This document shows, in pieces, positions 1-64,000 of a DNA stretch of 64,000 bases. The DNA lies in contig NZ_BMPF01000001.1 of assembly GCF_014647455.2 (NCBI RefSeq), forward strand, positions 1 to 64,000, read 5' to 3'. Source of the DNA: Halarchaeum grantii. GTDB lineage: Archaea; Halobacteriota; Halobacteria; Halobacteriales; Halobacteriaceae. Below the pieces are notes generated by a model, which was given only the letters and a program-made list of their open reading frames with translations, did not search any database and was not told the origin of the DNA. Position numbers and translations under genes: made by a program. Each line of letters opens with the position of its first letter. Position 1 is the stretch's first letter.

Positions 1-52
1 CCGGCGACCGCCGAAACGTGGTTGCAAGCCTTCGCCGTCTGGTGGAATTCGC

Positions 53-625
53 TTAACTAAACACGATGAGCGCCTCCATCGCCAGCTCGCCCTCCCCGAA
101 CGGCACGCCGTCCGTCTCCGGCGTCGAATCCGTCAGGTGGACGACGCCGATCCGCTCGCCGTACGCCGCGAGGAGCGCCTCGAAGCGCGACAGATAGTCC
201 GCGTGCGCCATGAAGAGGTGTGCGGTGTCGAGCACCAACTCGTGGCCCCGCTCCAGTACCTGCGTCTCGACGTGCCGGACGCTCGCGCCCGCCTGGTTCT
301 CGTAGCCGTGCGGCGCCTCGAAGCCCGCCGCCGCCAGCTCCGCCGTGTGCGTCATGTTCGCGTACTGCGTGTGGACGACGAGGTACGCGTCGAGCGCACG
401 CGCCAACCGGTCCGCCGCCCGGAGCGGGCCGTGCTCGCTCGGCAGGACGTGTGGCGTATGGACCGAACAGACCGCTACCGGCGACGCCCGCACCGTCTCG
501 GCGAGCGTCGCAACCCCCTTCTCCAAGAGCGCGGGCGTCACGTAGAGTTCGACCGCATCGAACCCACGCCTCGCCGCAGCGGCGAGCGTCTCACGCGTCG
601 GCCGACACTTTCCAGCCACCTGCAT
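53..625 (-). CDS. Sugar phosphate isomerase/epimerase-like TIM-barrel protein, C-terminally short
   Basis: Predicted 190-residue protein of the AP-endonuclease-2/xylose-isomerase-like TIM-barrel fold. Visible are an N-terminal RRGFDAVELY strand-helix, a central VCSVHTPHVLPSEHGP segment, YENQAG, LVLDTAHLFM and VVHLTDSTPE, the positions where this superfamily carries metal ligands (Glu, His, Asp). Family members usually have another 20-50 residues forming the last strand and helix. Here the frame stops right after GEGELAMEALIVFS, so the barrel looks unfinished at the C-terminus. Substrate unknown. It follows rps2 after 66 bp on the same strand. Confidence 0.6.
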   Translation of the reverse strand: MQVAGKCRPTRETLAAAARRGFDAVELYVTPALLEKGVATLAETVRASPVAVCSVHTPHVLPSEHGPLRAADRLARALDAYLVVHTQYANMTHTAELAAAGFEAPHGYENQAGASVRHVETQVLERGHELVLDTAHLFMAHADYLSRFEALLAAYGERIGVVHLTDSTPETDGVPFGEGELAMEALIVFS

Positions 626-691
626 ACCGCCTCCCTCGCGCCGCGCGGAGTTGTAACTACGGATTCGGCGTCGAAAGGAATGGATCGGCCG

Positions 692-1456
692 TTAGATCTC
701 GCTCTCGAAGTCCTCGAGACTGTAGGACGGCTCCGCGCCGCGCCGGTCGAGGACCTCGTTCGCGAGCAGCCAGTAGACGACCGAGAGCGCACGACGACCC
801 TTGTTGTTCGTCGGAACGACGAGGTCGACGTTGCTCGTGGAGTTGTTCGAGTCACACATCGCGATCACGGGGATACCGACCGTGATCGCTTCCTTCACCG
901 CCTGGCTGTCGCCGATCGGGTCCGTGACGACCACGACGTCCGGCTCGATGTAGCCGTCGTACTTCGGGTTCGTCAGCGTTCCCGGGATGAAGCGACCCGT
1001 CCGGGCGCGCGCGCCGACCGCGTCCGCGAACTTCTCAGCGGGGAAGCGACCGTACTGGCGCGAGGACGTGACCAGGATCTGCTCGGGGTTGTAGTTCTCG
1101 AGGAAGTCCGCCGCAGTGCGGATGCGCTCGTCCGTCGTCGAGACGTCGAGCACGTAGAGACCGTCGGTCCGGACGCGGTGAATGAACCGCTCCATGTCCT
1201 TGGTCTTCTGCTGCGTGCCGATGTGGACACCCGCGGCCAGGTAATCCTCGACCGGGATGAGGAGGTCGGCTTCCTCGTCGGGCATTACGTCTTCCGTCTG
1301 TGCGGCCGTCTCGGGTGCCTCCGTGGCGTCGTCGTCCGCAGACTCCGTCTGCTCGACGTCGACCTCCGCCGTCGTCTCGGACTCCTCGTCCGCGACCTCG
1401 GCGGCGTCCTCGGGGGCCTCCTCGAGTTCGGCCTCGCTGTCTTCGTTCTCGCTCAT
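692..1456 (-). CDS. rps2: 30S ribosomal protein S2 (uS2)
   Basis: Small-subunit ribosomal protein S2, 254 residues. The first 60 residues are a very acidic low-complexity extension rich in Glu, Asp and Ala, typical of halophilic ribosomal proteins. The conserved core begins at [20 protein letters not shown] and includes [35 protein letters not shown] and [12 protein letters not shown]. The start overlaps the end of eno by 4 bp, so the two are translationally coupled. It is the last recognisable ribosomal gene of this minus-strand cluster. Confidence 0.97.
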
Positions 1457-2652
1457 AGTGCCTCGTCCGCGATGCGGATGAGTTCGTTGAGTTTGGCGGT
1501 GCGCTCGCCCTGGACCGTCCCCGTCTTGATGAACGGGGCGTCGGTCGCCACGGCGAGGTGTGCGATCGTCGTGTCCTCGGTCTCGCCGCTCCGGTGGCTC
1601 ACGACCGACTCGTAGCCGTTCCGGGTGGCGAGCTCGATGGCGTCGAAGGCGTCGGAGAGGGTGCCGATCTGGTTCGGCTTGATGAGGATGCTGTTCCCAG
1701 CGCCCTCCTCGATGCCGTCCTCCAGACGCTCGACGTTCGTGACGAACAGGTCGTCACCACAGATGAGCGTCCGGTCACCGACGCGGTCGGTGAGCTCGGC
1801 GAACGCCTCGTAGGCGTCCTCGTCGAGCGGGTCCTCGACGTACGCGAGGTCGTACTCGTCGACCAGTCCGGCGACGTAGTCGATCTGCTCCTCCGTGGAG
1901 CGGACCTCGTCACCGTAGACGTACTCGCCGTCCTCGAAGGTCTCGGCGGCCGCCATGTCGAGGCCGAACTTGATCTCGAAGCCGACCTCGTCCTCGACGG
2001 TCTCGACGGCCTCCGCGACGAGTTCGAACGCGTCCGCGTCCGAGATCGGGGGCGCCCACGCGCCCTCGTCGCCCTTCGCCGCGGGCGTGTCGCGCTCCTC
2101 GAGCAGGTCGCCGATCTCGGCGTGAACCTGCGCGTTCGCGAAGACCGCGTCCTTCACGCTCGGCGCACCGACCGGTGCGGCGAGGAACTCCTGGATGGCC
2201 GTTGCCTCCTGGGCGTGCTCGCCGCCGCCGACGACGTTCCCGAGGGGAACCGGGAAGTTCCCGCCACGGAAGGCGCCGCCGAGATGCTGGTAGAGCGGCG
2301 CGCCGAGGACGTCCGCCCCCGCCTTCGCCGCCGCCATGCTGATCGCGACCGCGGAGTTCGCGCCGATCTCCGAGAAGTCCTCGGTGCCGTCGGCTGCACG
2401 AAGCGTCTCGTCCACTTCGCGCTGGTCGCCGGCGTAGACGCGACCCTCGAGACGGGGTACCGCGTGCTCGCGGGCCGCCGCGATGGCCTCGTTGACCGGC
2501 AGCTCGATGGCTTCGTACTCACCGGTGGACGCCCCGGACGGGGCGGCCGCGCGGCCGAAGCCGCCGGATTCCGTGAGTACGTCCGCTTCCACGGTCTTGT
2601 TGCCGCGCGAGTCGAGGACTGCGCGCAGGCGGACGGTTTCGATTCGTGTCAC
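1453..2652 (-). CDS. eno: Enolase (phosphopyruvate hydratase)
   Basis: Converts 2-phosphoglycerate to phosphoenolpyruvate in glycolysis and gluconeogenesis; 399 residues, normal archaeal length. Signatures: [13 protein letters not shown] near the N-terminus, GAPSGASTG-type loop ([11 protein letters not shown]), [19 protein letters not shown] and [10 protein letters not shown] (metal-binding acidic residues), then [10 protein letters not shown] and [12 protein letters not shown], the classic enolase signature with the catalytic Lys. It overlaps rpoK upstream and rps2 downstream by 4 bp each, the standard position of archaeal eno inside the ribosomal/RNA polymerase cluster. Confidence 0.97.
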
Positions 2653-2822
2653 TGTTTCTCCCTCCGGACGGTGAACGGGAGCGCGTTCGCGTCGTACTCC
2701 TCGGCGGCGATCAGGATCGGCTCCGTCTGGTCGGTGTCGACCAGCACGGGCGCGCCGTAGGAGACCTGGAGCGCTCGCGCCCCGATGATGCGTGCTTTCT
2801 CGTAGCGGTTGAAGTCGGGCAT
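2649..2822 (-). CDS. rpoK: DNA-directed RNA polymerase subunit Rpo6 (K)
   Basis: 57-residue RNA polymerase subunit K/Rpo6, homologue of eukaryotic RPB6 and bacterial omega. The start chosen is [20 protein letters not shown], which begins the conserved N-terminus; a longer in-frame extension upstream is not conserved in type and overlaps rpoN. The hallmark [13 protein letters not shown] and a C-terminal acidic/hydrophobic strand are present. It lies 1 bp after rpoN and overlaps eno by 4 bp. Confidence 0.95.
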
Positions 2823-2823
2823 A

Positions 2824-3021
2824 CTACTGGTAGGGTGAGACCACGTCGACGAGGTCCTGGTGCGAGACGAACATCCGGCGGCAGCAGTGCCGATCCAGAC
2901 CGAGGTCGTCGAGGACCGCTGCGGGGTCCTCGTCGCCCTCCTTGCTCGCGGCTCGCGCCTTGAATTCCTCCCAGTGTTCACCGATGACTTTCCCGCACGT
3001 GAAACACCGGACTGGTACCAT
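2824..3021 (-). CDS. rpoN: DNA-directed RNA polymerase subunit Rpo10 (N)
   Basis: 65-residue zinc-binding RNA polymerase subunit N/Rpo10, homologue of RPB10. The zinc site is visible as CFTCGK at the N-terminus and [10 protein letters not shown] later (CX2C plus CC). I chose the start at MVPVRCFTC; an extra Met one codon upstream is equally possible. It lies between rps9 and rpoK in the conserved order rpl13-rps9-rpoN-rpoK. Confidence 0.96.
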
Positions 3022-3036
3022 CATGGTTTGTATACC

Positions 3037-3435
3037 TCAGCGGTAGGACTTCTGGTAGCGCGCCCGAGCGCCGGGCCCGCCCCACTTCTTCGGCTCCTTG
3101 CGCCGGACGTCGTTGACCAGCAGCTGCCGGTCGAACTCCATGAACGCGTCACGGAGCTCCGCGTCGTTGCGGTGCTCGACGATGCCGCGCGCGATGGCCG
3201 TTCGGACGGCGTCCGCCTGGCCGGCGTAGCCGCCGCCGTCCACGGTGACGTCGATGTCGATCTCGTCGCGGATCTCCTCGCCCGCGATGCGGAACGGCTC
3301 CAGCATCTTGAGGCGGGACATCTCCGGCTCGACGAGCTCGACGGGCGTCGAGTTGATTCGCACGCGACCTTCGCCGTCGGAGACCGTCGCGCGAGCGACG
3401 GCCGTCTTCTTCTTACCGCTCGTGTTGGTTACCAT
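3037..3435 (-). CDS. rps9: 30S ribosomal protein S9 (uS9)
   Basis: 132-residue ribosomal protein S9. Recognised by [12 protein letters not shown] near the N-terminus, [20 protein letters not shown] in the centre and the basic C-terminal tail [17 protein letters not shown] that enters the ribosomal P-site region. It overlaps the end of rpl13 by 7 bp and is followed by rpoN after 15 bp. Confidence 0.97.
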
Positions 3436-3866
3436 GTCTTGTTAGCCCCCAGCTCCTCGGAGACCTCTCCGAGGGTGACGAACTTGATGTTCGAGAGCCG
3501 GTCGAGCGAGGTGCCTTCGAGCACCTCGCCCTCCTCGTCGACGTGGTTGCCGACGTAGAGGCGGACGTTCTCGAACGCCTCTCGACCGCGATCCGTCTTG
3601 TAGGGTAGCATCCCGCGCACCGCGCGCTTGAAGATTCGATCCGGACGCTTCGGGTAGTACGGGCCGCTGTCCGAGCCGAGCTCGGCGCGCTTCCGGTACG
3701 TCCCGAAGACGTCCTCTTCGTTCCCCGTGATGACCGCGTCCTCGGTGTTGACGACTGCGACCGTCTTGCCGTCGAGCGCGAGCTCGGCGACGTTCGATGC
3801 GACGCGACCCATGATACAGTCACGGGCGTCGACGACGATGTCCGCGTCGAATTCTGCGGCGCTCAT
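3429..3866 (-). CDS. rpl13: 50S ribosomal protein L13 (uL13)
   Basis: 145-residue large-subunit protein L13. Visible: [20 protein letters not shown] (the first beta-alpha unit), [13 protein letters not shown], and [19 protein letters not shown], the L13 signature. It starts within 4 bp of the end of rpl18e and overlaps rps9, so rpl18e, rpl13 and rps9 form one translationally coupled block. Confidence 0.97.
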
Positions 3867-4216
3867 CGGATCACCCGGACGTTGGATCCTTCGGGGTTCT
3901 GTTCAACTGCTTGTGCCAACTGGACGACTTCGCCGTCCGCGTGCTCGATCTTCGTTTCCGCGCTGGACGAAAAGTCCACCGCGGCGACCGTCACGGACTT
4001 CCGGAGGGCACCCGAGCCGAGTACCTTGCCGGGGACGACGACTGTCTCGTCCTCGTTCGCATACCGTTCGATACGACTCAGATTCACCTCGGCGTGCGTC
4101 GAGCGCGGCTTCTCCAGCCGGCCGGCGACGTCGTGCCATACGTCCGCACCCGAATCGCGGGCGACGGACTTGAGTTGGGCGATGAGACTACTGAGTCTCG
4201 GGCTCGTCTTGCTCAT
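3863..4216 (-). CDS. rpl18e: 50S ribosomal protein L18e (eL18)
   Basis: 117-residue archaeal/eukaryotic-type L18e (eL18). The start [17 protein letters not shown] was chosen because the frame upstream of it runs into tRNA-Leu. Conserved stretches are [30 protein letters not shown]-type region ([17 protein letters not shown]) and [11 protein letters not shown]. It is the first protein gene after tRNA-Leu, 36 bp from it, and overlaps rpl13 by 4 bp. Confidence 0.96.
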
Positions 4217-4252
4217 GGTTCTGACTCCTGATGAGAGTATAAGGGTGTGGAG

Positions 4253-4337
4253 TGCAGGGAGCAGGATTTGAACCTGCGAACTCCTACGAGACAGCGCCCT
4301 GAACGCTGCGCCTTTGGCCAAACTTGGCTATCCCTGC
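4253..4337 (-). tRNA. tRNA-Leu (anticodon CAG)
   Basis: Class II tRNA read on the minus strand. The acceptor stem pairs GCAGGGA with TCCCTGC, the D arm is GCC/GGC, and the anticodon arm CAGCG-TTCAGGG-CGCTG places CAG in the loop, reading CUG codons. A long variable arm precedes the T arm (GCAGG TTCAAAT CCTGC). No intron. It sits between rpoD and rpl18e. The CCA end is not encoded. Confidence 0.97.
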
Positions 4338-4486
4338 ACGCCCACTGAGAAGGCGCGGTCTTACCGACGATACACCGTTCCCGCCGCCACCTAAAGGGGC
4401 TTTCGATTGCCCCCTGCCGACGCGTACCCGTCGCTACGGGCGTCGGGCGCGCGTCGGTGGTGGTGTGGCGGGTCATGTGTTACGTC

Positions 4487-5233
4487 TTAGAGACTGACCT
4501 TCTCGCGTAGTTCGTCCGCGCGCATGGAGAGTGACTCCACGGCGCGGAGCACCAGTTCGTCGACGGGCATCGACCCGTCGGACTCGACGTGGAAGACGAA
4601 GGCGTTCGGGACGTCCTCGACCGTGACCTCCTTCCCCGGATACCGGTTCGTGAGGTCGTGGCCGAACTCCGAGGTGGCGACGAGCTCGTCGCCGTCCTCG
4701 ATGACGCCACGGACGATGTTCGGTTCGTCTTCAGCGTACTCGGAGGCGTCGTCACCGACCTCGACGTGCTGGAGGTGGCGGTAACCGACGGCCACCCCGC
4801 CTTGGAACTTCGCGTGGTCGCGACCCCGACCGAGTTTGGCCTCGGCCTCGGCTTCCAGACGCTGCCCGTCCTTCAGCTCGATGAGGGGAATGTTCTCGTC
4901 GGCGGGTTCGACTTGCGGGTCAGAGGAGACCAGATCACCGCTGTACGCGGTCTCCGGTCCCTCCACGTCGATGGCGAGGGTGACGACGTCGTCCTCGTCG
5001 AACTCGCCCTCCGGGGTCGTCAGCGGGACGAGCCCCATGCGGAGGGCGAGCACCTCGTCGAACAGGACGCTCGAGTTCTCGACGAACCGCACGGTGTCGA
5101 TGGAGAGCGTCGGGACGTCCGCGAGGATCGCCCGGCGGATGCCGTTGGCGAACGCTGGCGTGATCCCTCTGACGAGGAATCGCGCGTCGCGGTCGCCCGT
5201 TTCGATGAATTCGACGTCGAAGTCCGTTGCCAT
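4487..5233 (-). CDS. rpoD: DNA-directed RNA polymerase subunit Rpo3 (D)
   Basis: 248-residue RNA polymerase subunit D/Rpo3, homologue of RPB3 and bacterial alpha. Visible: [20 protein letters not shown] and [20 protein letters not shown] (alpha-like assembly motifs), [16 protein letters not shown], and [13 protein letters not shown]. The protein contains no cysteine at all, so the Fe-S cluster domain present in some archaeal Rpo3 proteins is not metal-loaded here, as is usual in haloarchaea. It follows rps11 after 9 bp. Confidence 0.97.
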
Positions 5234-5242
5234 GTCGTGTGG

Positions 5243-5635
5243 TTAGTAACCGCTGTTCTTCGGCGGGCGGGTCCCGTCGTGGGGGATCGGGGTGACGTCC
5301 TCGATGCGGCCGATCTCGAGGCCCGCGCGAGCGAGCGCTCGGATGGTGGCCTGCGCACCGGGGCCGGGGCTCCGCTGGAGGTTTCCACCGGGGCCACGGA
5401 CGCGGACGTGGACGCCCTCGATACCCTGTTCTTTCAGGTCTTCGGCGAGCTGTTCGGCCATCTGCATCGCGGCGTAGGGGGACGCCTCGTCACGGTTCTG
5501 CTTGACGACGGCACCGCCGCTGGACTTGGCCAGCGTCTCGGCGCCGGTCTCGTCGGTGACCGTGAGCAGCGTGTTGTTGAACGAGGCGTGCACGTGTGCG
5601 ATGCCCCACTTGCCGTCTGCGTCGTTCTCTGCCAT
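5243..5635 (-). CDS. rps11: 30S ribosomal protein S11 (uS11)
   Basis: 130-residue S11. Signature pieces are [58 protein letters not shown] and the C-terminal [16 protein letters not shown]. It follows rps4 after 4 bp and precedes rpoD by 9 bp in the classic rps13-rps4-rps11-rpoD order. Confidence 0.98.
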
Positions 5636-5639
5636 TGGA

Positions 5640-6158
5640 TTACTCCTGGTTGTCGGCGCGAGCCGGGTGGAGCTCGTCGGTGAGCGGGCTCGTCTCGTCG
5701 AACGCGATGGCGTCCTCCGTGGCGACGTCGACCTTCGTCGAGGGGGCCGTAACGCGGCTCCCGTCGACCGTGACGTGGCCGTGGACGATGAACTGGCGCG
5801 CCTGCTGCGGCGTGCTCGCCAGGCCCTTGCGGTAGGCGACGGTCTGGAGGCGGCGCTCGAGGACGTCCGTCACGTCCAGCGAGAGGACCGCGTCCAGTTC
5901 GTCGGACTCACCGAGGATGCCGAGGCGGCGGAGGCGGGAGACGAACTCCTCGCCCTCCGAGCCCTCCTCGGTCACGCGACCGAGGAGTGCGCGGGCCTCT
6001 CGGCGGTAGGAACGCAGTTCGGACTGCGCTCGCCAGAGCTCCTCTTTGTTCTTCAGGCCGTAGCGCCCGAGGAGGTCGGCCTCCTCGGAGATGCGCTCGC
6101 CCTGATAGGGGTGGTTCGGCGTCTCGTAGAACTTGGTGTTCTCACCGGGAAGCGCCAT
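5640..6158 (-). CDS. rps4: 30S ribosomal protein S4 (uS4)
   Basis: 172-residue archaeal S4. The N-terminal [20 protein letters not shown] is typical, followed by [20 protein letters not shown] and an S4 RNA-binding domain with [15 protein letters not shown] and [18 protein letters not shown]. The start overlaps the stop of rps13 by 1 bp. Confidence 0.98.
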
Positions 6159-6670
6159 TATTCACCACCCTCCTCTTCTTCTGCTGCTTCTTCCTTCAGG
6201 GCCTCGACGTTGACACCGATGGTGCCCTCCGTACGCCCGGTGGACTTCGTGCGCTGACCGCGGACCTTCTGTCCGCGCTCGTGGCGCACGCCCTTGTAGG
6301 ACCGGATCATCCGCATCCGGTTAACGTCCTGATTCCGGGTGAGGGAGACGTCGTTGCCCGTGATGTGTTCGGTCTCGCCGGTGTAGAAGTCGTTCCGGCG
6401 GTTCGCCAGCCAGTCAGGAACTTCGTCGGCGAAGTTCTCCACTGCCTCGACGATGCGCTCGATCGGCTCATCGTCGAGACGGCCGAGCGTGGCGGTTCGA
6501 TCCACGTCGGCGTTGGCGGCGACCACGCGGGAGACCCGGCGGCCGATGCCGTCCATCTCGGAGAGGGCGCGCTCGACGGACTTGGTGCCGTCGAGGTCGG
6601 TCTGCCCGATGCGGACGAAGTATCGGATGTCCTCCTCTTCGTCCGTCTCCGCTTGTTGTTCTTCGCTCAT
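6158..6670 (-). CDS. rps13: 30S ribosomal protein S13 (uS13)
   Basis: 170-residue S13, first protein gene of the cluster. The start [20 protein letters not shown] was chosen because the longer frame upstream crosses tRNA-Ser. Conserved: [18 protein letters not shown], helix-two-turns-helix region [15 protein letters not shown], and the C-terminal [20 protein letters not shown]-type signature. The tail [11 protein letters not shown] is an acidic halophilic addition. It starts 24 bp after tRNA-Ser, suggesting a shared transcript. Confidence 0.97.
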
Positions 6671-6693
6671 GGTATGGTCGATGTGTGGAGAGG

Positions 6694-6777
6694 CGTCGTG
6701 GCGGGGATTTGAACCCCGGAGGCGGTGAGCCACAGAGTTAGCAACCCTGCGCCTTGACCAGGCTAGGCTACCACGAC
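6694..6777 (-). tRNA. tRNA-Ser (anticodon GCT)
   Basis: Class II tRNA on the minus strand. Acceptor stem GTCGTGG/CCACGAC, D arm GCC/GGC, anticodon arm CAGGG-TTGCTAA-CTCTG giving anticodon GCT (serine AGC/AGU codons), a long variable arm, and the T arm CGGGG TTCAAAT CCCCG. No intron and no encoded CCA. It heads the ribosomal protein/RNA polymerase cluster. Confidence 0.97.
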
Positions 6778-6856
6778 CCGCTCGATGGTTACTGTCGCCC
6801 TCTCGGACTCGGGACCGAACGCCCCTACAGTGACTGCACTCTATCCGAATCACCGA

Positions 6857-6876
6857 CCCTACTTAACTATCACGAA
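6857..6876 (-). promoter_or_regulatory. Candidate promoter for the tRNA-Ser/rps13 cluster
   Basis: The 200-bp gap between moaA and tRNA-Ser contains on the minus strand an AT-rich TATA-like stretch reading GATAGTTAAGTAGG, about 80-100 bp upstream of the mature tRNA end. It is the only clearly AT-rich block in the gap, so I take it as the likely cluster promoter. The rest of the gap shows nothing else. Confidence 0.4.
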
Positions 6877-6977
6877 ACGGCGGAGGCGTGCGAACGACCG
6901 ACGGGGGAGCCCGGAGACGGCGGGGACGGAGGCCGTGAAGGGCCCGTGGGTGTCCCCGGCCGTCGGCGGTGGTGGAA

Positions 6978-7973
6978 TCAGTCGTCGGCGACGACCGGGG
7001 CGTCGGCGTCGCGGGGCGCGTCGAGGTACTCCTCGTTCACCGTCCAGCCGCCCTCGCCGTCGCGAACCATGTACTCGCCGTAGTAGGGGACGCGGTTCGC
7101 GACCGTCTCGCGGAACGCGCTCGCGATCTCCTCGCGGGACATCTCGCCCATCGAGCGGAGGTCGTCGTTCCGGTTCAGACAGCCCTTCAAGTACCCTTCG
7201 TGTGTCACGCGCACGCGGTGGCAGTTCGCGCAGAACTCCTCGTTGCCGACCGGGTCGACGATTTCGACCATCCCGCCGTCGACCCAGTAGCGCTTGCGGT
7301 CGTGCATCTCCCGGACCTCCACGCGGTCGGCCTCGCCCTCGAGCCAGTCGTGGACCTTCTCGACGTCGACGGCCCACTCGGGCTTTCCCACCAGCTCGGG
7401 CATGAACTCGATGAGTTGGAGCTGGAGGCCGTCGTTCTCGGCGACGTAGTCGACCATCTCGGGCACGTAGCCCTTCGTCTGCTCGAAGAGCACCATGTTG
7501 AGCTTCACGGGGTCGAGGCCGGCCTCGACGGCGGCCTTCACCCCCTCGATGACCTGCTCGTACGCGCCGGATTGGGTGACGGCCTTGAACGCGTCGGCGT
7601 CGAGGGCGTCCTGCGAGACGTTCACGCGCTCGACGCCGGCCTCGACGAGGTCCTCGGCGCGACCGGGGAGGAAGGTGCCGTTCGTGGTGAGCGACACCTC
7701 CATGGAGTCGGGCGTCCGGCGGACGATCTCCTCGAGGTCGTCTCGGAGCATCGGCTCGCCGCCCGTGAACTTCACGGCGTCGACGCCGAACCCCTCCACG
7801 ACCTCGAGGAAGCGGACGACGTCGTCCGCGCTCATCTCGTGGTCGCGCGCCGCCATCGGGCCGCGGGTGTCGCCGAGTCCCTCGTTGTGACAGTAGACGC
7901 AGTCGAAGTTACAGCGGTCCGTCAGGGAGACCCGGACCCCAGTCACTTCGCGACCGAACCCATCCTCGAGCAT
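6978..7973 (-). CDS. moaA: GTP 3',8-cyclase (molybdenum cofactor biosynthesis)
   Basis: Radical SAM enzyme for the first step of molybdopterin synthesis, GTP to 3',8-cyclo-GTP; 331 residues. N-terminal cluster motif CNFDCVYC with Cys at 21, 25 and 28; [13 protein letters not shown] follows. The second Fe-S site is Cys 248, 251 and 265 in [20 protein letters not shown]. The usual C-terminal GG is not evident; the chain ends [10 protein letters not shown], so activation by a terminal GG peptide may differ. Oriented away from the mrp gene across a 209-bp divergent promoter region. Confidence 0.93.
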
Positions 7974-8149
7974 GCGTTACGGTCGCACGCGCGGACGGAT
8001 AAGCGCGCGGGTAGGGGCGGCGGTGCGCGCTATCTGCGGCGGAGGACGCGGACGTGAGTGTCGGGCGCGCACGTGACCTGCGAGCGCGCGCTCTCACCCG
8101 CACGCCGTGCGCCCGACTCCCGGAAGCGGCGGCGCGACCGGGCGTCACA

Positions 8150-8162
8150 ACCCTTATTCACG
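8150..8162 (+). promoter_or_regulatory. TATA box of the mrp gene
   Basis: ACCCTTATTCAC about 28 bp before the ATG at 8183 fits a haloarchaeal TATA box with a leaderless transcript. It supports the 8183 start over the longer open frame that begins at 8054. Confidence 0.5.
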
Positions 8163-8182
8163 CGACGGCGCCTAACGACTCC

Positions 8183-9223
8183 ATGAACGAAGCGGACGTC
8201 AAGGCCGCACTCCGCGAGGTCGAGGACCCGGACCTCGGGGACGACATCGTCTCGCTCGGCATCGTCAACGACGTCGCCGTCGAGGACGGCGTCGCGCACG
8301 TCTCACTCGCGCTCGGGACGCCGTACTCGCCGTCGGAGTCGAGCATCGCCGACCGCGTCCGTGACGCCCTCCGCGCGGAGGGCCTCGAACCCGACCTCTC
8401 CGCGTACCACCCCGAGCAGGACGCGGCGGCGGGCGAGGACGCCGTGCTGCCGAACGTGAAGAACGTCATCACCGTCGCCTCCGGGAAGGGTGGCGTGGGG
8501 AAGTCGACGGTCGCGGTGAACCTCGCGGCGGCGCTCTCGAAGCGCGGCGCGCGCGTCGGCCTCTTCGACGCGGACGTCTACGGGCCGAACGTCCCCCGGA
8601 TGGTGTCGGCCGAGGAGGCCCCGCAGGCCACCGAGGAGGAGACGCTCGTCCCGCCGGAGAAGTTCGGCGTGAAGCTGATGAGCATGGCCTTCCTCACGGG
8701 CGGGGACGACCCCGTCATCTGGCGCGGCCCGATGGTCCACAAGGTGCTCACGCAGCTCGTCGAGGACGTCGAGTGGGGCTATCTCGACTACCTCATCGTC
8801 GACCTCCCGCCCGGCACGGGGGACACGCAGCTCACGGTCCTCCAGACGATTCCGGTGACGGGGTCGGTGGTGGTGACGACGCCGCAGGACGTCGCTATCG
8901 ACGACGCGCAGAAGGGCCTCGAGATGTTCGGGACGCACGACACGCCCGTGTTGGGCATCGTGGAGAACATGAGCACGTTCGTCTGCCCGGACTGCGGGTC
9001 GACGCACGACGTCTTCGGGAGCGGCGGCGGCGAGGCGTTCGCCGAGGAGAACGACCTCCCCTTCCTCGGGTCCATCCCGCTCGACCCCAGCGTGCGCTCG
9101 GGCGGCGATGAGGGGAGTCCGGTCGCGCTCGACGACGAGAGCGACGTCGGCGAGGCCTTCCGCGACCTCGCCGCGAGCACCGCCGACATGACCGGCATCC
9201 TGAACCGACAGAACCTCCGCTGA
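8183..9223 (+). CDS. Mrp/ApbC/NBP35-family Fe-S cluster carrier ATPase
   Basis: 346-residue P-loop ATPase that carries or transfers Fe-S clusters to apoproteins. Residues 1-75 form a MIP18/DUF59 domain (ALREVEDPDLGDDIVSLGIV). The deviant Walker A is GKGGVGKS at 101-108, followed by LFDADVYGPNVPRM and LIVDLPPGTGDTQL (switch regions). The bridging CXXC is Cys 268 and Cys 271 in FVCPDCGS. The next gene starts inside its stop codon. Family membership is secure; client proteins are not visible. Confidence 0.93.
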   Translation: MNEADVKAALREVEDPDLGDDIVSLGIVNDVAVEDGVAHVSLALGTPYSPSESSIADRVRDALRAEGLEPDLSAYHPEQDAAAGEDAVLPNVKNVITVASGKGGVGKSTVAVNLAAALSKRGARVGLFDADVYGPNVPRMVSAEEAPQATEEETLVPPEKFGVKLMSMAFLTGGDDPVIWRGPMVHKVLTQLVEDVEWGYLDYLIVDLPPGTGDTQLTVLQTIPVTGSVVVTTPQDVAIDDAQKGLEMFGTHDTPVLGIVENMSTFVCPDCGSTHDVFGSGGGEAFAEENDLPFLGSIPLDPSVRSGGDEGSPVALDDESDVGEAFRDLAASTADMTGILNRQNLR

Positions 9224-9438
9224 TGGCCGAGTTCGACGACGAGACGAAACGCGACGTGCTCCGTGCCGTCGCCGAGGACCTCCGCGCGGAGGAGTCGGAC
9301 GAGGCGGAGAAGATCGCGGCGCTCGTCCACCGCGTCAGCGACCGCTACGACGCCTCGGAGGAGGCCTCGTCCGAGGCGCTCTATCGGAACATGCGCCACA
9401 TCCTCGACGTCTCGGAGCGCGGCGGCCTGCGCCGGTAG
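9223..9438 (+). CDS. Conserved small haloarchaeal protein, function unknown
   Basis: 71-residue acidic, entirely helical-looking protein (DDETKRDVLRAVAEDLRAEE and a second helix with ALYRNMRHILDVSERGG). It starts within the stop codon of the Mrp-type ATPase (TGATGG), so it is translationally coupled to it and may serve the same Fe-S function, but that is inference from position only. No motif or metal site is visible. Confidence 0.75.
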   Translation: MAEFDDETKRDVLRAVAEDLRAEESDEAEKIAALVHRVSDRYDASEEASSEALYRNMRHILDVSERGGLRR

Positions 9439-9455
9439 CGCCACCCGAACGCTAC

Positions 9456-10703
9456 TTAGACGACCTCGCAGACGAGGACCGGCGGGAGCCACGTGATCGG
9501 CGTCGTCTCCGTACATTCGACGGTCGGTGCGCCGTCCCCGATAGTCACGTTTCGAGCGACGCGTGCGCTCTGCCCGCGCGCGTCGCTCGCGCTCACGACG
9601 ACCTCGTGGGTGCCGGCGGCGAAGGCGTACGTTCCGTTCAGTCGAACCGCGCCGTCGTCGCGCGCGGACGCGGTGTCGACGCGCTCGCCGTCGACGCTGA
9701 GCGCGAGCACGTCGAGGTCGCCGACGGGGTCGACCGCTCGCGCGTCCACGCTGAGGGCGTCACCGCCGTGGAGGACGGCCACGTCGAGCGTCGGCCCCGG
9801 GTCGACGACGACCCCCGTCTCGTTCCCGGCGAAGGTGAGCCTCACGGGGCCCTGCGAGGTCTGTCGGACGGCGTGGAGAGCGTGGGTGCCCGGCGTCAGC
9901 GAGACGGCGACGGCCCGTCCCTCCCCGACGCGCCGGTCGTCGAGGAACCAGTCGACGTACGAGCCGTCCGTCGAGTCGAGCCGATAGGTGGCGCTATCGA
10001 CGCCGCCCGTGAGGAGCCGTGGGCCGGTGACGGTCGGCTGTGGCCCCTGTGGCACCCCGTCGGAGGCGGTACCCGTCGCGGTCGTGTTCAGCGAGGCGGT
10101 CGCGCGGTCGCCGGCCGCGTCGGTGGCGGTGACGTTCACGCGATAGCGGCCCCGCTCCCGGACGGTGTACTCGAGGACGGCCGCGTCGGCGGCGGCGGCC
10201 GCGCGCGTGCGGACGACCCGGCCGTCGATGCGCCACTCGAGGGCCGCCGGCCGCTCGGTCACGTTGACGCGCGCACGGTAGCGGACGGTGTCGCCGACGG
10301 TCGCGGTCCGTGGGCCGTCGAGCGCGACCGCGACGTCGCCGACCGATCCGACCGCCCCCGACGTGCCGACGCGGACGTAGAGGCGGTCGGTGGCGGTGTG
10401 GCCGGCGTCGTCGGTGACGGTGAGCGCCACGGTGTAGCGGCCGAGCGTTCGCGGCACGAAGCGCGTACGGACGCACGTCTCACAGTCGAGGGGAACGGCG
10501 GTTCCGCTCGGGCCTTCGACGCGCCAGCGATAGTCGTCGAGCGTCCCGTCGGGGTCGGTGGTGCCCGTCCCGTCGAGGTAGACCGGTCGGTCGAGGGTGC
10601 CGCGCTGGTCGAGGCCGGCGTCGGCGAGCGGGGGGCCGTCGGTGGCGAGCACACCGGTGGGTGCGGCGAGGAGGACGAGGAGGCAGAGGAGGGCGACGCG
10701 CAT
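9456..10703 (-). CDS. Secreted PKD-domain protein
   Basis: 415-residue exported protein. Residues 1-20 are a Sec signal peptide (RVALLCLLVLLAAPTGVLA). From about residue 25 there is a PKD module with the phrases ADAGLDQRGT, YLDGTGTTDPDGTLDDYRW and GRYTVALTVTDDAGHTATD, followed by two or three related Ig-like units (KYRVNVTATDAAGDRA-type, SDARGQSARVARNV). Cys pairs at CETC and near the C-terminus (ECTET...LVCEVV) suggest disulfides. There is no C-terminal membrane anchor or lipobox, so it may be released or bound non-covalently. Several N-X-T/S sites are present. Confidence 0.75.
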   Translation of the reverse strand: MRVALLCLLVLLAAPTGVLATDGPPLADAGLDQRGTLDRPVYLDGTGTTDPDGTLDDYRWRVEGPSGTAVPLDCETCVRTRFVPRTLGRYTVALTVTDDAGHTATDRLYVRVGTSGAVGSVGDVAVALDGPRTATVGDTVRYRARVNVTERPAALEWRIDGRVVRTRAAAAADAAVLEYTVRERGRYRVNVTATDAAGDRATASLNTTATGTASDGVPQGPQPTVTGPRLLTGGVDSATYRLDSTDGSYVDWFLDDRRVGEGRAVAVSLTPGTHALHAVRQTSQGPVRLTFAGNETGVVVDPGPTLDVAVLHGGDALSVDARAVDPVGDLDVLALSVDGERVDTASARDDGAVRLNGTYAFAAGTHEVVVSASDARGQSARVARNVTIGDGAPTVECTETTPITWLPPVLVCEVV

Positions 10704-10927
10704 CGTCTATGCTCGGCGACACGTGAGCATAAACTGCCCGCAGCGCGCCGTGGTAGCGCGTGTCCTAGCGGCGGTTCTGACGGTGTACGCGCCGTTTGGT
10801 GGACGTCCGTCCGCGACAGCCTGCAGAAACCATCATCATTTTTCCTTGGTAATGGATGGCAAACGATTTAGTGAGTGACGTTCGAAGTCATCAGCAGCGT
10901 CCCACGCAGGGGGCGAGGACATACATT

Positions 10928-12817
10928 ATGACTGACGACGAACTCATCTGGCGAATCGCGGGCGGTTCCGGCGACGGAATCGACTCGACGAGCCAGAATT
11001 TCGCGAAGGCTCTGATGCGCTCGGGGCTCAACGTTTTCACGCACCGACACTACCCCTCGCGCATCCGTGGCGGCCACACGTACGTGGAGATCCGTGCATC
11101 GTCGGAGGAGGTCAAATCCCGGGGCGACGGATACAACTTCCTCGTCGCGCTCGGTGACTCGTTCGCCCGGAACCCCAAGGAGAACGCCTACTACGGCGAG
11201 GAGGAGGTCAAGCCCCTCGCCGAGAACCTCGACGATCTCCGCGAGGGCGGCGTCATCGTCTACGACTCCGGGCTCCTCGACACCGCCGAGATCGAGAACT
11301 TCGACGAGCGCGTCGAGGAGAACGACTGGCACGTCTACGACGTCGACCTCCGCGGCATCGCCAAGGAACACGGCCGCGAGATCATGCGCAACACGGCCGG
11401 CGTCGGCGTCACCGCCGCGCTCACGGGCATCGACACCACCTACGTCGAGGACCTGATGGCCGAGGCGATGGGCGGCGACATCCTCGAGGCCAACCTGAAC
11501 GTCCTCGAGGACGCCTACGAACACGTCCAGGAGGAGTACGACCCCGACGCCCACGACGTCACGGTCCCCGAGGGCGAGCACGACGAGGAGCAGGTGCTCG
11601 TCTCCGGGAGTCACGGCATCGCGTACGGCGCCCTCGACGAGGGGTGTCGCTTCATCGCGGGCTACCCGATGACGCCGTGGACGGACGTCTTCACCATCCT
11701 GACGAACCTGATGCCGGACGTCGGCGGCATCAGCGAGCAGGTCGAGGACGAGATCGCGGCGGCCGCGCTCGCGGTCGGCGCCTCGCACGCCGGCGCGAAG
11801 GCCATGTCCGGCTCCTCGGGTGGCGGGTTCTCGCTGATGAGCGAGCCGCTCGGCCTCGCGGAGATGACCGAGACGCCGCTCGTGCTCGTCGAGTCGATGC
11901 GGGCCGGTCCCTCCACGGGGATGCCGACGAAGCCCGAGCAGGCCGACCTCGAGCACGTCCTCTACACGAGTCAGGGCGACAGCCACCGCGTCGTCTTCGC
12001 GCCCTCGAACCAGGTCGAGTGCTACGAGCAGACGCGCAAGGCGTTCCAGATCGCCTACGACTACCAGATCCCGGTCATGGTCATCTACGACCAGAAGCTC
12101 TCCGGGGAGCACCGGAACGTCCCCAAGAGCACCTTCGATCAGGCGCCGAACCCGGACCTCGGGAGCGTCCTGACCGAGGAGGAGCTGAAGGACCAGCCCC
12201 ACGGCGAGACCGGCATCTATCACCGGTTCCAGCACGAGGGCGAGGACGGCGTCAGCCCGCGCTCCATTCCCGGGCAGAAGGGCGGTCGCTATCTCGCGAC
12301 CGGCAACGAGCACACCCCCGAGGGCCACATCAGCGAGAGCCCCTCGAACCGGAAGGCGCAGGTCGACCGGCGCAACGAGAAGCTCGCGTCGATCCGCGAG
12401 AACCTCGACGCCGACGAGCGCCAGCAGGTCTACGGCGACGAGTCCGCTGACTACGGCGTCATCTCGTGGGGCAGCCAGTCCGGCACCGTCGAGGAGGCCG
12501 TCGAGCGCCTGAACGAGAACGGCCACAGCGTGAAGGGGCTCAGCGTCTCCGAGATGGCGCCGTTCCCCAAGGAGTTCCTCTCCGAGTTCATCGAGAGCGT
12601 CGACGACGTGCTCGTCGTCGAGATGTCGTCGACGGCGCAGTTCCGTGGCGTCATCCAGAAGAACCTCGGGCAGTACGGGGAGAAGATCTCCTCGCTCCTG
12701 AAGTACGACGGCAACCCGTTCGAGCCCGCCGAGATCGTCGAGGCGGTCGAGGAGCACGGGAGCGGCGAAGAGCTCTCCTCGAACACGCGGTTCGAAGCCG
12801 CGGCAGGTGGTGACTAA
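10928..12817 (+). CDS. porA: 2-oxoacid (probably pyruvate):ferredoxin oxidoreductase alpha subunit
   Basis: 629-residue alpha subunit with the gamma domain fused at the N-terminus (residues about 1-200, GGSGDGIDSTSQNFAKAL and RGGHTYVEIR), then the pyrimidine-binding domain I (GCRFIAGYPMTPWTDVFTIL, EDEIAAAALAVGASHAGAKA, SGSSGGGFSLM) and domain II. With PorB it decarboxylates a 2-oxoacid to the acyl-CoA and reduces ferredoxin. The length pair 629/310 matches halobacterial pyruvate enzymes better than the shorter 2-oxoglutarate ones, by memory. I used ATG 10928; an in-frame ATG at 10856 is less likely. Confidence 0.88.
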   Translation: MTDDELIWRIAGGSGDGIDSTSQNFAKALMRSGLNVFTHRHYPSRIRGGHTYVEIRASSEEVKSRGDGYNFLVALGDSFARNPKENAYYGEEEVKPLAENLDDLREGGVIVYDSGLLDTAEIENFDERVEENDWHVYDVDLRGIAKEHGREIMRNTAGVGVTAALTGIDTTYVEDLMAEAMGGDILEANLNVLEDAYEHVQEEYDPDAHDVTVPEGEHDEEQVLVSGSHGIAYGALDEGCRFIAGYPMTPWTDVFTILTNLMPDVGGISEQVEDEIAAAALAVGASHAGAKAMSGSSGGGFSLMSEPLGLAEMTETPLVLVESMRAGPSTGMPTKPEQADLEHVLYTSQGDSHRVVFAPSNQVECYEQTRKAFQIAYDYQIPVMVIYDQKLSGEHRNVPKSTFDQAPNPDLGSVLTEEELKDQPHGETGIYHRFQHEGEDGVSPRSIPGQKGGRYLATGNEHTPEGHISESPSNRKAQVDRRNEKLASIRENLDADERQQVYGDESADYGVISWGSQSGTVEEAVERLNENGHSVKGLSVSEMAPFPKEFLSEFIESVDDVLVVEMSSTAQFRGVIQKNLGQYGEKISSLLKYDGNPFEPAEIVEAVEEHGSGEELSSNTRFEAAAGGD

Positions 12818-12819
12818 TC

Positions 12820-13752
12820 ATGAGTGCGTTTAGCGCAATCGGCGACGAACGAGAGGTAGCGCAGGACGAGTTCACGCCCAGTATCGAGCCCCAGCCGACG
12901 TGGTGTCCGGGCTGTGGTGACTACGGTGTGCTGAAGGCCCTGAAGGGCGCGATGGCGGAGCTCGGCAAGAACCCGGAGGAGATCCTCCTCGCGACGGGTA
13001 TCGGCTGCTCGGGGAAGCTCAACAGCTACTTCGACAGCTACGGGTTCCACACGATCCACGGCCGCTCGCTGCCGGTCGCCCGCGCGGCGAAGCTCGCGAA
13101 CGACGGCCTCGAGGTCATCGCGGCGGGCGGTGACGGCGACGGCTACGGCATCGGTGGGAACCACTTCATCCACACGGCCCGCGAGAACCACGACATGACG
13201 TACATCGTGTTCAACAACGAGGTCTTCGGGCTGACGAAGGGGCAGACCTCCCCGACCTCGCCGAAGGGCCACAAGTCGAAGACGCAGCCGAACGGCAACG
13301 CGAAGACGCCGATTCGCCCGCTCTCGATGAGCCTGACGGCGGGCGCGTCCTACGTCGCGCGGACGGCCGCCGTCAACCCGAACCAGGCGAAGGAGATCAT
13401 CAAGGAGGCCATCCAGCACGACGGCTTCAGCCACGTCGACTTCCTGACGCAGTGTCCGACGTGGAACAAGGACGCGAAGCAGTACGTCCCCTACATCGAC
13501 ATTCAGGACTCCGAGGAGTACGACTTCGACGTCCACGACCGTCGCGCCGCGCAGGACGCGATGCACGAGACGGAGGACGCCCTCTACGAGGGGAAGGTCC
13601 TCACCGGTCGCTACTTCGTCGACGACGAGCGCCCGTCCTACCAGCAGGAGAAGCGCCAGCGCGGCGAGCTCCCGGAGCAGCCGCTCGCGGAGCGGTACTT
13701 CGAGGACGGCGAGTGGGAGCGCTCCTACGACTTCATCGACCGGCACGCCTAA
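12820..13752 (+). CDS. porB: 2-oxoacid (probably pyruvate):ferredoxin oxidoreductase beta subunit
   Basis: 310-residue thiamine diphosphate-binding beta subunit, 2 bp after porA. Cluster-ligating cysteines appear in WCPGCGDYGV, TGIGCSGK and FLTQCPTW; the TPP/Mg motif is GGDGDGYGIGGNH followed by IVFNNEVFGLTKGQ. Makes acetyl-CoA (or succinyl-CoA), CO2 and reduced ferredoxin in the cytoplasm. A T-rich stretch after the stop codon probably ends the porAB transcript. Confidence 0.92.
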   Translation: MSAFSAIGDEREVAQDEFTPSIEPQPTWCPGCGDYGVLKALKGAMAELGKNPEEILLATGIGCSGKLNSYFDSYGFHTIHGRSLPVARAAKLANDGLEVIAAGGDGDGYGIGGNHFIHTARENHDMTYIVFNNEVFGLTKGQTSPTSPKGHKSKTQPNGNAKTPIRPLSMSLTAGASYVARTAAVNPNQAKEIIKEAIQHDGFSHVDFLTQCPTWNKDAKQYVPYIDIQDSEEYDFDVHDRRAAQDAMHETEDALYEGKVLTGRYFVDDERPSYQQEKRQRGELPEQPLAERYFEDGEWERSYDFIDRHA

Positions 13753-13770
13753 CCCGGTTTCCGCTTCGGA

Positions 13771-13803
13771 AGATATTTTTTCTCTCGTACCAAAGAGAGT
13801 GTC
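13771..13803 (+). promoter_or_regulatory. Lrp-gene promoter with operator-like inverted repeat
   Basis: AGATATTTTT at 13771-13780 lies 28 bp before the GTG start at 13804, fitting a TATA box with a leaderless transcript. Between them is the inverted repeat CTCTC-GTACCAAA-GAGAG (13782-13799), placed where a bound regulator would block initiation. The same T-run could terminate porB transcription. Confidence 0.5.
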
Positions 13804-14232
13804 GTGAGTAGTGAATCGACGGAGGAACGAATCCTCGCGGCGCTCGAGGAGGACGCACAGGCGTCGTACTCCGAACTCGCCGAGCGCGCGAACGTCTCGA
13901 AGCCCACCGTCCGCAAGTACGTGAACGAACTCGAGGAGACGGGCGTCATCGTCGGCTACACGGCCGAGGTGGACCCGAAGAAGCTCTCCGGGCAGTCGAT
14001 CGCGATGGTCGGCATCGACGTCGCGTCCGAGCGCTACGTGGAGGCGACGCGCGACCTCATCGACCTCGAGTCGGTGCGGTCGCTCTACACGTCCTCGGGC
14101 GACCACATGTTGATGGCGGAGGTCCGCGCGGCGGACGGGAACGCCCTCGGCGACGTCATCAGCGATTCCATCCTCGGCATCGACGGTGTGACGGCCGCAC
14201 ACCCCTCGTTCCTGCAGGAGCGACTGAAGTAG
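13804..14232 (+). CDS. Lrp/AsnC-family transcriptional regulator
   Basis: 142 residues starting at GTG. An N-terminal winged HTH (ILAALEEDAQASYSELAERA, VSKPTVRKYVNELEETGVI) is followed by a C-terminal RAM/ferredoxin-like ligand domain (IAMVGIDVASERYVEATRDL, SLYTSSGDHMLMAEVRAAD). It sits directly after porAB and most likely controls that operon, itself, or both; its own promoter carries an inverted repeat. Effector unknown, probably an amino acid or central metabolite. Confidence 0.92.
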   Translation: MSSESTEERILAALEEDAQASYSELAERANVSKPTVRKYVNELEETGVIVGYTAEVDPKKLSGQSIAMVGIDVASERYVEATRDLIDLESVRSLYTSSGDHMLMAEVRAADGNALGDVISDSILGIDGVTAAHPSFLQERLK

Positions 14233-14277
14233 GACCCCCATCCGAGACGTTTTGACGCAGGCGCGTCTCCTCATCGT

Positions 14278-14757
14278 ATGGCGACCTTCGAACACGAGTC
14301 GTGGGTATCGGCGCCGCTGGACGCGGTCTGGGCGTTCCACGACCGGGCGGACGGTCTCGTGGCGTTGACGCCGCGGTGGGCGAACCTGCGCGTCGAGCGC
14401 ATCGTCGGCCCCGACGGCGAGCCGGATCCGGACGTCCTCGACGTCGGGTCGCGTCTCGAACTCTCGGTCCGTCCCTTCGGCGTCGGCCCGCCCCAACGGA
14501 CGGTCTCGGAGATCACGGCGCGCGAGCGCGACGGCGGGACGGCCTACTTCCGGGACGCGATGGTGGCGGGGCCGTTCCCGGAGTGGGAGCACACCCACCT
14601 CTTCTACGCGGAAGGCGGCCGGACGCTCTGCCGGGACCGCATCGAGTACCGGACGCCGACGGGGCCGCTCTCGCCCGTCGCGGACGAGGTCGCGAAGGCG
14701 GGGTTCGAGGCGGCGTTCCGGTATCGCCATCGGGCGCTTCGCCGACACGTCGAATAG
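14278..14757 (+). CDS. SRPBCC-family (START-like) protein
   Basis: 159-residue protein of the polyketide cyclase/dehydrase SRPBCC superfamily: FEHESWVSAPLDAVWAFH at the start, a beta-rich core with LELSVRPFGVGPPQRTVSEI, and a C-terminal helix ending RYRHRALRRHVE. Such proteins bind hydrophobic ligands in a helix-grip pocket; no ligand can be named. Separate transcription unit with an ATG 45 bp after the Lrp gene. Confidence 0.8.
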   Translation: MATFEHESWVSAPLDAVWAFHDRADGLVALTPRWANLRVERIVGPDGEPDPDVLDVGSRLELSVRPFGVGPPQRTVSEITARERDGGTAYFRDAMVAGPFPEWEHTHLFYAEGGRTLCRDRIEYRTPTGPLSPVADEVAKAGFEAAFRYRHRALRRHVE

Positions 14758-14806
14758 ACGCGCGCCGCCGTGTGGTTTTATGCGTCGTGCGAACGCACGG
14801 CACAGT

Positions 14807-15370
14807 ATGAGTGATGCAGACGTCATCGTCGTCGGCGGCGGTCCCGCCGGCCTCAGCGCCGCGCTCTTCTGCGCGAAGAACGACCTCGAAACCGTCGCGT
14901 TCGACGGGGACGGGACGTGGCTCCACAAGGCCCACCTGTTCAACTACCTCGGCATCCGCTCGATGGACGGCGACGTCTTCCTCGAGCGGGCGCGCGAGCA
15001 GGCGACCGCCGACCACGGCGCGACGCTCCACGAGGACACCGAGGTCGAGGCCGTCGAGCGCGACGGTGAGGCGTTCGTCGTCACCGCGGACGGCGAGGAG
15101 CACACCGCGAGCTACGTCGTGCTCGCGACGGGCGCGAACCGTGACCTCGCCGAGGAACTCGGGTGCGCCCTCGACGAGGACGGCGTCGTGGAGGCGGACG
15201 TGACGATGGAGACGTCCGTGACGGGCGTCTACGCCACGGGCGCGATGGTGCGCGCGGAGGAGTGGCAGGCCGTCATCTCCGCGGGCGACGGCGCGGCGGC
15301 CGCGCTCAACATCCTCTCGAAGGAGAAGGGCGAGCACTACCACGACTTCGACACGCCCGCCGACGTCTGA
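14807..15370 (+). CDS. Short FAD-dependent oxidoreductase, thioredoxin-reductase-like
   Basis: 187 residues starting MSDADVIVVGGGPAGLSAAL, the FAD Rossmann motif. The C-terminal VYATGAMVRAEEWQAVISAG corresponds to the FAD-binding end of thioredoxin reductases. The middle NADPH domain and the redox CXXC are missing; about half of a normal 310-residue TrxR. The only cysteines are in FCAKN and LGCAL. Known in haloarchaea as short NAD(P)/FAD-dependent oxidoreductases; electron partner unknown. The start follows an upstream in-frame ATG by 9 codons; MSDADV fits the family better. Confidence 0.8.
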   Translation: MSDADVIVVGGGPAGLSAALFCAKNDLETVAFDGDGTWLHKAHLFNYLGIRSMDGDVFLERAREQATADHGATLHEDTEVEAVERDGEAFVVTADGEEHTASYVVLATGANRDLAEELGCALDEDGVVEADVTMETSVTGVYATGAMVRAEEWQAVISAGDGAAAALNILSKEKGEHYHDFDTPADV

Positions 15371-15543
15371 GGCGCCGGAACCGCGCACGGAACGGGGACG
15401 CGCCCGCTCCCGATTGGACGCGCTCACGCACCGACGGAGGGAATTTTGCGCTGATACGGCGACTGAGTGTATCCGGTATTCGGGCGTTCTCGGCGGTGAA
15501 ACGACCGAGAGGGTTTTGCCCGTGGCCGTCCACGGTTCTCCCC

Positions 15544-17208
15544 ATGAGCCAGTCCCGCGCGCAGTCGTCCGTCGTGGGCGTCGCGCTCCTCCTCGGGTTC
15601 ACCCTCCTCGTCGTGGGCGCGACCGTCACGCTCGGCTACGGGGCGATCTCCTCGTCCACGGACGCTGTCGCGGTCAATCAGGCTGAGAACTCGCTCTCGC
15701 AGTTCGACTCGGCGGCGAGCGAGGTCGCACTCGGCTCCTCGGACGCGCGCCGCGTCGACCTCGGCGGGACGGATCGCGGTGTCCGCGTCTCCGACGCCGG
15801 CCGACTGACGGTGTCGGTGACGAACCTCTCGACGGGGACCCCGGAGACGCTCGTGGACGAGTCGCTCGGCGCCGTCGTCTTCTCGCGCGGCGACCGACAG
15901 GTCGCGTATCAGGGTGGCGGCGTCTGGCGCGACGGCCAGGTCGTCTCGCCGCCCGAAGTCCACTACACCGACGGAACGCTGACGCTCCCCGTCGTCACGG
16001 TGCACGGCGCCGCGAGCGGGAGCGACCTCCTCGTCCGACGCGGCGGCGACCCCGTTCGGGTGTTCCCCACCGGGAACCACTCGAATCCGTTCACGGGGAT
16101 GCGCGTGAACGTCACGGTGTCGGGGCCGTACTACGAGGGGTGGGCGACGTACTTCCGGGAGCGGACCGACGGGACGGTGTCGGTGGACGAAACGGAGCGG
16201 ACGACGACGCTGACGCTGACGAACCCGCCGCCGCAGACGCCGGTAGAGGCCGGGGTTATTTCAGGGGCGGCGGGCACGACGCTTCAGGGAGGGGCTGACA
16301 TCGACGGCTACGATTCCCGGGAGGGGGACTACGTAGCGACGAAAGCCGAGACGGGGCGTGTCTCCATCGCGGGGAATATTGCGCTCTCGAACGGCGGACA
16401 TCTCCGTGGCAACCTCACCGTCGGAGGGACGGCGACCATCGATGGGGGGTCGACGGTAACGGGGGCCGTTCACTACGGCGGGTCGCGTCCGACGGTGACC
16501 GGTGGGGGATCCGTCGGAACGCTCTCCTCGGGAGCGACGCCGCTACAGCCGGCGAGTACGGCGGGCGCGGTACGCACGATGGTCGACGAGGCACGTTCGC
16601 GAAACGACAACGGCGACGTGAGCGTGATAGACGGAACGACGCTCAACTGCGACGACGATCCGTGCACGATTCCGGCGGGCACCTACTACCTCTCGGGGTT
16701 CAACCCGGATTGGCACGACGTCGAGTTGAACACGACGGATGGAGACGTCACGCTCGTCGTCGACGGCGACTTTTACCTCGCAAACGGCGCAAAGCTCAGC
16801 GTCACCGGTCCCGGGCGCGGCGACGTCTACGTTACGGGTGACGTCGACGTGACCGGCGGTGGACGAGTGAGCGTCCCGGGCGACGACGCGACCCGCTTCT
16901 GGCTCTATCCACTGCCATCGAGTGCTGTGACGTTTCACAACGGCGTTGGCTACACGGGTATCGTCTACGGGCCCGGCGGGGGCGATCAGGCCGGCGCGAC
17001 CATCACGGTCGAGAGCGGCGTCCACGTCTACGGTGCGCTGGTGGGGAACGTCCGAGAGCTGGCGAACGGGGCGCACGTCCACTACGACCACGCGGCCGGC
17101 GCGTCGCTCCCCGACACGGTGAGTGCCCTCGAGGACCCGCCGGCGTCGATCTCCTACCTCCACGTCTCCGTCGAGCACCTGAACGTCACTGACGCTCGGG
17201 CCGGCTGA
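15544..17208 (+). CDS. Pilin-like surface protein with beta-helix (bactofilin-like) region
   Basis: 554 residues. The N-terminus SQSRAQSSVVGVALLLGFTL is the archaeal type IV pilin/flagellin-like hydrophobic segment of DUF7289-type proteins. Residues about 240-330 have glycine/valine rungs (GNIALSNGGHLRGNLTVGG, TIDGGSTVTGAVHYGG), and later VYVTGDVDVTGGGRVSVPG, resembling right-handed beta-helix or polymer-forming domains (DUF7305-like). Likely anchored by the N-terminal helix with the body outside the membrane. Its 3' end overlaps the convergent reductase gene by 23 bp. Confidence 0.75.
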   Translation: MSQSRAQSSVVGVALLLGFTLLVVGATVTLGYGAISSSTDAVAVNQAENSLSQFDSAASEVALGSSDARRVDLGGTDRGVRVSDAGRLTVSVTNLSTGTPETLVDESLGAVVFSRGDRQVAYQGGGVWRDGQVVSPPEVHYTDGTLTLPVVTVHGAASGSDLLVRRGGDPVRVFPTGNHSNPFTGMRVNVTVSGPYYEGWATYFRERTDGTVSVDETERTTTLTLTNPPPQTPVEAGVISGAAGTTLQGGADIDGYDSREGDYVATKAETGRVSIAGNIALSNGGHLRGNLTVGGTATIDGGSTVTGAVHYGGSRPTVTGGGSVGTLSSGATPLQPASTAGAVRTMVDEARSRNDNGDVSVIDGTTLNCDDDPCTIPAGTYYLSGFNPDWHDVELNTTDGDVTLVVDGDFYLANGAKLSVTGPGRGDVYVTGDVDVTGGGRVSVPGDDATRFWLYPLPSSAVTFHNGVGYTGIVYGPGGGDQAGATITVESGVHVYGALVGNVRELANGAHVHYDHAAGASLPDTVSALEDPPASISYLHVSVEHLNVTDARAG

Positions 17209-18574
17209 ACTGGCCGCCGAACGCGCGCTGGACGACTTCGTTGAGCGCGGGATGGACGTGGACGGTGTTGCGGATGTCGGCGACGGTGCCGGTGCCGGCG
17301 CGCATCGCGACGCAGACCTCGTGGATCAGCTGTGAGGCGTGCGGGCCGACGACGTGCGTGCCAAGGATGTCGCCGTCGGGGGCGGCGAGCACCTTCACGA
17401 ACCCGGGCGGGTCGCCCATCGCGAGGCCCATCGCGGTGTCCGCGAAGTCGTAGCGCCGCCGACGATACTCGCGGTTCTCCTCGCGGAGTTCGTCCTCGGT
17501 GTAGCCGACGCCGGCGACCTGCGGCGAGGCGAAGACGGCGTGGGGCATCGCGGTGTAGTCGACGGGGTCGCGCTGGTCGCGGAGGGCGTTCGAGATGACG
17601 GTGCTCGCTTCGTGGTTCGCGGCGTGCTTGTAGAGGTAGCGCCCGACGATGTCGCCGAGCGCCCAGACGTTCTGCGCGCTCGTCTCGAGGTAGCGGTTCG
17701 TCGCGACGAAGCCGTCGTCGGTGGTCTCGATGCCGGCGGCCTCGACGTTCAGGCGGTCGGCGTTCGGGACGCGGCCGGTGGCGACGAGGAGGCGGGTGCC
17801 CGCGACGGCGATTTCCTCCTCATCGGCTTCGGCGTGGAGGACGACCGAGTCGCCGTCGCCGCCACCGTCGGCTTCGACGCGCGTCGCCTCGGAGCCCGTG
17901 TGGACGTCGAAGCGCTCGCGATAGCGCTCGGTGAACTGCGCGGCGACGGCGGGGTCCTCGTCCGGGAGGAGCGTGTCGGCGCGTCCGACGATACTGACGT
18001 CGCTGCCGAACGCCCCGAAGTAGTGCGCGAGTTCGGCGGCGACGTAGCCCCCACCGACGACCACGAGTTTCTCGGGCGGGTCGCTCGCGCGGAGGGCGTC
18101 GGCGCTCGTCCAGTACTCGACCGCGTCGAGGCCGTCGATGTCGGGGACGGCGGGGCGGGTGCCGGCGGCGACGACGACCTTCTCGCCGCGAACCGTCGCG
18201 TCGCCGACGTCGAGGGTGCGCTCGTCGACGAAGCGGCCGGTGTCGTCGAAGAGGGTGTGCTGTGGTGCGGATTCGAGGCCGCGACGGATGGAGTCGCTGT
18301 CGGCGTCGACGTGGCCGTTCACCTCGGCGACCATGCCGTCGAAGTCGACGTCGTGGACGCGCGCGTCGATGCCGAACTCGTCCGCGGACTCGACGGTCTG
18401 CTTCACGTCCGCGCGGTGGATGAGCATCTTCGAGGGGATACAGCCCCGAGTGAGACAGGTCCCGCCGACGGGGCCGTCCTCGATGACGGCGACGTCCTGT
18501 CCCTGCTGTGCGGCGACGGCGGCGACGTCGAGGCCCGATCCGGAGCCGATGACGACGAGGTCGAACTCCTGCAT
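17186..18574 (-). CDS. Pyridine nucleotide-disulfide reductase, GCR/mycothione-reductase-like
   Basis: 462-residue class I flavoprotein disulfide reductase. FAD motif GSGSGLDVAAVAA; redox pair Cys 40 and Cys 45 in GGTCLTRGCIPSKM; second Rossmann motif VVVGGGYVAAELAHYF; ATGRVPNADRL; C-terminal dimerisation HPALNEVVQRAF with the catalytic His-Glu. The CLTRGC spacing and lack of an adjacent 2-oxoacid dehydrogenase make dihydrolipoamide dehydrogenase less likely than reductase of bis-gamma-glutamylcystine (the haloarchaeal thiol) or a MerA-like role. That preference is inference. Confidence 0.85.
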   Translation of the reverse strand: MQEFDLVVIGSGSGLDVAAVAAQQGQDVAVIEDGPVGGTCLTRGCIPSKMLIHRADVKQTVESADEFGIDARVHDVDFDGMVAEVNGHVDADSDSIRRGLESAPQHTLFDDTGRFVDERTLDVGDATVRGEKVVVAAGTRPAVPDIDGLDAVEYWTSADALRASDPPEKLVVVGGGYVAAELAHYFGAFGSDVSIVGRADTLLPDEDPAVAAQFTERYRERFDVHTGSEATRVEADGGGDGDSVVLHAEADEEEIAVAGTRLLVATGRVPNADRLNVEAAGIETTDDGFVATNRYLETSAQNVWALGDIVGRYLYKHAANHEASTVISNALRDQRDPVDYTAMPHAVFASPQVAGVGYTEDELREENREYRRRRYDFADTAMGLAMGDPPGFVKVLAAPDGDILGTHVVGPHASQLIHEVCVAMRAGTGTVADIRNTVHVHPALNEVVQRAFGGQFSRPERQ

Positions 18575-18607
18575 ACGCGGGACAGTGGAGCGCCGCCGGG
18601 ATGTACG

Positions 18608-19357
18608 TTAGGAGAGGTCGACGACGACGGGGAGGTGGTCGGAGGGGTAGCGTCCGTCGTCGTACTGGTCGCTGCAGGCGGCCCGACTCTCGACGGTCCA
18701 GTCGTCGCCGACGAAGACGTGGTCGATCGTCCAGTCGGCGATGAGGTCCCGAAAGTCGGTCCGCGAGGTGTTCGGGCCGTGGTCGTGGGGCGCGACGGCG
18801 CGCGCGTCGTCGAAGGATGACGCGAGCAGGTCGTGGGGCGGGTCGCCGGCCTCGCAGTTGAAGTCGCCGACGACGAGGACGCGCCCGGACTCGACGCCGA
18901 CGGCGCGTTCGCGGACGAGTTCGGCGCCGCGTTTTCGCGCTTCGCGGCCCTCGTGGTCGAGGTGGACGCAGAAGACGACGACGGTCTCGTCGCTCTCGCG
19001 GTCGCGGAGGGTGGCGCGCGTGCAGACGCGCGGGTGGGTGGCGTCCCAGCCGACGCTCCCCTCGATACCGGGCGTCTCGGAGAGCCAGAAGGTCTCGGAG
19101 TCCACGGCCTCGAAGCGCGCCGCGCGATAGCCGACGGGCACGTACTCGCCGGCGGCCTCCGCGCTGGCGCGGGACTGGCCGACGAACCGGTAGCCATCGA
19201 GGCGCTCGCGGAGGTCGTCGAGCTGCGCGGCGAGCGGCTCCTGCAGGCCGACGACGTCGGGTGCGTGATAGCGGACGGTCGAGGCGACCGCGTCGCGCCG
19301 GTGGCGCCAGACGTTCGCAGCGTCTTCGGGCGTGTCGACGCGGACGTTGTACGTCAT
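18608..19357 (-). CDS. Endonuclease/exonuclease/phosphatase-family hydrolase
   Basis: 249 residues from MTYNVRVDTPED. Typical EEP fold motifs: TYNVR (first strand), DVVGLQEPL (Mg-binding Glu), VVVFCVHLDHEGREARKRGA (His), VLVVGDFNCEAGDP (Asp-Asn), WTIDHVFVGDDW and the C-terminal SDHLPVVVDL (catalytic Asp-His). No signal peptide, so cytoplasmic phosphodiesterase or phosphatase; substrate unknown. A second Met six codons upstream is possible. Confidence 0.85.
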   Translation of the reverse strand: MTYNVRVDTPEDAANVWRHRRDAVASTVRYHAPDVVGLQEPLAAQLDDLRERLDGYRFVGQSRASAEAAGEYVPVGYRAARFEAVDSETFWLSETPGIEGSVGWDATHPRVCTRATLRDRESDETVVVFCVHLDHEGREARKRGAELVRERAVGVESGRVLVVGDFNCEAGDPPHDLLASSFDDARAVAPHDHGPNTSRTDFRDLIADWTIDHVFVGDDWTVESRAACSDQYDDGRYPSDHLPVVVDLS

Positions 19358-19507
19358 GGCGCGAACGGAATCCATCTGTGCTCGGATTCAGCGTCGATCC
19401 GTAAAAAGATGAACCTCGCGTCGCGCGCACGTCGGGGCGTGGCCGGATCGCCCGGCGTCACGGTGTCAACCGTCGAATTCTTGTCCGTCGACATAGTACT
19501 GCCGGCG

Positions 19508-20173
19508 ATGACACTCATCGCGGAACTCCGGCTCTCGAGCCCGGACCTGCCGCTCGTCTCGGCGCTGGGTGCGGCACCGGAGACGACGCTGGAGGTGGAG
19601 TCCGCGATGGCGGCCGACGCGGATCGCCCGGCGCTGTTCGTGTGGGCGCGCGGCGGTGACCTCGACGCCTTCGAGCGCGCGGCGCGCGACGACGCGACGG
19701 TCGGCGACGTCCGGTGTCTCGAAGACTTCGGCGAGCGCCGACTCTATCGGGTCTGTGTGGCGGCCGACGCGCCGGTCGTCCTCTACCGCGAGACGGTCGC
19801 GGTCGGCGCGGCGCGCCTCGACGTCCGCGCGACGTCCGACGGCATCGACACCCGCATCCGCTTCCCGGACCGGGACGCGCTCCGCACGTTCCGCGCGCGC
19901 CTCGTCGAGCGCGACGTCGACGTCTCCGTCCGCCGGCTCTACTCGGAGCGGGACGGCGACGCGGACGGCGACGCGGACGGCCTGACGGAGAAGCAGTACG
20001 AGACGGTGGCGACGGCGCTCGACGCGGGCTACTTCGCGGTGCCGCGCGACGCGTCGCTCGCGGACATCGCGGACGCCCTCGGCGTCTCGCGGCAGGCGGC
20101 CTCCGAGCGCATCCGGCGCGCGATGGCGACGCTCGCGACGGACGCGGTCGAGGACGCGGGCGGGCACTCGTGA
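19508..20173 (+). CDS. Bacterio-opsin-activator-type HTH regulator
   Basis: 221 residues. The C-terminal HTH_10 domain is clear: LTEKQYETVATALDAGYFAV, then DIADALGVSRQAASERIRRA. The N-terminal 130 residues (LRLSSPDLPLVSALGAAPET, DVRCLEDFGERRLYRVCVAA) form the usual sensor-like domain of these regulators. A repeated DGDADGDAD linker joins the two. Divergent from the EEP gene across 150 bp. Targets unknown. Confidence 0.88.
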   Translation: MTLIAELRLSSPDLPLVSALGAAPETTLEVESAMAADADRPALFVWARGGDLDAFERAARDDATVGDVRCLEDFGERRLYRVCVAADAPVVLYRETVAVGAARLDVRATSDGIDTRIRFPDRDALRTFRARLVERDVDVSVRRLYSERDGDADGDADGLTEKQYETVATALDAGYFAVPRDASLADIADALGVSRQAASERIRRAMATLATDAVEDAGGHS

Positions 20174-20179
20174 GTCAGG

Positions 20180-20461
20180 TCAGCGCCCGACGCCCGCCCG
20201 GAGCGCGCCCGCGAGCCGAGCGAAGCCGACGAGGACGGGGTAGCAGAGCGCGTAGCACGCGACGACCACGAGGGTGACGAACGCGCAGAGCGAGAGGAGG
20301 GCGAACGACCCCGCACCGCTCGCGATCGTCATCGCCTCCTCGAAGAGCGCCGGGTCCTCCGAGTACGACTCGTGTAGATAGGGACGGAGCGCGGCGCGCG
20401 GCCGTCCGACGAGCGCGCCGGAGAGCCGTCGAGCGACCGCGAGGGGGCCGGGAATCGCCAT
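20180..20461 (-). CDS. Small membrane protein of unknown function
   Basis: 93 residues. The N-terminal half is basic and amphipathic (GPLAVARRLSGALVGRPRAA); one long hydrophobic segment runs from GSFALLSLCAFVTLVVVACY to YPVLVGFARL, enough for one or two membrane spans. Start MAIPGPL chosen because a longer frame upstream is low-complexity. Convergent with the HTH regulator, ending 6 bp after its stop. No recognised family. Confidence 0.6.
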   Translation of the reverse strand: MAIPGPLAVARRLSGALVGRPRAALRPYLHESYSEDPALFEEAMTIASGAGSFALLSLCAFVTLVVVACYALCYPVLVGFARLAGALRAGVGR

Positions 20462-20562
20462 ACGCGTCCCCTGCGTGCGCGGCGGACAAAAACCCGGGTG
20501 GCACGCCTTCGAGACGTGTCGCGACGCGGAGCTATTTGGCGGCGGCACGCGACGGGGGTGAC

Positions 20563-21323
<761 letters not shown>

Positions 21324-21327
<4 letters not shown>

Positions 21328-22733
21328 GCACGGCGCGAACGGTGCTCGCGGCGATGTTCCGCGAGGAGTGGCGTCTGCACAGCGAGCTCTTCGGCGGGCG
21401 GCGCTTCGCGGCCTTCCCCGTCTTCCTCGCGCTCGCGGGCGCGCTGACGACGTGGGCGCTCGGGACGACCGGAACCGACGCGGGGGCGGTGGTGGCGGGC
21501 GTACACGTGCTCGTCCTCCTCTTCGGCCTCCAGACCGGGACGGTGGGGTTGCTCGGGCAGGACGCGATGCGCAACCTCCTCGGCGACGTGACGCTCGTCG
21601 TCTTCAGCGCGCACACGCTCCCGGTGAGCGAGCGCCTCCTCCTCGGTGCGTTCCTCGTGAAGGACGCCGTCTACTACGCGGTGCTCTTCGTGCTCCCGAT
21701 CAGCGTCGCGTGCGCGCCGCTCTTCCCGCTCGCCTCGCTCCCGCTCCTCTGGGTGACGCTCACGTGGACGTTCGTCCTCGGTCTCCTCGGGACGCTCGCG
21801 GCCGTCTCGCTGGCGTCACGCGGGCGACCCGGGAAGGCGCTCGCGCTCGTCGGCGCCGCCGGCGTCGTCGCGGCGTTCCTCGCGGGCTACCCGGTCGGCG
21901 ACGCGACGCCGTACGCGGTGTTCGTCGCGCCCGGCGTCCGCAGCGTCGCGCTCGCGGCCCTCCCGCCCCTCCTGCTCGCGGGCGTCGCCGCCGTCACCTA
22001 CGACTCCGAGTACGAGCCACCGGCGCGGACGGTCGGGAACGGCTTCCGCGCGTGGCGGCGGCGGGCGCCCGCGTGGGACGACCCGGTGTTCGTGAAGACG
22101 ATGCTGGACGTGGAGCGCTCGGCGGGCGGCTACTGGAAGGTGCTCTTCTCCGCGGGGATCCTCTTCGCGGTGAGCGCCTTCCTCGTCGACCTCGCGAGCG
22201 GCCTCGTCGGCCTCCCCGTCCTCCCGGGCGTCGCGTTCGGCTCCATCCTCGGGCTGACGGCGTTCACGACCTACAACTGGCTCACGCAGTTCGACAGCCT
22301 CGAGACGTACGCGCAGTTCCCCATCGACGCGGGCGACGTCTTCCGCGCGAAGGCCCGCGCGTTCGCCGTCCTCGGCGTACCCGTCGGCGTCGCCTTCTAC
22401 GCCGGCGCCGTCCTCTGGCGGGGCGCGGCCGTCCTCGACGCGCTCTGTGGGTTCGTCCTCCTCGTCGGCCTCCAAGCGTACCTGTTCGGACTGACGGTGG
22501 CGCTCGCGGGCTTCCAGCCCAACGAGTTCCTCTTCGACACGGTGCTGTTCGCGACGTTCACGCTCGCCGTCGTCGTCCCGCTGGTCCCCGTCCTCGTCGT
22601 CGGCTTCGTCGCCGCGCCGCTCGGCGCGCTCCCCGCGACCGGCCTCGCGCTCGTCGGCCTCCTGCTCGGTGTCGTCGGCGTCGTGCTCTATCGGCGCGCG
22701 GTGCCGCGCTGGCGCGAGCGCCTCCGCGAGTGA
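21324..22733 (+). CDS. ABC-2-type transporter permease
   Basis: 469-residue polytopic membrane protein with roughly ten or more hydrophobic segments, for example FAAFPVFLALAGALTTWAL, AVLFVLPISVACAPLFPL, VVVPLVPVLVVGFVAAPLGA and VGLLLGVVGVVLYRR. It starts 4 bp inside the upstream ATPase gene, so the two make one exporter. The middle EVERSAGGYWKV-type region (MLDVERSAGGYWKVLFSAGI) is a cytoplasmic loop followed by a second set of helices. Confidence 0.88.
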
Positions 22734-22775
22734 CGCGACGCCACGCCTATACGCGCCGCGTGCCTTTCTGAGGGT

Positions 22776-23195
22776 ATGAGCGACACCGAGACGAGCGACC
22801 TCCCGGAGACGGACGCGGAGTGGCGCGAGGTGCTGACCGACGAGGAGTACCGGGTGCTCCGCGAGCAGGGGACCGAGGCGAAGTTCACCGGCGAGTTCAT
22901 CGGGAAGGACGACGACGGCACGTATCGGTGTGCGGGCTGTGGCGCCGTGCTCTTCGACTCGGAGACGAAGTTCGACTCCGAGGGGTCGGGATGGCCGAGC
23001 TTCGACGACGCCGTCGAGGGCGCGGTCGAACTCCGCCGCGATACGAGCCACGGGATGGTGCGGACCGAAGTCGTCTGCGCCGAGTGCGGCGGCCACCTCG
23101 GGCACGTCTTCGAGGACGGCCCCACCGAGACGGGCAAGCGCTTCTGCATCAACTCGTGCGCGCTCGACTTCGAGGAGAACGGTGACGACCGGTAG
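22776..23195 (+). CDS. msrB: Peptide-methionine (R)-S-oxide reductase
   Basis: 139-residue MsrB. Zinc cysteines are 52, 55 (CAGCG), 101 and 104 (CAECG); the catalytic Cys 124 is in [18 protein letters not shown] and [11 protein letters not shown] are further signatures. It repairs methionine-R-sulfoxide in oxidised proteins. MsrA is not adjacent. The ATG is 42 bp after the ABC permease. Confidence 0.96.
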
Positions 23196-23444
23196 GGAGT
23201 CACCGCTTACCGAGCGCGAGCGAGCTGTGGGAGCGAGACGCGAGGAAGACGGCGACAACTGAGCGCGAGCGAGGGCGCCATCACTCCGCGAGACGTCGCC
23301 GCTCGCCACCGCCGGTGTCTCCAGACCGGCCCGTGGGCCGAACCCGATAGCCGTCGTGTGGCGACGCGTCGTCGGACGCGTGATCTGGGAATCGGCCGCC
23401 CGGTGTCCCGTCCGCGTGTCGCTTCGTACGGAGTACGCCGGACG

Positions 23445-23876
23445 CTACTCGAGACCTACAGGCGGCAGCACCACGCACGGAACCTCGACGTGCCCGACGA
23501 GACCGGCGGCGGTGCTCCCGAGTCCGCCTTCCGCGCCCGCCCCGGGGTGGTGGGCGCCGAGGACGAGTTCGTCGACGTCGCCGGCGTCGAGTTCGTCGCG
23601 GAGCTCCGCGAGCGGGTCGCCCTCGCGGACCGCGGTTTCGACGTCGGGCACGGCGAGTCGAGCGGTGGCGACGTTCACGGCGTCGGCCGCATCACCGGAG
23701 CGCGGAGCGTTCCGGGTGGCTACCGACTCGCTCGGCGATTCGTGACCATCTCGCGACCCGCACTCGCTGACGCCGACGACGCGAACGACGTCGTCGCTCG
23801 TGAGGCGTCCTTGGAGGTAGTCGCAGGCCGCAGCGGTCGTGTGCACGGAGTCCGTGGCGAGGAGATAGCGCGTCAT
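23445..23876 (-). CDS. Universal stress protein (UspA family)
   Basis: 143 residues with a UspA fold: YLLATDSVHTTAAACDYL at the N-terminus, ETAVREGDPLAELRDELD, and the nucleotide-binding C-terminus DELVLGAHHPGAGAEGGLGS followed by GHVEVPCVVLPP. The glycine pattern fits an ATP-binding member. The 250 bp between msrB and this gene on the left show nothing convincing on either strand. Confidence 0.82.
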   Translation of the reverse strand: MTRYLLATDSVHTTAAACDYLQGRLTSDDVVRVVGVSECGSRDGHESPSESVATRNAPRSGDAADAVNVATARLAVPDVETAVREGDPLAELRDELDAGDVDELVLGAHHPGAGAEGGLGSTAAGLVGHVEVPCVVLPPVGLE

Positions 23877-23906
23877 ATCGGTCGCTCGGGCGCGCGTGGG
23901 AAAAAG

Positions 23907-24311
23907 CTACTCGGCCGTCGCGGCGCGGTAGCGCTCGAAGAGCGCGCGGGCGCGCTCGCTCTCGCCGGCCTCGGCTTCGACGCCGGACTCCTCGACGGCC
24001 TCGAACTCGCGGTCCTCGTGCCCCGCCCACTCCTGCAGGGCTTCGTTCGCGGCCTGCGCGTGGTCTTCGGCGTCCTCGATCCCTTCGACGGATTCGCGGT
24101 AGACGACCGTCCACTCGTCGGCGTCGAGGTCGAAACCGACGCCGTGGACGATGCCGTCGCGAACGAGGACGAGCGCGGAGACGAGGCGCTCGTCGGCGTC
24201 GCGGGCGGTGTGCGCGCTCGCGGGCGCGACCATCCGGAAGGCGTCGCTGCGGTGGAGCGCCCGGCCCTCCGCGATGGTGAGCGGGCGGGACGGGAGTGAG
24301 TCCATCGACAT
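23907..24311 (-). CDS. Haloarchaeal hypothetical protein
   Basis: 134 residues from MSMDSLPSRPLTIAEGRALH. The first half predicts a mixed alpha/beta domain (DERLVSALVLVRDGIVHGVG, DEWTVVYRESVEG), the second an acidic helix with repeated Glu-Ala. No signal peptide or membrane segment and no known motif. It is 30 bp upstream of uspA on the same strand, so the two may be cotranscribed. The start was preferred over a longer frame that overlaps the divergent gene. Confidence 0.65.
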   Translation of the reverse strand: MSMDSLPSRPLTIAEGRALHRSDAFRMVAPASAHTARDADERLVSALVLVRDGIVHGVGFDLDADEWTVVYRESVEGIEDAEDHAQAANEALQEWAGHEDREFEAVEESGVEAEAGESERARALFERYRAATAE

Positions 24312-24390
24312 ACGCGTCGGGACGCGCCCGACACCAAAGAGCGGGGCGGTTCCGGGTGGCTTTATTCGGCGGGCGCGCACACCCGCGAGC

Positions 24391-24768
24391 GTGCCACTCT
24401 CCGCGTCGCGCTCCATCGGTGTCGGTCTCGCGCTCGGTACGCTTCTCGGCCTGTCGGTCGGCGCCGTAGCGGCGGTCACGGGAGCCCCGGTGTCCGACGC
24501 CGGGGTGGCGGTCGCGCTCGGCGTCGGACTGGGACCCGTGCTCGGTGCCGCCCTCGTCCCGGTGGCGGGATGGGCGGCGGGTCTCGAACGGGCGACGACG
24601 CCGCTCCTCGCGGCCGGGACGCTCGTCGGCCTCCTGCTCGGCGTCGGCGCGAGCGCGCTCGCGTGGTGGGTCGGGGTCGCGTCGCTCGTCGCTCTCGGTG
24701 GCGTGGCGCTCTGTGGCGGCGTCCTCGGACTGGGCCTCGGCGCGCGTCACGCGTTGGCGCTCGCGTGA
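24391..24768 (+). CDS. Small multi-pass membrane protein
   Basis: 125 residues beginning at GTG 24391. Four hydrophobic segments rich in Gly, Ala, Val and Leu: GVGLALGTLLGLSVGAVAAV, VAVALGVGLGPVLGAALVPV, LLAAGTLVGLLLGVGASALA and ASLVALGGVALCGGVLGLGL. A TATA-like GGCTTTATTCGG lies about 30 bp upstream, consistent with a leaderless GTG start. Divergent from the preceding hypothetical gene. Function unknown. Confidence 0.6.
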   Translation: MPLSASRSIGVGLALGTLLGLSVGAVAAVTGAPVSDAGVAVALGVGLGPVLGAALVPVAGWAAGLERATTPLLAAGTLVGLLLGVGASALAWWVGVASLVALGGVALCGGVLGLGLGARHALALA

Positions 24769-24834
24769 GCGGTCGCTCACCGGGTCGCGTCGAAAGAAAT
24801 GTCGATTGCGCCGCGAGGGCGCTGAGTCGTCTAC

Positions 24835-25029
24835 TTAAAGGCGCGTGACGTTCGTCGCGCGGGGGCCCTTCTCGGCCTCCTCGATGTCGAACTCGACCTC
24901 CTGACCCTCTTCGAGGTCGGGGCCGCCGACGTCCTCCATGTGGAAGAAGACGTCCTCGTCCGCGTCGTCAGTCTCGATGAATCCGTAACCGCCCGTGTCG
25001 TTGAAGAAGTCAACCTTACCGCTTGCCAT
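24835..25029 (-). CDS. cspA: Cold-shock domain protein
   Basis: 64-residue single cold-shock domain, a nucleic-acid-binding beta barrel. RNP-1-like KVDFFNDTGGYGFIETDD and RNP-2-like DVFFHMEDV are present, and the C-terminus EKGPRATNVT is typical. The start ATG at 25029 has a TATA-like CCTTATCCC about 28 bp upstream on the minus strand, so it is probably leaderless. The longer open frame in front of it is not used. Confidence 0.95.
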   Translation of the reverse strand: MASGKVDFFNDTGGYGFIETDDADEDVFFHMEDVGGPDLEEGQEVEFDIEEAEKGPRATNVTRL

Positions 25030-25061
25030 TACAACACATCGTAGGGGAGTGTGAGGGATAA

Positions 25062-25320
25062 GGGTTCCGCGAGTCGCGCTACCATGGGTACGCGACGCGA
25101 GCCACCCCCGGGTGTCGTGTCGCCGTCGACGGCGTCCGCCTGCAGGCCTTCGAGTTCGTCGTCGAGTTCGACGCCGGTGAACCCGTGCCGTCGTAGCGAA
25201 ACTCGAGGCCGCCCCCTCCGACTCCGCAGATCTGGCACGGCGTGAGACCGGACCGACGCTCACCGCCCCCTCAACGGCCGACGCGACGGCCCGTCTCTCT
25301 CACGGGCGCTACGGACGGCT
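25062..25320 (+). pseudogene. Possible decayed short gene in the cspA-phosphoesterase gap
   Basis: The 390 bp between cspA and the phosphoesterase contain no intact gene. One plus-strand frame reads GCRVAVDGVRLQAFEFVVEF then DAGEPVPS and a stop at 25194; after a one-base shift a frame continues AKLEAAPSDSADLARRETGP. Codon third positions are GC-rich in both pieces, as in real genes here. There is no good start. This could be a frameshifted remnant, but chance cannot be excluded. Confidence 0.25.
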
Positions 25321-25419
25321 CCGTACCCGAACGTATCTGTTTGTAGACAGGAATAAGGCGGTGGCGCGTCCACGTTCACGCGCGCCCATGCCCACATCCG
25401 AGCGCCCGCGCCACGACCG

Positions 25420-26415
25420 GTGGTCGCCGTGACGCCGCGCCCCGGCCCCGTCCTCGCACGCCTCGCCCGACCCGCCGGCCCGGAGACGACGCTCGCCGTC
25501 CTCGCGGACGTCCACGCCGACGTCGCGCGCGAACCCGGCTCGTGGAAGTGTCACGAGCACGCCCTCGACAGATTGCGGACCGCACTCGACGACGCCGGCC
25601 GCCTCGGCGCGGACGCCGTCCTCGTCGCCGGCCGCCTCGGCGCGGACGCCGTCCTCGTCGCCGGCGACCTCACCCGCGACGGCCGCCCCGACTCCTTCGA
25701 CGCCATCGACGCGGCGTTCGCGACCGTCGACGGACCCGTCCTCTGCGTCCCCGGGAACCACGACGTCCCCAAGAGCTACCGGGACGCCCCGAGCGTCCAC
25801 GCCTTCCGCGAGCGCTACACGCCCGGCGTCCTCCCCTACGTCCGGCGCGTCGGCTCCGTCCACGTCGTCGGCCTCGATACCGCGAGCGCCGTCGAGGACG
25901 GCTCACACGGCCGCGTCACCGACGACCAGCTCGCGTGGCTCGACGCCGTCCTCCCGGCCATCGGCGAGGCCGTCGTCGTCTGCCACCACAACCTCGCGGA
26001 CGCCGCCAGCCACGCCGCCCCCGTCGGTATCGAGGCCCACGCTACCGTCGAGGGCGCCGACGCCCTCGCCGACGTCCTCGCCGACCACGCCGTCCCGCTC
26101 GTCGTCTCCGGGCACGCCCACTGGCCAACCGTCGGCGCCGCCGGGCGGGTCCGCGAACTCCTCGCGCCCGCCGTCTGCTCGTTCCCGCAGGCTGGCCTCA
26201 TCCTCGACGTCACCCCGGAGGGGACGACCGTCAGCATGCTCCCGCTCGCCGACCGCGACGGCCTCCGGGCCGCCCACGACGCCGCCTGCGACGGCACCGA
26301 GCGCTCGCGGCGCATCGTCGAGACCTTCCGCGACGGCTATCTCACGCGGTTCCCGCTCGTCGACGAGCGGACGAGGAACAACCCGAACGCGACGCGCCTC
26401 CCCCTCGAGCGCTAG
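25420..26415 (+). CDS. Metallophosphoesterase (calcineurin-like) with an internal 11-codon duplication
   Basis: 331 residues from GTG 25420 (GTG 25429 is also possible). Metal-binding motifs of the superfamily: ADVHAD, GDLTRDG, GNHD, CHHN and SGHAHW. Just before GDL the phrase AGRLGADAVLV occurs twice in tandem, encoded by an exact 33-bp repeat (25594-25626 and 25627-25659); the family needs only one. The reading frame is kept. Substrate unknown. The end overlaps the convergent surface-protein gene by 4 bp. Confidence 0.85.
   Translation: MVAVTPRPGPVLARLARPAGPETTLAVLADVHADVAREPGSWKCHEHALDRLRTALDDAGRLGADAVLVAGRLGADAVLVAGDLTRDGRPDSFDAIDAAFATVDGPVLCVPGNHDVPKSYRDAPSVHAFRERYTPGVLPYVRRVGSVHVVGLDTASAVEDGSHGRVTDDQLAWLDAVLPAIGEAVVVCHHNLADAASHAAPVGIEAHATVEGADALADVLADHAVPLVVSGHAHWPTVGAAGRVRELLAPAVCSFPQAGLILDVTPEGTTVSMLPLADRDGLRAAHDAACDGTERSRRIVETFRDGYLTRFPLVDERTRNNPNATRLPLER
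25594..25659 (+). repeat. Exact 33-bp in-frame tandem duplication
   Basis: Two identical 33-bp units lie head to tail inside the metallophosphoesterase gene, each encoding AGRLGADAVLV. Nothing separates them, and a third partial unit (GCCGGC) follows as the start of the genuine AGDL. This is the pattern of a recent slippage or unequal-exchange event. Confidence 0.95.
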
Positions 26416-27980
26416 CTCCGTCGCGCGAGAGCGACGCTCGCGAGGAGGAGCGCGAGGCCGGCACCGAGCACGCCGACGCCCGGAACGCCGCTCGACGTCG
26501 TCGTCGGACTCGGGCTGTCCGCGCCCGCGAGCGACGGCCGGATGGCGGTCACCGCCGCGACGTCCGGGCCGTTCACGACCGTCACCGTCTCGCCGTCCTG
26601 CACGACGCGGTACGCGCCCCGATAGCCGTCCGCCTCGGGGACGACCCACGTGCCGTTTCGCTTCGTCGCGTCGTGCGCCTTCAGCGAGAGCACGTAGGCG
26701 TCCGCGAACGCGCTCGCGTCCGCGCTCGTGTTCCACGCCGTCTTCCAGACGAAGCCGTTCTTCGCGTTCTTCCGGTAGGGGAGGACCGCGTCGCCCGCCC
26801 ACCCCGTCGTGGCCGCCGCGCTATACCGGAGCGTTCGGTACTCCCCGTCGCCCTGAATCGCGCGCTGCGGGACCGCGCCCGCGCCGTACTCGTAGCTCTG
26901 CCACCAGAGGCCGACGAACGCCGACGCCTCGCCGAGCGTGTCCGTCCCGTTCACACCCTGCTCGGGGAACGTCTCCCAGCCGTTCGTCGCGGCGTCGCGG
27001 TCCACGGAGACGGCCGTCCGTTCGGGTGCCGTCCCGTGAATCACCTCCGTCGTGGTGTTCGGCGGGCGCTCCCAGGCGTCGTCCACGGCCGCCCAGCCAC
27101 CGCGCTCGGCGAGGTCGGCGACGTAGCCCGGCCCGCTCGCGTACGGGAAGTAGAGCGTGAACTGGAGGCTCCGCGGCGGACTCGCCGACGCGGACTGCGA
27201 GTCGGACTCCGAGTTCCCGTCGTTGCTCGACTCCCCGTCACCGCTCGAACTCGGCCCCGCGACGCAGTCCCACTCGCCGCTCGCGCACTTCTCCTCGTAG
27301 CGTGACTCGACGTAGCGCGCCTCGCCCTCGACGAGCCCGGACGTCGCGAGCTGCGCGTCCTGCGTCTCGCCGCCGTACTTCGCCTTCGTCAGGTCGTACT
27401 GCTGGTCCTGGAGGGCGTGCTGGAGCTCGTGTGCGAGCGTGGCGTACTCGATGTGGGCGTTCTTCCCGTCCGGGACGACGATCTTGATCGCGTCGCTGGA
27501 CGGCGAGTAGTAGCCGAGGACGTTGTTCGAGTAGTAGGACTGCGTCGCCGCCGAGAGGTTCGTGTCCGAGCCGATTATCAGCGCGGCCTCCCAGACCTGC
27601 TGGTTCCACCGGCTGTACGCGGTGTCGCTCCCGCCGCTCGACTGGTTCGCCTGATAGGCCGCGCGCGAGATGACGTCGACCGGCACCGCCGTCCCGAAGT
27701 TGCGCTGGCGGACGTGCTCGACGCGCGCCATCGTCCGCCGGACGTACGCGTGCGTCTCGCTCGCGTTCAGCCCGTCGTCCTGATTCACCGTGACGTTCGA
27801 GTCGTACCAGTAGCCGTCGAAGTAGCCGACCGTCGCGTTCTCCGCCGGGGCGCCGTGGGCGGCCGGCGCGGCCGGCGTGGGTGCCGACGCCGTCGCCGTC
27901 GCGGGCACGGCGAGCGCCGACGCGACGGGCGCGAGGAGAAGGGTCACCACGAAGACGGAGAGGAGCGTGCGCGAGGGCAT
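26412..27980 (-). CDS. Hvo_1808-type surface protein with an HEXXH-like motif
   Basis: 522 residues. Signal peptide TLLSVFVVTLLLAPVASALA; an Ala/Pro-rich linker; a long extracellular body containing YATLAHELQHALQDQQYDL (HEXXH zinc-protease-like motif near residue 186) and VEGEARYVESRYE, where a Glu could be the third ligand; a Ser-rich insertion (SNDGNSESDSQSASASP); and a C-terminal anchor GVPGVGVLGAGLALLLASVA with basic end ARRS, resembling PGF-CTERM sorting tails. I recognise the Hvo_1808 family by overall layout. Peptidase activity is inference. Confidence 0.8.
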   Translation of the reverse strand: MPSRTLLSVFVVTLLLAPVASALAVPATATASAPTPAAPAAHGAPAENATVGYFDGYWYDSNVTVNQDDGLNASETHAYVRRTMARVEHVRQRNFGTAVPVDVISRAAYQANQSSGGSDTAYSRWNQQVWEAALIIGSDTNLSAATQSYYSNNVLGYYSPSSDAIKIVVPDGKNAHIEYATLAHELQHALQDQQYDLTKAKYGGETQDAQLATSGLVEGEARYVESRYEEKCASGEWDCVAGPSSSGDGESSNDGNSESDSQSASASPPRSLQFTLYFPYASGPGYVADLAERGGWAAVDDAWERPPNTTTEVIHGTAPERTAVSVDRDAATNGWETFPEQGVNGTDTLGEASAFVGLWWQSYEYGAGAVPQRAIQGDGEYRTLRYSAAATTGWAGDAVLPYRKNAKNGFVWKTAWNTSADASAFADAYVLSLKAHDATKRNGTWVVPEADGYRGAYRVVQDGETVTVVNGPDVAAVTAIRPSLAGADSPSPTTTSSGVPGVGVLGAGLALLLASVALARRS

Positions 27981-28031
27981 TCACTCTCCGGTTGGCGTGG
28001 CCGCCACAAACAGTTGTGGGTCCGCCGGACC

Positions 28032-28190
28032 TCACTCGGGTTTCACGACGTCGCTGCACTCCGGGCAGTCGGCGTACGCCGACCGTCCATCGCCGTCCTC
28101 GTACTCGATGAGCACCGCGCTCTCCGGGATGCGCGCGCCGCAGTTCGGGCACTCCCCGAGCGTCCCGTCGGCACTGTCGACATCAGTCAT
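28032..28190 (-). CDS. Small zinc-ribbon protein
   Basis: 52 residues: MTDVDSADGT, then GECPNCGARIPESAVLIEY and YADCPECSDVVKPE. The two CPXC knuckles 27 residues apart form a typical zinc ribbon. Haloarchaea carry many such micro-proteins (DUF7837-like). It stands alone between two larger minus-strand genes; function unknown. Confidence 0.75.
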   Translation of the reverse strand: MTDVDSADGTLGECPNCGARIPESAVLIEYEDGDGRSAYADCPECSDVVKPE

Positions 28191-28254
28191 TCCGAACACC
28201 TAGTGGGAGTTCCCGAACCGACATAACTGTTCGCCGCGAGGTCGGAGCCCCGAC

Positions 28255-29319
28255 TCAGACGACGTCCTCGACGACGACGCGCTCGGCGGAGACGTCCTCG
28301 ATCACTGCGCCGAACCCGCCGACCGTCACCTCGCCGTCGTCCGTCTCCACGACGAGCGAGGCCTGCCCCGCGAGGCTCTGGAGCGAGCGCGGCCCGTCGT
28401 CCTCGTCGTCGCGGCCCTCGTAGGCGATGTCGACGACGCGCCCCGCGAACTCGCAGTACTCGCCCGTCTCGACGCGGTGGCCCTCGATGTGTACGAGCAC
28501 GTCCGCGCCGGCCTGCAGGCGGGGGGCGAACTCGTGGGCGGCGCGCCGGACGTCCACGTACGTCCGTGGGTACCCGCGGTCGGCCTCGAGCAGCGGCTCC
28601 CAGAGTTCCCAGAGCGTGCTCAAGTAGTACCAGACGAAGACGGCGGCGTGCGTCCGGTCGTTCACGACGACGCCGTACTCGCGCGGCGAGCCGACGTGCT
28701 CGGCGTAGCAGACGCGGTGCTGGTCGACGATGGCGAGGAAGGGGGCTTCGCGTTCGCGCCAGCGCGCCTCCGTCGCGACCGACTCGAGCGGGAGGTCGGT
28801 GACGACGTCGCGGGAGCAGGAGTGAATCGACAGCTGGACCGCGACGCCGCGCTCGTGGGCGCCCGCGAGCGCGGCGCGCAGGTCGCGGAACTGCGCGGGC
28901 GTCACGGAGAGCTGCACGCGGTGCTCGGCGCTCCCGACGAACGCCTCCGCACGGTTGCGCAGCGTCGAGAACCGCGACACCACCGACACCTCGTGGGTGC
29001 GTGGTTCCGGGCGCGTCCACCGGTTCTCGACCTCCGTCGCGGCCGCACGGAGGTCATCGACGCGCTCGCGGAGCGTGGAGACGACGCCCTCCGGGGAGGG
29101 GACGCGCACGTGCAGGTGCTCGCGCTCGTACGTCTCGACGTAGCCCTCGTCCTCGAGGGACCGGACGACGTCGTAGATGCGGGGCTGGGGGACGTCGCTG
29201 GCGTCCGCGAGCGCGCTCGCCGACGTGGAGCCGAGTTCGAGGAGCGCGACGTACGCGCGGGCCTGATAGGGCGAGAACCCCTCGCCTTCGAGCACGGACG
29301 CCAGCGCCTCAGTGTCCAT
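28255..29319 (-). CDS. TrmB-family transcriptional regulator
   Basis: 354 residues from MDTEALASVLEGEGFSPYQA. N-terminal winged HTH (ARAYVALLELGSTSASALAD, VPQPRIYDVVRSLEDEGYV) followed by a helix with Arg/Glu repeats and a C-terminal TrmB regulatory domain (VQLSVTPAQFRDLRAALAGA, VVNDRTHAAVFVWYYLSTLW, GRVVDIAYEGRDDED). Haloarchaeal TrmB proteins sense sugars and control glycolysis/gluconeogenesis switching. No sugar transporter is adjacent, so targets are presumably elsewhere. ATG 29319 chosen because upstream codons are low complexity. Confidence 0.9.
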   Translation of the reverse strand: MDTEALASVLEGEGFSPYQARAYVALLELGSTSASALADASDVPQPRIYDVVRSLEDEGYVETYEREHLHVRVPSPEGVVSTLRERVDDLRAAATEVENRWTRPEPRTHEVSVVSRFSTLRNRAEAFVGSAEHRVQLSVTPAQFRDLRAALAGAHERGVAVQLSIHSCSRDVVTDLPLESVATEARWREREAPFLAIVDQHRVCYAEHVGSPREYGVVVNDRTHAAVFVWYYLSTLWELWEPLLEADRGYPRTYVDVRRAAHEFAPRLQAGADVLVHIEGHRVETGEYCEFAGRVVDIAYEGRDDEDDGPRSLQSLAGQASLVVETDDGEVTVGGFGAVIEDVSAERVVVEDVV

Positions 29320-29480
29320 ACCTCCCCTGTGGCGCCCGCCGTCGTAAGTCCCTTTCTGCGTCCGCCCGCTGACGCCGCCCTCGCCTCCGGCGTCCGTCCG
29401 CGCCCCGCCTCCTGACGACACGGGCGGGCAGACGCTCGCGAGGAGACAGCGCTTTCCCGCCGGGACGGCTTCGCGACACC

Positions 29481-29909
29481 ATGCACGGAGTCACGCGCGT
29501 CGAGGACGACGCCGAACGCGCGGACGCGCTCGGCGTCCGCTACGCCGTCTTCGTCGACGAGCAGGGCGTCCCCGAGGACGTGGAGGTCGACGAGCACGAG
29601 GCGGCCGCCACGCATTACGTCGCGTACGCCGACGGGACTCCGGTGGGCGCCGCGCGCTACCGCGAGCACGACGACGCGACGGCCAAAATCGAGCGCGTCG
29701 CCGTCCGCGAGTCGCATCGCGGCGAGGGCTGGGGGGCGCACCTGATGGACGCCGTCGAGGCCGACGCCCGCGAGGCCGGCTACGAGCGCGCCGTCCTCCA
29801 CGCGCAGACGCCCGTCGTCGGGTTCTACGAGGCGCGCGGCTACGAGGTGGTCGGCGAGACGTTCGAGGAGGCCGGCATCCCGCACGTCGAGATGGCGACG
29901 CGGCTCTGA
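29481..29909 (+). CDS. GNAT-family N-acetyltransferase
   Basis: 142 residues, ElaA/PA4534-like GNAT. Visible: YAVFVDEQGVPEDVEVDEHE, ARYREHDDATAKIERVAVRE and the acetyl-CoA motif SHRGEGWGAHLMDAVEADAR; the C-terminal VVGFYEARGYEVVGETFEE is the usual final strand-helix. Acceptor unknown. Divergent from the TrmB gene over 160 bp. Confidence 0.88.
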   Translation: MHGVTRVEDDAERADALGVRYAVFVDEQGVPEDVEVDEHEAAATHYVAYADGTPVGAARYREHDDATAKIERVAVRESHRGEGWGAHLMDAVEADAREAGYERAVLHAQTPVVGFYEARGYEVVGETFEEAGIPHVEMATRL

Positions 29910-29946
29910 GCCGCGCGGCGACGAGGTGGCGGGCCTCGGTAGTGGG

Positions 29947-30276
29947 TCAGTCCTCGTCCTCGACGTCCACGGTGAACTCGTCGACGGCCTCCTCGGCCAC
30001 CTCGAAGGAGACCATTTCGAGGTCGGCCGCGAGCAGGTCGGGGAGCCGCTCGGTGAAGCGCTCGCAGTGGTCGGTCTCCTCGTGGGCGGCGTGCGCGGCC
30101 GCGTCCTCGTAGCGCTCGACGAACCGGAGCGTGTTCTCGTCGTGGACGTCGACGCCGGCGCGGTAGTCGATGACGCCGTCCTCGCGGTTGGACGCCTCGA
30201 CGAGCTCTCTGACTGCATCGAGGGCTTCTTCGCGGTGTTCGGGGTCGAGGTGGAACGTCGCGTGCAGAACGAACAT
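29947..30276 (-). CDS. Antibiotic-biosynthesis-monooxygenase (ABM) domain protein
   Basis: 109 residues with the dimeric ferredoxin-like ABM fold: FVLHATFHLDPEHREEALDA, SNREDGVIDYRAGVDVHDEN, RFVERYEDAAAHAAHEETDH. The His-rich helix resembles putative quinol monooxygenases such as YgiN; enzymatic activity is not assured. The start ATG at 30276 fits the fold boundary. Divergent from the Lrp gene. Confidence 0.8.
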   Translation of the reverse strand: MFVLHATFHLDPEHREEALDAVRELVEASNREDGVIDYRAGVDVHDENTLRFVERYEDAAAHAAHEETDHCERFTERLPDLLAADLEMVSFEVAEEAVDEFTVDVEDED

Positions 30277-30396
30277 GGCTCGAACGGGCGCGCGGACGGC
30301 ACAAAAGCCGTCCGGTGCCGACCGAACCGCTTCCCCTCGACGCCCCCCGCCACCGAGAGAGTCAGACCTAAGAACGGACCCGTCCACCATGGGAGT

Positions 30397-30891
30397 ATGG
30401 ACGACGACGACCGCAGACGCGTCCTCGACCTGCTCTGCGAGGACGCCCGGTACACGCCCGAGGACGTCGCTCGACAGCTCGACCTCACGCCCGAGGAGGC
30501 CGAGGCACACATCGAGGCCCTCGAGGACGAGGGCGTGCTGCGGGGGTACACGGCGGTCGTGGACTGGGCGGCGCTCGACGACGGCATCGTCGAGGCGAAG
30601 GTGGAGCTGAACGTCGAGCTCGACCGCGAGACGGGCTACGAGGACATCTCGCGTCGGATCGCGAAGTTCCCCGAGGTCGCCGCGTTCCAGCTCGTCAGCG
30701 GCGACTACGACTTCGCCCTGGAGGTGCGCGCGGACTCGATGAACGCGGTCTCGCGCTTCGTCTCCGAGGAGATCGCGCCCATCCCCGAGGTCACGCAGAC
30801 GGTGACGCACTACGTCATGGAGACGTACAAGGCCGAAGGCATCGAGTTCGGCGACGGGGAGGAGGACGACCGGCTCTCCTACTCGCCATGA
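30397..30891 (+). CDS. Lrp/AsnC-family transcriptional regulator
   Basis: 164 residues. HTH DDDDRRRVLDLLCEDARYTP and PEEAEAHIEALEDEGVLRGY, then the ligand-binding RAM domain (EAKVELNVELDRETGYEDIS, VSGDYDFALEVRADSMNAVS). Its stop overlaps the aminotransferase start by 4 bp (ATGA), so it is a cotranscribed, probably local, amino-acid-responsive regulator. Confidence 0.93.
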   Translation: MDDDDRRRVLDLLCEDARYTPEDVARQLDLTPEEAEAHIEALEDEGVLRGYTAVVDWAALDDGIVEAKVELNVELDRETGYEDISRRIAKFPEVAAFQLVSGDYDFALEVRADSMNAVSRFVSEEIAPIPEVTQTVTHYVMETYKAEGIEFGDGEEDDRLSYSP

Positions 30892-32033
30892 GCCACCACC
30901 TCTCTGAGCGCGCCGAGCGAACGCCGCCCTCCGGGATTCGGCGGTTCTTCGAGATCGCCGAGGAGATGGAGGACGTCGTCTCGCTCGGCGTCGGCGAACC
31001 CGACTTCAGCGCGCCGTGGCCCGCGCGCAAAGCCGCCATCGAGGCCCTCGAGCGCGGGCAGACCTCCTACACGTCGAACCGGGGGCGACGCGACCTCCGC
31101 GAAGCCATCTCCACGCACGCGACGCGCTACGGCCACGACTACGACGCCGAGGAGGAAATCCTCGTGACGACGGGCGTCAGCGAGGCGATGGACCTCGCGA
31201 TGCGCGCGCTCGTCGACCCCGGTGACGTCGTCGCCGTCGCCGAACCCGCCTACATCTCCTACGGGCCGGACGCCTCCTTCTCGGGGGGCGAGGTCCTCCC
31301 CGTCCCGACCGAGGCGAGCGAGGAGTTCCGCCTCACCTACGACGCGTTGGAGCGCGCGGGCGCCGAGCGCGCGGACGTCCTCGTCTTCTGCTACCCGAAC
31401 AACCCGACGGGCGCGACGATGGACGCGACCCACCTCGCGGAAGTCGCGGAGTTCGCGCGCGAGCATGACCTCTTCGTGCTCGCCGACGAGGTGTACGCCG
31501 CGCTCACCTACGAGGGCGAGCACGACAGCATCGCCACCCAGCGGGGGATGCGCGAGCGCACCGTCGTCTTCAACGGCTTCTCGAAGGCGTACGCGATGAC
31601 CGGCCTCCGGCTGGGATACGCGATGGGGCCCCCGGAGGTGGTCGACGCCATGAACCGCATCCACCAGTACACGATGCTCTCCGCGCCGACGACGGCGCAG
31701 GCCGCCGCGCTCGAGGCCCTCGAGTCGTGTGACGACGCCGTCGCGGACATGCGCGAGCAGTACGACCGCCGCCGGCGCTTCGTCCTCTCGCGCTTCCGGG
31801 AGATGGGGCTGGACTGCTTCGAGGCGCAGGGCGCCTTCTACGTCTTCCCCTCGGTGCCGGGCGACGACGAGGCGTTCGCGGAGGAACTGCTGCGCGAGGC
31901 GGAGGTCGCCGTCGTCCCCGGGCGCGTCTTCGGCGACGGCGGCGAGGGCCACGTCCGGGTCTCCTACGCGCGCTCGCTCCCCGAACTCCGGGAGGCGATG
32001 GACCGCATTGAGGCGTTCCTCGCGGACTACTGA
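30888..32033 (+). CDS. PLP-dependent aminotransferase, class I/II
   Basis: 381 residues, fold-type I aminotransferase. Substrate-side SLGVGEPDFSAPWPARKAAI; FCYPNNPTGATMD; ADEVYAALTYEG with the PLP-ring Asp; and the Schiff-base lysine K233 in FNGFSKAYAMTGLRLGY. Likely an aspartate/aromatic or alanine transaminase; exact substrate cannot be read off. It overlaps an Lrp regulator upstream by 4 bp and the sirtuin gene downstream by 1 bp. Confidence 0.92.
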   Translation: MSHHLSERAERTPPSGIRRFFEIAEEMEDVVSLGVGEPDFSAPWPARKAAIEALERGQTSYTSNRGRRDLREAISTHATRYGHDYDAEEEILVTTGVSEAMDLAMRALVDPGDVVAVAEPAYISYGPDASFSGGEVLPVPTEASEEFRLTYDALERAGAERADVLVFCYPNNPTGATMDATHLAEVAEFAREHDLFVLADEVYAALTYEGEHDSIATQRGMRERTVVFNGFSKAYAMTGLRLGYAMGPPEVVDAMNRIHQYTMLSAPTTAQAAALEALESCDDAVADMREQYDRRRRFVLSRFREMGLDCFEAQGAFYVFPSVPGDDEAFAEELLREAEVAVVPGRVFGDGGEGHVRVSYARSLPELREAMDRIEAFLADY

Positions 32034-32887
32034 TGGGCGAGAGCGGGGGCCACGCGGGGCGCGCCGACCCCGGGCACGCGGACGCGGTGTCCCGGATCGC
32101 CGACTCGCTCGTCGACGCCGACACCGCGGTCGCGTTCACGGGCGCGGGCGTCAGCACCGCATCCGGGGTCCCGTCCTTCCGTGGCGACGACGGCGTCTGG
32201 AACGCCGAGTACGACCCGGCCGACTTCCGCATCGAGCGCTTCCGCGCCGACCCGGTCGGCTTCTGGGAGGACCGCCTCGAACTCCACGAGACGATGTACG
32301 GTGTCGACGCCGCGAGAACCGAGGGGGACGGACGCGCGAGCGACGCGGGAGAGCGGGACGCGCACGCCGTCGCGCCGAACGCCGCCCACGACGCGCTCGC
32401 GACACTGGAGGACGCGGGCGTCCTCACCGCCGTGGTCACGCAGAACGTCGACGGCTTGCACGCGGCCGCCGGCACGGACTCCCTGCTGGAGATCCACGGG
32501 AACGCCCGGCGCAGCGTCTGCGTCGACTGTGGGACGACGACGCCGACGGACGCCGTCCGCGAGCGCGTCCGCGACGGCGAGACGCCACCGCGCTGTGACT
32601 GTGGCGGCCTCCTCAAGCCGGACGTGGTGCTGTTCGGTGAGCGTCTCCCGCCGGTCTTCGGCGAGGCGCGACGGCTCGCCCGTGAGGCCGACGCCTTCCT
32701 CGCCGCCGGGTCGTCGCTCACCGTCGAGCCTGCGGCGTCGCTCCCGGTGACGGCGGCACGCGATGGCGACCTCCACGTGGTGAACTTCGACGGGACGCCA
32801 CACGATGACGTCGCGGCGACGGTCAGTCGGGCGGACGTTACGGACGTGCTTCCGGCGGTGGCGTCGCGCGTTCTCGACCACCACTGA
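32033..32887 (+). CDS. NAD-dependent protein deacylase (sirtuin, SIR2)
   Basis: 284 residues. NAD-binding GAGVSTASGVPSFRGDDGVW, TQNVDGLHAAAG (with catalytic-His region LEIHGN), and zinc Cys 163, 166, 188 and 190 (CVDCG, CDCGG), then LKPDVVLFGE and AGSSLTVEPA. About 30 extra residues (EGDGRASDAGERDAHAVAP) are inserted in the small domain, a haloarchaeal acidic insertion. Removes acyl groups from lysines using NAD. Last gene of the Lrp-aminotransferase-sirtuin unit. Confidence 0.93.
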   Translation: MGESGGHAGRADPGHADAVSRIADSLVDADTAVAFTGAGVSTASGVPSFRGDDGVWNAEYDPADFRIERFRADPVGFWEDRLELHETMYGVDAARTEGDGRASDAGERDAHAVAPNAAHDALATLEDAGVLTAVVTQNVDGLHAAAGTDSLLEIHGNARRSVCVDCGTTTPTDAVRERVRDGETPPRCDCGGLLKPDVVLFGERLPPVFGEARRLAREADAFLAAGSSLTVEPAASLPVTAARDGDLHVVNFDGTPHDDVAATVSRADVTDVLPAVASRVLDHH

Positions 32888-32979
32888 CGTTTCGGACGGC
32901 CATCACGTTTACCCGTTGAGGCGGCGACACGTTTTAGTGAGCGCGGGCGCCCACGCGTCCGTCACCACTCCCCCCACCG

Positions 32980-35550
32980 ATGACACGAGCATCCCGAGCA
33001 GTCGCGTTGAACGCCATCGTCGTCCTCTCGCTGGTCGCATCGGTCGGCGTCGGTTTCGTCGGCACCGCCGTCGCCGCCGATACCGCCACTATCGAGGCGA
33101 CGCCGGCGAACGCGACCGCCACGGCCACGCACAACGTCTCTGTCTCCCCGGACTCGAACGAAGCCGGGAGTTCGCTGAATTCGATCCAAGTTCAGTACCC
33201 CGACTCGTCGGCGGACGCCGGCAACGTCACCGGGGCCGACGTCGAGGCCGCCTACGTCGTCCGGAACGGTGACCGGACGAACGTCACGGACGACCTCCAA
33301 GCCGTCAAGCACAGCGACAACGGCAACACGGTGGCGTTCACCTTCGGCGGGAGTTACGACGTGAGGGCCGGCGACACCTTCCACGTCGTCTACAGCGACG
33401 TCGAGAACCCCGACTCGATGGGCACGTACTCGGTCAAGGTCGACCTGAACTCGCAGTCCTCCGGGTCGCCCGCGACCGACAGACTGAACATCACGCAGGC
33501 GGCCGCGACGACGTCGCTCACCGCGACGCCGGACTGGGACGGCGCGAACGCGACGCACACGCTCTCCTACGCGCCCGGGAGCGCACAGGACAACCGGACG
33601 CTCCAGAACGTCACGGTCGACTACGGTATGAACGCGACGCTGTACGACCTGCCGCCCGAAAACGTCACCGCGTTCGTCGACGCGGACGCGGACGGTCAGA
33701 ACGACAGCGCCGAGTCCGGGCTGAACGTCACCGGCGTCACGGCGGCGAACCAGAACCTCACCGTCGCGTTCGACGGGAGCTACACGCTGAACGCGAGCGA
33801 ACCGATCGTCGTCTCCTACGACCCGGTCGGGAACCCGGACGCCGCGGGCACGTACACGGAGCGCGTCACCGCGAACGGCGACTGGGAGAACGCGACGAAC
33901 GTCACGCTCGACGTCGTCGTGAGCTCGGAGACGAGCGACGCCTCCGTCACACCGTACCCGCCGTACGCGGGCGCGCAGAGTACACACGTCGCGACCGGTG
34001 AGGTCGGGTCGGACGACGCCTCCGATTCGCTGAACGAGTTCCGCGTCGACTACGCCGAGGACACGGGCGCGACCGACGTCTCCGCGGTCGGACTGAGCGA
34101 CGTGCACGCCGTCGGCATCAGCACCGACGGTGACGGGACCATCGAGACGAACGTCACGGACGACCTCTCCTCGGTCAGCATCTCGAACGACGGTCACACG
34201 CTCCTCCTCGGCTTCGGCGGGAGCTACACCCTCGATCAGGGCGACGTCGTCGTCGCGAACTACAGCGACGTCAGAAACCCCGGGGATAACGGCACGTACA
34301 CGGCGGCCGTCGGCATCAACACGCAGAGCGACGACGCGGACATCGCGGCCGACTTCGAGGTCACGACCGGGCCCGCGAGCGCGACGGTGACGGCGGCGAA
34401 CGCGAGCGAGCACGCGAACACGACACACACGCTCGCGTTCCGGCCCGGAACGAGCCAGTACGGCGCGACCGTCACGAGCCTCGCCGCGAACTACACCGCG
34501 AGCGGAATCGCCGACGTGCCCGCGAACGCCACCGTCAGCGACGCCTTCATCGACACGGACGGCGACCTGACGAACGAGTCCGGTGACCCGGCGCTGAACG
34601 TCACCGACTTCGGCGTCACCGACGGCGTCGTGAACGCGACGTTCGAGGGGAACCACACCGTCGCCTCCGACGAGCGCGTCGTCCTCACCTACGAGAACGT
34701 CACGAACCCCGGCGACGGGTCGTACGCGATTCCGAGCGCGCTGAACGGGGACTGGGCGAACGGCACCGACGCGACGCTCACCGTCACCACGGACACCGAG
34801 GCCGTGAACGCCTCACTCGCCGTGGACCCGGACACGCCTGACGCGACGAGCACGCACACCGCGACCGTCGAAGTCGCGCCGAACGACGCCTCCGACTCGC
34901 TGAACAGCATCGAGGTCGATTACGCGGCGATCGAAACGGCGACCGACGTCTCCGCGGTCGGTGCGAGCGATGTCGTCCGCGTCGGCATCAGCACCGACGG
35001 TGACGGGACCGTCGAGACGAACGTCTCCGACGATCTCTCGGAGGTCGACGTGTCGAACGACGGCCACACGCTCACGTTCGGCTTCGGCGGGAGCTACACC
35101 CTCTCGCAGGGTGACGTCGTCGTCGTCGAGTACCACGACGCCGAGAACCCCGCGACTGAGAGCACCTATCACGCCGCGATCGGCGTGAACGTCCAGAGCA
35201 CGGACGCGCCCGTCACTGCGGCCTTCGACATCGCCGCGTCCTCGAGCGACGACGATAGCGACACGAGCGGCGGGAGCGACACCGACGACACCAGTAACAG
35301 CGTCGGTGACACGAGCGATACTACCGGCGCGACGGACGGTGGGAGCGGCGACGACGGACAGTCCACGACGACCACCACGCCGACCACGACCGCCACGCCG
35401 ACGGAGACACAGACCGTGACGTCGACCACGACGGCCACGAGCGCCACGGCAGCCACGGAGACGACGTCCGGCGGCTTGCTCGGCTTCGGGCTCGCCGCCG
35501 TGAGCGTCGCGCTCGCCGCCGGCGTCCTCGTCCTGCGCCGCCGCGACTGA
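32980..35550 (+). CDS. Modular glycosylated surface protein with alternating A-B-A-B-A repeats
   Basis: 856 residues. Signal peptide VALNAIVVLSLVASVGVGFV to AVAAD; five beta-rich modules of about 140 residues (approximately 35-175, 176-316, 317-466, 467-609, 610-752); a Ser/Asp then Thr/Pro stalk (STTTTTPTTTATPTETQTVT) of about 70 residues; and a C-terminal membrane helix LLGFGLAAVSVALAAGVLVL with RRRD end. Modules 1, 3, 5 share GHTLxFGFGGSYTLxQGDVV; modules 2, 4 share GLNVT/ALNVT and DADGxxNDSAESG-type phrases. Dozens of N-X-S/T sites. Likely an S-layer-associated or adhesion protein. Confidence 0.8.
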   Translation: MTRASRAVALNAIVVLSLVASVGVGFVGTAVAADTATIEATPANATATATHNVSVSPDSNEAGSSLNSIQVQYPDSSADAGNVTGADVEAAYVVRNGDRTNVTDDLQAVKHSDNGNTVAFTFGGSYDVRAGDTFHVVYSDVENPDSMGTYSVKVDLNSQSSGSPATDRLNITQAAATTSLTATPDWDGANATHTLSYAPGSAQDNRTLQNVTVDYGMNATLYDLPPENVTAFVDADADGQNDSAESGLNVTGVTAANQNLTVAFDGSYTLNASEPIVVSYDPVGNPDAAGTYTERVTANGDWENATNVTLDVVVSSETSDASVTPYPPYAGAQSTHVATGEVGSDDASDSLNEFRVDYAEDTGATDVSAVGLSDVHAVGISTDGDGTIETNVTDDLSSVSISNDGHTLLLGFGGSYTLDQGDVVVANYSDVRNPGDNGTYTAAVGINTQSDDADIAADFEVTTGPASATVTAANASEHANTTHTLAFRPGTSQYGATVTSLAANYTASGIADVPANATVSDAFIDTDGDLTNESGDPALNVTDFGVTDGVVNATFEGNHTVASDERVVLTYENVTNPGDGSYAIPSALNGDWANGTDATLTVTTDTEAVNASLAVDPDTPDATSTHTATVEVAPNDASDSLNSIEVDYAAIETATDVSAVGASDVVRVGISTDGDGTVETNVSDDLSEVDVSNDGHTLTFGFGGSYTLSQGDVVVVEYHDAENPATESTYHAAIGVNVQSTDAPVTAAFDIAASSSDDDSDTSGGSDTDDTSNSVGDTSDTTGATDGGSGDDGQSTTTTTPTTTATPTETQTVTSTTTATSATAATETTSGGLLGFGLAAVSVALAAGVLVLRRRD

Positions 35551-35662
35551 CGCGCGGCGGGGCGCGCCACCCGATCACGACGCCGCGCCCACCGCGTTCG
35601 ACACCCGACCCGCGAACGCGGTCGCTGCGCGACCGTTCCGACCGGCCGAAGAACCGACCTCC

Positions 35663-35884
35663 TTAGAACTCGTACTCGTCGCCGAGCGAGCGCTCGCTCG
35701 TCTCACGCATCTCCTCCTCGAAGCGCTCTTCCTCCTCCTCGCCGGCGGTGATGTCGTAGACGTTCAGTCCCGTTGAGAGGAGTTCTTCGACCGCTTCCTT
35801 CCGATTGAGGAACTCACCCTCGTCGACGAGGCGGTCGATCTCGACTTCAATATCGCTCGGGAGGTCGACTTCAGCGGTGGGCAT
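35663..35884 (-). CDS. CopG/RHH-type small DNA-binding protein (DUF7120-like)
   Basis: 73 residues. PTAEVDLPSDIEVEIDRLVD then EGEFLNRKEAVEELLSTGLN is the ribbon-helix-helix pattern: an N-terminal beta strand and two helices with the FxNRxEAVEE turn. The tail EEEEERFEEEMRETSERSLG is an acidic helix. No toxin gene is adjacent, so this is more likely a solitary regulator than an antitoxin. Confidence 0.75.
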   Translation of the reverse strand: MPTAEVDLPSDIEVEIDRLVDEGEFLNRKEAVEELLSTGLNVYDITAGEEEEERFEEEMRETSERSLGDEYEF

Positions 35885-35986
35885 ATCGATGGAAGGTTCC
35901 CGGGCGAAACATTTCAAGGCTGTGGCTGCGAGACCGGGCTCGGGCACCCGAGCGCTCTTTACCCGCCGGTTGCGTATCCCACGCGT

Positions 35987-36256
35987 ATGCACGGGGAGTC
36001 CTCGGTGAAGGTCCCGGGTGGGAAACTCGTCCGCGCGGCGGTCACCTACGAGGCGCACGTCCAATCGGTCGAGATTCGCGGCGACTTCTTCCTCGAACCG
36101 CCGGAGGCCCTGACGGCGCTCGAGCGCGCCGTCGAGGGCCTGCCACGCGACGCCTCACACGAGGAGTTCGCGACGGCCGTCGGCGCCGTCGACGCCACGC
36201 TCGTCGGCTTCGACGCGGACGACGTCGCCACCGCCGTCCGGGAGGCGATGGAATGA
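35987..36256 (+). CDS. lplB: Lipoate-protein ligase accessory subunit (LplB/C-terminal domain)
   Basis: 89 residues corresponding to the C-terminal domain of bacterial LplA, which archaea encode as a separate protein. KVPGGKLVRAAVTYEAHVQS then EIRGDFFLEPPEALTALERA are its usual phrases. It overlaps lplA by 4 bp. In Thermoplasma both pieces are needed to activate lipoate; the same is expected here. Confidence 0.85.
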   Translation: MHGESSVKVPGGKLVRAAVTYEAHVQSVEIRGDFFLEPPEALTALERAVEGLPRDASHEEFATAVGAVDATLVGFDADDVATAVREAME

Positions 36257-37014
36257 GCGACGACCACGACGGCCTCCGCGTCGTCGACCCCGAGGCGCTC
36301 TCGGAGCCGGTCCATCACGCGCTCGACGAGGTGTTGACGAACCGCCTGCAGGCCGGCGAGACGCCACCGACCCTCCGCGTGTGGCGTCGCGACACGCCCG
36401 CCGTCCCGTTCGGCCGCTTCCAGTCCTTCGACGACGAGGTCGAGGCCGAGTACGCCCGCGAGCACGGCATCGTGCCCGTGCGCCGCGTCACCGGCGGCGG
36501 GTCGATGTACGTCGCACCCGGCGACGTCGTCACCTACTCGCTCTACCTCCCAGCGTCGTGGGTGCCCGACGACGTCGAGGCGAGTTACGCGGACCTCGAT
36601 CGGAGCGCCATCGAGGCGCTTCGCGGACTCGGCCTCGACGTCCGTCACGAGCCGCTGAACGACATCGAGCACGCCGACGGGAAGATCGGTGGCTCCGCCC
36701 AGCTGCGCTCGGGGGACGCCGTCCTCCACCACGCGACGATGAGCTACGACCTCGACACCCGCGAGATGCTCCGCGTGCTCCGCATCGGCGCGGAGAAGGT
36801 CTCCGATAAGGCCGTGCGCTCGGCGGAGAAACGCGTCGCCGTCATGACCGACCACCTCGACGCCTCGCGCGAGGACGTCATCGACGCGGTCGTGGACGCG
36901 TACGTCGCGCGCTTCGGCGGCGGGCGCGGCGAGCTGAGCGAGGACGAGCGCGAGGCCGCACTCGAACTCGCGGACGCGAAGTTCTCGACGCCCGAGTGGA
37001 ACGAGCGCCTGTGA
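36253..37014 (+). CDS. lplA: Lipoate-protein ligase catalytic subunit
   Basis: 253 residues of the biotin/lipoate ligase catalytic fold. Visible: PTLRVWRRDTPAVPFGRFQS, VPVRRVTGGGSMYVAPGDVV (lipoyl-AMP loop RRxTGGG), DIEHADGKIGGSAQLRSGDA (catalytic Lys) and HHATMSYDLD. Attaches lipoate to E2 or GcvH proteins in the cytoplasm together with the upstream small subunit. A CCCCT-CTT-AGGGG hairpin at 37124-37136 may lie near the end of the operon. Confidence 0.92.
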   Translation: MSDDHDGLRVVDPEALSEPVHHALDEVLTNRLQAGETPPTLRVWRRDTPAVPFGRFQSFDDEVEAEYAREHGIVPVRRVTGGGSMYVAPGDVVTYSLYLPASWVPDDVEASYADLDRSAIEALRGLGLDVRHEPLNDIEHADGKIGGSAQLRSGDAVLHHATMSYDLDTREMLRVLRIGAEKVSDKAVRSAEKRVAVMTDHLDASREDVIDAVVDAYVARFGGGRGELSEDEREAALELADAKFSTPEWNERL

Positions 37015-37207
37015 GGCACCGCGGCCGGTCGTCAGGGAGAGCACGCCCGTGCCGTGGGTCCGGAGGAGTCGGCCCACCGACCGCCTCACCCAGTTCTTCT
37101 GTCAGCACTCGTCGTGACGTAGACCCCTCTTAGGGGCGCCCATACGGCCCTCAAGCCGACCCGTCCGCCGGAAAGCCACCACAACGTGTCACCGAGTGGG
37201 GTCGTCC

Positions 37208-37222
37208 CACCCAACTTAACAC
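37208..37222 (+). promoter_or_regulatory. Candidate TATA box for the histidine kinase gene
   Basis: CCCAACTTAACACG, centred about 28-30 bp before the ATG at 37245, suggests a leaderless transcript. The 230-bp gap upstream otherwise shows only the small inverted repeat at 37124-37136. Confidence 0.4.
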
Positions 37223-37244
37223 GCTGCCTCGTCTACTACGGACA

Positions 37245-38705
37245 ATGAATTCCGAGAGGGGTGTTGCGGAGTCGGAGAACGCCACCGCTCGGGCGTTTCG
37301 GGAGGCCGTCGAGTGCAGCGGCCACTCGATCTACTGGACGGACACGACCGGCCGGATCGAGTACGTCAACGACGCGTTCGAGAAGCAGACGGGCTACGCC
37401 GCCGACGAAGCGGTCGGGAACAACGCGAACATCCTCCAGTCGGGCGTGCACGACGACCGGTTCTACGAGCGCCTCTGGGACACCATCCTCTCGGGCGAGG
37501 TCTGGGAGGGCGAGATCGTCAACGAGCGAAAGGACGGCGAGCGCTACGTCGCCAGACAGACGATTTCCCCGGTCACCGACGACGACGGCGACGTCGTCCG
37601 GTTCGTCGCCGTCAACGAGGACGTCACCGACCTGCGGGAGTACCGGAAGCGCCTCGAGCGCCAGCGCGACCGCTTGGAGACCGTCCTCGACGCCGTCCCC
37701 GTCCCGCTCGTCCTCACGGACGCCGACCCGGACGAGCCGATGATAAAGCAGATGAACCGGGCGTTCCGCGAGACCTTCGGCTACACCGAGCGCGAACTCG
37801 GCAGGCTGCGACTCGACGACCGCATCGTCGACGACGACGACGCCGAGGAAGCGCGCGAGATCACCGCGCAGGCGGCCGACGGTGAGCGAGTGCGGCGCGA
37901 GGTGACGCGGCGGAACGCGGCGGGCGAGCGCCGCACCTTCCTCCTCGAGGCGTCCACGGTCACCGGCGAGGCCGGCGACGAGGTGATCGCGACCTACCTC
38001 GACATCACCGACCGGAAGCGAGCGCAGGAGGAACTCGAGCGCCAGACCGCCGAGCTCGAGCGGTTCGCGGACGTCGTCAGCCACGACCTCCGGAACCCCC
38101 TGAACGTCGCCGCCGGCCACCTCGACCTCCTCGACGCCGAGGTCGACAACGAGCGCGTCGACACGATACGGGCGGCGCACGGCCGCATGCGGGAGCTGAT
38201 CGAGAACCTCCTCATGCTCGCCAAGCAGGGGCGGACGATCGACGAGACCGAGCCGGTGGCGGTCAGTGATGCCGCGCGGCGGAGTTGGGAGACGATCGGG
38301 ACGGCGGGCGCGACGCTCCGCGTCGAGAGCACGGCCACCATCCGGGCGGACGAGAGCCGGCTCGGCCAGCTCTTCGGGAACCTCTTCCGCAACGCAGTCG
38401 AACACGGCACGACCGGCGCGTCGCTCGCGCCGGCGGACGCGGCCGAGGACGGCGCCGGCACCGTCACGGTCACGGTCGGCGACCTCGAGGACGGCTTCTA
38501 CGTCGCGGACGACGGCCCGGGCATCCCCGACTCGGAGCGCGAGCGCGTCTTCGAGACCGGCCACACGAGCGCGGCGGACGGGACGGGGCTCGGGCTCTCG
38601 ATCGTCGCGGAGATCGCGGACGCGCACGGCTGGGACGTCACCGTCACGGAGAGCGACACCGGCGGCGCCCGCTTCGAGTTCACGGGCGTGACCTGCCTCA
38701 CGTGA
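37245..38705 (+). CDS. Soluble PAS-PAS sensor histidine kinase
   Basis: 486 residues without signal peptide or membrane span, hence a cytoplasmic sensor. PAS/PAC 1 at about 20-135 (HSIYWTDTTGRIEYVNDAFE, ILQSGVHDDRFYERLWDTIL, the typical NPR-like loop), PAS 2 at about 140-255, HisKA with phospho-acceptor His 280 in VVSHDLRNPLNVAAGHL, and HATPase_c with LFRNAVEHG, DDGPGIPDSER and GTGLGLSIV. No response regulator is adjacent, as is common in haloarchaea. Signal unknown; the PAS loops show no obvious cofactor residue. Confidence 0.93.
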   Translation: MNSERGVAESENATARAFREAVECSGHSIYWTDTTGRIEYVNDAFEKQTGYAADEAVGNNANILQSGVHDDRFYERLWDTILSGEVWEGEIVNERKDGERYVARQTISPVTDDDGDVVRFVAVNEDVTDLREYRKRLERQRDRLETVLDAVPVPLVLTDADPDEPMIKQMNRAFRETFGYTERELGRLRLDDRIVDDDDAEEAREITAQAADGERVRREVTRRNAAGERRTFLLEASTVTGEAGDEVIATYLDITDRKRAQEELERQTAELERFADVVSHDLRNPLNVAAGHLDLLDAEVDNERVDTIRAAHGRMRELIENLLMLAKQGRTIDETEPVAVSDAARRSWETIGTAGATLRVESTATIRADESRLGQLFGNLFRNAVEHGTTGASLAPADAAEDGAGTVTVTVGDLEDGFYVADDGPGIPDSERERVFETGHTSAADGTGLGLSIVAEIADAHGWDVTVTESDTGGARFEFTGVTCLT

Positions 38706-38821
38706 CCGCGCGGCCGCGTCGCACCGCCCGTCGCGCAGCCGCAGTCGCGGCGACGCGACGAACCGGTCGATACCTAAGGGGCGAGCGCGAACGGGCACGT
38801 AGCGACCCATACGGGCCCAGA

Positions 38822-39187
38822 ATGAGCGCACCAGACGACGACCCCGACCTCTCGCGCGTCCTCGACGCGCTCGATGATGCGGACTGTCGGGCGTTCCTGC
38901 GCGCTCTGGACGAACCAATGACGGCGAACGAACTCTCGGAGGCGTGTGACGTACCGCTCTCGACCACCTACCGGAAACTCGAGTCGCTGACGGAGGCGAC
39001 GCTCGTCGCGGAGGAGACGGAGGTCCGCCCGGACGGCCGGCATCGCTCGCGCTATCGGGCGGACTTCGACGCCATCGAGGTCGCCTTCGACGACGGGCGC
39101 GAGCTGACCGTGGAGATCGACCGCCCGCCGCGCGGGCCGTCCGAGCGTCTCGCGGACATCTGGTCGGAGGTGCAACGCGAGACGTGA
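38822..39187 (+). CDS. Winged-helix transcriptional regulator
   Basis: 121 residues. ArsR/MarR-like HTH: LSRVLDALDDADCRAFLRAL, PMTANELSEACDVPLSTTYR, KLESLTEATLVAEETEVRPD, then a beta wing GRHRSRYRADFDAI. Its stop overlaps the GTG of the next membrane gene by 4 bp; the pair HTH plus small membrane protein recurs in haloarchaea, suggesting a membrane-linked sensor-regulator unit. Effector unknown. Confidence 0.85.
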   Translation: MSAPDDDPDLSRVLDALDDADCRAFLRALDEPMTANELSEACDVPLSTTYRKLESLTEATLVAEETEVRPDGRHRSRYRADFDAIEVAFDDGRELTVEIDRPPRGPSERLADIWSEVQRET

Positions 39188-39474
39188 CCCCGACCGGACT
39201 CGGCCTCACGACGCTCGTCACGCTCCTGAAGACAGTGACGCTGCTGCTCGGCGGCGCTATCACCTACTTCGCCTACGAGGCGTCCGTCCGTACGGGAGCG
39301 CGCTCCATCCGGCTGCTCGCCGTCGGCTTCGGCGTCGTCACCGTCGGCGCGCTCGTCGCCGGCATCGTCGACACCCTCCTCCACGTCGGCACGATGCTCG
39401 CGCTCGTCGCCGAGGGCTCGTTCACCGCCGTCGGCTTCGCGATCATCCTCTACTCGCTCTACGTGGAGGACTGA
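39184..39474 (+). CDS. Small three-span membrane protein (DUF7521-like)
   Basis: 96 residues starting at GTG 39184. Three hydrophobic helices: LVTLLKTVTLLLGGAITYFA, RLLAVGFGVVTVGALVAGIV and LALVAEGSFTAVGFAIILYS. Translationally coupled to the winged-helix gene. In other haloarchaea similar proteins always follow such a regulator, so a role in sensing or in regulator control is likely but unproven. Confidence 0.75.
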   Translation: MTPTGLGLTTLVTLLKTVTLLLGGAITYFAYEASVRTGARSIRLLAVGFGVVTVGALVAGIVDTLLHVGTMLALVAEGSFTAVGFAIILYSLYVED

Positions 39475-39593
39475 GACGCCTGTGGCGTCGCGGGCGACCG
39501 GGCGCGACGCGGCGTGCCCGGTGGGCACGTGACACGCCACCGCAGTCCGCCCCGTATCCGCAGGTTCAAGTAATACCGAGAGAACCGTGGGGT

Positions 39594-40061
39594 ATGCACC
39601 GAGTGCGGACTGACGAACACTCCGAGGCGTTCGCGGGCGAGCGAACCCTCCGCGTCGGCGCCGAGCGACCCATCCGGATCAGCGCCGGTCACCGCCTCCT
39701 CCACCACGACGGGAAGTGCGCGCGCCCACACGGGCACAACTACGAGCTCACCATCACCCTCCGCGGCGAACTCACCGACGAGGGCTGGGTGGCGGACAAG
39801 GGCGACGTGACGGACGTCGTCGAGCGCTGGGACCACCGCTTCCTCGTCGAGGCGGGCGACCCGCTGATCGAGGCCTTCGAAGCGAGCGGCGACGGCGACG
39901 CGCTCGTCGTCCTCGAACGCCCGCCGACGGCGGAAGTGATGGCGGCGACCCTCGAGGCCGAACTCGCCGACGCGCTCCCCGACACCGTCAGCGAGGTGGC
40001 CGTCTCCGTCCGCGAGACGAGCGAACTCGACGCCACCGGAGGGGCGACGCCGTGCCGGTGA
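39594..40061 (+). CDS. queD: 6-carboxytetrahydropterin synthase-type enzyme (archaeosine pathway)
   Basis: 155 residues of the PTPS/QueD family. Zinc His in ISAGHRLLHHDGKCARPHGHNY and the catalytic Cys in the same segment; ADKGDVTDVVERWDHRFLVE is the second motif, and PTAEVMAATLEAELADAL the third. It converts dihydroneopterin triphosphate to 6-carboxytetrahydropterin, second step to preQ0. Head of the queD-queE-folE-queC operon; AAGTAATACC just upstream may be its TATA box. Confidence 0.93.
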   Translation: MHRVRTDEHSEAFAGERTLRVGAERPIRISAGHRLLHHDGKCARPHGHNYELTITLRGELTDEGWVADKGDVTDVVERWDHRFLVEAGDPLIEAFEASGDGDALVVLERPPTAEVMAATLEAELADALPDTVSEVAVSVRETSELDATGGATPCR

Positions 40062-40828
40062 ACGACGCGGCGGGAGACAGCTCACCCGCCGACGCACCCG
40101 CCGAGAGCCTCCCGGTCAACGAGCTCTTCCACTCCCTCCAAGGCGAGGGGACGCTCGCCGGCGTCCCCTCGACGTTCGTTCGCACCGCCGGCTGTAACCT
40201 CCGGTGTTGGTTCTGCGACTCCTATCACACCTCGTGGGAGCCCACCGGCGACTGGATGGGTCTCTCGGAGATCGTCGCCGCCGTCGAGGAGCGCCCCGGC
40301 GAGCACGTCGTCCTCACCGGCGGCGAGCCGCTGGTCCACGAGCGCGCCGTCGAGTTGCTCGAACGCCTCGACGAGTTGGGCTACCACACGACCGTCGAGA
40401 CGAACGGCACCATCTACCGGGACGCGCCCATCGACCTCGCGAGCGTCAGCCCGAAACTCGCCTCCAGCACGCCCACTGCGGAGAACGCCCCCGAGGACGT
40501 CGACCCCGGCGTCTGGACGGAGCGCCACGAGGAGCGCCGCGTCGACGTCGAGACGCTCGCCGACCTCCTCGACGCCTACGACTGCCAGTTCAAGTTCGTC
40601 GTCACGGACGAATCGGACGTCGAGGACGTCGAGGACCTCGTCGCACGCGTCGCGGACGCCGCCGACGCGAACGCGGACGATATCGACGTGCTTCTCATGC
40701 CCGAGGGCCAAACACGAGACCAACTAGACGAAACCCGGAACGCCGTCGCCGAGCTCGCGATGGAGTACGGCTACCGCTACACGCCGCGCCTCCACGTCGA
40801 CCTCTGGAACGACGCCCCCGGGACCTGA
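40052..40828 (+). CDS. queE: 7-carboxy-7-deazaguanine synthase
   Basis: 258 residues from GTG 40052 (a second GTG at 40058 is possible). Radical SAM enzyme with FHSLQGEGTLAGVPSTFVRT and the cluster motif CNLRCWFCDSYHTSW (CX3CX2C), VVLTGGEPLVHERAVELLER and VSPKLASSTPT. Rearranges 6-carboxytetrahydropterin to CDG. Overlaps the end of queD and is 4 bp from folE, so all steps are coexpressed. Confidence 0.94.
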   Translation: MPVNDAAGDSSPADAPAESLPVNELFHSLQGEGTLAGVPSTFVRTAGCNLRCWFCDSYHTSWEPTGDWMGLSEIVAAVEERPGEHVVLTGGEPLVHERAVELLERLDELGYHTTVETNGTIYRDAPIDLASVSPKLASSTPTAENAPEDVDPGVWTERHEERRVDVETLADLLDAYDCQFKFVVTDESDVEDVEDLVARVADAADANADDIDVLLMPEGQTRDQLDETRNAVAELAMEYGYRYTPRLHVDLWNDAPGT

Positions 40829-40832
40829 GACG

Positions 40833-41447
40833 ATGACCGACGGAACACCGACATCCACCACCGACGCCGAATCGCACGCCGAGCACCCCGTGGACCGCGA
40901 CCAGTTGAGTCACGCGACGCGCCTCATCCTCGACGCGGTCGGCGAAGACCCCGAGCGCGACGGCCTCGTCGACACGTGGGAGCGCCGCGTCCCCGCCGCC
41001 TACGAGGAGCTCACCGAGGGCTACCGCGAGGCCGAGAAGCCGACGATGCGCACCTTCGAGGCCGAGGGCGACGACCTCGTCGTGAAGACCGGGATCCCGT
41101 TCTACTCGCTCTGCGAGCACCACCTCCTCCCCTTCCACGGCACCGCGCACGTCGCCTACCGGCCGGACGGCGAGGTCGTCGGCCTCTCGAAGCTCGTCCG
41201 CTACGTCAAGTGGGCGTCGCGGCGCCTCACCATCCAAGAGCAGCTGACGCGCGACGTCGCCGAGGGGCTACACGAGGAGGTCGGCGCGGACGCCGTCCTC
41301 GTCGAACTCTCCGCGACGCACATGTGCGAGGCGATGCGCGGCGTCGAAGCCCACACCACGACGACGTCGCGCGCGAGCGTCGGCGCGTTCGACGACGCCG
41401 AGCGCCAGCGCTTCCGCGACGCCGTCGCAGCGGAGGGCAGGCGATGA
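40833..41447 (+). CDS. folE: GTP cyclohydrolase I (FolE type)
   Basis: 204 residues, classic FolE1. Zinc ligands Cys and His in YSLCEHHLLPFHG and Cys in THMCEAMRGVEAHTTTT; GLSKLVRYVKWASRRLTIQE binds GTP. Converts GTP to dihydroneopterin triphosphate. Most archaea use the unrelated MptA (GCYH-IB), so a FolE1 inside the queuosine-type operon is noteworthy. The product would feed queD directly; a contribution to folate-type cofactors is possible. Overlaps queC by 4 bp. Confidence 0.95.
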   Translation: MTDGTPTSTTDAESHAEHPVDRDQLSHATRLILDAVGEDPERDGLVDTWERRVPAAYEELTEGYREAEKPTMRTFEAEGDDLVVKTGIPFYSLCEHHLLPFHGTAHVAYRPDGEVVGLSKLVRYVKWASRRLTIQEQLTRDVAEGLHEEVGADAVLVELSATHMCEAMRGVEAHTTTTSRASVGAFDDAERQRFRDAVAAEGRR

Positions 41448-42160
41448 GCGCGAGCGACGACGGCGCGGGCGACGCGGCCGCCAAGAAGGCGGTCGTCCTC
41501 GCGTCCGGCGGGATGGATTCCGCGACCGCCATCGCCGTCGCGAAGGAGCGCGGCTACGAGGTCTGCCTCCTCCACACGAGCTACGGCCAGCGCACCGAGG
41601 CCAAGGAGTACGAGTGTGCGACCGCGCAGGCCGAGCACTTCGACGCCGCCGACTTCCTCCACCTCAACCCCGACCACCTCGCCGCCATCGGTGGCTCCGC
41701 GCTCACCGACGACGACATCGACGTCCCCGAGGCCGACCTCGACAGCGAGGACGTCCCCGTCTCCTACGTCCCCTTCCGAAACGCGAACCTCCTCGCGATG
41801 GCCGTCTCCTACGCCGAAGCCCAGGACTGCGAGGCCGTCTTCATCGGCGCGCATTCCGAGGACTTCTCGGGCTATCCGGACTGCCGGCCGGAATTCTTCG
41901 ACGCCTTCCAGCAGGTCGTCGACGTCGGCACCAAGGACGACACCGACATCGGCATCGAAGCGCCGTTCACCGAGTGGTCGAAGACCGACATCGCCGAGCG
42001 CGGCCTCGAACTCGACGTCCCCTACGAGCTCACGTGGAGCTGCTACCGCGACGAGGAGCCCGCGTGTGGCACGTGCGACGCCTGCGCCTTCCGCCTCGAG
42101 GCGTTCCGGAACGCCGGCGCGCGCGACCCCATCGACTACGCCGAGCGCCCCGACTACTGA
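41444..42160 (+). CDS. queC: 7-cyano-7-deazaguanine (preQ0) synthase
   Basis: 238 residues. ATP-pyrophosphatase P-loop VVLASGGMDSATAIAVAKER, YGQRTEAKEYECATAQAEHF, PFRNANLLAMAVSYAEAQDC, and a zinc site CYRDEEPACGTCDACAFRLE with four Cys. Makes preQ0 from CDG, ATP and ammonia; preQ0 is then inserted in tRNA by archaeosine transglycosylase, which is not in this window. Last gene of the operon. Confidence 0.96.
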   Translation: MSASDDGAGDAAAKKAVVLASGGMDSATAIAVAKERGYEVCLLHTSYGQRTEAKEYECATAQAEHFDAADFLHLNPDHLAAIGGSALTDDDIDVPEADLDSEDVPVSYVPFRNANLLAMAVSYAEAQDCEAVFIGAHSEDFSGYPDCRPEFFDAFQQVVDVGTKDDTDIGIEAPFTEWSKTDIAERGLELDVPYELTWSCYRDEEPACGTCDACAFRLEAFRNAGARDPIDYAERPDY

Positions 42161-42163
42161 GCG

Positions 42164-42505
42164 ATGGAACGAACCGTCTGCGGCGTCACCGTCCGCGGCG
42201 TCGACGTCGACGCGGCGACGCGCTGTGCGCACTACGGCGAGGCGTGGGACGTCGTCGCCATCCGCGCGGCGTGCTGTGACACCTACTACCCGTGTCACGC
42301 CTGCCACGACGCGGTCGCCGACCACGGGCACACCGTGCTCGCGCGCGAGTCGTTCGACGACCCCGGCGTGCTCTGCGGGGCGTGCGGCGACACGCTCACC
42401 GTCCACGAGTACGCGGCCTGTGACGACGCCTGCCCCGCGTGCGGCCACGCGTTCAACCCCGGCTGTACGCGTCACTGGGAGCGTTACTTCGCGCCCCGCG
42501 ACTGA
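42164..42505 (+). CDS. CHY zinc-finger protein
   Basis: 113 residues with a CHY-type zinc-binding pattern: RCAHYGEAWDVVAIRAACCD, TYYPCHACHDAVADHGHTVL, LCGACGDTLTVHEYAACDDA, CPACGHAFNPGCTRHWERYF. At least ten Cys and several His. In other organisms the CHY domain appears with ubiquitin-ligase-like or import factors (Hot13); its archaeal role is unknown. It begins 3 bp after queC and may ride on that transcript. Confidence 0.85.
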   Translation: MERTVCGVTVRGVDVDAATRCAHYGEAWDVVAIRAACCDTYYPCHACHDAVADHGHTVLARESFDDPGVLCGACGDTLTVHEYAACDDACPACGHAFNPGCTRHWERYFAPRD

Positions 42506-42530
42506 CGCCGGATGCGTTAGCGCCCACCCG

Positions 42531-42558
42531 GAAACACTTGCAACGGTGGGGGGTGTTG
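42531..42558 (+). repeat. Isolated ORB-like element far from the orc gene
   Basis: GAAACACTTGCAACGGTGG followed by a G run matches the origin repeats at 49.0-51.3 kb almost perfectly (GAAACACTTGCA then RCGGTGG and a G-rich tail). It stands alone in the 240-bp gap between the CHY gene and rpl11, G-tail pointing right. Origin-recognition site or stray copy. Confidence 0.6.
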
Positions 42559-42709
42559 TGACACGGGGACCGAGAGCGGAGACACGGAACCGGTGACCGA
42601 GCGACGCACTCTTCGGGAGAACGGTCGAGACGTGAGAAACACGCCTCAATGAGAACGTGGGCGGGACGGGGCCCCGCTGGCTCTCGCCTCGTCAGGTCTC
42701 GGCGAGAAC

Positions 42710-42734
42710 GCCGGCGAATCGCAGATTCGCCGGC
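42710..42734 (-). terminator. Perfect hairpin downstream of rpl11
   Basis: GCCGGCGAATC and GATTCGCCGGC are exact inverted repeats of 11 bp separated by 3 nt, starting 11 bp after the rpl11 stop. There is no T-run behind it on the minus strand, so it may work as a structured transcript end or processing/stability element rather than as an oligo-T archaeal terminator. Confidence 0.55.
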
Positions 42735-42745
42735 CTTCGCGTCGC

Positions 42746-43225
42746 TTACGCTTCCGCGAGAACGTCGTCGAACTCGCCGTCGTCGACGCGGGCCTTGAAG
42801 CCGCGGGCGTCCTCGCCCTCGATGGTGACACCGAGCGTGACGCAGGTGCCGGCGACTTCCTTCGCGGCGTTCTTCGTGTCGTACGCGAGCAGGTCGGGCT
42901 TCTTCTGCTCGGCGATGGACTTCAGCTGCTCGATGGAGAGGTCCGCGACGAAGTTCTCCTGGGGCTCGCCGCTCCCGGTCTCGAAGCCGGCTTCGTCCTT
43001 GATGAGCTCCGCCGTCGGCGGAACGCCGACCTCGATGCTGAAGGAGCCGTCCTCCTCGTACTCGATGGTGACGGGGACTTCGGTGCCGTCGAAGGCCGCC
43101 GTCTGGTCGTTGATCTCTTCGACGACCGCCTGCACGTCGACGGGCGTGGGGCCGAGCTCGGGGCCGAGGGGCGGGCCGGGGTTGGCCTGCCCGCCGGGGA
43201 CGAGTACTTCGATGGTATCAGCCAT
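42746..43225 (-). CDS. rpl11: 50S ribosomal protein L11 (uL11)
   Basis: 159 residues. IEVLVPGGQANPGPPLGPEL with the L11 GPPLGP motif, PTPVDVQAVVEEINDQTAAF, EVPVTIEYEEDGSFSIEVGV, and the C-terminal RNA-binding domain AKEVAGTCVTLGVTIEGEDA. Unlike the common archaeal rpl11-rpl1-rpl10-rpl12 order, no other stalk-protein gene follows here; the gene ends in a hairpin. Confidence 0.97.
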   Translation of the reverse strand: MADTIEVLVPGGQANPGPPLGPELGPTPVDVQAVVEEINDQTAAFDGTEVPVTIEYEEDGSFSIEVGVPPTAELIKDEAGFETGSGEPQENFVADLSIEQLKSIAEQKKPDLLAYDTKNAAKEVAGTCVTLGVTIEGEDARGFKARVDDGEFDDVLAEA

Positions 43226-43248
43226 GCGTGAACGAAGTTTCGCGGCGG

Positions 43249-43256
43249 ATTTAAAC
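43249..43256 (-). promoter_or_regulatory. TATA box of rpl11
   Basis: GTTTAAAT on the minus strand, about 27 bp before the rpl11 ATG, in otherwise GC-rich sequence. Spacing predicts a leaderless or nearly leaderless mRNA. Confidence 0.6.
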
Positions 43257-43330
43257 GGTTCGAATCGGGAGCGTGGTTGCGCACGGTTCGCGGTGCTGCC
43301 GCGACGTGGGTTAGCAGAAACGCGTGTGGA

Positions 43331-43531
43331 TCACGGGAGCGTGATGCCCTGTCGAGCGAGGAAGGCGCTGGCCTCCTGGATCTCGACCGGGCTCCCGATG
43401 ACGCGGACGACGTCGTCGCGCTCGAAGACCGTGACGGTGAACCGCTCGGTGAGTTCGGCCTCGACGCCGTCGAGCGCACCGGCCGGGAGGACGATCTCCG
43501 TGCTGTCGCGGTACGTCGACGGATCCGACAT
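43331..43531 (-). CDS. VNG_1110C-type small conserved protein
   Basis: 66 residues: TEIVLPAGALDGVEAELTER, FTVTVFERDDVVRVIGSPVE, IQEASAFLARQGITLP. This is an alpha/beta protein of KH- or ACT-like size with no catalytic motif. Position next to rpl11 and a DRG GTPase matches the Halobacterium gene VNG_1110C, which is how I named it (memory of gene order). A ribosome- or RNA-related role is only a guess. Confidence 0.7.
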   Translation of the reverse strand: MSDPSTYRDSTEIVLPAGALDGVEAELTERFTVTVFERDDVVRVIGSPVEIQEASAFLARQGITLP

Positions 43532-43635
43532 GTCGGCTACTCTCGCGAGGGCGGCTATGAACGTGTCGAAGTTCGCGACTGCACGCGGGGGACCGGACGA
43601 AAGTGCTTTCCGGCGAGACGGCCCAGTTCCGGGTA

Positions 43636-44748
43636 ATGGGACTGGAGGAGGAGATCGAGGAACTCGAAGAGGAGATCGCCGACACTCCGTACAACAAGTC
43701 GACGGAGGCCCATATCGGCCGGCTGAAGGCGAAGCTCTCCGAGAAGAAGGAGAAGCTCGAGCAGCAACAGTCCGGCTCGGGCGGTGGCGGCGGCTACTCC
43801 GTCAAACAGCACGGCGACGCCACCGTCGCGCTCGTCGGCTTCCCCTCCGTCGGCAAGTCCACGCTCGTGAACGCGCTCACGAACGCCGGCAGCGAGGTCG
43901 GCGCGTACGAGTTCACGACGCTCGACGTCAACCCCGGGATGCTGAAGTATCGCGGCGCGGACATCCAGATCCTCGACGTCCCCGGGCTCATCGAGGGCGC
44001 GGCGGGCGGGCGCGGCGGCGGGCGCGAAGTCCTCTCCGTCATCCGGTCCGCGGACCTCGTCGTCTTCGTCCTCTCAGCCTTCGAAATCGACCAGTACGAC
44101 CGGCTCTACGACGAACTCTACGACAACAAGATCCGCCTCGACACCGAGCCACCGCACGTCCGCATCTCGAAGAAGATCAAGGGCGGCATCGACGTGAACA
44201 CCTCGGGCGACCTCGAACTCGACAACGACACCGTCCGGGAGGTGTTGCGCTCGCAGGGCTACGTGAACGCGGACGTCACCATCCGCGGGAACCCGGACGT
44301 GGACGAGCTCGTCGACGGCGTGATGGCCAACCGCGTCTACCTCCCCTCCCTGACGGTCGTGAACAAGGTCGACCTCATCGAGCCCTCCTACGCGGAGACC
44401 GTCAAGAGCGAGCTCCGCGAGCGAGACATCGACCCCGACGAGGCGGTGTTCATCAGCGCGCACGAGGAGCGCGGCCTCGACGCGCTGAAAGACCGGCTGT
44501 GGAGCGAACTCGACCTCATCCGAGTCTACATGGACAAACCGGGTCGCGGCGTCGACTACGACGAGCCGCTCGTGTTGCGTCGCGGCGAGACGGTGGACGA
44601 CGCGCTCGACCGACTCGGCGGCGACATGGACGACCGCTTCCGTTTCGCACGCGTCTCCGGCCCGTCCGCGAAGCACGACGACCAGCAGGTCGGGCGCGAC
44701 CACGTCCTCGAGGACGAGGACGTCCTCCGCCTCATCGTGCGGCGCTGA
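43636..44748 (+). CDS. DRG-family GTP-binding protein
   Basis: 370 residues of the developmentally regulated GTP-binding (DRG/Obg-related) family. N-terminal helical hairpin GLEEEIEELEEEIADTPYNK with basic KLSEKKEKLEQQQ; G1 GFPSVGKST at 68-76; G2/G3 YEFTTLDVNPGML and DVPGLIEGAAGGRGGGREVL; G4 VVNKVDLIEP; G5 ISAHEERGL; C-terminal TGS domain (IRVYMDKPGRGVDYDEPLVL). Ribosome-associated translation factor. A GAAAG-TG-CTTTC inverted repeat lies 26 bp upstream. Confidence 0.95.
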   Translation: MGLEEEIEELEEEIADTPYNKSTEAHIGRLKAKLSEKKEKLEQQQSGSGGGGGYSVKQHGDATVALVGFPSVGKSTLVNALTNAGSEVGAYEFTTLDVNPGMLKYRGADIQILDVPGLIEGAAGGRGGGREVLSVIRSADLVVFVLSAFEIDQYDRLYDELYDNKIRLDTEPPHVRISKKIKGGIDVNTSGDLELDNDTVREVLRSQGYVNADVTIRGNPDVDELVDGVMANRVYLPSLTVVNKVDLIEPSYAETVKSELRERDIDPDEAVFISAHEERGLDALKDRLWSELDLIRVYMDKPGRGVDYDEPLVLRRGETVDDALDRLGGDMDDRFRFARVSGPSAKHDDQQVGRDHVLEDEDVLRLIVRR

Positions 44749-44859
44749 CACCGCGTCCTCCGTTCTCCCTCCCCCGAGCGCCGCGTTTCCCGCTCGACCA
44801 CCCCGTTCCGTTCGCGGAGACCGAAAGACCCTCACTCGACGCGCCGCACTCTCTTCGAT

Positions 44860-45339
44860 ATGTCCACGCGCCGCCCACTCCGACGTCTCCTCGTCCTCGT
44901 CGCCGTCGGGTTACCGCCGTGGACGGTGATCCAGTGGTCGAGCGGCACGGGCGCGAACGGCTACGGCGCCTACTTCGCGTACGGCATCGGCGACGTCGCG
45001 GGGCCGCTCGGGCCGCACTTCACGCCCCTCCCGACGTACGTCTCGCAAGCCGTCCTGAACGCCTATTGGCTCCAGGCGTGGCCGACGGCGGCGTTCCTCT
45101 ACGGGTGTGCGCTCGCGAGCGCCGCGCTCGCGCTCGTCGGACGCGAGGACCGGCGCGTGACTGCGGGCCTGCTGGCGATGGCCGGCGCGAGCGCGGGCCT
45201 GCACGCGACCGGACTCGTCGTCCACAACGCCCGTCTCGCCGTCCTTCCGCTCGGAACGCTCCTCCTGTGGACCGCCGCGCTCGCGCTCTACCGCGACGCC
45301 CTCCGGCGGCTCATCTTCGTCCGGCCGGAGTCCACTTAA
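44860..45339 (+). CDS. TIGR04206-family membrane protein
   Basis: 159 residues with four or five membrane spans: LLVLVAVGLPPWTVIQWSSG, AWPTAAFLYGCALASAALAL, VTAGLLAMAGASAGLHATGL, VLPLGTLLLWTAALALYRDA. The phrase VGREDRRVTAGLLAMAG recalls TIGR04206 haloarchaeal membrane proteins. Function unknown. Confidence 0.7.
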   Translation: MSTRRPLRRLLVLVAVGLPPWTVIQWSSGTGANGYGAYFAYGIGDVAGPLGPHFTPLPTYVSQAVLNAYWLQAWPTAAFLYGCALASAALALVGREDRRVTAGLLAMAGASAGLHATGLVVHNARLAVLPLGTLLLWTAALALYRDALRRLIFVRPEST

Positions 45340-45387
45340 TCGGCCGCCTCCGGTACGCTTACCTCCCGCGCGGTACACCACTCGCCC

Positions 45388-46173
45388 ATGAGCGAGAGCG
45401 ACCACGTGCTCGACCACGTGATGATCCGCGTCGGCGACCTCGAGGAATCGCTGGACTGGTATCGGACGCACCTCGACTACGTCGAGTATTCGCGCTGGGA
45501 GGCCGACACGTTCACGAACGTGAAGCTCGGCCCCGAGGACATGAGCGCGGACGGCGCGCTCCTCGAACTCACGTACAACCACGGCGTCTCCGAGTACGAG
45601 ATGGGCGACGCGTGGGGACACATCGCGGTGCGCGTCGAGGACGTCGAGGAGGCGTACGCGGAGCTGATGGACGAGGGCGTCGAGGACTACCGACCGCCCG
45701 AGGAGAACCCCGGCTACGCGTTCGTGAAGGACCCGGACGGCCACGAGATCGAGATCGTCGAGCGCGACCACGGTGCGAAGTGGAGCCTCGACCACACGAT
45801 GATCCGCGTCGAGGACGCGGACGAAGCCATCGGCTACTGGGCGCGCAAGTGGGAGTACGAGCCCGCGGGCCGCTGGGAGTCCGACACGTTCGCGAACTAC
45901 TTCATGGCCCCGCAGGGCGACCACGAGGACGCCATGACCGTCGAACTCACCTACAACTACGACGGCCGCGAGTACGAACTCGGCGACGCGTGGGGCCACC
46001 TCGCCGCGCGCGTCGGCGACCTCGAGGAGGGCTGGAAGTCCCTGATGGAGCGCGAGTCCGAGGACTACCGCGATCCCGAGTCCTGCGACTGGAACTACGC
46101 GTTCACGAAGGACCCGGACGGCCACGAGATCGAGGTCGTCACCGCCGACGTCGAGAACCGCGTGGGGGAGTAG
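45388..46173 (+). CDS. Tandem VOC/glyoxalase-like protein
   Basis: 261 residues made of two VOC (glyoxalase I/dioxygenase) domains. Domain 1 (about 8-125): LDHVMIRVGDLEESLDWYRT, LELTYNHG, GHIAVRVEDV, YAFVKDPDGHEIEIVE. Domain 2 (about 130-255): LDHTMIRVEDADEAIGYWAR, VELTYNYDG, GHLAARVGDL, YAFTKDPDGHEIEVV. Each domain keeps His/Glu positions of a metal site. Lactoylglutathione lyase-like on sequence; since haloarchaea lack glutathione, substrate is uncertain. Confidence 0.85.
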   Translation: MSESDHVLDHVMIRVGDLEESLDWYRTHLDYVEYSRWEADTFTNVKLGPEDMSADGALLELTYNHGVSEYEMGDAWGHIAVRVEDVEEAYAELMDEGVEDYRPPEENPGYAFVKDPDGHEIEIVERDHGAKWSLDHTMIRVEDADEAIGYWARKWEYEPAGRWESDTFANYFMAPQGDHEDAMTVELTYNYDGREYELGDAWGHLAARVGDLEEGWKSLMERESEDYRDPESCDWNYAFTKDPDGHEIEVVTADVENRVGE

Positions 46174-46295
46174 GCGGGGCGAGCGGGGCGGGACCCGCCG
46201 AACAGCGAACGGGGAGCAACCGCGACCCGTGAGTACCGCGCTCTGCGGTCGGTGGTCACTCGGCGGGCCGATGGGGACTGCCGGCGTGCCTGCGC

Positions 46296-46571
46296 CTACG
46301 GCTCGATGTGTGAGCGAACCCAGTTCGTCTGGCGCTCGAGCCACTCGCGACCGGCGTCGGTCATGACGTAGGCGTTCGTTCGGCCGTCCGCGTGGTGTTT
46401 CTCGACGAAGCCGCGTTCGCAGAGCGAGTCGAGGTGGTGGTAGAGTTGCTCGCTGCGAATCGTGGCGTCGTGATACTCCTCCAGTTCCCGTTTGATGTCC
46501 TGCCCGCACGGGTCGCCGTAGTCGGCGACAAGGACGAGCATCTCGCGCTGCAGGGCGTGGAGCGTCCGCAT
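46296..46571 (-). CDS. PadR-family transcriptional regulator
   Basis: 91-residue winged HTH: LHALQREMLVLVADYGDPCG, IKRELEEYHDATIRSEQLYH, HLDSLCERGFVEKHHADGRT, NAYVMTDAGREWLERQTNW. This is the short PadR form with just the DNA-binding domain. A TATA-like CCGTATTTAGCG lies 75-85 bp upstream on the minus strand. Ligand and targets unknown. Confidence 0.88.
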   Translation of the reverse strand: MRTLHALQREMLVLVADYGDPCGQDIKRELEEYHDATIRSEQLYHHLDSLCERGFVEKHHADGRTNAYVMTDAGREWLERQTNWVRSHIEP

Positions 46572-46675
46572 CGACTACTGGATAGCCCCGCGTCGTAATC
46601 AACCTGTTGCGACTGGCGGCATTTCCGGGCCCCGCGAACCCCGCTAAATACGGTAGCGTGTGACAGTGTGTCGAA

Positions 46676-47476
46676 TTACTCGGGGAGGAGGTCGTCGGGA
46701 GCGCCGGCGAGACCGGCGAGGGCGTCGGCCTCGACGTGGTGGAGGTCGCCCGGGACGACGAGCATGTGGAGGGGGGCACCGAACGACTCGTCGGCGAGGC
46801 GGTCGAGGCGGTCGGCGCGCACCACGGGGTCGGGGCTGCCGGCGCGCGCGACGACGACGCCGAGCGCGTCCGGGTCCCACGCCTCCGCGAGCAGGCCCGC
46901 CGCGTAGTCCGCGCTCATGTACTCCTCGAAGTCGGGGTCCTCGCCCTCGGGCCCGCGTCCGACCTTGATGTCGAGGTAACAGAGCGTGTGGAGTCCGCGT
47001 TCGCGGTTGTCCTCGAGCGTCGCGATGACCGAGTCGGGAACGACGTCCGCGCCGTGCGCCCACTCGAAGGGGAGCGTCGTCGCCTTCCCGAAGCGGTAGT
47101 TCTGGAGTCCCGTGAGCGACGAGGCCGCGGACTCGGCCGTCGGCGCGTGGATCACGCGCGTCTCGATGCCGCGCTCGTGCGCGCGGAGTCGGAGGTCGAC
47201 GTGCGTCGTCGAGATCATGGTGTCGCCGGCGGTGAGGAAGACGGCGTCACCGGCTTCGGCGGCGTCGAGGATCCGCTCGGGGTGCTGTTCGACGCCCGCG
47301 CGGTCGCGGACCTCGATATCGGTGTCGTGGTAGGCTTCGAGGTCCGAGACGTCCGCGCCGACGAGATGGCTCGTGTAGAACTCCGCGAACGCCCGGTCCG
47401 CGGCGGCGATGGCGTCGCGCCCCTCGACGGTCACCGAGGACTCGTCGTAGAGGCCGAGGCCGACGAACGTGAGCAT
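46676..47476 (-). CDS. dphB: Diphthine synthase
   Basis: 266 residues, SAM-dependent methyltransferase of diphthamide synthesis on translation elongation factor 2. MLTFVGLGLYDESSVTVEGR, VFLTAGDTMISTTHVDLRLR, ESAASSLTGLQNYRFGKATT (SAM-binding loop), TLCYLDIKV and VVVARAGSPDPVVRADRL are all family phrases. The ATG at 47476 begins directly at the conserved strand. Divergent from trm5 over 91 bp. Confidence 0.95.
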   Translation of the reverse strand: MLTFVGLGLYDESSVTVEGRDAIAAADRAFAEFYTSHLVGADVSDLEAYHDTDIEVRDRAGVEQHPERILDAAEAGDAVFLTAGDTMISTTHVDLRLRAHERGIETRVIHAPTAESAASSLTGLQNYRFGKATTLPFEWAHGADVVPDSVIATLEDNRERGLHTLCYLDIKVGRGPEGEDPDFEEYMSADYAAGLLAEAWDPDALGVVVARAGSPDPVVRADRLDRLADESFGAPLHMLVVPGDLHHVEADALAGLAGAPDDLLPE

Positions 47477-47567
47477 ACGCGTCACTGGGTCGGCGGCGCG
47501 GATACGGGTTTCGTTGCGCTCGCGCGCGAACGCCAGCGGTAAGGCCGTCCGCGCCCTTTTCGTTCGC

Positions 47568-48623
47568 ATGCACGCGCCCTGCGTCCGCGTCCCGACCGAC
47601 GCGGGCGAGCGGACCCGCAAGCGCCTCGCGGACGCCGACCTCGTCGACGAGACGCTCGATATCGCCGTCGCGGACGGCAGCCTCTATATCCCGGTGAGCG
47701 ACCGTGAGGCCGTCCCGGACGACCTCGCAGTCGTCGAGCACGACGTCCCCGAGCGCGAGACGCAGACGACGCCCGCCGACCTGCTGGGCTTCGAGCCGTC
47801 CTACGAACGCCTCGGCGACGTCGTCATCCTCGACGAGGACGACCCGGCGCGCGCCGCCCGCATCGCGGACGCCGTCGTCGAATCGGACGTCCGCGCCCGG
47901 AGCGTCGTCGACCGCGCCTCGAAAGTGAAGGGCGAGACCCGCGTGCGCGACTGGGACGTCCTCGCGTTCGAGGGCGACGAGCCGGCATCGCGCTCGCCGA
48001 CGGCGACCGTCCACCGCGAGTACGGTTGTGAGTTCGCGCTCGACATCGCCGACGTCTACTTCTCGCCGCGGCTCGCGACCGAACGCCACCGCGTCGTCCA
48101 GCAGGTGGGCGAGGGCGAGCACGCCTTCGATATGTTCGCCGGCGTGGGCCCCTACGCGATACCGATGGCGAAGGCCGGCGCGGAGGTCGTCGCCACCGAC
48201 ATCAACGAGACCGCCATCGACTACCTCCGCGAGAACGCCGCACGCAACGGCGTCGCCGACCGGATCACCGCCTACGCGGGCGACGTCCGTGACCTCGTCT
48301 CGAGCACGGCAGGCGGGGAGCGGGCCGACGGAGGTCGAGAAGCGGTCGAGACGTACGACGGGTGGGCCGACCGCCTCGTCATGAACCTCCCGCACACCGC
48401 CGACGAGTTCCTCGACACCGCCGTCGCGCTCGCCGGCGAGGAGTGCGTCCTCCACTACTACGACATCCAGCACGAGGACGACCGCTACGCGCCCGGCGAG
48501 GCCGCGATTCGCGCCGCCGCCGAGCCCGAGTACGAGGTGTCCGTCGAGACGCGCCACACCGTCCGCTCCTACGCGCCCCACGAGTACAACGTCTGTCTCG
48601 ACGTCCGGCTACGGCGAGCCTGA
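47568..48623 (+). CDS. trm5: tRNA (guanine37-N1)-methyltransferase, Trm5 type
   Basis: 351 residues. An N-terminal recognition domain (CVRVPTDAGERTRKRLADAD, YIPVSDREAVP), then the Rossmann methyltransferase: FALDIADVYFSPRLATERHR, FDMFAGVGPYAIPMAKAGAE (SAM motif), VVATDINETAIDYLRENAAR and NLPHTADEFLDTAV with the catalytic NLP. C-terminal SYAPHEYNVCLDVRLRR. Methylates G37 of tRNA and provides m1G for wyosine-type derivatives. Confidence 0.94.
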   Translation: MHAPCVRVPTDAGERTRKRLADADLVDETLDIAVADGSLYIPVSDREAVPDDLAVVEHDVPERETQTTPADLLGFEPSYERLGDVVILDEDDPARAARIADAVVESDVRARSVVDRASKVKGETRVRDWDVLAFEGDEPASRSPTATVHREYGCEFALDIADVYFSPRLATERHRVVQQVGEGEHAFDMFAGVGPYAIPMAKAGAEVVATDINETAIDYLRENAARNGVADRITAYAGDVRDLVSSTAGGERADGGREAVETYDGWADRLVMNLPHTADEFLDTAVALAGEECVLHYYDIQHEDDRYAPGEAAIRAAAEPEYEVSVETRHTVRSYAPHEYNVCLDVRLRRA

Positions 48624-48747
48624 GCGCGCGACCGGGAGCGGGGTCCGTCCCGCCGATGCGATCCGATTCGCAAGCCTTATTTCTCCCATGCGGCTACGAG
48701 GTAGTGCACACACGGTGCCTGACGTCGTGGAGGCAGGCATAGTGCGC

Positions 48748-48820
48748 GCCGGTGTAGCTCAGCTGGCAGAGCGATTCCTTCGTAAGGAATAGGTCGAGGG
48801 TTCAAATCCCTCCACCGGCT
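48748..48820 (+). tRNA. tRNA-Thr (anticodon CGT)
   Basis: Acceptor stem GCCGGTG/CACCGGC, D arm GCTC/GAGC, anticodon arm ATTCC-TTCGTAA-GGAAT giving CGT (ACG codons), T arm GAGGG TTCAAAT CCCTC. No intron, CCA not encoded. A TATA-like CCTTATTTC lies about 70 bp upstream. It borders the left end of the replication origin region. Confidence 0.98.
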
Positions 48821-48877
48821 CTTCTCCGTTTCACCGTCTCTGTTAGCGGCGCCTCCGTCATTCCCGGCTGTTTCTTC

Positions 48878-48898
48878 GAAACGGTTGCAACAGTAGGG
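48878..48898 (+). repeat. Degenerate ORB-like element
   Basis: GAAACGGTTGCAACAGTAGG shares GAAAC, TTGCA and the G-rich end with the consensus but lacks the ACACTTGC core. It lies 58 bp after tRNA-Thr. Orientation opposite to its left-arm neighbours. Confidence 0.35.
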
Positions 48899-49030
48899 AG
48901 TCAGCTCTGCTCAGTGGCGGGCGACGCGTCTCGCAACGACCGGTGCGTTCTCGTGGAAGCCGCTGATGCACCCGCCGTCGACGTGGTCGGACAGATCCGT
49001 TGCGGCGAGGGGCGAGACGTGACCAGCACC

Positions 49031-49055
49031 CACACCCCACCGTTGCAAGTGTTCC
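49031..49055 (-). repeat. ORB-like element, left arm copy 1
   Basis: Minus strand reads GGAACACTTGCAACGGTGG followed by GGTGTG. Full match to the core apart from AAC in place of AGC. Confidence 0.75.
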
Positions 49056-49090
49056 ATCCATTCTGTCTGGTGGGACGAGCGGGCGGTGGC

Positions 49091-49118
49091 CCCACACACC
49101 ACCGCTGCAAGTGTTTCG
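49091..49118 (-). repeat. ORB-like element, left arm copy 2
   Basis: Minus strand reads GAAACACTTGCAGCGGTGG then TGTGTGGG, an exact consensus copy. It is 60 bp from copy 1 and directly precedes the G-rich tract. Confidence 0.8.
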
Positions 49119-49130
49119 CGGTGTGCCGGT

Positions 49131-49173
49131 GGGGGAGGGGATGGGGTGGGTGAGGGATGGGGATGACCGGGGG
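49131..49173 (+). other. G-quadruplex-type G-rich tract in the origin
   Basis: Seven runs of three to five G (at 49131, 49137, 49143, 49148, 49154, 49159, 49169) separated by loops of one to six bases, all on the plus strand. This satisfies the usual four-run G-quadruplex rule several times over. Confidence 0.65.
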
Positions 49174-49251
49174 TGCGAGCCCGACCGTCGGCCGGGGTGG
49201 CCGGAAGCGCGACGGGGCCACCGACTAGCTCGTCGGCACGAGTCCGGGGGA

Positions 49252-49278
49252 GGGGGACACCACCGCTGCAAGTGTTCC
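49252..49278 (-). repeat. ORB-like element, left arm copy 3
   Basis: Minus strand reads GGAACACTTGCAGCGGTGG then TGTCCCCC. The core is exact but the tail is C-rich instead of G-rich, the only such copy. Confidence 0.75.
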
Positions 49279-49425
49279 GCGACGAGGAGGGGGCCACGGA
49301 AATCGGTGGTGACGTCGAGCGCGGACCTCGATGCCGACCGCGGAGCGGCCGACGGGGCGCTGAAGAGGCGTATTACGGTGGACACCGATCACTGCTTGGA
49401 TTCCGTTCGTTCCCCTGTCTCTTCT

Positions 49426-49510
49426 CTAGCTAGTTGCTAGCTAGTACTAGTAGTGCTAGTAGTAGCATTTATCACCGGTACACAAAGATTGATTCATATG
49501 CTAGATTCGT
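49426..49510. other. AT-rich CTAG-dense patch, candidate duplex-unwinding element
   Basis: About 85 bp with much lower GC than the surroundings. It holds seven CTAG tetranucleotides, several overlapping as CTAGCTAG and ACTAGTAGTGCTAGTAGTAG. CTAG is otherwise rare in this window. It lies inside the two ORB arms, between left copy 3 and the end of orc1/cdc6, where a melting region would be expected. Confidence 0.5.
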
Positions 49511-49663
49511 TACGGCGCACTCCGAGTTCGTCTTGCGTCCTCCGGCCGATTGTCACGGACCCGGGTCCGTTTCTCCGTGTCGAACGCGGGTCGAGAAGAT
49601 AGTTCGGGTGGTCTCGATGTCTCCGTCGTCGTGTCGGTTGTCCGTCTCGGGGCGGGCGCGTGT

Positions 49664-50917
49664 TCAGGTCGGGTCGGTCGGATCGAGGAGGCCCTGTCGC
49701 TCGGCGGCCGCGCGGAGGTGGTCGGTCTTGAGGTTCTGCGTTATCGCGAGGCCGTCGAGCGTCGTCACGACGGCGTCGACCGCGACACCGAGCTCGTATT
49801 CGTAGTACGCGCCGCCGCTACGCCCCTCGTTTCGTTCGTGGCGCTTCAGGATGCCGAGCATCACGAGGTCGGAGAGGTGGGCGTGGAGGCTCCGCATCGC
49901 GAGCGGGTCGTGGCCGGTCGCTTCGGCGACCTCCTCGTAGCGGTCGTAGATCGTCTGACGGCGCACCGGCATCTCCTCACCGAACACCGTCAGGTAGGTG
50001 ATCGTGTAGAGGGTGAGGTGGTCGTGGCTCGTCAGGTCCTTCATCGATTCTTCTATCTGGCGCTTCTCGAGGCGCGAGCGCGCGTCTCGTACGTGCTCCT
50101 CGGTGACGCGCCGGTCGTCGCGACGCCGCGCGAGGTCACCTGCCTCGAAGAGGAGATCGAGGGCTTGCCGGGCGCTTCCCCGGTCCTGGGCGGCGAGCGC
50201 CGAGCAGAGCGGGACGACGTCCTCGGAGAGCACGCCGTCGCGGAAGGCGAGGTCGGAGCGCTTCTCGAGGATGTTCCGGAGTTCGTTCCCGTCGTAGGGC
50301 GGGAAGTGGATCTCGCGCTCGCAGAGCGTGTCCTCGACGCGCGGGTCGAGTTGCTCGCGGAACTTGAAGTCGTTCGAGATGCCGATGATGCCGACTTTGG
50401 CGTCGTGGAGGTTCTCGTTCGAGCGGGCACGCGGGATCTGGTAGAGGAGGCTATCGTCGTCGCCGATGTAGTCGATCTCGTCGAGGACGACGAGGATGGT
50501 GCCGCCAACCGTCTCCAATTCCTCCCACAGCATGTCGTAGACGGCGTCGCGCGGATAGCCCGTCGTCGAAATCTCCTCGCCGTCCTCGCGGAGCTCGTTC
50601 ACGAGGTTCACGGCGACGCGGTAGGAGGAGGTGAGGTGCTCGCAGTTGAGGTAGACCGTCGTGATGTCGAGGTCGTCGTAGCGTTCGGCGTCGCGTTCGA
50701 GGTGCGAGAGGAGGTACTTCGTGGCCACGGTCTTCCCGACGCCGGTCTTCCCGTAGAGGAAGATGTTGCGGGGTTGTTTACCGTTGATGACGGGTTGGAA
50801 GTACGCCTTGTACTCCTCGAGTTCCTCGTCGCGCTCCTCGATGCGCTCCGGTTGGTAGTCATCGCGGAGCACGTCCTCGTCGGCGAAGATGGCGTGCGTC
50901 CGCTCGAAGACCGTCAT
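49664..50917 (-). CDS. orc1: Orc1/Cdc6-family replication initiator
   Basis: 417-residue AAA+ initiator. Walker A GKTGVGKT at 56-63, Walker B LVVLDEID (about 142-149), sensor 1 GISND near 179-183, sensor 2 GSARQAL at 247-253, and a C-terminal winged helix (SHDHLTLYTITYLTVFGEEM, MRSLHAHLSDLVMLGILKRH). Binds ORB repeats and loads MCM. The start ATG 50917 has TATA-like GTTTTAACC 28 bp upstream; codons further upstream encode a Gln-Thr repeat from tandem DNA repeats and are not used. Paralog number (orc1, orc2 and so on) cannot be decided. Confidence 0.95.
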   Translation of the reverse strand: MTVFERTHAIFADEDVLRDDYQPERIEERDEELEEYKAYFQPVINGKQPRNIFLYGKTGVGKTVATKYLLSHLERDAERYDDLDITTVYLNCEHLTSSYRVAVNLVNELREDGEEISTTGYPRDAVYDMLWEELETVGGTILVVLDEIDYIGDDDSLLYQIPRARSNENLHDAKVGIIGISNDFKFREQLDPRVEDTLCEREIHFPPYDGNELRNILEKRSDLAFRDGVLSEDVVPLCSALAAQDRGSARQALDLLFEAGDLARRRDDRRVTEEHVRDARSRLEKRQIEESMKDLTSHDHLTLYTITYLTVFGEEMPVRRQTIYDRYEEVAEATGHDPLAMRSLHAHLSDLVMLGILKRHERNEGRSGGAYYEYELGVAVDAVVTTLDGLAITQNLKTDHLRAAAERQGLLDPTDPT

Positions 50918-50937
50918 GGACACCGGGTAGTCGCCCC

Positions 50938-50969
50938 CTTCGGTTAAAACCCACCGATGCGAGTGTTGC
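50938..50969 (-). promoter_or_regulatory. orc1/cdc6 promoter overlapping a weak ORB-like half-site
   Basis: On the minus strand CAACACTCGCATCGGTGGG runs straight into TTTTAACCG, which is 28 bp before the ATG. The first part matches the origin element at GTG-rich positions (ACACT.GCA.CGGTGG), so the initiator could bind over its own promoter. Confidence 0.45.
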
Positions 50970-50999
50970 GTCTGTTGCACCTGTTGCGTCTGTTGTGCG
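50964..50999 (+). repeat. Four 9-bp tandem repeats upstream of orc1/cdc6
   Basis: Units TGTTGCGTC, TGTTGCACC, TGTTGCGTC and TGTTGTGCG follow each other without gaps, 47-82 bp upstream of the initiator start. Units 1 and 3 are identical. Confidence 0.8.
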
Positions 51000-51049
51000 C
51001 GTGGGCCGGTGTGGCGCTGTGCGCCCGCTCCTACCCGTGCCGTCGGGGT

Positions 51050-51078
51050 GAAACACTTGCAGCGGTGGTGTGTGGGGG
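51050..51078 (+). repeat. ORB-like element, right arm copy 1
   Basis: GAAACACTTGCAGCGGTGG then TGTGTGGGGG, exact consensus with full G tail. Confidence 0.8.
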
Positions 51079-51181
51079 TGTCGCGCGTCCGCGTCGGCGA
51101 CGCGGTGGTTCCCCATTGTCCCCGCCTGTTGCCCACGGGTGCACGGCGGTAGTCGTCCGCCACCCCTGCCCTCGTTCGGCA

Positions 51182-51209
51182 GAACACTTGCAGTAGTGGT
51201 GTGTGGGGG
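51182..51209 (+). repeat. ORB-like element, right arm copy 2
   Basis: GAACACTTGCAGTAGTGG then TGTGTGGGGG; two changes in the CGG block, tail intact. Confidence 0.78.
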
Positions 51210-51252
51210 TCACCTGCTCGACCGGCCGCCCCCACTCCCGCCGCTTCGCACC

Positions 51253-51280
51253 GGAACACTTGCAGCGGTGGTGTGTGTGG
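51253..51280 (+). repeat. ORB-like element, right arm copy 3
   Basis: GGAACACTTGCAGCGGTGG then TGTGTGTGG; exact core with a slightly altered tail. Confidence 0.8.
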
Positions 51281-51311
51281 GCCACCGTCCATCGGCCCCT
51301 CCTGCGTCGCG

Positions 51312-51340
51312 AAACACTTGCAGCAGTGGTGTGTGGGGGC
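51312..51340 (+). repeat. ORB-like element, right arm copy 4
   Basis: GAAACACTTGCAGCAGTGG then TGTGTGGGGG, ending 3 bp before the stop codon of the nuclease gene. This is the outermost right copy. Confidence 0.8.
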
Positions 51341-51343
51341 GGC

Positions 51344-52360
51344 CTACGCGTACGTGTGGCGCGCGAGTAGGGTGTCGTTCGCCGACCGGACGATGACCGT
51401 ATCGCCGCCGTTGTTCCAGATCGGCCGCTCGCTCCCCCAGTAGTACTCCTCCGCCGTATCGTCGCCGCTCCCGGTGTGGAGCGTGAGCGACGCACCGGCG
51501 TCGAGCGTCGCGCCTGTCGGGAACGTGTAGGTGTGGCCCGCCTCATCCGCGACCGTCGCGCCGCCGAGGTCGATTCCGGCGTCCCCCCCGTTCCGCAGCA
51601 CGACGTACTCGTCGTTCAGGTTGTCGCCGTCCGGGCCCGCCGCGTCGGCGTGGACGGACGCGACGGCGAGGGGACTCGCGTCGCCTGCGGTGTCGGTCGA
51701 CGTGCGGTCCTCCGTTCCGTCGTCGGTAGCTCCGCCGTCAGCCCCGTCAGCCCCGCACTGCCAGAGGCCCGAGCGCGCGTCGTAGGCGGTGTCGGCCGCG
51801 TCGAGGAACGTCGCCTTCCGCGAGAAGTCGCTCGCCGTGTAGACGCGCGCGAGGCCGCGCTCGACGAGCGCGTAGTTCTGGTTCGTCCCGTTCGCGTAGA
51901 CGTACGCGAGCAGGCGGCCGTAGTAGCCACGGCGGTCGGTGTTCGGGTCGAACGCGAGCGTCACCCGCGCGCCGTCGAGGCGCTTCGTGTAGTCGCTCGC
52001 GCGGTGTCCCCACGACCGCAGGCAGTCGCGGGTCGCGGACGTGTTCGCCATTCCCCGGAACTCCGCCGGCGTGTTCCGCACCCACACCTCCGGGGTGTCG
52101 ACGCCGACGAGTCGGACGGTCTCCGTTGTCCCGTTCGCCAGTCGGACGTCCACCGTGTCGCCGTCCGCGACGTCGACGACCGTCGCGTTCAGCGTCTCGC
52201 CTTGCGGTGCGAGCGCCGTGTCGTTCGCGCCCGCGCCAGTCACTCCGGTGCTCCGCGTCGCGTCCGTCCCGCCCGTCGCCGGCGGCGACCCGACCGCGCC
52301 ACAGCCCGCGAGCGCGCAGAGGGCGCAGAGGGCGACCGCGAGAAGCGTCCGTCTGTTCAC
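51344..52360 (-). CDS. Secreted lipoprotein: thermonuclease plus lamin-tail domain
   Basis: 338 residues from GTG 52360. Signal TLLAVALCALCALAGC with lipobox LAGC (lipidated Cys 20). Residues about 55-190 are an SNase/thermonuclease domain: VDVADGDTVDVRLANG, VRLVGVDTPEV (catalytic Arg/Asp), NTDRRGYYGRLLAYVY, YALVERGLARVY. Residues about 230-338 are a lamin-tail domain: LNDEYVVLRNGGDAGIDLGG, GHTYTFPTGATLDAGASLTL, IWNNGGDTVIVRSANDTLL. Likely attacks extracellular nucleic acid at the membrane surface. It ends against the origin repeats. Confidence 0.9.
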   Translation of the reverse strand: MNRRTLLAVALCALCALAGCGAVGSPPATGGTDATRSTGVTGAGANDTALAPQGETLNATVVDVADGDTVDVRLANGTTETVRLVGVDTPEVWVRNTPAEFRGMANTSATRDCLRSWGHRASDYTKRLDGARVTLAFDPNTDRRGYYGRLLAYVYANGTNQNYALVERGLARVYTASDFSRKATFLDAADTAYDARSGLWQCGADGADGGATDDGTEDRTSTDTAGDASPLAVASVHADAAGPDGDNLNDEYVVLRNGGDAGIDLGGATVADEAGHTYTFPTGATLDAGASLTLHTGSGDDTAEEYYWGSERPIWNNGGDTVIVRSANDTLLARHTYA

Positions 52361-52473
52361 TCCCGGTCGTTCTGCCGCGTGAGCCTTAACCCCCCGGCTA
52401 TCGGCCGCTCGTCTCACCCGCCGCCTCGCCTCGTTCACACCCGATCGTGGCGTCGCTCGTCCGCGCGGCACCC

Positions 52474-54597
52474 TCAATCGCGCCACCGCCGCCGAGTCGC
52501 CATCGCGAGCACGACGCCGATGAGGACGCCGAGAACGCCCGTGACGGGCCCGAACCCGGGGACGCCGGGAACGAGGGCGCCGCCGCTCACCTCGACGGTC
52601 GCGTTCCGTTCGCCGACGCGGACCGTGTGCGTGCCGCCGGACTCGAACGTCACCGTGAACGTGCCCGTCACCGACTCGTTCGGCGCGAGGTAGGGCGTCC
52701 ACGTTCCCGTCCGCCGGCCGTCGACGGTGATCGCGTACGTCGCGTTCGCGGGATGCGACGACGGGTTCGCCACCTCGACGGTCACTCCGACCGGCTGACT
52801 CGCGTTCACCGCGCTCCGGTTCAGCGAGAGCGAGCGAACCACCGGCGTCGCCGGACGCGCCACCTCGATCTCGATCTCGCGATAACCGAGGTCGAGGACG
52901 TAGTCGTCGGCCTCCGTGAGCGTCGCGTCGAGCGAGACGCGCGTCGACGCACCGCCGTCCAGTCGCCCGCCCGCCTCCGCGACGACGGTGCCGTTCCGAC
53001 GGAGCGTCGCCTCGTACGCCCCGGCGTGCTCGCCGTGGTTCGTGACCGTCGCGTTCAGGACGAGCGTCTCGCCGGTCGCGAGCGTCGTCGTCCCCGTCGC
53101 CACGTCGAGCGACGCGTTCCGCCACGGCCCGTGCGCCGCGAGCGCGTCGCCGTCAAGTGCGAACGCCATGCGCGGCGGGGACTCACCGAACGCCCGCTCG
53201 TGCGCGGCGTATGACCACGCCTCGGGGGCGGCGTCCGTCCCCGTGTAGCGCGCGGCGGCGTCGCGCGTCGCGCTGTCACCGGCGGCCGCGACGGCGTCGA
53301 GGAACTCCGCCTGCGTGACCCTGTCGTCGTCCGCGTTCATGTGCGCGAGCACGGTGTCGAAGCTGTGCTCGGCGTCCGTCGCCGTGCGTATCCGCCGGTC
53401 GAGAGTACCGACGACGAGCGCGCCCTTCAGGTAGTTCGCGAGGCCGCGCCACGTCGTCGGCTCGGCGAGCACCGCGCCCGCGTACGGGTCACGCGTCCCG
53501 CGCGCGAGGTACGACCGGAACTCCTCGTACGTGATGCGGCCCTGTTGGAGCGTGAGGAGGCCGGCGTAGTACTCCGCGCCGCCCTCGAGCGTCCACTTCG
53601 TCGCGTTCGTCGGCGTGTACGCCTGCCGCGTGTGGACGTACTCGTGGAGCCAGACGTTCTCCGGGGCGTCGAGTCGGCTGTCGGCGCGCACCCACGCGTC
53701 GCTTCCGCCGTACTCGAGACCGGACGGCCCCCAGTTCACGCTCGTCGGCGCGGCGACGATGCGGACTTCGGCGTCGCGCGCCCCGCCCGTCATCGCGCCG
53801 GAGGCGTCCGCGAGCGCGTCGAGCACCGACTCGGGGGACTCGCGAAGCGACGCGGCGGCGGGCACGACGAGGCGGAGGCGCTGGCCGTGCGCGCGGCGCT
53901 CGTAGGTCTCGTGCGGGCCGAGGTACGCCATCGCGTTCCCGGCGACACCGGACCCGTCGACGGCCGTCCGCCGCTCGAGACCGACGTGCTCGACGCCGCG
54001 CCACGACCAGTGCGTGCCGAACTGGGGGATGGGGGTTATCGCCCACGCCCCCGTGTCGACGAACGAGTATCCCCCGTCGTCGCTCGCGGCGCCGTCGGCG
54101 GCGTCAGCCGTGCGACTCCGAACTCCCCCGTCGCGACTGGCCGTCACCGCCATCCCGTCCCGCCCCGGCGCGTTCACCACACCCTCGGTGCGCGCGCTGT
54201 GTGGTCCCGTGACCGTCACGCCGCCGTCTCGTTCTCTCACCGTGTCGAGCGCACGGCTCCCGGTGAAGGTCCGGTTCGCGGGCACGCGGAGCGTGATCGA
54301 CGGCGACCCCGTCTCACCGTCCCACTCGTAGCTGTTCGCGCTCGTGTGCGTGAACCCCGAGGTGGCCGTGACGCGCTGGCTGGACGGCACCGTGACGCTG
54401 AGCGCGGTGACGCTCTCCGGCACGTCGTAGCGGACGGTCGCCGTGATTTCGCCCGCCGTCTCCGGTGTGAGCGAGAGCGTCGTCGTCTGCGTGATCGTCG
54501 AGGTATGCGACGCCCGCGCGGCGTCAGCGCCGACACCGACCCCGGCGACCGACGCACAGACGAGGAGGAGCACGAGAGTGAGCGCGCGTGTCCGCAT
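52474..54597 (-). CDS. Large surface protein with HEYVH zinc-protease motif and PGF-CTERM-like anchor
   Basis: 707 residues. Signal [20 protein letters not shown]; an N-terminal beta domain with [15 protein letters not shown]; the catalytic-looking segment [20 protein letters not shown] then [16 protein letters not shown] at about 315-345 (HEXXH plus downstream Glu, gluzincin-like, M1/M61 type); a helical domain; two CARDB/Ig-like repeats ([40 protein letters not shown]); and a C-terminal [20 protein letters not shown] with RRRWRD, the archaeosortase PGF-CTERM layout. Extracellular, anchored. Confidence 0.85.
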
Positions 54598-54760
54598 ACC
54601 GGGAGGTGTCGAACGGGACCGGGAAAGGAGTACCTACTCGCCGCTCCCCCTCGGCGCCACGGTCACTCGCGTATCGCGTGCGCCCCCGCTCGCGTCTTCG
54701 CGGTGGCGGGGCCACCGCGGTGTCCGACACGCTTTACCCATCACGTCGGCTAGCGGGCGT

Positions 54761-55042
54761 ATGGTCGAGAACGTCATCTGGCCCGCCTACTTCGACGCGA
54801 CGCTCTCCCGTCGCGAGGGCCGCCGCGTCCCCCTCTCGCTCGCCGTCGAGGAGCCGACGGTGGACGAGGTCGCGAAGGCCGTCGGACAGGTCGGCTACGA
54901 CGCCGTCATCGAGCGCGAGAAGGCCTACCCCCGGCAGGGCTGGACGGAGTCCGGGCGCGTCCTCGTGAAGGACGCCGACGACGCCGGGAAGTCCGACCTC
55001 CTGCAGGCCGTCGGCGCCTACGTGACGACGCTCCGCGAATGA
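54761..55042 (+). CDS. srp19: Signal recognition particle subunit SRP19
   Basis: 93 residues: [60 protein letters not shown], the family signature including the KxYPR loop. Binds 7S RNA and helps SRP54 assembly. Overlaps gar1 by 4 bp, the usual haloarchaeal pair. Confidence 0.95.
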
Positions 55043-55263
55043 AGCGCGCGGGCGACGTCGTCCGGAGCGCGCAGGGTCTCGCCATCGTCCGCTGCCCCGA
55101 CGAGGAGCACCCGGATATCGGTGCGGAAGTCGTGGACGAACGTCTCAGCGACGTCGGGCGCGTCGTCGACGTCTTCGGCCCCGTCGAGCGACCCTACCTC
55201 GCAGTCACGCCGGACTCGGGCACCCCCGCCGACCTCCTCGGCGCGAAGCTCTACACGCGATAG
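55039..55263 (+). CDS. gar1: H/ACA RNP component Gar1
   Basis: 74 residues, beta-barrel Gar1: [52 protein letters not shown]. The GxVxDVFGPVxxPYxxV pattern is the family signature. Part of the RNA-guided pseudouridylation complex with Cbf5, Nop10 and L7Ae, which are not in this window. Confidence 0.93.
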
Positions 55264-55335
55264 CGCGCTTCCGCGCTCCGGCGGCGCGCTCTCGAACCCG
55301 AAAGGGCGAAGGCGCGCGCGCCAGACGTCACGCCC

Positions 55336-56355
55336 ATGGACCAACGCACGGGCGTGCTCGCCGCCTGCGGGGGCATCTTCCTCACCTTCCTCGCGATACA
55401 GGTCGGCGCGCTCGCACTCGTCGAGCCGTTCAAGCAAGCGGGCTATCAGACCGTTCAGGACCCGCAGAACCCCGCGAACAGCGCGCTCTACTTCGGCGTC
55501 CTCCTCGTCGCCACCGGCGCCATCCTCGCCGCGCTGAAGTACGGCGGCGAGCAGGTCCTCCGGGCGTTCATCCTCCTCACCGGCGCAATGATCACGGTGT
55601 ACGTCGTCAGCGTCCTCCCCGCGCTCTCCCTCGCGGGCGTGAACGTCCTCCCGTGGGCGGCCGCCGCCCTCCTGGTCGTCGCGCTCCTCGCCTACCCCGA
55701 GTGGTGGGTCATCGACCTCGCCGGGGTCGTGATGGGCGTCGGTGCCGCCGCGCTCTTCGGCATCAGCTTCGGCATCCTCCCCGCCATCGTCCTCCTCGTC
55801 GCGCTCGCCGTCTACGACGCCATCAGCGTCTACGGAACCGAGCACATGCTCACGCTCGCCTCCGGCATCGTCGCGCTCAAGCTCCCCGTCCTCCTCGTCT
55901 ACCCCACCACTCGGGAGTTCTCCTTCCGCGAGCGTGCCGCCGAAGTCGCCGCCGAAGAAGCGGACGACGACGCCGAGACGGACCCGGACGAGGAAGCCGT
56001 CGACGTGACCGAGGCAGGTGACGAACCCGAGGGTGAGGCGGAGACGCACGGCGAGACGGGCCGCGACAGCATCATGATCGGCCTCGGGGACGCCGTCATG
56101 CCGACCATCATGACCGCCTCCGCGGCGTTCTTCCTCACCGACGTCCCCACCGTCCTCGGGGTGGCGCTCCCCGCCGTCACCGCGCTCGTCGGGACGATGA
56201 TCGGGCTCTTCTTCCTCCTCCGAATGGTCCTCGAGGGCCGCGCGCACGCCGGCCTCCCGCTCCTCAACGGCGGCGCGATTCTGGGGTATCTGGTCGGCGC
56301 GCTCGCCTCCGGGTTGTCCGTCGTCGCCGCGCTCGGCCTCGGCGCCTACGTCTGA
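55336..56355 (+). CDS. Presenilin/signal-peptide-peptidase-type intramembrane aspartyl protease
   Basis: 339 residues, about nine membrane spans. The catalytic aspartates are in VYDAISVYGTEHML (YD motif) and MIGLGDAVMPTIMTASAAF (GLGD motif), and a LPAVTALVGT segment replaces the usual PAL motif. A 55-residue acidic loop (EEADDDAETDPDEEAVDVTE) lies between the two catalytic helices. A22-family homologue of presenilin; natural substrates in haloarchaea unknown. Confidence 0.9.
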   Translation: MDQRTGVLAACGGIFLTFLAIQVGALALVEPFKQAGYQTVQDPQNPANSALYFGVLLVATGAILAALKYGGEQVLRAFILLTGAMITVYVVSVLPALSLAGVNVLPWAAAALLVVALLAYPEWWVIDLAGVVMGVGAAALFGISFGILPAIVLLVALAVYDAISVYGTEHMLTLASGIVALKLPVLLVYPTTREFSFRERAAEVAAEEADDDAETDPDEEAVDVTEAGDEPEGEAETHGETGRDSIMIGLGDAVMPTIMTASAAFFLTDVPTVLGVALPAVTALVGTMIGLFFLLRMVLEGRAHAGLPLLNGGAILGYLVGALASGLSVVAALGLGAYV

Positions 56356-56428
56356 GCGGCGGCCCGAGACCGTAGACCCGTGGGGGAACCAAAGGGTGTA
56401 TGTCGGACTCGGCCCCTTTGCGGTGACA

Positions 56429-56479
56429 ATGACGAACACGAGTCGCACCACGACCAGCGAGGTGGCGGGGCGTGTCTGA
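56429..56479 (+). CDS. 16-codon ORF overlapping the proB start (leader peptide or proC remnant)
   Basis: ATG 56429 opens [16 protein letters not shown] and ends at TGA 56477-56479, 5 bp inside proB, in another frame. GTG 56472 of proB lies within its last codons, the arrangement used for translational coupling. It may be a regulatory leader, or the fused ends of a deleted proC gene, which commonly precedes proB in haloarchaea. Confidence 0.3.
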
Positions 56480-57314
56480 GGCCCGCAACGCGAACGCGGA
56501 TGCCGAGCGGGCGCGGGCGCTCGCCGCGGACGCCGAGCGCGTCGTCGTGAAGGCGGGGACGAACTCGCTCACGGACGCGGAGTCGAACCTCGACGACGAC
56601 AAACTCGACACGCTCGTCGACGACATCGCGGCGCTCCGCGCGCGCGGCAAGGAAGTCCTGCTCGTCTCCTCGGGCGCCGTGGGTGCCGGTCTGGGAATGA
56701 TGGCGCTCGAGGAGGACCGCGAGACCGTCGAGGAGACCCAAGCGCTCTCCACCATCGGGCAGGGCCGCCTGATGCATCGCTACACGGAGAGCTTCGCGCG
56801 CTACGACACGCAGGTCGCCCAGCTCCTCCTTACCCAGCACGACCTCGAAGACCCCGAGCGCTACACGAACCTCCAGAACACCATCGAGACGCTCTTCGAG
56901 TGGGGCGTGGTCCCCATCGTGAATGAGAACGACGCCGTCGCGACCGAGGAGGTCCGCATCGGCGACAACGACATGCTCTCCTCGTCGCTCGCGGTCGGCA
57001 TCGATGTCGACCTCCTCGTCACGCTCACGGACGTCGGCGGCGTCTACACCGGCAACCCGAAGCACGACGGCGACGCCGAGCGCATCGCCGCCGTCGGCGA
57101 GAACTACGACGAGGTCTCTGACCTCGTCGACGAGACGGCGAGCGGCGCGTTCGGCGGCATCCAGACGAAGGTCGAGGGCGCGCGCAAGGTCGCCGAGCAC
57201 GGCTCTCCCGCGATCATCGCGGCGTCGGAAGCGCCGGACGTCCTCGAGCGCGTCTCCGAGGCCGAACCCGTTGGAACGATATTCCTCCCCGTGGACGGTG
57301 TAGACGATGAGTGA
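56472..57314 (+). CDS. proB: Glutamate 5-kinase
   Basis: 280 residues from GTG 56472. Amino-acid kinase fold: [80 protein letters not shown] and [20 protein letters not shown]. No C-terminal PUA domain, so feedback control may differ from bacterial ProB. First step of proline synthesis; overlaps proA by 8 bp. Confidence 0.94.
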
Positions 57315-58641
57315 GCCATCCACCGAGGCGAAGGTCGGCGCCGCCGAGTCGGCCGCGCTCGACCTCGCGAACGTCTCCGACGAGGCGCGCAGCAACGCGC
57401 TGCACGCCATCGCTGACGCCATCGAGGACGCCGAGGACGAGATTCTCGCGGCGAACGAGAAGGACGTCGAAGCGGGCGAGGAGAAACTCGCGGCCGGCGA
57501 GTACTCGCAGGCGCTCGTCGACCGCCTGAAGCTCTCGCCGTCGAAGCTCGAGAGCATCACCGAGATGGTTCGGAGCGTCGCGGAGCAGGACGACCCGCTC
57601 GGCGAGACCCTCGAAGCGCGACGGCTCGACGACGGCCTCGAACTCTACAAGGTCGGCGTCCCCATCGGCGTCGTCGCCACCGTCTTCGAGTCTCGGCCGG
57701 ACGCGCTCGTCCAGATCGCCGCGCTCAGCCTCAAGTCCGGGAACGCCGCCATCCTGAAGGGCGGGAGCGAGGCCAGCCACTCGAACCGCGTCCTCTACGA
57801 GGTCATCCGCGACGCCACCGAGGGGATGCCCGACGGCTGGGCGCAGCTCATCGAGGCCCGCGAGGACGTCGACCGCCTCCTCGAGATGGACGAGTCGGTC
57901 GACCTCGTGATGCCCCGCGGGAGCTCGGCGTTCGTCCAGTACATCCAGGACAACACGAAGATCCCCGTCCTCGGACACACCGAGGGCGTCTGTCACGTCT
58001 ACGTCGACTCCGAGGCGGACCTCGAGATGGCGGCGGACGTCGCCTACGACGCGAAGGTGCAGTACCCCGCCGTCTGTAACGCCGTCGAGACCCTCCTCGT
58101 CCACGAGGCCGTCGCCGACGACTTCCTCCCCGGGATGGTCGAGCGCTACGCGGAGGCGGGCGTCGAACTCCGTGGCGACGAGCGAGTTCGGGACGTCGTC
58201 GACGTCGACGCCGCGAGCGAGGCGGACTGGACGCAGGAGTACGGCGACCTCGTGCTCTCGATGAAGGTCGTCGACTCGCTCGACGACGCGGTGAGTCACG
58301 TCAACGCGAACGGCTCGAAGCACACCGAGTCCATCCTCACCGAGGACGCCGAGCGCGCGGGCGACTTCATGCGCCGCATCGACGCCGCGTCCGTCTTCCA
58401 CAACGCCTCTACGCGCTTCGCGGACGGCTACCGCTACGGCCTCGGCGCCGAGGTCGGCATCAGCACGGGGAAGATTCACGCGCGCGGCCCCGTCGGCCTC
58501 GACGGCCTCACGACCTACAAGTACTACCTCGAGGGCGACGGCCACCTCGTCGCCTCCTACGCGGGCGAGGACCCGACACCGTTCCTCCACGAGGAGTTCG
58601 ACGGCGAGTGGGTGCCGGGCCGGCTGAGCCGAACGGAGTGA
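57307..58641 (+). CDS. proA: Gamma-glutamyl phosphate reductase
   Basis: 444 residues. [20 protein letters not shown]-type segment ([20 protein letters not shown]), [20 protein letters not shown], catalytic Cys 257 in [14 protein letters not shown], and the C-terminal [20 protein letters not shown] with [11 protein letters not shown]-like [18 protein letters not shown]. Makes glutamate-5-semialdehyde. Coexpressed with proB. Confidence 0.96.
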
Positions 58642-58703
58642 GGGGCGGCCGGATGAGCGACCGCTGAGCGAAGCGAGGCGGGAGCAGGTCGGGCTCCCCT
58701 CTC

Positions 58704-59702
58704 TTACTCGCCGGTGAGCGCGTCGCTCGCGGGTGCGAAGTCGATGCTCTTCCCGCGCCCGCGCTCGCTCGCGCGCTCGTAGAGCATGTGCGCGGCGGCG
58801 ACGGTCTCGATGGCGGTGCCGCCGGAGTCGAAGACGGTGATCTCTTCCGCGCTCTCGCGGCCCGCGATGCGGTTGACGATGACGTCCCCGAGTTCGCCGT
58901 GGACGTCCTCGTCGTCGACGACGCCCGCTGCCTTCGCGCGGATGAACGATCCGGCGTCGGTGTCGGCGCGCGCTTCGAGGTCGAGGACGTACGTCGCGCG
59001 TTCGAGCGTGCGAGCGTCGAGCTCGCGCTTCTCGGGGTCGTACTGGCCCATCGCGGTGACGTGCGTCCCGGGTTCGAGGTGGTCGCCGTCGAAGACCGGC
59101 TCCGAGGCGTTCGTGGCGGTGACGACGATGTCCGCGTCCTCGACGGCGGCGGCCGAGGAGGCGACGGCGGCGACGCTCGCGTCGAGGCGCTGGTTCATCG
59201 CGCCGGCGAAGTCCTCGCGGTGCTCCTTCGTGGGCGAGTAGACCCAGACCGTTTCGAGGTCGCGGACGGTGTCAATGGCGCGGAGTTGGCCCCGCGCCTG
59301 TGCGCCGCTCCCGATGACGGCGAGCGAGGAGGCGTCGTGGCGCGCGAGGACGTCGGTGCCGACGGCGCCCGCCGCCCCGGTCTTGTGGGGGTTCATGCTC
59401 GCGCCGTCGATGAGCGCGAGCGGCTCGCCGGACTCGGAGTCGAAGAGGGGGGTCATGAACCAGGCGTCGCGCTCGCCGAAGCCCGCGCCGTACATGTAGC
59501 CGCCCATCGCGCCCGTTTCGGGCAGGACGGCGGCGTACGTGGTGAGCATGCCCGGCGGGTCGTCGGTGACGAGCCTCGTCCGTGGCTCTGCCGGCGCGCC
59601 CTCGCCGCGCTGGCGGTAGGCGTCGCGGACGGCCGCGACGTAGTCGCCGGGGTCGGCGAGGTCGGAGACGTCGTCACTCGTGAGGAACAGGGCGTCGGTC
59701 AT
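58704..59702 (-). CDS. Ornithine cyclodeaminase/mu-crystallin-family protein
   Basis: 332 residues. NAD-binding AVIGSGAQARGQLRAIDTVR, substrate region GGYMYGAGFGERDAWFMTPL, NPHKTGAAGAVGTDVLAR (catalytic Lys and Thr), VVTATNASEPVFDGDHL. The family includes ornithine cyclodeaminase, archaeal alanine dehydrogenase and lysine cyclodeaminase. Next to proBA it could give a second entry to proline or recycle alanine; the sequence alone does not decide. Convergent with proA. Confidence 0.88.
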   Translation of the reverse strand: MTDALFLTSDDVSDLADPGDYVAAVRDAYRQRGEGAPAEPRTRLVTDDPPGMLTTYAAVLPETGAMGGYMYGAGFGERDAWFMTPLFDSESGEPLALIDGASMNPHKTGAAGAVGTDVLARHDASSLAVIGSGAQARGQLRAIDTVRDLETVWVYSPTKEHREDFAGAMNQRLDASVAAVASSAAAVEDADIVVTATNASEPVFDGDHLEPGTHVTAMGQYDPEKRELDARTLERATYVLDLEARADTDAGSFIRAKAAGVVDDEDVHGELGDVIVNRIAGRESAEEITVFDSGGTAIETVAAAHMLYERASERGRGKSIDFAPASDALTGE

Positions 59703-59745
59703 ACTCCCGCGTTAGGGGAGGGACCGGAAAAGGATTGAGGCGTCG

Positions 59746-60006
59746 TTAGTCGGCGGCGGGAGCGGGGCTTCCGTCCTCGACGGGACCGACGGGCGCGGCG
59801 TGCTGGTACTGGGTGGCGACGGTTGCGTCGGGCGCGTCGTCGACGGGACCGTTGACGAAGAGGGCGTGTCCGACGAGCACGACGGCCACACTACCCGCAA
59901 CGGGTATCGCGAGCGCCGACTGAAGGCCAGTGAAGTAAAGAGTGGCTGCGACGGCGGCGAACGCGACGGGGATGAGCCCCAGGATGTGGTCGTAATAACT
60001 CGTCAT
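59746..60006 (-). CDS. Small two-span membrane protein under a palindromic operator
   Basis: 86 residues from MTSYYDHILGLIPVAFAAVA; two hydrophobic helices (HILGLIPVAFAAVAATLYFT and ALAIPVAGSVAVVLVGHALF) and a Pro/Ala-rich tail (HAAPVGPVEDGSPAPAAD). The ATG at 60006 is preferred over one at 60051 because TATA lies between them. Layout recalls haloarchaeal DUF7333-like proteins, without certainty. Function unknown. Confidence 0.65.
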   Translation of the reverse strand: MTSYYDHILGLIPVAFAAVAATLYFTGLQSALAIPVAGSVAVVLVGHALFVNGPVDDAPDATVATQYQHAAPVGPVEDGSPAPAAD

Positions 60007-60011
60007 AATGT

Positions 60012-60046
60012 ATTGTATACAATGCCCCATAGTCATATAAGTGTTT
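60012..60046 (-). promoter_or_regulatory. TATA box and perfect 12-bp palindrome at the small membrane gene
   Basis: On the minus strand ACTTATATGAC (60033-60043) is followed by ATTGTATACAAT (60012-60023), an exact palindrome lying between the TATA box and the ATG at 60006. This is the classical place for a repressor operator. A second palindrome CATAAGTTATG is at 60071-60081. The whole stretch is markedly AT-rich. Confidence 0.6.
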
Positions 60047-60129
60047 TCCATAGTTGACTCGTTGCGTATCCATAAGTTATGAGTGTATGAAACAGCGAGA
60101 CCACGGCGCGAAGAGCGTGACGGCGCCGA

Positions 60130-60537
60130 TTAGCGCCACGTCGCGACGGCGAACGCGAGACCGCGCGCGACGAGCAAGAAGAGCGTGCCGAAAACCGCCA
60201 CCACGACCGCGAATATCGGGTCGAAGTCGATGGGGAAGAGCCGGCTCGCGAGGAGGGCTTGGGCGAGGGCGTCCGCGACGAGCCACGAGAGCACCGTCCA
60301 TCCGAGGAGCCCGCGCCACGAGCGCGCTCGCGCGCTGTACGCCCGGAGCGCCGGCGCGACCACCGCCCACGCGCCCACGAACGGCAGGAGGACGCCGACG
60401 AGGCGGAGCGGATGCGTCAGGCTGTACGCGAGCATGCTGTGCTGGTACTCGCCGACGAGCACGAACGCGAGTATCGCGGCGGCGTCCGGGAGCGCGAACA
60501 ACCGGAGCGTCCGCCGGTCCACGTCGAGGAGCGACAT
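60130..60537 (-). CDS. DUF3054-family membrane protein
   Basis: 135 residues, four membrane spans: PDAAAILAFVLVGEYQHSML, GVLLPFVGAWAVVAPALRAY, GLLGWTVLSWLVADALAQAL and PIFAVVVAVFGTLFLLVARG. The EYQHS/GEYQH motif and the basic loop SARARSWRG fit DUF3054. Function unknown. It is upstream of the operator-controlled gene on the same strand, with an AT-rich 123-bp gap in between. Confidence 0.85.
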   Translation of the reverse strand: MSLLDVDRRTLRLFALPDAAAILAFVLVGEYQHSMLAYSLTHPLRLVGVLLPFVGAWAVVAPALRAYSARARSWRGLLGWTVLSWLVADALAQALLASRLFPIDFDPIFAVVVAVFGTLFLLVARGLAFAVATWR

Positions 60538-60560
60538 ACGCGCGGGTTGTCCCGGCGGCG

Positions 60561-61181
60561 TTAACCGCGTACCGGTTCACCGCGCTCTCGCCTCTCCCGC
60601 GAGTCGCGCTCCGCTCGCTCCGTCGGCTTTATCCCCACGAGCGCGTACGCGAACCCCGCTTCGAGCGCGTGCACGCCGAGGCCCGCCCCGGCGAGGACGG
60701 CGGCCAGTTCGCCTCGCGCGTAGAACGTCGAGTCGAATCCCGCGGCGTGCTCGGCCGCGACGAGCGCGCGCCCGAGCGGCCCGCGCGGGTCGTAGTCGCA
60801 CGCGACCAGCACGCCGCCCGGCCGGAGCACGCGCGTCGCCTCCCCCACCGCCGCCGGCGCGTCGAGGTGGTGGAGCGCGTCCGTCACCACGACCGCGTCG
60901 ACGCTCCCGGTCGCGACCGGGAGGCGCGTCGCGTCACCCCGCACGACGGGGAGGCCCTTCGCGCGCGCCTCGCGGAGCATCCCCGCGGCGGCGTCGAGCA
61001 CCGTCACGTCGTAGCCGGGGAGCGCGGCGGCCGTCCGGCCCGTCCCGCCCGCGAGGTCCAGCACGCGCTCGACGTCCCGCTCCGCGTACGCGAACCCCGA
61101 CGCGACGTCCGGGCGCGGGATGGCGCCCTCGAACCGGTCGTAGACGGCCGCCAGCCGATCGAAGCGCGCGACGTCAGCCAT
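60561..61181 (-). CDS. SAM-dependent class I methyltransferase
   Basis: 206 residues from MADVARFDRLAAVYDRFEGA. UbiE/COQ5-like Methyltransf_11 fold: VLDLAGGTGRTAAALPGYDV (SAM-binding GxGxG-like), VTVLDAAAGMLREARAKGLP, VVRGDATRLPVATGSVDAVV, TDALHHLDAPAAVGEATRVL. Acceptor unknown. 23 bp upstream of the DUF3054 gene on the same strand. Confidence 0.88.
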   Translation of the reverse strand: MADVARFDRLAAVYDRFEGAIPRPDVASGFAYAERDVERVLDLAGGTGRTAAALPGYDVTVLDAAAGMLREARAKGLPVVRGDATRLPVATGSVDAVVVTDALHHLDAPAAVGEATRVLRPGGVLVACDYDPRGPLGRALVAAEHAAGFDSTFYARGELAAVLAGAGLGVHALEAGFAYALVGIKPTERAERDSRERRERGEPVRG

Positions 61182-61241
61182 ACGCACCCGTCGCACGCCA
61201 TCACAGTAGTACCTAAGGCCGTCCGGGCGCTTCGACGACGC

Positions 61242-61820
61242 GTGCAGTTCGCCGTCCTCGGAGCGCCCCCTGACGCCCCCCGAATCCGCCTCGACTGGCG
61301 GCGCTTTCGCTACGCCGGGAAGTTCGTCACGCGCGACGCCGGGAAAGCCGTCGCCGTCGAGGACGGCGTCCTCGAGCGGGCGGACTGGCCGCCGGACGCC
61401 CGGGACGCCGAAGCCGAGGGCGTCCTCGGCGCCGTCTCGTTCAGTCCCTCCCGCGACGACGCCGACACCGCAGTCCTCCGCTACGTCACCGTGCGCGACG
61501 ACCGGCGCGGCGACGGCATCGGCGCGCGCCTCTGCGCGTTCGCCGCCGACCGTCTTCTAGGGATGCACGACCGCGTCCGAATCGACGTCAACAACCCCTA
61601 CGCCTACGAGGCCGCGTACAAGGCCGGGTTCGGCTACACCGGCGAGCGCGTCGGGCGCCACGAACTCGTCCTCGAACGGCCCTGTGCGGCGCGCGCCGCG
61701 AACTACGCCGCGGGACTCGACGCCTACCGGGAGCGCGACCTCACGCCCGACGAGGTCGCCTTCCTCGACGCGCGCGACGGTCCGCCGGACGTCGTGGATG
61801 CCCCGGAAGGCGAGCGTTAA
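61242..61820 (+). CDS. GNAT-family acetyltransferase
   Basis: 192 residues from GTG 61242, preceded by a TATA-like ACCTAAGG. RRFRYAGKFVTRDAGKAVAV, then the acetyl-CoA-binding LRYVTVRDDRRGDGIGARLC and IDVNNPYAYEAAYKAGFGYT. A C-terminal DERDLTPDEVAFLDARDGPP-type extension (RERDLTPDEVAFLDA) is outside the usual fold. Substrate unknown. It is divergent from the methyltransferase and 24 bp before fen1. Confidence 0.82.
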   Translation: MQFAVLGAPPDAPRIRLDWRRFRYAGKFVTRDAGKAVAVEDGVLERADWPPDARDAEAEGVLGAVSFSPSRDDADTAVLRYVTVRDDRRGDGIGARLCAFAADRLLGMHDRVRIDVNNPYAYEAAYKAGFGYTGERVGRHELVLERPCAARAANYAAGLDAYRERDLTPDEVAFLDARDGPPDVVDAPEGER

Positions 61821-61844
61821 GGCCCGCCGGCCGGTAGCGACCCC

Positions 61845-62828
61845 ATGGGAAACGCGGACCTCCGCCAGCTCGCGGCGATCGAGGAGGTCGCCTTCGACGA
61901 GTTGGACGGTGACGTCGTCGCCGTCGACGCGCACAACTGGCTCTACAAGTACCTCACCACGACCGTTCGCTTCACTCGCGACGACGCCTACACGACGAGC
62001 GAGGGCGTCGAGGTCCCGAACCTCATCGGCGTCGTGCAGGGCCTCCCGAAGTTCTTCGAGAACGACCTCACGCCGGTCTTCGTCTTCGACGGCCGCGTCG
62101 TCGGCCTCAAGGACGAGGAAGTCGAGGAGCGCCGCGCGGAGCGCGAGAAACGCGAGGAACGCCTCGAAGAAGCCCGCGAGGCCGGTGACGCCCTCGAGGT
62201 CGCGCGCCTCGACTCGCAGACCCAGCGCCTCACCGACACCATCCACGAGACGACGCGCGAACTCCTCTCGCTCCTCGACGTCCCGGTCGTCGAAGCGCCC
62301 GCCGAGGGCGAAGCGCAGGCCTCCTACATGGCGCGGACGGACGACGACGTCGACTACGTCGGGAGCGACGACTACGACTGCCTCCTGTTGGGCGCGCCCG
62401 TCACCCTCCGCCAACTCACGAGCTCGGGCGCCGTCGAGCGCATGGACTTCGCGGCCACCCTCGAGGAGCACGACGTGACGTGGGAGCAACTCGTCGACGT
62501 CGGCATCCTCTGCGGAACGGACTTCAACGACGGCCTCTCGGGGTACGGCCCGAAAACGGCACTCCGGGCGGTGACGGAGCACGGCGACCTCTGGGGCGTC
62601 CTCGACGCCGAGGACGCCTACATCGACGACGCCGACCGCATCCGCGACCTCTTCCTCGACCCGGACGTCACGGACGACTACGACTACGACGAGTCCGTCG
62701 ACCCGGATCTCGACGCCGCGCGCGACTACCTCACCGAGGAGTGGGAGATCCCCGCCGGGGAGACTGACCGTGCCTTCGAGCGCATCGAGGAGTCGCTCAC
62801 GCAGACGGGCCTCGACGACTGGCTATAG
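61845..62828 (+). CDS. fen1: Flap endonuclease 1
   Basis: 327 residues. N-region [20 protein letters not shown], gateway helix with [41 protein letters not shown]-domain [20 protein letters not shown] with carboxylates, [33 protein letters not shown] (H2TH region). The last residues QTGLDDWL form a PCNA-interacting (PIP-type) motif. Removes 5' flaps in replication and repair. Confidence 0.96.
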
Positions 62829-62893
62829 GCAGCCCGCCCACGCCCTGCACCGCCTCCGCGTCCCTTTTACTCTCCCGCCCCCACTCTCGACGT

Positions 62894-63133
62894 ATGGAAC
62901 CCGAGGACGTCGAGACACTCATCGAGGAGGCACTGCCGGAGAGCACAGCGGACGTCTTCCGCGCGCGCGGCGAGCACGACGACGACCACCTCGCCGCCGA
63001 GGTCACCTCGCCCGCCTTCGAGGGCGAGACCATCGTCGACCAGCACCAGATGGTCTACGACGCGCTCGGCGACGCGATGACGACGGACATCCACGCGCTC
63101 GAACTGACGACGAAGACGCCCGACGAGGAGTAA
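62894..63133 (+). CDS. BolA-family protein
   Basis: 79 residues: EPEDVETLIEEALPESTADV, HLAAEVTSPAFEGETIVDQH, QMVYDALGDAMTTDIHALEL, TTKTP. The VDQHQMVY helix and DIHALELxxKTP strand are BolA signatures. BolA proteins work with monothiol glutaredoxins in Fe-S handling in other organisms; no glutaredoxin is adjacent. Confidence 0.88.
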   Translation: MEPEDVETLIEEALPESTADVFRARGEHDDDHLAAEVTSPAFEGETIVDQHQMVYDALGDAMTTDIHALELTTKTPDEE

Positions 63134-63205
63134 GCGACCCGGGCGGGACGCGCGGCTCCACGGCTATCGTCGGACTCCAGAAACGAGAAGCGCGAGCGCT
63201 GTCCG

Positions 63206-64000
63206 CTACAGCGTGAGGTCTGCGGTTTCGTCGTCGAACTCGCGGTTGCGGAGCGCCTCCCCCGTGTGCCGGTCGAAGAAGTGAACGGCCTGCTCGGGGA
63301 TGCGCGCGACGACGTCGTCGTCCGCCTCGACCGGTGCACGGCCGTCGACGTTCGCGATGAACGTCTCACCCTCGTGGGCGTCCGGGAGGTTGAGGTAGAC
63401 GTTGTTCTCGTCGCCCATCGGCTCGACGACGTCGACCGTGACGGGGATGTCGTGGTCGGATTCGACGTCACCGACGATTTCGACGTCCTGCGGGCGAATC
63501 CCGAGGACGAGTTCGTCCGACGTGAGCTTCTCGCGGACCGACTCGCTCACCGCGTAGTTGAGGCCGTCGCCGACGACGGATTCGCCCTGCAGGTCGACGT
63601 CGAAGAAGTTCATCGACGGCTCGCCGATGAACCCCGCGACGAACTGGTTCGCGGGCGTGTGGTACGCTTCGAGCGGCGTCGCGACCTGCTGGAGGACGCC
63701 GTCGTTCAGGATGGCGATGCGGTCGCCCATCGTCATCGCCTCCGTCTGGTCGTGCGTCACGTAGACCGTCGTGGTGTCGAGGTCCTCCTGGAGGCGCTGG
63801 AGCTCCGTGCGCATCTGTGCGCGGAGCTTCGCGTCGAGGTTCGAGAGCGGTTCGTCCATGAGGAAGACCTCGGGTTCGCGGACGATGGCGCGCCCGAGCG
63901 CGACGCGCTGCTGCTGGCCGCCCGAGAGCTCGGAGGGCTTGCGGTCCAAGAGGTCCTTGATGCCCATAGTCGCCGTCGCGGATTCGACGCGTTCGGAGAT
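63206..64000 (-). CDS. ABC sugar-importer ATPase (MalK/UgpC type), truncated by the window edge
   Basis: The last 264 residues of an importer ATPase; the N-terminal part with Walker A lies beyond position 64000. Signature SELSGGQQQRVALGRAIVRE, Walker B VFLMDEPLSNLDAKLRAQMR, H-loop YVTHDQTEAMTMGDRIAILN, and the TOBE/OB C-terminal regulatory domain (ELVLGIRPQDVEIVGDVESD, MGDENNVYLNLPD). MalK/UgpC/MsmX-type ATPases energise carbohydrate uptake; the other transporter parts are outside the window. Confidence 0.95.
   Translation of the reverse strand: MSERVESATATMGIKDLLDRKPSELSGGQQQRVALGRAIVREPEVFLMDEPLSNLDAKLRAQMRTELQRLQEDLDTTTVYVTHDQTEAMTMGDRIAILNDGVLQQVATPLEAYHTPANQFVAGFIGEPSMNFFDVDLQGESVVGDGLNYAVSESVREKLTSDELVLGIRPQDVEIVGDVESDHDIPVTVDVVEPMGDENNVYLNLPDAHEGETFIANVDGRAPVEADDDVVARIPEQAVHFFDRHTGEALRNREFDDETADLTL

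Follow-up and report, generated by a model that had tools for sequence, protein, structure and literature searches.

The 64-kb stretch of Halarchaeum grantii DNA analysed here (the window) carries an orc1/cdc6 initiator gene whose 3' end faces a dense cluster of CTAG tetranucleotides (Table 1). The seven sites start at 49426, 49430, 49437, 49441, 49447, 49456 and 49501, within a patch of 85 bp, and lie 160-238 bp past the end of the gene and 1.4-1.5 kb from its start. On the other side of the cluster are a tRNA-Thr gene and a TRM5-like gene on the + strand. The known neighbours of the cluster, orc on the - strand and tRNA-Thr on the + strand, both end towards it. A search for exact core matches, which weaker ORBs would escape, found one ORB array on each side, and both the cluster and the orc gene lie inside the segment bounded by these inverted arrays. 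Inverted ORBs around an AT-rich element adjoining an orc gene, the arrangement of haloarchaeal Orc/Cdc6-dependent origins, are found at this locus. The sequence-only reading had placed the cluster next to the origin. The association with the origin stands, but the cluster is not merely beside it, because it sits between the two ORB arrays, 3' of orc.

Table 1. Features of the H. grantii locus (positions in the window)
Feature	Position	Strand	Basis or remark
CTAG cluster, TAG triplets in between	49426..49504	none	seven sites
AT-rich, low-stability patch, likely unwinding element (putative)	49424..49510	none	nearest-neighbour stability rank
Conserved core CTAGCTAG-N3-CTAGCTAG	49426..49444	none	same in both sister species except spacer
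Pyrimidine tract adjoining core (purine tract on orc strand)	49410..49425	+	
orc1/cdc6 initiator gene, 417 aa	49664..50917	-	TIGR02928, 459.5 bits; Cdc6_lid and Cdc6_C domains
tRNA-Thr(CGT), 3' end towards cluster	48748..48821	+	
ORB core, left array	49044..49053	+	exact core match
ORB core, left array	49106..49115	+	exact core match
ORB core, left array	49267..49276	+	exact core match
ORB core, right array	51052..51061	-	exact core match
ORB core, right array	51183..51192	-	exact core match
ORB core, right array	51255..51264	-	exact core match
ORB core, right array	51313..51322	-	exact core match

Other scans added little. Cumulative GC skew across the window is lowest at 63.1 kb, away from the cluster, and is uninformative on the origin. 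An Rfam search of 47000-53000 found the tRNA alone, with a second match on the same tRNA below the family cut-off. A scan for sigma-70 promoters and terminators gave nothing useful; archaeal promoters are outside its coverage.

Composition and stability of the CTAG patch

CTAG is scarce in the window: 15 copies are present, where 100 dinucleotide shuffles average 89.5. Seven of these sites are in the patch and 8 in all the rest, which agrees with the earlier claim of seven in 85 bp and few elsewhere. Given this background of 8 sites in 63.9 kb, at least seven CTAG in 85 bp would have a Poisson probability of about 3e-18. When the 85-bp patch was reshuffled with its dinucleotides kept, the mean was 1.6 CTAG and at least seven were reached in 0 of 5000 shuffles. 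The intergenic stretch 48824-49663 has 8 CTAG compared with a shuffled mean of 1.6, and 0 of 5000 shuffles were as high. The H. grantii genome (G000; 3.02 Mb in 13 contigs, 96.8% complete) has four places with three CTAG at gaps of at most 20 bases, and the window cluster is the richest of them in sites. The same genome search with the reversed word GATC as a control gave 80 matches, as compared with 8 for CTAG.

The patch was also said to be AT-rich, and this was confirmed. Its A+T content is 61%, and by nearest-neighbour stability it is the least stable 150-bp site in the window. Over 50, 85 and 100 bp it ranks second, behind a site near 60.0 kb, and is thus one of the window's two least stable patches. 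That other site (about 59990-60095) is the only patch in the 64 kb that is as unstable as the origin patch over 50 to 100 bp.

Each half of the conserved core is a palindrome, and the whole is an inverted repeat with a 3-base spacer that is able to form an 8-bp hairpin with a 3-base loop on one strand. The hairpin can form in all three Halarchaeum species compared below, but it was rejected as a shared feature, because shuffles of the two sister sequences fold as well in 70 of 200 and 44 of 200 cases and the other clusters have different spacing. A fixed CTAG spacing was rejected as well, as the gaps vary widely. In the DnaA-trio of bacterial origins, TAG triplets run away from the initiator box and are bound by DnaA. 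TAG triplets are present in the H. grantii cluster but, relative to the nearest ORB, seemingly run in the opposite direction to the bacterial layout, so that the likeness seems not to hold.

Clusters at other orc genes and in sister species

CTAG clusters of the genus are found mainly beside orc genes. In four Halarchaeum genomes (G000-G003), 15 of 18 clusters adjoin an orc gene, with clusters defined by gaps of at most 20 bases in H. grantii and at most 15 in the other three; at 15 bases throughout, the count is 14 of 17 and the C2 cluster of H. grantii is lost. Three of the 15 are orthologous and lie 3' of orc, and the other twelve are upstream, up to about 0.8 kb away. Of the remaining three clusters, one has no orc in the 12 kb examined, one is a tandem repeat and one a tRNA-like stretch. 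Positions within 1 kb of an orc gene make up about 2% of the genome (19 orc loci assumed), which gives a binomial probability of about 3e-23 for 15 of 18, a value that is overstated because orthologous clusters are not independent. The orc genes with upstream clusters are of different types, and their ORBs differ as well. Other orc loci such as L067, L073 and L076 show the same arrangement of an ORB, then the AT-rich patch and the CTAG cluster, and finally an inverted ORB.

Similar clusters at many unrelated loci had been named as the observation that would speak against a special role. They are not seen in the H. grantii genome, where two of the three other CTAG places adjoin orc1/cdc6 and the third has no orc in the 12 kb examined. 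Outside the genus they are seen in part. Of 29 clusters sampled, one per genome, from the 42 of 59 genomes with a cluster match, 10 have an orc gene within 1.5 kb (8 of 26 with the genus excluded). Among the de-duplicated orc genes of H. grantii, a cluster is upstream in 2 of 18 and downstream in 1 of 18, a total of 3 of 18 including this locus. Most orc genes of this species are without a cluster, and it is therefore not a required part of every origin. The genome has 21 matches to the Orc protein of the window at E 1e-8 or better, on several contigs and with some fragments or split copies.

Enrichment upstream of orc was also found in the wider set of genomes that encode the CTAG methyltransferase homolog described below. 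In these, 23 of 110 orc upstream regions hold a cluster, against 2.3 in shuffles (about tenfold). An orc match is present at 165 of 168 loci (all except L066, L071 and L072); 113 of the 165 listed matches were chosen by score and by hand as the enzyme set, and dropping those with less than 400 bp upstream left the 110, which include two loci chosen for their known clusters (L235 and L236). Inside the orc genes of enzyme genomes CTAG occurs at 0.28 of expectation, and upstream the ratio of observed to expected is 1.06. Part of the upstream rise is thus a loss of avoidance.

The locus of the window is conserved in Halarchaeum nitratireducens (L005) and Halarchaeum rubridurum (L006). Their initiators are 93% identical to that of H. 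grantii. In each sister a CTAG cluster, of five sites in H. nitratireducens and four in H. rubridurum, follows about 200 bp beyond the orc match, on the same (3') side of the gene as in H. grantii. In the three-species alignment the core, written CTAGCTAG-N3-CTAGCTAGA, is kept and the flanks have diverged. With columns that contain gaps scored as variable, the best 40 alignment columns lie over the core and are 72.5% invariant, where the median is 17.5%, a footprint that rests on two sister species, which are few for the purpose. In both sisters the other neighbour is nuclease-like; this gene, encoded on the opposite strand, likewise ends towards the cluster, so that in each of the three species orc and a known neighbour point at the cluster from either side. 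The sisters, too, have inverted ORBs around orc and the cluster. The claimed role at the origin is supported by this conservation in place and by the recurrence of clusters beside orc genes within the genus.

The segment with orc and the CTAG patch (window 48826-51346) is inverted in H. grantii relative to both sisters. Window positions 46318-48610 and 51346-52198 align to the H. nitratireducens locus one way and 49667-50994 the other, and the H. rubridurum locus behaves alike. The turn points map to the intervals 48.8-49.7 and 51.0-51.35 kb, which contain the ORB arrays. The inversion likely arose via recombination between the inverted ORB arrays. Despite the inversion, the cluster has the same position as before with respect to orc and the facing ORBs.

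The CTAG cluster as a putative origin element

Position, conservation in three species, recurrence beside orc, low duplex stability and converging known genes are the observations on which the origin reading is based. The sequence comparisons make it very probable that the cluster is a genuine origin element, and a melting role of the patch is plausible. On balance we consider, with moderate confidence, that the CTAG cluster is a conserved melting-edge element in the core of a putative Orc1/Cdc6-dependent origin, and that methylation is possible but secondary. The cluster would form the edge of an AT-rich unwinding element between inverted ORB arrays bound by the adjacent initiator. Orc on the ORBs might strain the patch, and the stacked TA steps of CTAG might open first or be read by an initiation protein, so that the MCM helicase could be loaded there. 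In hosts with the orphan methyltransferase, m4C on the sites could tune opening or access, but methylation would not be what holds the sites in place. The origin may be dormant.

Elements of this kind have been described before. Blow et al. 2016 (PMC4752239) found that CTAG is clustered upstream of haloarchaeal orc genes in correlation with an orphan CTAG methyltransferase, and proposed a replication role for CTAG methylation. The H. grantii cluster resembles these in being clustered CTAG in non-coding DNA beside orc, in a genome with a methyltransferase homolog. Unlike them, it lies 3' of orc, between convergent ends, and within the one genus compared (g11) no link of clusters to the enzyme was seen. 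In Haloferax volcanii, dense CTAG is reported at one origin only, and a strain with several such genes deleted had no growth defect (Ouellette et al. 2018, PMC5867850). PMC6471742 regards what the motif does as an open question. Some orc genes have ORBs downstream or on both sides (PMC3528665). Inverted ORB arrays, an AT-rich patch and an adjacent initiator gene are shared with known haloarchaeal Orc/Cdc6-adjacent origins (PMC3528665, PMC3936714), but the excerpts of these papers name no CTAG array, and in H. grantii the initiator gene is inside the ORB-bounded segment. In the literature searches, with subscription journals mostly outside their scope, no title or displayed abstract described a CTAG array 3' of orc or its persistence where the enzyme is missing. 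What is new is the location 3' of orc between convergent genes, together with the inversion and the persistence of such clusters in hosts that lack the enzyme; the kind of element was already known.

For clusters upstream of orc, an origin element and an orc promoter element are indistinguishable. In H. grantii and its sisters the cluster is behind the gene, between convergent ends, and its place relative to the ORBs was kept through an inversion, so that the two readings can be separated. Together with clusters in hosts that lack the enzyme, this makes the function of CTAG at haloarchaeal origins directly testable.

Methylation, titration and promoter readings

The sequence-only reading had also suggested a methylation-controlled role in initiation. 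An orphan m4C enzyme would mark the cluster, and hemimethylation after replication would delay re-initiation, as with Dam and SeqA at E. coli oriC. In both cases a methyltransferase target word is grouped in an origin. However, the word and the type of enzyme differ from the E. coli GATC system, and CTAG clusters persist without the enzyme. H. grantii encodes a methyltransferase homolog at C1:542620-543660 with 48.2% identity over 93% to the enzyme of plasmid pFZ1. The pFZ1 gene, which we take to be M.MthZI, stands beside an MjaI-family endonuclease. Both M.MthZI and M.MjaI target CTAG. A search for RE_MjaI found none in H. grantii and a match in only one of 59 genomes (G026), and the neighbours of the H. 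grantii methyltransferase are a succinyl-CoA ligase subunit and a transporter, not restriction genes. By homology, it is predicted to be an orphan CTAG m4C methyltransferase. These features, and the published correlation of clusters with the enzyme (PMC4752239), are consistent with a methylation switch.

The distribution of clusters argues against it. The enzyme is present in 55 of 59 genomes at E 1e-20, H. grantii included, with absence meaning no match at this threshold (other enzymes with a CTAG target could exist) and with the copy of G001, split between two frames, counted as present. In the genus g11, in which the enzyme is confined to 8 of 52 genomes, no co-occurrence was seen. When clusters were counted anywhere in the genome, orc-adjacent or not, half of the genomes had them in either group (4 of 8 with the enzyme, 22 of 44 lacking it; means 1.13 and 1.23, Mann-Whitney p = 1.0). 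Forty-five g11 cluster loci were examined; an orc match occurred somewhere in 11 of them, and in 8 of the 11 it was of a plasmid type. The plasmid-type orc origin holds 4-5 CTAGs in seven hosts without the enzyme and 3-5 in seven hosts with it, in a hand-picked set of fourteen in which L275, L292 and L299 read alike. Plasmid-type replicons may have been transferred recently between hosts, which softens this evidence of retention. With L235 and L236 left out and repeats merged, clusters are upstream of orc in 21 of 107 cases with the enzyme and 1 of 16 (from 17) without it (Fisher p = 0.30, a small test); the same merging left 18 of the 21 orc matches of H. grantii itself. At chromosomal orc genes the clusters may be tied to the enzyme. 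Genomes without the enzyme avoid CTAG inside orc genes at least as strongly (0.17 of expectation vs 0.28 with it). In Haloferax lucertense (the spelling of that paper), unmethylated CTAG is concentrated in low-GC regions (PMC11001535), which also speaks against a switch. Thus the encoded enzyme and the missing endonuclease agree with the earlier suggestion, but the equal counts in g11 and the CTAGs kept in the plasmid-type origin do not, and we regard methylation as the main function of the cluster as unlikely.

The plasmid-type orc origin is common to several genera (L310, L268, L292, L283, L270, L205, L235 and L236). Most of these have an ORB-like GAACAA(A/G)TCGATAG...GTTCT, followed by the CTAG array and then a purine tract. 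Overall, a purine/pyrimidine tract adjoins 13 of 39 distinct clusters compared with 7% of control positions, an enrichment whose significance is overstated because the clusters come from about five orc families and the cut-off was set once, after the sequences had been inspected. The tract is present at the H. grantii, H. rubridurum and plasmid-type clusters, and that of H. nitratireducens is just under the cut-off. The CTAG array and the purine tract might together form a methylation-independent origin-core signal that several unrelated Orc families share. A common protein, for example the MCM loader, might read it, or Orc might open it first, and CTAG might be rare elsewhere partly to confine this signal to origins. 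We offer this idea tentatively and consider it improbable.

Another explanation is that the 3' ORB array and the patch titrate the initiator. In Haloarcula hispanica, oriC2D is an array of 11 ORBs downstream of cdc6E that restrains the origin (PMC3936714). The H. grantii array could be a similar sink for Cdc6, with the true origin 5' of orc and the CTAGs incidental or regulatory. ORBs downstream of the initiator gene are common to both loci, and ORBs on both sides of orc are also found at cdc6E with its restraining array (PMC3936714). The H. grantii locus, however, has three ORB cores and a low-stability CTAG patch in place of eleven ORBs with a negative action, and this patch is on the 3' side of orc. 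Furthermore, the four exact cores 5' of orc have one orientation and the three 3' cores the opposite one. As the orientation is uniform on each side, inverted pairs occur only across the orc gene and the patch. Titration is, on this analysis, quite improbable.

A promoter or regulator site of a gene, for example orc itself, would fit the twelve other orc-adjacent clusters of the genus, which are upstream of orc, and the enrichment of CTAG before gene starts in Haloferax lucertense (PMC11001535). A TTTATC box at 49468-49473 lies about 27 bases before an ATG at 49498 that begins a 34-codon frame. Long open frames typical of high-GC DNA span the region in all three species, so that an unknown gene is possible, but four frames across the region of the window had no Pfam match. 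The 34-codon frame is without a match at the H. nitratireducens locus and has a 19-residue match (E 0.025) at that of H. rubridurum. The distance of the cluster from the orc start, its place 3' of orc between convergent known genes in three species and the poor matches of the small frame make a promoter of orc or of the small gene very unlikely, and it was rejected. Finally, chance or a relaxed avoidance of CTAG in AT-rich intergenic DNA would account for the near-expected frequency upstream of orc genes, but it is hardly credible for clustering tenfold above shuffles, a patch above all 5000 of its own shuffles and a core conserved in three species.

Two smaller observations concern other sites. 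A lone ORB core, AACACTTGCA then ACGGTGGGGG, lies at 42533-42542, about 6.5 kb from the origin, and is possibly a stray binding or titration site. At L067, L073 and L076, which represent a second orc type with upstream clusters, the CTAG sites have CTACTA or CACTAC to one side and TAGTAG to the other, forming an imperfect palindrome.
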